Origin: a bacterium
GTDB taxonomy: Bacteria > ARS69
NCBI GenBank assembly: GCA_025774865.1
Contig: JALGZO010000039.1
Span: 1 to 15,385, forward strand
Reading direction: 5' to 3'
Length of the DNA stretch: 15,385 bases
A program made the position numbers and the translations under genes. Numbering within the stretch: the stretch's first letter is position 1; each line of letters begins with the position of its first letter. Under the pieces are notes generated by a model that was given only the letters and a program-made list of their open reading frames with translations, had not been told where the DNA came from and did not search any database. Of this stretch, positions 1 through 15,385 are shown in pieces.

Positions 1-114
1 GAGAACGGCGCGCGGTCGATGATGGTCTCTGTCAATCTGGCTTGTCTGGACATCATGTGCTCCCAGGTCAACTACTTGGGTAACTTCCAGGTGCGAGAGG
101 GGCCCACTCTGTAA
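1..114 (+). CDS. C-terminal fragment of an unidentified protein (partial)
   Basis: The + strand reading frame that is open from base 1 ends at a TAA at 112-114, giving 37 residues that finish NFQVREGPTL. Most codons end in G or C (about 30 of 37), which favours this frame over the competing - strand frame across the same bases; that frame has poor third-position GC. I do not recognise the family. The fragment enters from outside the window and converges on the truncated aceA. Base composition from 1 to about 220 looks less GC-rich than the rest of the window, so this may be foreign DNA or a join made in assembly. It could also be a chance open frame. Confidence 0.3.
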   Translation, partial: ENGARSMMVSVNLACLDIMCSQVNYLGNFQVREGPTL

Positions 115-175
115 CATCGAGTGCAAAGTCGACGGACTTGAGTAGCCGCCAACTCCCGCAGCGAGAGACAGTTAG

Positions 176-592
176 CTAGTATTGCCCAGGATGAGTCGGG
201 GGTTGCCTAGAGCTCCAAGTGTGATCCGGATACATGTGCCCGGCGAGGTTCGCGTCCGCCGCGACCTGCCAACCGGACAGGTAGATGGCCTCGAGCCCGG
301 CCCTCACCATCTGCACGGCTTGATTGCCGGTCAGCGCCCCGAGAGCGTGCACGTAGTCCTTCTCGTGCAGAAGATGCCAGAGACGTTCGGCGCCGAGCTC
401 CGCCAGCGTGTGCCGTACGGTGACGCTGCCGCGGAGCTTCTCCACGTCTTCGAACGTGTAGTCGCGTCTGACACCATCCCACCGACCCGGCATCGTGTCG
501 CTCTTCGACACCCACCCGTTGTCGCCGTTTCCGTTTCCATTTCCGTTTCGAGGAAGATCTCCGTTGGTGCGGGGCTCTTTGCTGCGGCTCAT
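176..592 (-). pseudogene. aceA: Isocitrate lyase, truncated after about 123 residues
   Basis: Isocitrate lyase splits isocitrate into glyoxylate and succinate in the glyoxylate shunt. The first ~123 residues are clearly of this family: [20 protein letters not shown], then [20 protein letters not shown], and [20 protein letters not shown]. Similarity stops abruptly at the codon at 224-226. A further 15 unrelated residues lead to a TAG at 176-178, and no other frame of 1-223 resumes the enzyme. The family is about 430 residues, so all of the catalytic barrel with its KKCGH-type loop is missing. The ATG at 590-592 is preceded by AAGGAG and lies 26 bases after the aceB stop, so the two form an aceB-aceA operon. 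The N-terminus carries an unusual Asn-Gly repeat. Family identity is secure. Whether the truncation is biological (insertion or rearrangement) or an assembly join cannot be told here. Confidence 0.85.
525..548. repeat. Hexanucleotide tandem repeat (4 units) in the aceA 5' coding region
   Basis: Four head-to-tail copies of CCGTTT (the third is CCATTT), read on the + strand. On the coding strand they encode (Asn-Gly)4 in a low-complexity N-terminal extension of isocitrate lyase. Because the unit is six bases, slippage would change the number of NG pairs without shifting frame. Confidence 0.8.
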
Positions 593-618
593 GTATGGGG
601 CTCCTTGCGGTGAGCGAT

Positions 619-2238
619 CTAGAGGTGCTCGTAGGCGATCAGGGTGAGAAAGTCGGCGAGTTCGGACGAGGTGATGAGCTTGCGGAAGATTTCGGCGGCG
701 CACTCGTAGCGGCCGGTGGCGAACCGATCGTCGCCGACCGTTTCGCGGATCCGCGCCATCTCTTCCTGTACGATCCGCTGAACCAGAAAGAGATCACACG
801 CCCTTCCGTCCTCCAGGCGCGCGCCATGGTGGATCCACTGCCAGACCTGAGCCCGAGAGATCTCGGCGGTCGCCGCATCCTCCATCAGATGATAGAGCGG
901 CACACAGCCCGAGCCACGGAGCCACGCCTCCAGATAGAGGATGCCCACGTTGATGTTCTGGCGCAGACCGGCTTCCGTGATGGGTCCTTCCGGAACTTCG
1001 AGCAGGTCGTTCGCCGTGACCCAGACGTCTTCTCGCAGATTCGAGAGCTGGTTCGGAGCGTCCAGGACCGCATCGAACTCGTCGCGCGCGATTTGCATCA
1101 GGCCGGGATGCGCCACCCACGTGCCGTCATGTCCGGCGTGGGCCTCCCGTCGCTTGTCGGCGACCACCTTCTGCAAGGCCGCGGCATTCTTTTCCTCATC
1201 GCCCTTGATCGGGATCTGAGCCGCCATCCCCCCCATCGCGTGCGCACCGCGTCGATGGCACGTACGGATGAGAAGCTCGCTGTAGCTCTCGAGGAAGTGC
1301 TTCTCCATCGTGACGACGCCACGATCCGGCAGTACGAAGCCGGGGTGATTCCGAAACTTCTTGATGAAGCTGAAAATGTAATCCCACCGACCGCAGTTGA
1401 GACCGGTGATGTGTTCGCGCAGCTCCCAGAGGATCTCGTCCATCTCGAACACCGCCAGGATCGTCTCGATCAGTACCGTCGCCTTGATCGTGCCGCGCTC
1501 GATACCGAGGACTTCCTGCGCCGCGAGGAACACCGCGTTCCAGAGACGCGCCTCGCGGTGGTTCTCGAGCTTCGCGAGATAGAAGTACGGACCGGAGCCG
1601 TTTCCGAGGAGGACGTGTGCGTTGTGGAAGAAGTACAGCGCGAAGTCGAAGATGGACGCCGAGACCGGAGCCCCGTCCACGAGCACGTGCTTCTCCACGA
1701 GGTGCCAACCACGCGGACGAACCACGAGCGTCGCTGTCTCGTCGTTCAGCCGATACACCTTGCCCGTCTGCGGGTGGACGTACTCGATCGTCCCCCGGAT
1801 CGCGTCCCGGAGATTGATTTGCCCCTGGATGACGTTCCCCCAAGTCGGTGAGTTCGAGTCCTCGAAGTCCGCCATGAAGACGTTCGCGCCGCTGTTCAGG
1901 GCGTTGATGATCATCTTCCGGTCGACCGGCCCCGTGATCTCGACCCGACGATCCTCGAGGTCCTTCGGAACCGGCGCGATCTGCCAATCGCTCGCCCGGA
2001 TGGCGCTCGTGGCCGGCAGGAAGTCGGGGCGCGCACCGAGATCGAGGGCATCCTGGATGTCGTCTCGCCGACTCAGGAGGAGCTCTCGCATCTCGCGGAA
2101 TCGTCGTTCCAGCCGGCCGACGAACAGCAGCGCTTCGGGGGTGAGAATCTCGGCGTACTCGGGGGTGACGGGCCCGGCGATCTCGAATCCGTCCGGGTAC
2201 CGTCGGTCGGTGGTCAGGGGGACGGCCTGGTTGGTCAT
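619..2238 (-). CDS. aceB: Malate synthase A
   Basis: Condenses glyoxylate with acetyl-CoA to malate, the second step of the glyoxylate shunt, in the cytoplasm. The product is 539 residues, the normal length for the A isoform. Visible motifs are [13 protein letters not shown] (121-133), [14 protein letters not shown] (172-185), LIET (256-259), [14 protein letters not shown] (281-294) and [18 protein letters not shown] (451-468). The residues equivalent to the catalytic Arg/Glu/Asp/Asp of the family are R174, E258, D286 and D454, all present. The ATG at 2236-2238 has a weak purine-rich GAGAG upstream. It is the first gene of an aceB-aceA unit and is transcribed divergently from a RamB/ScfR-type regulator that probably controls it. 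The gene is intact, unlike its downstream partner. Confidence 0.97.
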
Positions 2239-2264
2239 CGACTTCTCTCGGTGTTTGGCAGGAG

Positions 2265-2282
2265 TTGCAAAGTTTTCACAAA
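2265..2282. promoter_or_regulatory. Candidate operator next to aceB (RamB-like box)
   Basis: Read on the aceB strand, this is TTTGTGAAAACTTTGCAA. Its ACTTTGCAA half resembles, as I remember it, the AAAGTTTGCAAA-type (either strand) motif of Corynebacterium RamB. It lies about 27-44 bases upstream of the aceB start codon, suitable for repression. The similarity is from memory and the organism is distant, so this is a prediction. Confidence 0.35.
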
Positions 2283-2384
2283 TTCGGGAAGGAATCTGTC
2301 GCGGACTAGAGTGAGGTTAAGGCAACGGCCGGAAGCGACACAATCGCTAAGGTGTGTGACGCCGGTTGTCGATCGAAGGGCGCA

Positions 2385-2400
2385 TTGTAAACTTGTAAAC
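2385..2400. repeat. Tandem TTGTAAAC direct repeat upstream of the regulator
   Basis: Two perfect adjacent copies of TTGTAAAC, followed by TT. On the opposite strand they read GTTTACAAGTTTACAA, so each copy differs from a RamB-like AGTTTGCAA core by one base. The spacing of 8 bases is not a full helical turn. The repeat starts 57 bases upstream of the regulator's ATG and could be an autoregulatory operator. Confidence 0.5.
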
Positions 2401-2441
2401 TTCGGCGTGTTTCGGACGGCTCGATTTCAGTAGAGGACGCG

Positions 2442-3884
2442 ATGGCGAAACAACCGTACCTGGGCAGCAAGATCCGACGTCTCCGGATGGAGGCCGGGTA
2501 TACGCAGGTCCGGCTCGCCCAGAAGCTCGAAATCTCGCCGAGCTACCTCAATCTCATCGAGAAGAATCAGCGCGCGCTGACGGTCCCCTTGCTGCTCAAG
2601 CTCGCCGAGGTCTTCACGCTCGACCTGAAGGCGTTCGCCGAAGACGACGAGGGTCAGCTCGTCGCCGCCTTGAAGGAGATCTTCGGCGATCCCGTCTTCG
2701 CCGATCGTGCGGTGGGAGATCGAGAGATTCGGGAACTCCTCGCTGCGTCCCCCCGAGTCGCCCGGGCCGTCCAGGATCTCTACCGCGCCTACCGCACGGC
2801 GCACGAGGACGCACAAACCCTGGCCGCTCGCATGACCGACGGTGACGGGCTGTTCGGGCTCGAGACGAGCCGGGCCCCATCGGAGGACGTTTCCGCCTTC
2901 ATCCAGTCCAAGATGAACCACTTTCCGCAACTCGAAGACGCCGCCGAGCAGCTCTGGAGAGACGCCCCGCTCGCGCGGAGGGAGCTGGTGCCGCAGCTCA
3001 TCCGCTATCTGAAGGAGACGCTCGGGATCCGGGTGGACGTCGTCCGCAGCGACGATCTGGGCGGGGCGGTCCGCCGATACTCCGTCGCCGAGCGGCGGCT
3101 CCTCCTCTCCGAGGCGTTACCGCGGTGGAGCCTCATGTTTCAGATCGCCCACCAGGTGGGGCTTCTGGCCGCCGACGAGACGATCACGGACATCGTCGAC
3201 CAGGCCTTCTTCACCGGAGAGGAACAGAAGCGGCTCGCGCGAGTCACCCTGGCCAACTACTTCGCCGGGGCCCTGCTCATGCCGTACGGGCCGTTCCTCG
3301 AAGTGGCGCGGTCGGCAAAGTACGACGTGGAAGTGCTCGAGCATCGTTTCCACACGAGTTTCGAGCAGGTGTGCCACCGGCTCACGTCGCTTCACCGTCC
3401 CGGCGCCGCGGGGATCCCGTTTCACATGGTCCGGATCGACATCGCCGGCAATCTCTCGAAGCGCTTCTCGGGCTCCGGCATTCCGTTCGCGCGGTACAGC
3501 GGCGCGTGCCCGCGCTGGAACGTGCACGCCGCTTTCCTTTCCCCCGGTTTCATCCGTACCCAGCTCTCCGAGATGCCCGACGGAAGGCGGTACTTCTCGA
3601 TCGCCCGCACCGTGCGCAAAGCCGGCGGGGGCCACCACGTGGCCCAGAACCGACTCGCCATCGAGCTCGGATGCGAAGCGCAATACGCGCGTCAGCTCGT
3701 GTACGCAGACGGCGTGGACCTGGACAACCGCGCGACGGCCGTACCGGTCGGAGTGAGCTGCCGGTTGTGCGAGCGCATGGACTGCCGGCAGCGGGCGTTC
3801 CCGCCGATGCATCACCGCCTCGACGTCGACGAGAACGTACGAGGGCTGTCCTTCTACTACTCGACGACCAGGAAACGCGGATAG
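2442..3884 (+). CDS. XRE-family regulator, RamB/ScfR/PrpR type (HTH + IrrE-like + DUF2083)
   Basis: DNA-binding regulator of short-chain acyl/acetate metabolism genes; relatives include RamB (represses aceA/aceB) and mycobacterial PrpR. The product is 480 residues, a typical length. An HTH_3 domain covers about residues 8-62 (KIRRLRMEAGYTQVRLAQKL...SYLNLIEKNQR). An IrrE/DUF955-like segment lies at about 160-315, and a DUF2083-type C-terminus at about 320-475. Where a peptidase would have HExxH, this protein has FQIAHQVGLL (233-242), so it is not an active protease. Cysteines at 356, 411, 440, 443 and 448 (GVSCRLCERMDC region) match the conserved cysteine set linked to an Fe-S/acyl-CoA sensor in PrpR. 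The start at 2442 follows GAGGAC. It is divergent from aceB, which strongly suggests local control. Its stop is 17 bases from the convergent Eis-like gene's stop. Confidence 0.92.
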   Translation: MAKQPYLGSKIRRLRMEAGYTQVRLAQKLEISPSYLNLIEKNQRALTVPLLLKLAEVFTLDLKAFAEDDEGQLVAALKEIFGDPVFADRAVGDREIRELLAASPRVARAVQDLYRAYRTAHEDAQTLAARMTDGDGLFGLETSRAPSEDVSAFIQSKMNHFPQLEDAAEQLWRDAPLARRELVPQLIRYLKETLGIRVDVVRSDDLGGAVRRYSVAERRLLLSEALPRWSLMFQIAHQVGLLAADETITDIVDQAFFTGEEQKRLARVTLANYFAGALLMPYGPFLEVARSAKYDVEVLEHRFHTSFEQVCHRLTSLHRPGAAGIPFHMVRIDIAGNLSKRFSGSGIPFARYSGACPRWNVHAAFLSPGFIRTQLSEMPDGRRYFSIARTVRKAGGGHHVAQNRLAIELGCEAQYARQLVYADGVDLDNRATAVPVGVSCRLCERMDCRQRAFPPMHHRLDVDENVRGLSFYYSTTRKRG

Positions 3885-3901
3885 TCTCGGAGGCTCCCGG
3901 C

Positions 3902-5083
3902 TCAGAACATGTCGGACATCCAGGGAACGGAGCCCCGGAAGACGGCGTCGGCCGCCGCGAGGTCCGCGGCGTCGCCTTCGACGAGCCCCGCCACCCGAGC
4001 GCTCGAGGAGCTCAGATACCCGGAGAAGATCGAGCCGAGGCCACGAACGTCGGTCCGTATCCGGCCGCTTCCCCCCGCACGTACCGCGCCGCGCCCGTCG
4101 CTCACCTCTAGCGTGAAACGACCCGCGTTCTCCGCGATCGTGTCGTCCGCAATCTCGAGATGCAACTCGGCCGCGAGTCCCTTCGGATAACCCCGGCCCT
4201 CGAGCGCGGCCTTCACGTCGACGATGCGGATCATCCAGTGGAAGTAGAGACGCTGCCGGTACTTCTGCTCGGGGAGAAGTGCGAGCACCGGGTCACAGGG
4301 ATCCCCGTACCAACGGACGTCGGCGCCCAGCGACGCGTGATCGGCGAGAAACGCGAGGAGCCTCCGGGCGCCGCCCTCCGTCAGGGCGACGAAATCGGTG
4401 AGCCGGAGATCGTAGGTGAGCGCCTCGGCCCCTTCGGTCTCGTAGAGCCACACGTACCCCTCGACCCCCTCGTCACCCTCCACGAAGAATCCGCGGGCGC
4501 TCTGCTTCCACGGATCCGTGAGCCGTCTCCACATGAAGTCGGGGCGGTCGATCGCGCCGTCGCGTTTCGACGCGAATCGCCGGTACGCCTCTTCGACGGC
4601 GGGTCGATCGGCGTCCTGAATCTCCCGGATCGCCCCGTCACGACTGCCGCCTCCCAGCTGGTCGGCCGTCACCGAGATCTCGTAGCGCCCCCCGGCCAGC
4701 TCGTACCCGACGCGTCGGTAGAGCGTCTGCTTGGCGGGATAGAGAACGGAGATGGGAAAGCCGCTCTCCTTCATCTCCCGCACGACCGCCGTCATGAGCC
4801 GGGTGGCCGTACCCTTCCCGCGTTGCTCCGGCGCGACCCCGACGAGGCTGATCCCGCCCATGGGAAGGCAGCGGCCGCCGTACCACTGGCCGATGGGAAG
4901 AAGCGACAGTCCCGCGATCGGCTCGCCGCCCTCGCGAAGCACGCGGATCTTGTCCGGGCCGTAGCGGTCGAACGCCTTCAGGAGATCTTCTTCGTCCGCG
5001 TGGAACGACCACGCCATGTTGTGGGCGTGCGCGCGCGTTTCCTCGGGGTCGCGTACGGGCCCGTACCCGGCGGAGGGACTCAC
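3902..5083 (-). CDS. Eis-family GNAT acetyltransferase with SCP2-like C-terminal domain
   Basis: Acetyl-CoA-dependent N-acetyltransferase of the Eis type. M. tuberculosis Eis acetylates aminoglycosides and lysines; the substrate here is unknown. From the GTG at 5081-5083 the product is 393 residues, close to Eis (about 402). GNAT motif A is VGVAPEQRGKGTATRLM (82-98). TLYRRVGYEL (121-130) supplies Tyr123, equivalent to the Eis general acid Tyr126. The chain ends in Phe, whose terminal carboxylate is catalytic in Eis. The C-terminal ~100 residues (LHLEIADDTIAENAGRFTLE onward) match the SCP2-like domain. I chose GTG over the ATG at 5015-5017 for two reasons: the extra N-terminal residues GPVRDPEETRAHAHN form the first GNAT strand and helix, and the GTG overlaps the upstream stop as GTGA. 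No good Shine-Dalgarno is visible, consistent with coupling. Confidence 0.88.
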   Translation of the reverse strand: MSPSAGYGPVRDPEETRAHAHNMAWSFHADEEDLLKAFDRYGPDKIRVLREGGEPIAGLSLLPIGQWYGGRCLPMGGISLVGVAPEQRGKGTATRLMTAVVREMKESGFPISVLYPAKQTLYRRVGYELAGGRYEISVTADQLGGGSRDGAIREIQDADRPAVEEAYRRFASKRDGAIDRPDFMWRRLTDPWKQSARGFFVEGDEGVEGYVWLYETEGAEALTYDLRLTDFVALTEGGARRLLAFLADHASLGADVRWYGDPCDPVLALLPEQKYRQRLYFHWMIRIVDVKAALEGRGYPKGLAAELHLEIADDTIAENAGRFTLEVSDGRGAVRAGGSGRIRTDVRGLGSIFSGYLSSSSARVAGLVEGDAADLAAADAVFRGSVPWMSDMF

Positions 5084-5733
5084 CCGGGAGGTGGGGTCGG
5101 ATAGCGCTCTTCCCGGCGGATCACCTCGAGGGTGGATCCGTCGGCGGGATTCAGGTAAGCGCGGAAGACCGACCACCAGTCGACGTCCTGCTGGCCCGGC
5201 GGCCCGGTGAGGCGCAGCTCGAGGAAGTCGACTCGCCAGGCCAGCACTTGCTCGTCGTTGGGGACGCCTTCCGGCCACACCGGAAACCCGAGGTAGCTCA
5301 CGGTCAGATCCTCCGGTACGGGCACGAGCAGGCTCTCGGCGATGCCGACGACGATGCTGCACGCCTGGGCCGACGTGATCGCCGGCGGATTCTGAGAGAT
5401 GGGAGTGGGCGGCGGGAACTTGAAATTCTCGTCTCCCCACGCTGCACCCCCGAAGAAGTGCAGGTCGAGACGCTGGCGAGAGCGTCCACTGTAGAAGCGG
5501 TACGAATGGTCGAAGGCGCGCCCGTTCCGGTCCGTGATCGTGAACTCCGCGCCCATTCCCCAGAGGTACGCATCCTGGTCCCACTCGCGCGCGACCGATT
5601 CCGCCATCGGAAGCACCTCTTCGAGGGTCGCGGGCAGCTCGAAGCCGTCGTCGCCGACCTGGAAGGCGTTGTCGACGCAGCCCGTGAGCCCCAGGATCGT
5701 CGTGGCGAGCGCGGCGGCGCGGCGGGTGCGCAT
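5080..5733 (-). CDS. Predicted lipoprotein of unknown function
   Basis: The product is 217 residues, opening with a basic n-region and hydrophobic core (MRTRRAAALATTILGLTGC). The lipobox LTGC puts the acylated cysteine at residue 19, so it is an exported lipoprotein, probably anchored in the outer or inner membrane. The rest is soluble, with patches rich in Trp, Phe and Pro (FKFPPPTPISQNPP; WWSVFRAYLNPADGSTLEVI). I recognise no family. The ATG overlaps the stop of the upstream beta-barrel-like gene as TGATG, and its own TGA overlaps the GTG of the Eis-like gene. All three are therefore one translationally coupled unit, and a shared envelope role is possible. Confidence 0.82.
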   Translation of the reverse strand: MRTRRAAALATTILGLTGCVDNAFQVGDDGFELPATLEEVLPMAESVAREWDQDAYLWGMGAEFTITDRNGRAFDHSYRFYSGRSRQRLDLHFFGGAAWGDENFKFPPPTPISQNPPAITSAQACSIVVGIAESLLVPVPEDLTVSYLGFPVWPEGVPNDEQVLAWRVDFLELRLTGPPGQQDVDWWSVFRAYLNPADGSTLEVIRREERYPTPPPG

Positions 5734-6500
5734 CAGCCCCACCTCATCCCGAGGCGGAACCCGAATCCGGTGAACTCGATCTTGCGGAGCCCCGGGGTGA
5801 ACGAGCTGTCCCACGCACCGTCGTCGAGCTCGACTTCGGTGCTCCCGACTCGATAGAAGCCTTCCAGGTAGAGAGTCTGAGAATTCAGCGCCGGATAGTC
5901 GACGGCCACGACGCCCTCGATCCCGAACCCCACGCCGCTCGCGGACACCTCGCTCGACGCGTCGGAGGGGGCAGCGTCCACCGTGTTCTCGACTGTGTCG
6001 ACGACCTTGACCGGCGCGATGATCCCACCCACGCACCAAGTGAACGCGACGTTCTCCACCGGATGCACTCGCCCGATCCCCAGCGATCCGACGACGAAGT
6101 TCGTCTTCACCTCAGTGGTCGTTCCGACCGAGACGAAATCCCGTCCGCCGCCGAGCCGGTGGAGGCTCTGGCCGTCGCGATCGTTCCAGCTGAACTGGGA
6201 CCACTCGGCCTGCCCCCGTACGAGCCAGCCGCCGGAGAAGCGGTAGCTGAGCTCACCCCCGAATGCCGCTGACCAGTCGAAGTCCACGGTATCGAGCGAG
6301 AAGCCCTGGGCCGCCAAATCGTCGTGGCGCTCACCCATCGCCTCCTCGAGCGAACTGAAGCTCCACTTCTGGACGCCACCCGTGATCCCGACCGCGAAAC
6401 CCTCGGTGAGCGGCGCCGCACCAATCACATCGGCCGAGGCGAGTCCCGAGTGGCCCAGCACGATCGGAAGAGCCAGAATGGGGAGGATCGATCTTCGCAC
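5733..6500 (-). CDS. Predicted outer-membrane beta-barrel-like protein
   Basis: The product is 255 residues. A cleavable signal peptide (MRRSILPILALPIVLGHSGLASA, cut before DVIG) is followed by alternating amphipathic, glycine- and aromatic-rich strands, for example FGGELSYRFSGGWLVRGQAEW. The chain ends FTGFGFRLGMRWG, like a terminal barrel strand although the last residue is Gly rather than Phe. No HExxH or other enzymatic motif is visible. The start is GTG (6498-6500) with a weak AGGGTG upstream. It is the first gene of a three-gene coupled operon with the lipoprotein and the Eis-like enzyme. Only 30 bases separate it from the divergent GNAT start. Precise family unknown. Confidence 0.78.
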   Translation of the reverse strand: MRRSILPILALPIVLGHSGLASADVIGAAPLTEGFAVGITGGVQKWSFSSLEEAMGERHDDLAAQGFSLDTVDFDWSAAFGGELSYRFSGGWLVRGQAEWSQFSWNDRDGQSLHRLGGGRDFVSVGTTTEVKTNFVVGSLGIGRVHPVENVAFTWCVGGIIAPVKVVDTVENTVDAAPSDASSEVSASGVGFGIEGVVAVDYPALNSQTLYLEGFYRVGSTEVELDDGAWDSSFTPGLRKIEFTGFGFRLGMRWG

Positions 6501-6530
6501 TGCACCCTACCGGTTCGACGAGGTGCCATC

Positions 6531-6965
6531 TTGCGAGCAGCCCCGCGATCCTGCAAGCCCTCCGACCGTGCGGCCGTCGAGAGGTTGCTGGCGGAGGCCG
6601 ACCTGCCGGTGCCGGTGGAAGGCGAGCCGGATGTGGAGTTCGTCGTGGTGGACGAGGGAGAGGGCGTCGTGGCGTGCGCGGGGTGGGAGATTCACGGGGA
6701 AAGCGCGTTGCTGCGCAGTGTCGCAGTGGACGAACGTGCCCGCTCGAGAGGTCTCGGACGCGCGGTCGTGAAAGAGGCGCTGCGGCGGCTGGACGGTCGC
6801 GGCATCCGCGACCTCACGCTCGTCACGCTCGACGCGGAGCGCTTCTTCGAACCGCTGGGCTTCGAGCCGATTCCTCGCGAGAGCGTTCCACCCGCGGTTC
6901 GGGCGTCACCGGAGTTCCGGATCCATCACTGCGCGAGCGGGCTCTGGATGCGTCGCCTCCGCTGA
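6531..6965 (+). CDS. GNAT N-acetyltransferase, ArsN2-like
   Basis: Small single-domain acetyltransferase of 144 residues. Motif A is SVAVDERARSRGLGRAVVKE (63-82) with the acetyl-CoA pyrophosphate loop RSRGLGRA. The C-terminal pattern FFEPLGFEPIPRESVPPAVR (105-124) followed by ASPEF closely recalls ArsN2, a family linked to arsenic operons. No arsenic genes are nearby, so the substrate is uncertain. I chose the TTG at 6531 because GAGGTG lies 5 bases before it and no ATG or GTG start in frame fits the GNAT N-terminus. Its 3' end overlaps the convergent spoVG by 60 bases. Confidence is high for the fold, moderate for the subfamily. Confidence 0.82.
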   Translation: MRAAPRSCKPSDRAAVERLLAEADLPVPVEGEPDVEFVVVDEGEGVVACAGWEIHGESALLRSVAVDERARSRGLGRAVVKEALRRLDGRGIRDLTLVTLDAERFFEPLGFEPIPRESVPPAVRASPEFRIHHCASGLWMRRLR

Positions 6966-7274
6966 CTCCTCCTCGCCCCCATCCTCGTACTCGTTCCGAT
7001 AGGCCGCGAGAACGACGTGCTCGAGGTGAGCCCGAAACTCCCGCGTGATGGGGTGGGCGATATCCTGAAACGTGTTGTCCTTCTTCTGGCGGGCCGGCAT
7101 CGCCACGAAGCGTCCGTCCATCCCGTCGATGATCTTGAGCCCACGCACCACGAAGCAGTCGTTGAACGTGACGGATACGAAGGCCAGGAGTGCCTTCGCG
7201 TTCTGTGGTCTGATCCGGACTTCCGTGATCTCGAGGGCAGCACGATCGTTGAGATCGGATCGGACGAACGACAT
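6906..7274 (-). CDS. spoVG: SpoVG-family nucleic-acid-binding regulator
   Basis: SpoVG proteins are small site-specific DNA/RNA-binding regulators: septation and sporulation in Bacillus, global regulation in Staphylococcus, Listeria and Borrelia. The product is 122 residues. The core matches: LEITEVRI (14-21), FVSVTFNDCFVVRGLKIIDG (32-51), RFVAMPARQ (55-63) and QDIAHPITREFR (70-81). After residue ~95 there is an acidic, Ala/Pro-rich tail (YEDGGEEESAEATHPEPA) that the ~97-residue Bacillus protein lacks. The ATG at 7272-7274 is preceded by a strong GGAGGA. The tail region overlaps the 3' end of the convergent GNAT gene on the other strand by 60 bases. Its role in a Gram-negative context is unknown. 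Confidence 0.93.
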   Translation of the reverse strand: MSFVRSDLNDRAALEITEVRIRPQNAKALLAFVSVTFNDCFVVRGLKIIDGMDGRFVAMPARQKKDNTFQDIAHPITREFRAHLEHVVLAAYRNEYEDGGEEESAEATHPEPARAVMDPELR

Positions 7275-7296
7275 GCTGCGGTCCTCCGGAGGCGTC

Positions 7297-7333
7297 GTCG
7301 AACAATCTAACGATTCTCCCCTCCGTAATTCAA
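7297..7333 (-). promoter_or_regulatory. Possible sigma-70-type promoter of spoVG
   Basis: On the - strand, TTGAAT (7333-7328) and TAGATT (7309-7304) are separated by 18 bases. Each matches the housekeeping consensus at four of six positions. A start near 7297 would give a ~23-base leader containing the spoVG GGAGGA. The match is weak and rests mainly on its placement. Confidence 0.3.
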
Positions 7334-7470
7334 ATGGCTCGGCGAGAGCGGCTTCTCGGGGGCCGCTGAGGACTCCTTCGGCTTTTCGCGCTTGCCTGGG
7401 GGTGAGTCGGAGGAGTTTCTTCGTGGTGCCCGGCGCCGCGCAGATGCGCCGAGGAAGGAGAGCGACCGCG

Positions 7471-7800
7471 ATGACCACCGAGCTCGCCAGAAAGACCTGC
7501 ATTCCCTGCGAGGGCGGCGTCCCTCCCCTCGCCGACGCCGAGATCGACCAGTTCCTCGAGCAGATCGACGACTGGGCGGTCATGGAGAGCCATCACCTGG
7601 TGAAGGAGTTCACCTTCCCCGACTTCATCCAGGCGCTCGCCGCCGTCAACCGGATCGGAGCGCTCGCCGAGGAGCAGGGACATCACCCGAACCTCTACCT
7701 GACGTGGGGGCACGTGCGGGTGGAGATCTGGACGCACAAGATCAACGGGTTGACCGAGAGTGACTTCATTCTCGCGGCGAAAGTGGACGAAGTCGTCTGA
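7471..7800 (+). CDS. phhB: Pterin-4a-carbinolamine dehydratase
   Basis: Dehydrates 4a-hydroxytetrahydrobiopterin to regenerate the quinonoid cofactor of aromatic amino acid hydroxylases. The family also occurs in genomes without such hydroxylases, with suggested molybdopterin-related roles. The product is 109 residues, the usual size. The signature is GHHPNLYLTW with His71 and His72, and WTHKINGLTESDFILAAKVD with His89. The 18-residue spacing between the first and third histidine equals that of the characterised enzymes (61/62/79). The ATG at 7471 follows AAGGAG. No phenylalanine hydroxylase lies in the window. The 196 bases upstream, shared with divergent spoVG, hold no other gene. Its stop faces the DUF2325 gene's stop, 28 bases apart. 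Confidence 0.94.
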   Translation: MTTELARKTCIPCEGGVPPLADAEIDQFLEQIDDWAVMESHHLVKEFTFPDFIQALAAVNRIGALAEEQGHHPNLYLTWGHVRVEIWTHKINGLTESDFILAAKVDEVV

Positions 7801-7828
7801 CGCCAGCGACTTCTCGCGGCGGGGGGCG

Positions 7829-9610
7829 TTACGAAGGGCGAGGAACCGCGAGGTGGGCGGATTTCAGACCACGCAGAATCGAGGTCACCCCGCACCCACG
7901 ATCGATGACCCGGACCTCGATCCCGCACGAGCGAGCGGTCTCCCTGACCTCGTTGATCTTGTGCCCGGCGTACCGGACGAGAAGCAGCACGAGATCGACG
8001 GCACCGGAACGAATGGCCGCCTCCGCCGGCTCCTGCTCGCAGGTGTCGCGATAGTATTCGTACCAACGAGCTTCCTTGAGACCGAGACCCTCCTCGATCC
8101 GCCGACGGACTTGCTCGCGCGGCAACCCACCGACGATCGCCACCGTCTTGCCGGACCAGTCGGGCCCGAGCTCTCGGAAGAGCTCCTCGTCCGGGGAGTC
8201 CGCGCGCTCTGACTCGATCAACTCAATCTCGTCGAAGTCGACTCCGCGCTTCGCCAACGACCGGCGCAGCTTCCGGAAGTCCGCTCCGTGGGCCAAAGGC
8301 GCAAACGCGCGGGCGGCCCCGAGGAAATCTTCGCTCTGACAACCGCCCTGATCGACGGCGGCGAGCAGCATCTCCTTCACGTCGTCACGGACGTCGGCGT
8401 CATCCCGCCACTCCGAACCGGCCGCCAGCTCCTGCAGGATTCGAGTGATCTCCCCCAGCCGGGCCTCCGATCGCTCGCGTTCTTCGGCCGATAGTCGCTC
8501 GCGTTCCTCCCGCTCGCGCTCGAGCCGTTCATCCTCCTCGGCATCCAAACGGTCTTGGGTGCGTGCGGCTTCGAGCTTCATCTCCCAGTGGCGAACGTAC
8601 TCGTCCCAGTCGGCGCGGAAGTTCCGGTTGAGCGCGTCGATGAAACCGTGAACGGGGAGCTCCTTGCGAACGCGGTTGATCGCCCCGAACGTGCGATAAA
8701 CTTCCTTGGTGACTCCGTCTTCGAGATTGAAATCGTCTTGGTACCGGCGAAGCCGGCCGAGCCAGATGTGCATCTGGACGTTGATCTCCTCCTCTCCCCG
8801 CTCGCCCAGGTTCGCCACCGCTTCCCGGATCTCGAGCGCCGCCCGCCGGGCCGCTTCGTTCACGGTCCTGCGCTCGTCGCGGTGCCTGATTTCCTGCTCG
8901 AGCGCTCGGCCCCGTTCGGACGCCGCTTCGGCCCCTGACGGGTCCATGCCCTCCAGGCGCGCCGCGAGCGCATTCCAGAACCGGCAGATCGTCGGAAGGT
9001 GGTGAAAACGCCGCCACTCGCGGACCTCACTCTCGAAACGGTCGACGGCCCGGCTGGCCCACAGGACGTCGGGCGGCTCGATCATCGCCAGGATCTCGTC
9101 CACGACCGGATCCATCTCTTCTCGAACGCTCTCATGATCGAGGCGGGAGACGGCGCTTTCCCGGTCGCGCTCCAGGCTCTCGCGCAGTCCTTCGCGCGCT
9201 TCCCTGAGCGCCGGCGCCTGTTGGATGGCTCGGAGTTCCTCGCGATACGCACGAAGATCCTCGATGTGCGCCTCGACCTCACGCCGACCGTCGGCCCCGA
9301 ATTCCCCGAGCTCCTCGAAACCTCGCCGGAGACGCTCGAAGCGGCGGAGCTGCGCCTCCACCATCGCGAGCCGCCCGTGCAAGTCTCGGACCAGCTCATC
9401 GGCGCGCCGCAGGAGGATCGTCAGTTGATCGTCGCGCTCGCGGCGGGAGCGCAGGAGCCTTTCCTGAAGCGACCCGTGGATACCTTCGAAGCCGGACACC
9501 GGTGAGTTCGGGAGACCCTCGTCGAGGAGCGAGCGGAGCGTTCGCGGCGGCGTTTCGACGCGGCGCGGGAGCGGGACAGCCCCCGAGAATGCCACGGACG
9601 GGTCGGTCAT
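7829..9610 (-). CDS. Large coiled-coil protein with C-terminal DUF2325 domain
   Basis: The product is 593 residues, cytoplasmic, with no signal or membrane segment. Residues ~46-170 are strongly helical and charged (RLLRSRRERDDQL; LRRFERLRRGFEEL). Residues ~185-335 form a second helical block. A highly charged coiled coil runs ~340-396 (DERLEREREERERLSAEERE). A short helical segment follows (~400-470), then an acidic linker. The C-terminus (~487-585) fits DUF2325: KTVAIVGGLPREQ, WYEYYRDTCEQ, VDLVLLLVRYAGHKINEVRE, IEVRVIDRGCGVTSILRGL. This looks like a Rossmann-like fold with cysteines at 524, 562 and 573. The function of DUF2325 is not established and I assign none; the shape suggests a structural or signalling protein whose coiled coil oligomerises. 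The ATG at 9608-9610 has CGGAG upstream. It is transcribed alone, divergent from the SRAP gene. Confidence 0.85.
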   Translation of the reverse strand: MTDPSVAFSGAVPLPRRVETPPRTLRSLLDEGLPNSPVSGFEGIHGSLQERLLRSRRERDDQLTILLRRADELVRDLHGRLAMVEAQLRRFERLRRGFEELGEFGADGRREVEAHIEDLRAYREELRAIQQAPALREAREGLRESLERDRESAVSRLDHESVREEMDPVVDEILAMIEPPDVLWASRAVDRFESEVREWRRFHHLPTICRFWNALAARLEGMDPSGAEAASERGRALEQEIRHRDERRTVNEAARRAALEIREAVANLGERGEEEINVQMHIWLGRLRRYQDDFNLEDGVTKEVYRTFGAINRVRKELPVHGFIDALNRNFRADWDEYVRHWEMKLEAARTQDRLDAEEDERLEREREERERLSAEERERSEARLGEITRILQELAAGSEWRDDADVRDDVKEMLLAAVDQGGCQSEDFLGAARAFAPLAHGADFRKLRRSLAKRGVDFDEIELIESERADSPDEELFRELGPDWSGKTVAIVGGLPREQVRRRIEEGLGLKEARWYEYYRDTCEQEPAEAAIRSGAVDLVLLLVRYAGHKINEVRETARSCGIEVRVIDRGCGVTSILRGLKSAHLAVPRPS

Positions 9611-9873
9611 TCCGGCTGCACTCCGAGCGATCGATGCGCCGATCCGTCAGGAGGCGACGGGCCGCGACTTCCGGGGGGGGAAGGGGCCGGACGAGGGCCC
9701 GGCCGTGGGGAAACCGGTGAGTCTGGCTCGCCGTGGATCCGGCAGGTGAAAAGTCCTACTGAACGTGAGAGTCTATGGCTCTTCGAAGTCGAGTCAACCC
9801 AGAACGGTCACGCGGTTCTGGGGCGCTTTTGCGAGTCGTTTTCGCGACACCGATCACGGGGGGTGGACCCGCC
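9611..9873. other. Intergenic region between the DUF2325 and SRAP genes
   Basis: These 263 bases separate divergent genes. They contain a run of eight G (9673-9680), a GC-rich stretch, and an inverted repeat at 9798-9822. Open frames here lack start signals and plausible products. I saw no tRNA, riboswitch core or LexA-type box. Confidence 0.5.
9798..9822 (+). other. Inverted repeat / hairpin upstream of the SRAP gene
   Basis: CCCAGAAC and GTTCTGGG form a perfect 8-base-pair stem around a 9-base loop. It is followed by GGCGCTTTT, so on the + strand it could act as a weak terminator or attenuator in the SRAP leader. Equally it could be a protein-binding palindrome. It lies ~50 bases before the SRAP start. 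Confidence 0.35.
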
Positions 9874-10644
9874 ATGTGTGGTCGCTACACGCTCACCACG
9901 CGGAAGCACGACCTGGCGAAAGAGCTCGACCTCGACTCGGAAATCGTTCTGGACCTCGAGCCGCGCTACAACATCGCCCCGACCCAGGAAGTCCCGATCC
10001 TCATCAAGGAGGTCGGCGTTCGCATGGCGCTGTTTCGGTGGGGGCTGATTCCACCCTGGGCGAAGGACGCGACGGTCGGAAGCCGGATGATCAACGCCCG
10101 CCGCGAAACGCTGGCGGAGCGTGCCAGCTTTCGCGAGCCTTTCCAGAGCCAGCGATGCTTGGTCATCGCCGACGGTTTCTACGAATGGCACGCGTCCGTG
10201 GCGGGGAAACCGAAGATTCCGCACTACGTGCGCTTGAAGTCGCGGAAGCCGTTCACGTTCGCGGGGCTGTGGTCGAAGTGGCGGGGGCCGTCCGGCCAGG
10301 ACGTGTACACCTGCACGATCGTCACCCGTGACGCGAACGAAATCGTCGGGCGGATCCACGACCGGATGCCCGTCATCGTTTCCCCCGCCAATCGCGACGC
10401 GTGGCTCGACCCCGAGCACCAGGATCCGGAGTCGCTGGCGGCGCTCCTCGGCGCCCACGATCTCGAAGAGATGGAGATGTACCCCGTGAGCCGGCACGTC
10501 AACTCGCCGGACCACGAAGGCGCGCAGTGCATCGAGGAGATGAAGTCGGAGGATCAGGCGGCCGACGCACCGGCGGGAGAGGCCGACGGACCCCCCGAGG
10601 TGTCCGACCTCGGCCCCCTGTTTCGTCGTTCCGAGACGGACTGA
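9874..10644 (+). CDS. SRAP-domain protein (YedK/HMCES type), abasic-site DNA-protein crosslinker
   Basis: SRAP proteins covalently trap abasic sites in single-stranded DNA through the N-terminal cysteine exposed after Met removal, shielding replication forks. The product is 256 residues starting MCGRY, with the catalytic Cys at position 2. This fixes the start at 9874 rather than an upstream in-frame ATG; GGGGGTGG precedes it. The other active-site residues are in place: Asn74 in RMINARRET, Glu104 in ADGFYEWH and His162 in RIHDRMPVI, close to YedK C2/N75/E105/H160. The substrate-loop motif FRWGLIPPWAKD (54-65) is also clear. The last ~40 residues form an acidic, Ala-rich tail (MKSEDQAADAPAGEADG) beyond the domain. 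No SOS box or SOS genes are visible nearby. Confidence 0.96.
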   Translation: MCGRYTLTTRKHDLAKELDLDSEIVLDLEPRYNIAPTQEVPILIKEVGVRMALFRWGLIPPWAKDATVGSRMINARRETLAERASFREPFQSQRCLVIADGFYEWHASVAGKPKIPHYVRLKSRKPFTFAGLWSKWRGPSGQDVYTCTIVTRDANEIVGRIHDRMPVIVSPANRDAWLDPEHQDPESLAALLGAHDLEEMEMYPVSRHVNSPDHEGAQCIEEMKSEDQAADAPAGEADGPPEVSDLGPLFRRSETD

Positions 10645-10731
10645 GCCCGCCCCCGCCACCTCGCGTAGCGAAACTCCGCCACACGGCGTGTCCACGGCCT
10701 CCCGCGGCCGGTCGTCTGAGCCGAACCAGCC

Positions 10732-10747
10732 TGGCCCGCTGCTTGCT
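10732..10747 (+). promoter_or_regulatory. Candidate sigma-54 (-24/-12) promoter
   Basis: TGGCCCGctgcTTGCT fits the sigma-54 consensus TGGCACGnnnnTTGCW with a single mismatch (C for A). The GG and GC dinucleotides have the required 12-base offset (10733 and 10745). Transcription would start near 10758, leaving a ~32-base leader with the GAGAGG ribosome-binding site of the sigma-54 activator at 10790. If the activator instead starts at GTG 10688, the element would be inside the gene. Confidence 0.42.
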
Positions 10748-10789
10748 GCTCACGGCCCCTCCTTCCGGTCTCCCGCACCGAGAGGCAGC

Positions 10790-11938
10790 TTGTCGACCGA
10801 TCCGCACATTTCCGAGGCTCGGCTGGAGCCGTTCGATCTCGACGCGATGCCCTCGCCCGAGAACACACCACTCGCCGGCCCCACGCTCGCGATCCGTTGG
10901 TGCTCCCCCGCTTACGTCCGAGCCCTGTCCCGTCTTCGCAAGTTCGCTCGCACGTCGCATCCCCTTCTGATCACCGGTGAGACGGGCGCTGGCAAGACGT
11001 CGTTCGCGGAGATCGTCCACGTGGAGGGGCGGCATCCGTCGGAACCGTTCGTCGCCGTGAACTGTCCGGCCCTTCCGGAGGCGCTGCTCGAATCCGAGCT
11101 CTTCGGGCACGTGCGCGGAGCGTTCACCGGCGCGGAATCGGAAAAGTCGGGGCTCATTCGTGCCGCGCGCTCCGGCACCGTCTTCCTCGACGAGATCGAC
11201 AAGGCATCGCCGTCACTGCAAGCGGCGCTACTCCAGGTGCTCGATCGGCGCGAAGTCCGATCCGTCGGTGGTCACGCACCGCACCGCGTACCGGCGCGGC
11301 TCGTGTTCGCGAGTAACCGACACCTCCCCACCGCCGCCGCGCGTGGCGAGTTCCTCCCGGATCTCGTGTATCGGATCGCCGGGATGTCGGTACGCATCCC
11401 TCCGCTGCGGGAACGCCCGGAGGACCTCGACCTTCTCGTGGCGCTGGCGCTGCGCACGATCCGCCGGGATGACGGACTCGCCGGGGTGACCGTGACACCC
11501 CCGGCGCTCGATCTCGTCGCGTCGTACGACTGGCCGGGGAACGTGCGGGAGCTCTTCAGCGTCCTGAGAGTGGCGGCCCATCTTCTCGACGGCGGTACGC
11601 GGATCAGCGCTCGCGAGATCGAGCTCGCCGCCGGGTCGCGGCTCGAGACCCACGTACGTCGCGCGCGGTCCCGCGCGGCCCTCGGCGAGCGGATGCGTGA
11701 GTTCGAGAAACAAGAGATCCTCGTGGCGCTACGCCTCGAAGGCGGTAACCAGACGAAGGCGGCGAGCCGACTCGGCTTGAGCCGCCGCGGCCTGAACAAG
11801 AAGCTGCACCGGCACGAGCTCCTGGATCAGCTCGAGCGCGAAGGCCTTCGGGCGTTTCGCTCCCGGCGGCCGGTCCCGGCCCGGGCCCCCTCCCTGTCGA
11901 TGAATCCTCGAACCGGTGGTAGGTTCACCGCATCCTGA
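10790..11938 (+). CDS. Sigma-54-dependent transcription activator without sensor domain (PspF-like)
   Basis: AAA+ bacterial enhancer-binding protein that remodels sigma-54 RNA polymerase. From the TTG at 10790 the product is 382 residues. It has Walker A GETGAGKT (63-70), a complete sigma-54-contacting GAFTGA loop (110-115) and Walker B GTVFLDEI (129-136). YDWPGNVREL lies at the end of the AAA+ domain, and a C-terminal Fis-type helix-turn-helix follows (NQTKAASRLGLSRRGLNKKL, ~320-339). Only ~35 residues precede the AAA+ domain, so there is no receiver, GAF or PAS sensor; activity may be set by a partner, as for PspF. An in-frame GTG at 10688 would add 34 Ser/Pro-rich residues. I prefer the TTG because GAGAGGCAGC directly before it is identical to the 10 bases before the gnd start, and a sigma-54-type element lies upstream. 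It sits 42 bases before gnd, on the same strand. Its targets are unknown. Confidence 0.88.
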   Translation: MSTDPHISEARLEPFDLDAMPSPENTPLAGPTLAIRWCSPAYVRALSRLRKFARTSHPLLITGETGAGKTSFAEIVHVEGRHPSEPFVAVNCPALPEALLESELFGHVRGAFTGAESEKSGLIRAARSGTVFLDEIDKASPSLQAALLQVLDRREVRSVGGHAPHRVPARLVFASNRHLPTAAARGEFLPDLVYRIAGMSVRIPPLRERPEDLDLLVALALRTIRRDDGLAGVTVTPPALDLVASYDWPGNVRELFSVLRVAAHLLDGGTRISAREIELAAGSRLETHVRRARSRAALGERMREFEKQEILVALRLEGGNQTKAASRLGLSRRGLNKKLHRHELLDQLEREGLRAFRSRRPVPARAPSLSMNPRTGGRFTAS

Positions 11939-11980
11939 GAGCGGGTCCCGGTGGCCCGCTTCCCAATGCGGAGAGGCAGC

Positions 11981-12892
11981 ATGGAACTCGGAATGATCGG
12001 TCTCGGGCGGATGGGCGCGAACATGACGAAGCGGCTCGTTGCGGGTGGGCACCGGGTTGTCGCTCACGACCGCAGCCCCGACGCCGTTCAGGCCGCGGCC
12101 GCGGACGGCGCGACGGCCGCAAGCTCCCTCGACGAGTTGAAAGAGAAGCTCGCACCACCCCGTGCCGTATGGGTGATGGTCCCCGCCGGAGCGCCCACGG
12201 AGCAGACGATCTCCGCACTCGCGGATCGGCTCGACGCGGGCGATCTCGTCATCGACGGCGGCAACAGCAACTATCGCGAGACCGTGCGTCGCGGCGCGCT
12301 CTTGGCGGAGACCGGCGTCGACCTGCTGGACTGCGGCACGTCGGGCGGCGTCTGGGGACTCGAGGAAGGATACTGCCTCATGATCGGCGGCCCGAAGGGT
12401 GCCGTGGATCGAGTCACATCCATCTTCGAGACGCTCGCGCCCGAGGCGGATCGCGGGTGGGCGCACGTGGGTCCCGTGGGGGCCGGCCACTACGTCAAGA
12501 TGATCCACAACGGCATCGAGTACGGAATGATGCAGGCGCTCGCCGAGGGCTTCGCGATTCTCGAGAAGAAAGAGGAGTTCGGCCTCGATCTCGCAAACGT
12601 CGCGGAGCTCTGGCGGCACGGGAGCGTCGTTCGCTCGTGGTTGCTCGATCTGACGGCGCGGGCGCTCGAGGAAAACCCCCAGCTCGACGGCATCGCGCCG
12701 TGGGTGTCGGACTCGGGCGAAGGGCGCTGGACCGTGTTCGAGGCGGTCGACCTCGACGTTCCGGCGCCCGTCATCACGCACTCACTGCTCGCGCGGTTGC
12801 GCTCGCGTAGCGACGACTCGTTCTCCGACAAGCTCCTCGCCGCGATGCGGAATCAATTCGGCGGACACGCCATCAAGCAGACCGTGTCATGA
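11981..12892 (+). CDS. gnd: 6-phosphogluconate dehydrogenase, decarboxylating (short GndA-like form)
   Basis: Oxidatively decarboxylates 6-phosphogluconate to ribulose-5-phosphate, the third step of the oxidative pentose phosphate pathway. The product is 303 residues, the short form of ~300 rather than the ~470-residue form; short forms are often NAD-preferring, which is inference here. Visible motifs are the Rossmann GLGRMGANM (7-15), LVIDGGNSNYRE (89-100), DCGTSGGVWGLEEGYCLMIGG (117-137) and HYVKMIHNGIEYGMMQALAEG (170-190) with catalytic Lys173 and Asn177. The ATG at 11981 follows GGAGAGG. The stop overlaps the zwf ATG (ATGA). First gene of gnd-zwf-pgl. Confidence 0.95.
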   Translation: MELGMIGLGRMGANMTKRLVAGGHRVVAHDRSPDAVQAAAADGATAASSLDELKEKLAPPRAVWVMVPAGAPTEQTISALADRLDAGDLVIDGGNSNYRETVRRGALLAETGVDLLDCGTSGGVWGLEEGYCLMIGGPKGAVDRVTSIFETLAPEADRGWAHVGPVGAGHYVKMIHNGIEYGMMQALAEGFAILEKKEEFGLDLANVAELWRHGSVVRSWLLDLTARALEENPQLDGIAPWVSDSGEGRWTVFEAVDLDVPAPVITHSLLARLRSRSDDSFSDKLLAAMRNQFGGHAIKQTVS

Positions 12893-14355
12893 CCCTCAAG
12901 CGAGTCGAACCGAGCGTCTTCGTCATCCTCGGGGCGACGGGGGATCTCACGAAGCGAAAGCTCGTGCCGGCGCTGTTCCGATTGCGGAAGTACGTCGATC
13001 CGGGAACCCGGACCTTCGTCCTCGGAGTCGGGCGCAAACCCGAACTCGACGATGATGCGTTTCGCGCCTGGCTGAAGGAGGCGGTGGCGGAGACGGGCGA
13101 GGCCGAAGACGGGATCGACCAGTGGATCGACCAGCACGTCCGGTATCACTGCATGGAGGAAACGGACGTGTCCAGTTGCCGTAGCCTCGGGGAGCGGCTA
13201 GGGGCGCTCGAAGAAGAGCAGGACCTGCCGGGCAATCGATCGTTCTACCTGAGTCTCCCGCCGTCTCGGTTCGTCCCGACGATCGAGGCGCTCGGAGAGA
13301 GCGGCCTGGCGCAGTCGCCGGGCTGGACGCACCTCGTCGTCGAGAAGCCGTTCGGCCGCGATCTCGCGTCGGCGCAGGCCCTCAACCGCACGGTCCACCG
13401 CTGGTACGACGAATCGCAGATCTACCGGATCGACCACTACCTCGGAAAGGAGACGGTGCAGAACCTTCTCGTCTTCCGGCTCGCGAACGCGATCTTCGAG
13501 TCACTTTGGAATCGCAGCCACGTCGAGAGCGTGCAGATCCTCGTCGCCGAAGAGCTCGGGGTGGAAACGCGAGCCGGCTACTACGACAAGACGGGAGCTC
13601 TGCGCGACATGGTCCAAAATCACCTCGCGCAGCTCGTATCTCTGGTCGCGATGGAGGTCCCGGCTACCATCGACGCCGAGTCGATCCGGTACGAGAAGAT
13701 CAAGGTGCTCCGATCGATGTCCACGCCGAGCGCGACGGACGTCGTCTTCGGTCAGTACGGACCCGGCGAGAACGGCAGCGGTCCGGACGCCGGCTACCTC
13801 GACGAACCCGGTGTCGGGGTGGCCTCGACGACCGAGACGTACGTATCCCTCCGTCTCGCCGTCGACAGCTGGCGCTGGCAAGGCGTCCCCTTCTACGTGC
13901 GCACCGGCAAGCGCCTCCCGAAGCGGCTGACCCAGATCGCGGTGACGTTCCGGCAACCGCCGGTCTGCTTGTTCGAATCGATGGGCTCGTGCCTGCTGCA
14001 CTCGAACGTGCTGCTCATCACGTTGCAACCCGACGAAGGCTTTGCGCTGTACTTCGACGTCAAGGCGCCGGGCGAACCGCTCGACTTGCGGACACTGCCG
14101 CTCTCGTTCCGGTACGAGGACGCGTTCGAGAAGATTCCCGACGCCTACGAGACGCTCTTGCGCGACATCCTGGAGGGAGACCAGACTCTGTTCGTCCACT
14201 CCGACGAGGTCGAAGCTTCCTGGAAGTTGTTCGAGCCACTCCTCGGCGGAGATCGGGAAGTGCACCGCTATCCCGCGGGCTCCTGGGGGCCGGAGGAGGC
14301 CACGCGCCATTTCGTCCGCGGCGCCCCGGAGACGTTGCAGCCGGCATCCGGATGA
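12889..14355 (+). CDS. zwf: Glucose-6-phosphate 1-dehydrogenase
   Basis: Oxidises glucose-6-phosphate to 6-phosphogluconolactone, making NADPH; first step of the oxidative pentose phosphate pathway. The product is 488 residues, a normal length. It has the cofactor motif LGATGDLTKRKL (14-25), EKPFGRD (152-158) and the substrate-binding RIDHYLGKETVQN (180-192) with Asp182/His183. LRDMVQNHLAQL (238-249) carries His245, equivalent to the catalytic histidine of the Leuconostoc enzyme. PFYVRTGKRL (near residue 330) is also present. The ATG overlaps the gnd stop and the stop overlaps the pgl ATG, both as ATGA, so the three proteins are translationally coupled. Confidence 0.98.
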   Translation: MTLKRVEPSVFVILGATGDLTKRKLVPALFRLRKYVDPGTRTFVLGVGRKPELDDDAFRAWLKEAVAETGEAEDGIDQWIDQHVRYHCMEETDVSSCRSLGERLGALEEEQDLPGNRSFYLSLPPSRFVPTIEALGESGLAQSPGWTHLVVEKPFGRDLASAQALNRTVHRWYDESQIYRIDHYLGKETVQNLLVFRLANAIFESLWNRSHVESVQILVAEELGVETRAGYYDKTGALRDMVQNHLAQLVSLVAMEVPATIDAESIRYEKIKVLRSMSTPSATDVVFGQYGPGENGSGPDAGYLDEPGVGVASTTETYVSLRLAVDSWRWQGVPFYVRTGKRLPKRLTQIAVTFRQPPVCLFESMGSCLLHSNVLLITLQPDEGFALYFDVKAPGEPLDLRTLPLSFRYEDAFEKIPDAYETLLRDILEGDQTLFVHSDEVEASWKLFEPLLGGDREVHRYPAGSWGPEEATRHFVRGAPETLQPASG

Positions 14356-15065
14356 CCGCGATCGTCGTCGAACATCGCGTGCTCGCCGATCCCGAGGCGG
14401 TCGCACTCGAGGCGCGACAGGAAGTCGTCGCGGCGGCGGGGGCCGCGGACGAGACCGGGCGACCACTCGTGCTCGTTCTGTCGGGCGGCCGCACCCCGCA
14501 GCGCCTCTACGAGCACCTCGCCGAGGAGGATCGAATCGACTGGAGTCGCGTTCACTTCCTCTGGGGTGACGAGCGCTGCGTGCCCCCGGATCACCCCGCG
14601 AGCAACTACCGTCTCGCGCACGAAGCGCTGATCTCGCGGATCGACGTTCCCGAGCGTCACGTCCACCGGATGCGCGGCGAAGATCCCGATCCGGACACCG
14701 CCGCCCGCGCGTACGAGGAGGAGCTCGCCGGCGTCGGCGCTCCCGACCTGGTTCTCCTCGGGCTCGGTGCCGACGGCCACACCGCCTCCCTCTTCCCCGG
14801 CTCGGTCGCCCTGGAGGAATCGTCACGGCTCGTCGTTCCGGCCCGCGCTCCGGCCGGGGCCGACCCCGTCGATCGACTGACCGTCACGTTCGCGGCCCTC
14901 GGCCGCGCCCGGCGGGTTCTCTTCCTCGTCACCGGTTCGGACAAGCGGGACGCCCTCACGGCCATCCGCGAGGACCCGCCGGCCGCCGCCGACCGCTTCC
15001 CCGCCGCCCGGGTTCGACCCCGGGAGTCGATTCTCTGGATTGCGGATCGCGCCGCCGGGACGTGA
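14352..15065 (+). CDS. pgl: 6-phosphogluconolactonase (DevB type)
   Basis: Hydrolyses 6-phosphogluconolactone to 6-phosphogluconate, the second step of the oxidative pentose phosphate pathway. The product is 237 residues, typical for the DevB/glucosamine-6-phosphate isomerase-like fold. Motifs are LVLSGGRTPQRLYEHL (41-56), VHFLWGDERCVP (67-78) and LLGLGADGHTASLFPG (135-150). This last one is the family signature, with catalytic His143. The start overlaps the zwf stop (ATGA). It is the last gene of the operon; no clear terminator follows, only a short GCGCC/GGCGC hairpin at 15127-15140 without a T run. Confidence 0.97.
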   Translation: MTAIVVEHRVLADPEAVALEARQEVVAAAGAADETGRPLVLVLSGGRTPQRLYEHLAEEDRIDWSRVHFLWGDERCVPPDHPASNYRLAHEALISRIDVPERHVHRMRGEDPDPDTAARAYEEELAGVGAPDLVLLGLGADGHTASLFPGSVALEESSRLVVPARAPAGADPVDRLTVTFAALGRARRVLFLVTGSDKRDALTAIREDPPAAADRFPAARVRPRESILWIADRAAGT

Positions 15066-15178
15066 AAACCCCCCGTGCCTCGTCCGGACGGGTAAGCTGT
15101 CCCCGCACCTCGCCCCTCTCGTCTCTGCGCCCCGAGGCGCTGATCCCTGGCAGTGCTCTTCCCGAATAGGAGAACCCC

Positions 15179-15385
15179 ATGAAGATGAACGCGTGGATCC
15201 CGTTTCTCGTGCTCCTGCTCGCCCTCGGAACGCCGGGACTGTCCCGGGCCGACGACGAGCACCCCGAGCACCCCGAGCATCCCGAGGAAGCCGAACACAA
15301 GGAGCACCCGGAGCATCCAGAAGGCCACGCCGAGGTCACGATCGAGCAACTCGGCGACGCGATCGAAGCCTGGGTCGCCTGGGAC
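15179..15385 (+). CDS. Secreted His-Pro-Glu-rich protein (partial, runs off the window)
   Basis: The first 69 residues are visible. A signal peptide (MKMNAWIPFLVLLLALG, cut around SRA|DDE) is followed by repeats of (E)HPE: EHPEHPEHPEEAEHKEHPEH. The next part, EVTIEQLGDAIEAWVAWD, looks helical. The histidine and glutamate clusters could bind metal ions in the periplasm, but that is inference, and I recognise no named family. AGGAG lies 8 bases before the ATG at 15179. It is separated from pgl by 113 bases, so it is probably a separate transcription unit. Confidence 0.75.
   Translation, partial: MKMNAWIPFLVLLLALGTPGLSRADDEHPEHPEHPEEAEHKEHPEHPEGHAEVTIEQLGDAIEAWVAWD

Follow-up and report, generated by a model that had tools for sequence, protein, structure and literature searches.

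Is the isocitrate lyase gene of this bacterium broken in the cell, or only in the assembled sequence? The window, which is the whole of contig C39 (15,385 bases), belongs to a binned draft genome with 785 contigs and a size of 4.72 Mb, a completeness of 92.65% and a contamination estimate of 8.3%. At 221 bases from the left end of the window, aceA departs abruptly from its family. A preliminary description offered two accounts, a mobile element or rearrangement that had broken the glyoxylate shunt, or two unrelated fragments joined in assembly. The assembly account has gained, with the other half of the gene found in frame on a second contig behind a word common to both, and the mobile element has lost ground, there being no sign of one. 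Our preferred reading, to which we give a probability of about 0.8, is that assembly or library preparation produced a reciprocal chimeric join at a 24-bp match, and that the gene is not broken. The feature is present in the assembly file but almost certainly absent from the organism.

Two halves of aceA on two contigs

The surroundings of the break are ordinary. An intact aceB for malate synthase A (619..2238, minus strand; TIGR01344 at 826 bits, with agreement from Pfam and relatives) lies directly upstream of aceA, as it does in the relatives G002 and G004. Divergent from aceBA is a regulator gene (2442..3884, plus strand) of the HTH/IrrE-like, ScfR type, from the short-chain fatty acyl-CoA regulator family (PF09856, PF06114, PF01381), and a cluster of aceB, aceA and such a regulator is an ordinary one.

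The window holds the N-terminal 123 codons of aceA and two bases of the next (222..592, minus strand). The minus-strand frame 703-176 matches the isocitrate lyase profile PF00463 over profile positions 12-95 and then loses it; in the whole-genome profile search the same fragment appears as C39:224-487, profile positions 12-101. The score of this half is 36 bits, against a Pfam cut-off of 26. The last codon to match the family is the Asp codon at 224-226, although bases 222-223 (CA-) still agree with the Gln codon found at this place on the second contig and in relatives. Past the break the frame continues for about 15 codons, unrelated to the family, before it stops at 176-178, and the enzyme is not taken up again in any frame of 1-221. 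The preliminary description had the Asp codon as the last of the family, the stop at 176 and the lack of any continuation to the left, all of which hold. It had also drawn a sharp junction at 223/224; the break is indeed abrupt, but instead of a single point there is a 24-bp word at 222-245 that recurs on the second contig.

That description had further asked whether the missing ~300 codons lie elsewhere in the genome. They do: contig C125, from the same bin, supplies the ~320 codons that the window lacks. The isocitrate lyase search of the genome matched C125 at profile positions 143-254 and 353-526, and contig C24 also matched. The lyase part of C125 begins exactly where the window copy ends; its frame starts with AGHMYPDQ and runs for 326 codons to a stop at 1665 on the plus strand. 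This half scores 619 bits, against a cut-off of 562 for NF011645, and covers positions 102-428 of the 430 in that model. It includes the KKCGH catalytic loop, as SEKKCGHLGG, a motif that, given its place in the enzyme, is not expected in the window half and is not found there. Upstream of the lyase frame, C125:1-683 (flank X) is not lyase sequence. Its bases 1-494 are the end of an FlgD-Ig/secretion-tail gene, a type that recurs across the genome with several DNA matches of 70-75%.

With a family match above the cut-off in both halves, 442 codons when joined and the active-site motif on C125, aceA is almost certainly intact in the organism. The gene order and families are those of an ordinary aceB-aceA glyoxylate-shunt operon (AceA of NF011645/TIGR01346, malate synthase A of TIGR01344), and the joined 442-residue AceA is full length with KKCGH; the difference is that here the operon is split over two contigs of a draft. 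The earlier claim, that malate synthase and the regulator are kept while this lyase is missing, is unsupported, given that both halves are present and that C24 carries a second lyase locus. The latter encodes a long-type isocitrate lyase (TIGR01346, 418 bits) beside a malate synthase-like gene that scores 230 bits with TIGR01344, below the cut-off. On the minus strand of C24:2-3894 this divergent malate synthase-like gene comes first, and the long-type lyase then reaches the contig end. This second glyoxylate-shunt locus may be the organism's own or may be contamination.

The shared word and the fit of the halves

How closely do the two halves fit? C39 and C125 have exactly 24 bp in common at the point where the lyase sequence breaks off. 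This word, CGCCGGGCACATGTATCCGGATCA, encodes AGHMYPD plus CA; it lies at 222-245 of the window on the minus strand, at the site of the join, and exactly at C125:684-707 on the plus strand. A search of the readable genome that allowed up to 3 mismatches gave these two copies and no others. When the halves are joined over the word they form one open frame without an internal stop, and against intact aceA from other bacteria they match contiguously, overlapping only in the 7 shared codons. The closest relative for the C-terminal half is G004 (89%), which is also among the closest for the N-terminal half (82%); there aceB-aceA continues uninterrupted through the break point up to a contig end. In G002, aceA is likewise an uninterrupted frame, of 480 codons. 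The two contigs thus show directly both halves and the common word, their fit in frame, and outer flanks that are unrelated.

Could the shared word be a coincidence? A 24-bp match between this particular pair of contigs would be expected by chance with a probability of ~2e-5 (2 x 6038 x 15385 x 1.3e-13, the last being the match probability), and the breaks in the two contigs must therefore be linked. Unrelated flanks on opposite sides of the same word are the signature of a reciprocal crossing. For a whole genome the expectation is quite different: about 2-3 shared 24-bp words are expected by chance in 4.72 Mb of the same composition, and more in a metagenome, so that the crossing point itself needs no biological cause.

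The tail at the contig end

The first 221 bases of the window (tail Y, 1..221) are DNA unrelated to aceA. Their GC content of 0.566 compares with a genome mean of 0.663 for 221-base stretches (sd 0.037) and falls at about the 0.5th percentile, as the preliminary description had sensed in calling this flank less GC-rich. The plus-strand reading frame that it had placed here, ending at 112-114, is also present: positions 1-114 are the last 37 codons of a frame that is open to the contig end, with GC of 0.54/0.38/0.81 at the three codon positions, like a real gene end. The product has no recognisable relative, and no protein match was found among 144 other genomes.

Several identities for the tail were considered. 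No convincing match emerged from the organism's own genome, its relatives, phages, plasmids, Pfam, PHROGs, NCBIfam, Rfam or PDB. The end of an insertion sequence, or phage or plasmid DNA, was rejected, the only DNA or protein match being a weak one to a phage at E = 7; patterns made from a 26-mer of the tail and from the 24-mer were absent from viral contigs. A structured RNA found no match in Rfam. A genome repeat was set aside as well, the tail being single copy in its own genome, and the search that the preliminary description had proposed for further copies of this flank found none there. Nor is it host DNA common to relatives: 59 other genomes gave no convincing match at the DNA level. 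Considering its low GC, the tail may belong to another organism rather than to the host. Aberrant contig ends are not a general fault of this assembly, as the GC of 134 other sampled ends is no different from that of contig interiors.

A chimeric join weighed against events in the cell

A reciprocal chimeric join would have arisen as follows. The organism would carry an ordinary aceB-aceA operon, and another locus, with X on one side and Y on the other, would by chance have the 24-bp word in common with aceA. Assembly would have crossed the two paths at the word, or template switching would have done so while the library was prepared. Two wrong contigs would result, C39 with the N-terminal half of aceA, the 24 bp and Y, and C125 with X, the 24 bp and the C-terminal half. 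We infer that X and Y come from one other locus, and that the crossing arose in the data rather than in the cell. A chimera of this kind is favored by the finding of a short common word at the join and of the complementary pieces on a second contig, by a tail of only 221 bases with atypical GC at a contig end, and by the fragmented state of the draft with its contamination estimate.

A simple error in the assembly graph, however, is harder to reconcile with the overlaps between contigs. The right ends of C39 and C406 are identical over exactly 114 bp (window 15272-15385 and C406 8476-8589), and C406 probably continues the window there; the start of C760 (1-114) is repeated exactly within the same contig, at 16420-16533. 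These 114-bp overlaps suggest that the final de Bruijn graph was built with a large k, and such a graph should not be misled by a 24-bp match alone. An early step with small k, a local assembly or a chimeric library molecule would therefore be needed. In the readable bin, where those sampled contigs that fall below about 3 kb are given as N, there is neither a contig with intact aceA nor one with X and Y on the two sides of the word.

The main rival is a real element inserted into aceA between 24-bp direct repeats, either a target-site duplication or an attL/attR core, with Y as its left end, X as its right end and aceA inactive. The topology is what a 24-bp duplication predicts, N-terminal half, word and Y at one end and X, word and C-terminal half at the other, the word being identical and oriented alike in both, and the atypical GC of Y is also in accord. 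We nevertheless consider such an insertion unlikely. X and Y do not behave as the ends of one element with terminal repeats: the best inverted match of 60 against 60 bases scores 7, while shuffled sequences average 7.3 (P = 0.71). No transposase or integrase is encoded in the 221 and 683 readable bases of Y and X, beyond which the interior of an element would lie. X is the end of an FlgD-Ig/secretion-tail gene with host-genome GC and with host-like paralogues elsewhere in the bin, and Y is without the phage, plasmid or viral-contig matches that a mobile element might show. As for an attachment site, Y does not continue aceA, and no integrase is found in X or Y, more distant parts again lying beyond the contigs. 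Mid-gene insertion without restoring the gene is atypical of tyrosine recombinases, which also counts against an insertion. A more elaborate version, in which a mobile or integrative element uses the AGHMYPD-coding stretch as its integration site, leaves the 24-bp direct repeat, turns the classical lyase off and relies on the second lyase as a backup, is about half as credible.

A real inversion or translocation in the cell, exchanging the flanks of aceA with those of another locus at the 24-bp word, is very improbable, though a shade less so than that elaborate version. The reciprocal structure would fit, and chance 24-bp repeats are expected a few times in a genome of this size, but a conserved operon would have been disrupted at a chance microhomology, G002 and G004 keep the uninterrupted order, and the composition of Y is a poor fit to the host. 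Least probable of all is that the halves come from different organisms of the metagenome, each misjoined or truncated independently. The estimated contamination of the bin leaves room for this, and the AGHMYPDQ surroundings are conserved among aceA genes, the closest homologous sites to the word differing by 3-5 mismatches. Against it, both halves fit the aceA of G004 in register, the tetranucleotide profiles of C39 (0.994) and C125 (0.983) both fit the bin, and the exact coincidence of breakpoints, so improbable for this pair, would need explaining.

The preferred chimeric join resembles other chimeric contigs of draft metagenome assemblies in its abrupt change of content near a contig end, its short common word and its fragmented bin. 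It differs from the usual case in that the reciprocal partner is in the same bin, which makes the crossing point directly readable. Read so, the break does not lead to the mistaken conclusion that a poorly sampled lineage has a broken glyoxylate shunt. The case also shows that a contig of this draft genome can end in a few hundred foreign bases, which should be trimmed off before annotation.

Two further regions of the window may be recorded. A 593-residue protein encoded at 7829-9610, perhaps coiled-coil as judged by eye, has a C-terminus with a weak match to DUF2325, below the cut-off, and no other identification. The run at 10688-15065 is a pentose-phosphate cluster, with a sigma-54-type activator bearing a Fis-type helix-turn-helix, a 6-phosphogluconate dehydrogenase-like gene and glucose-6-phosphate dehydrogenase; the open frame downstream in this run, ending at 15065, looks by eye like 6-phosphogluconolactonase.
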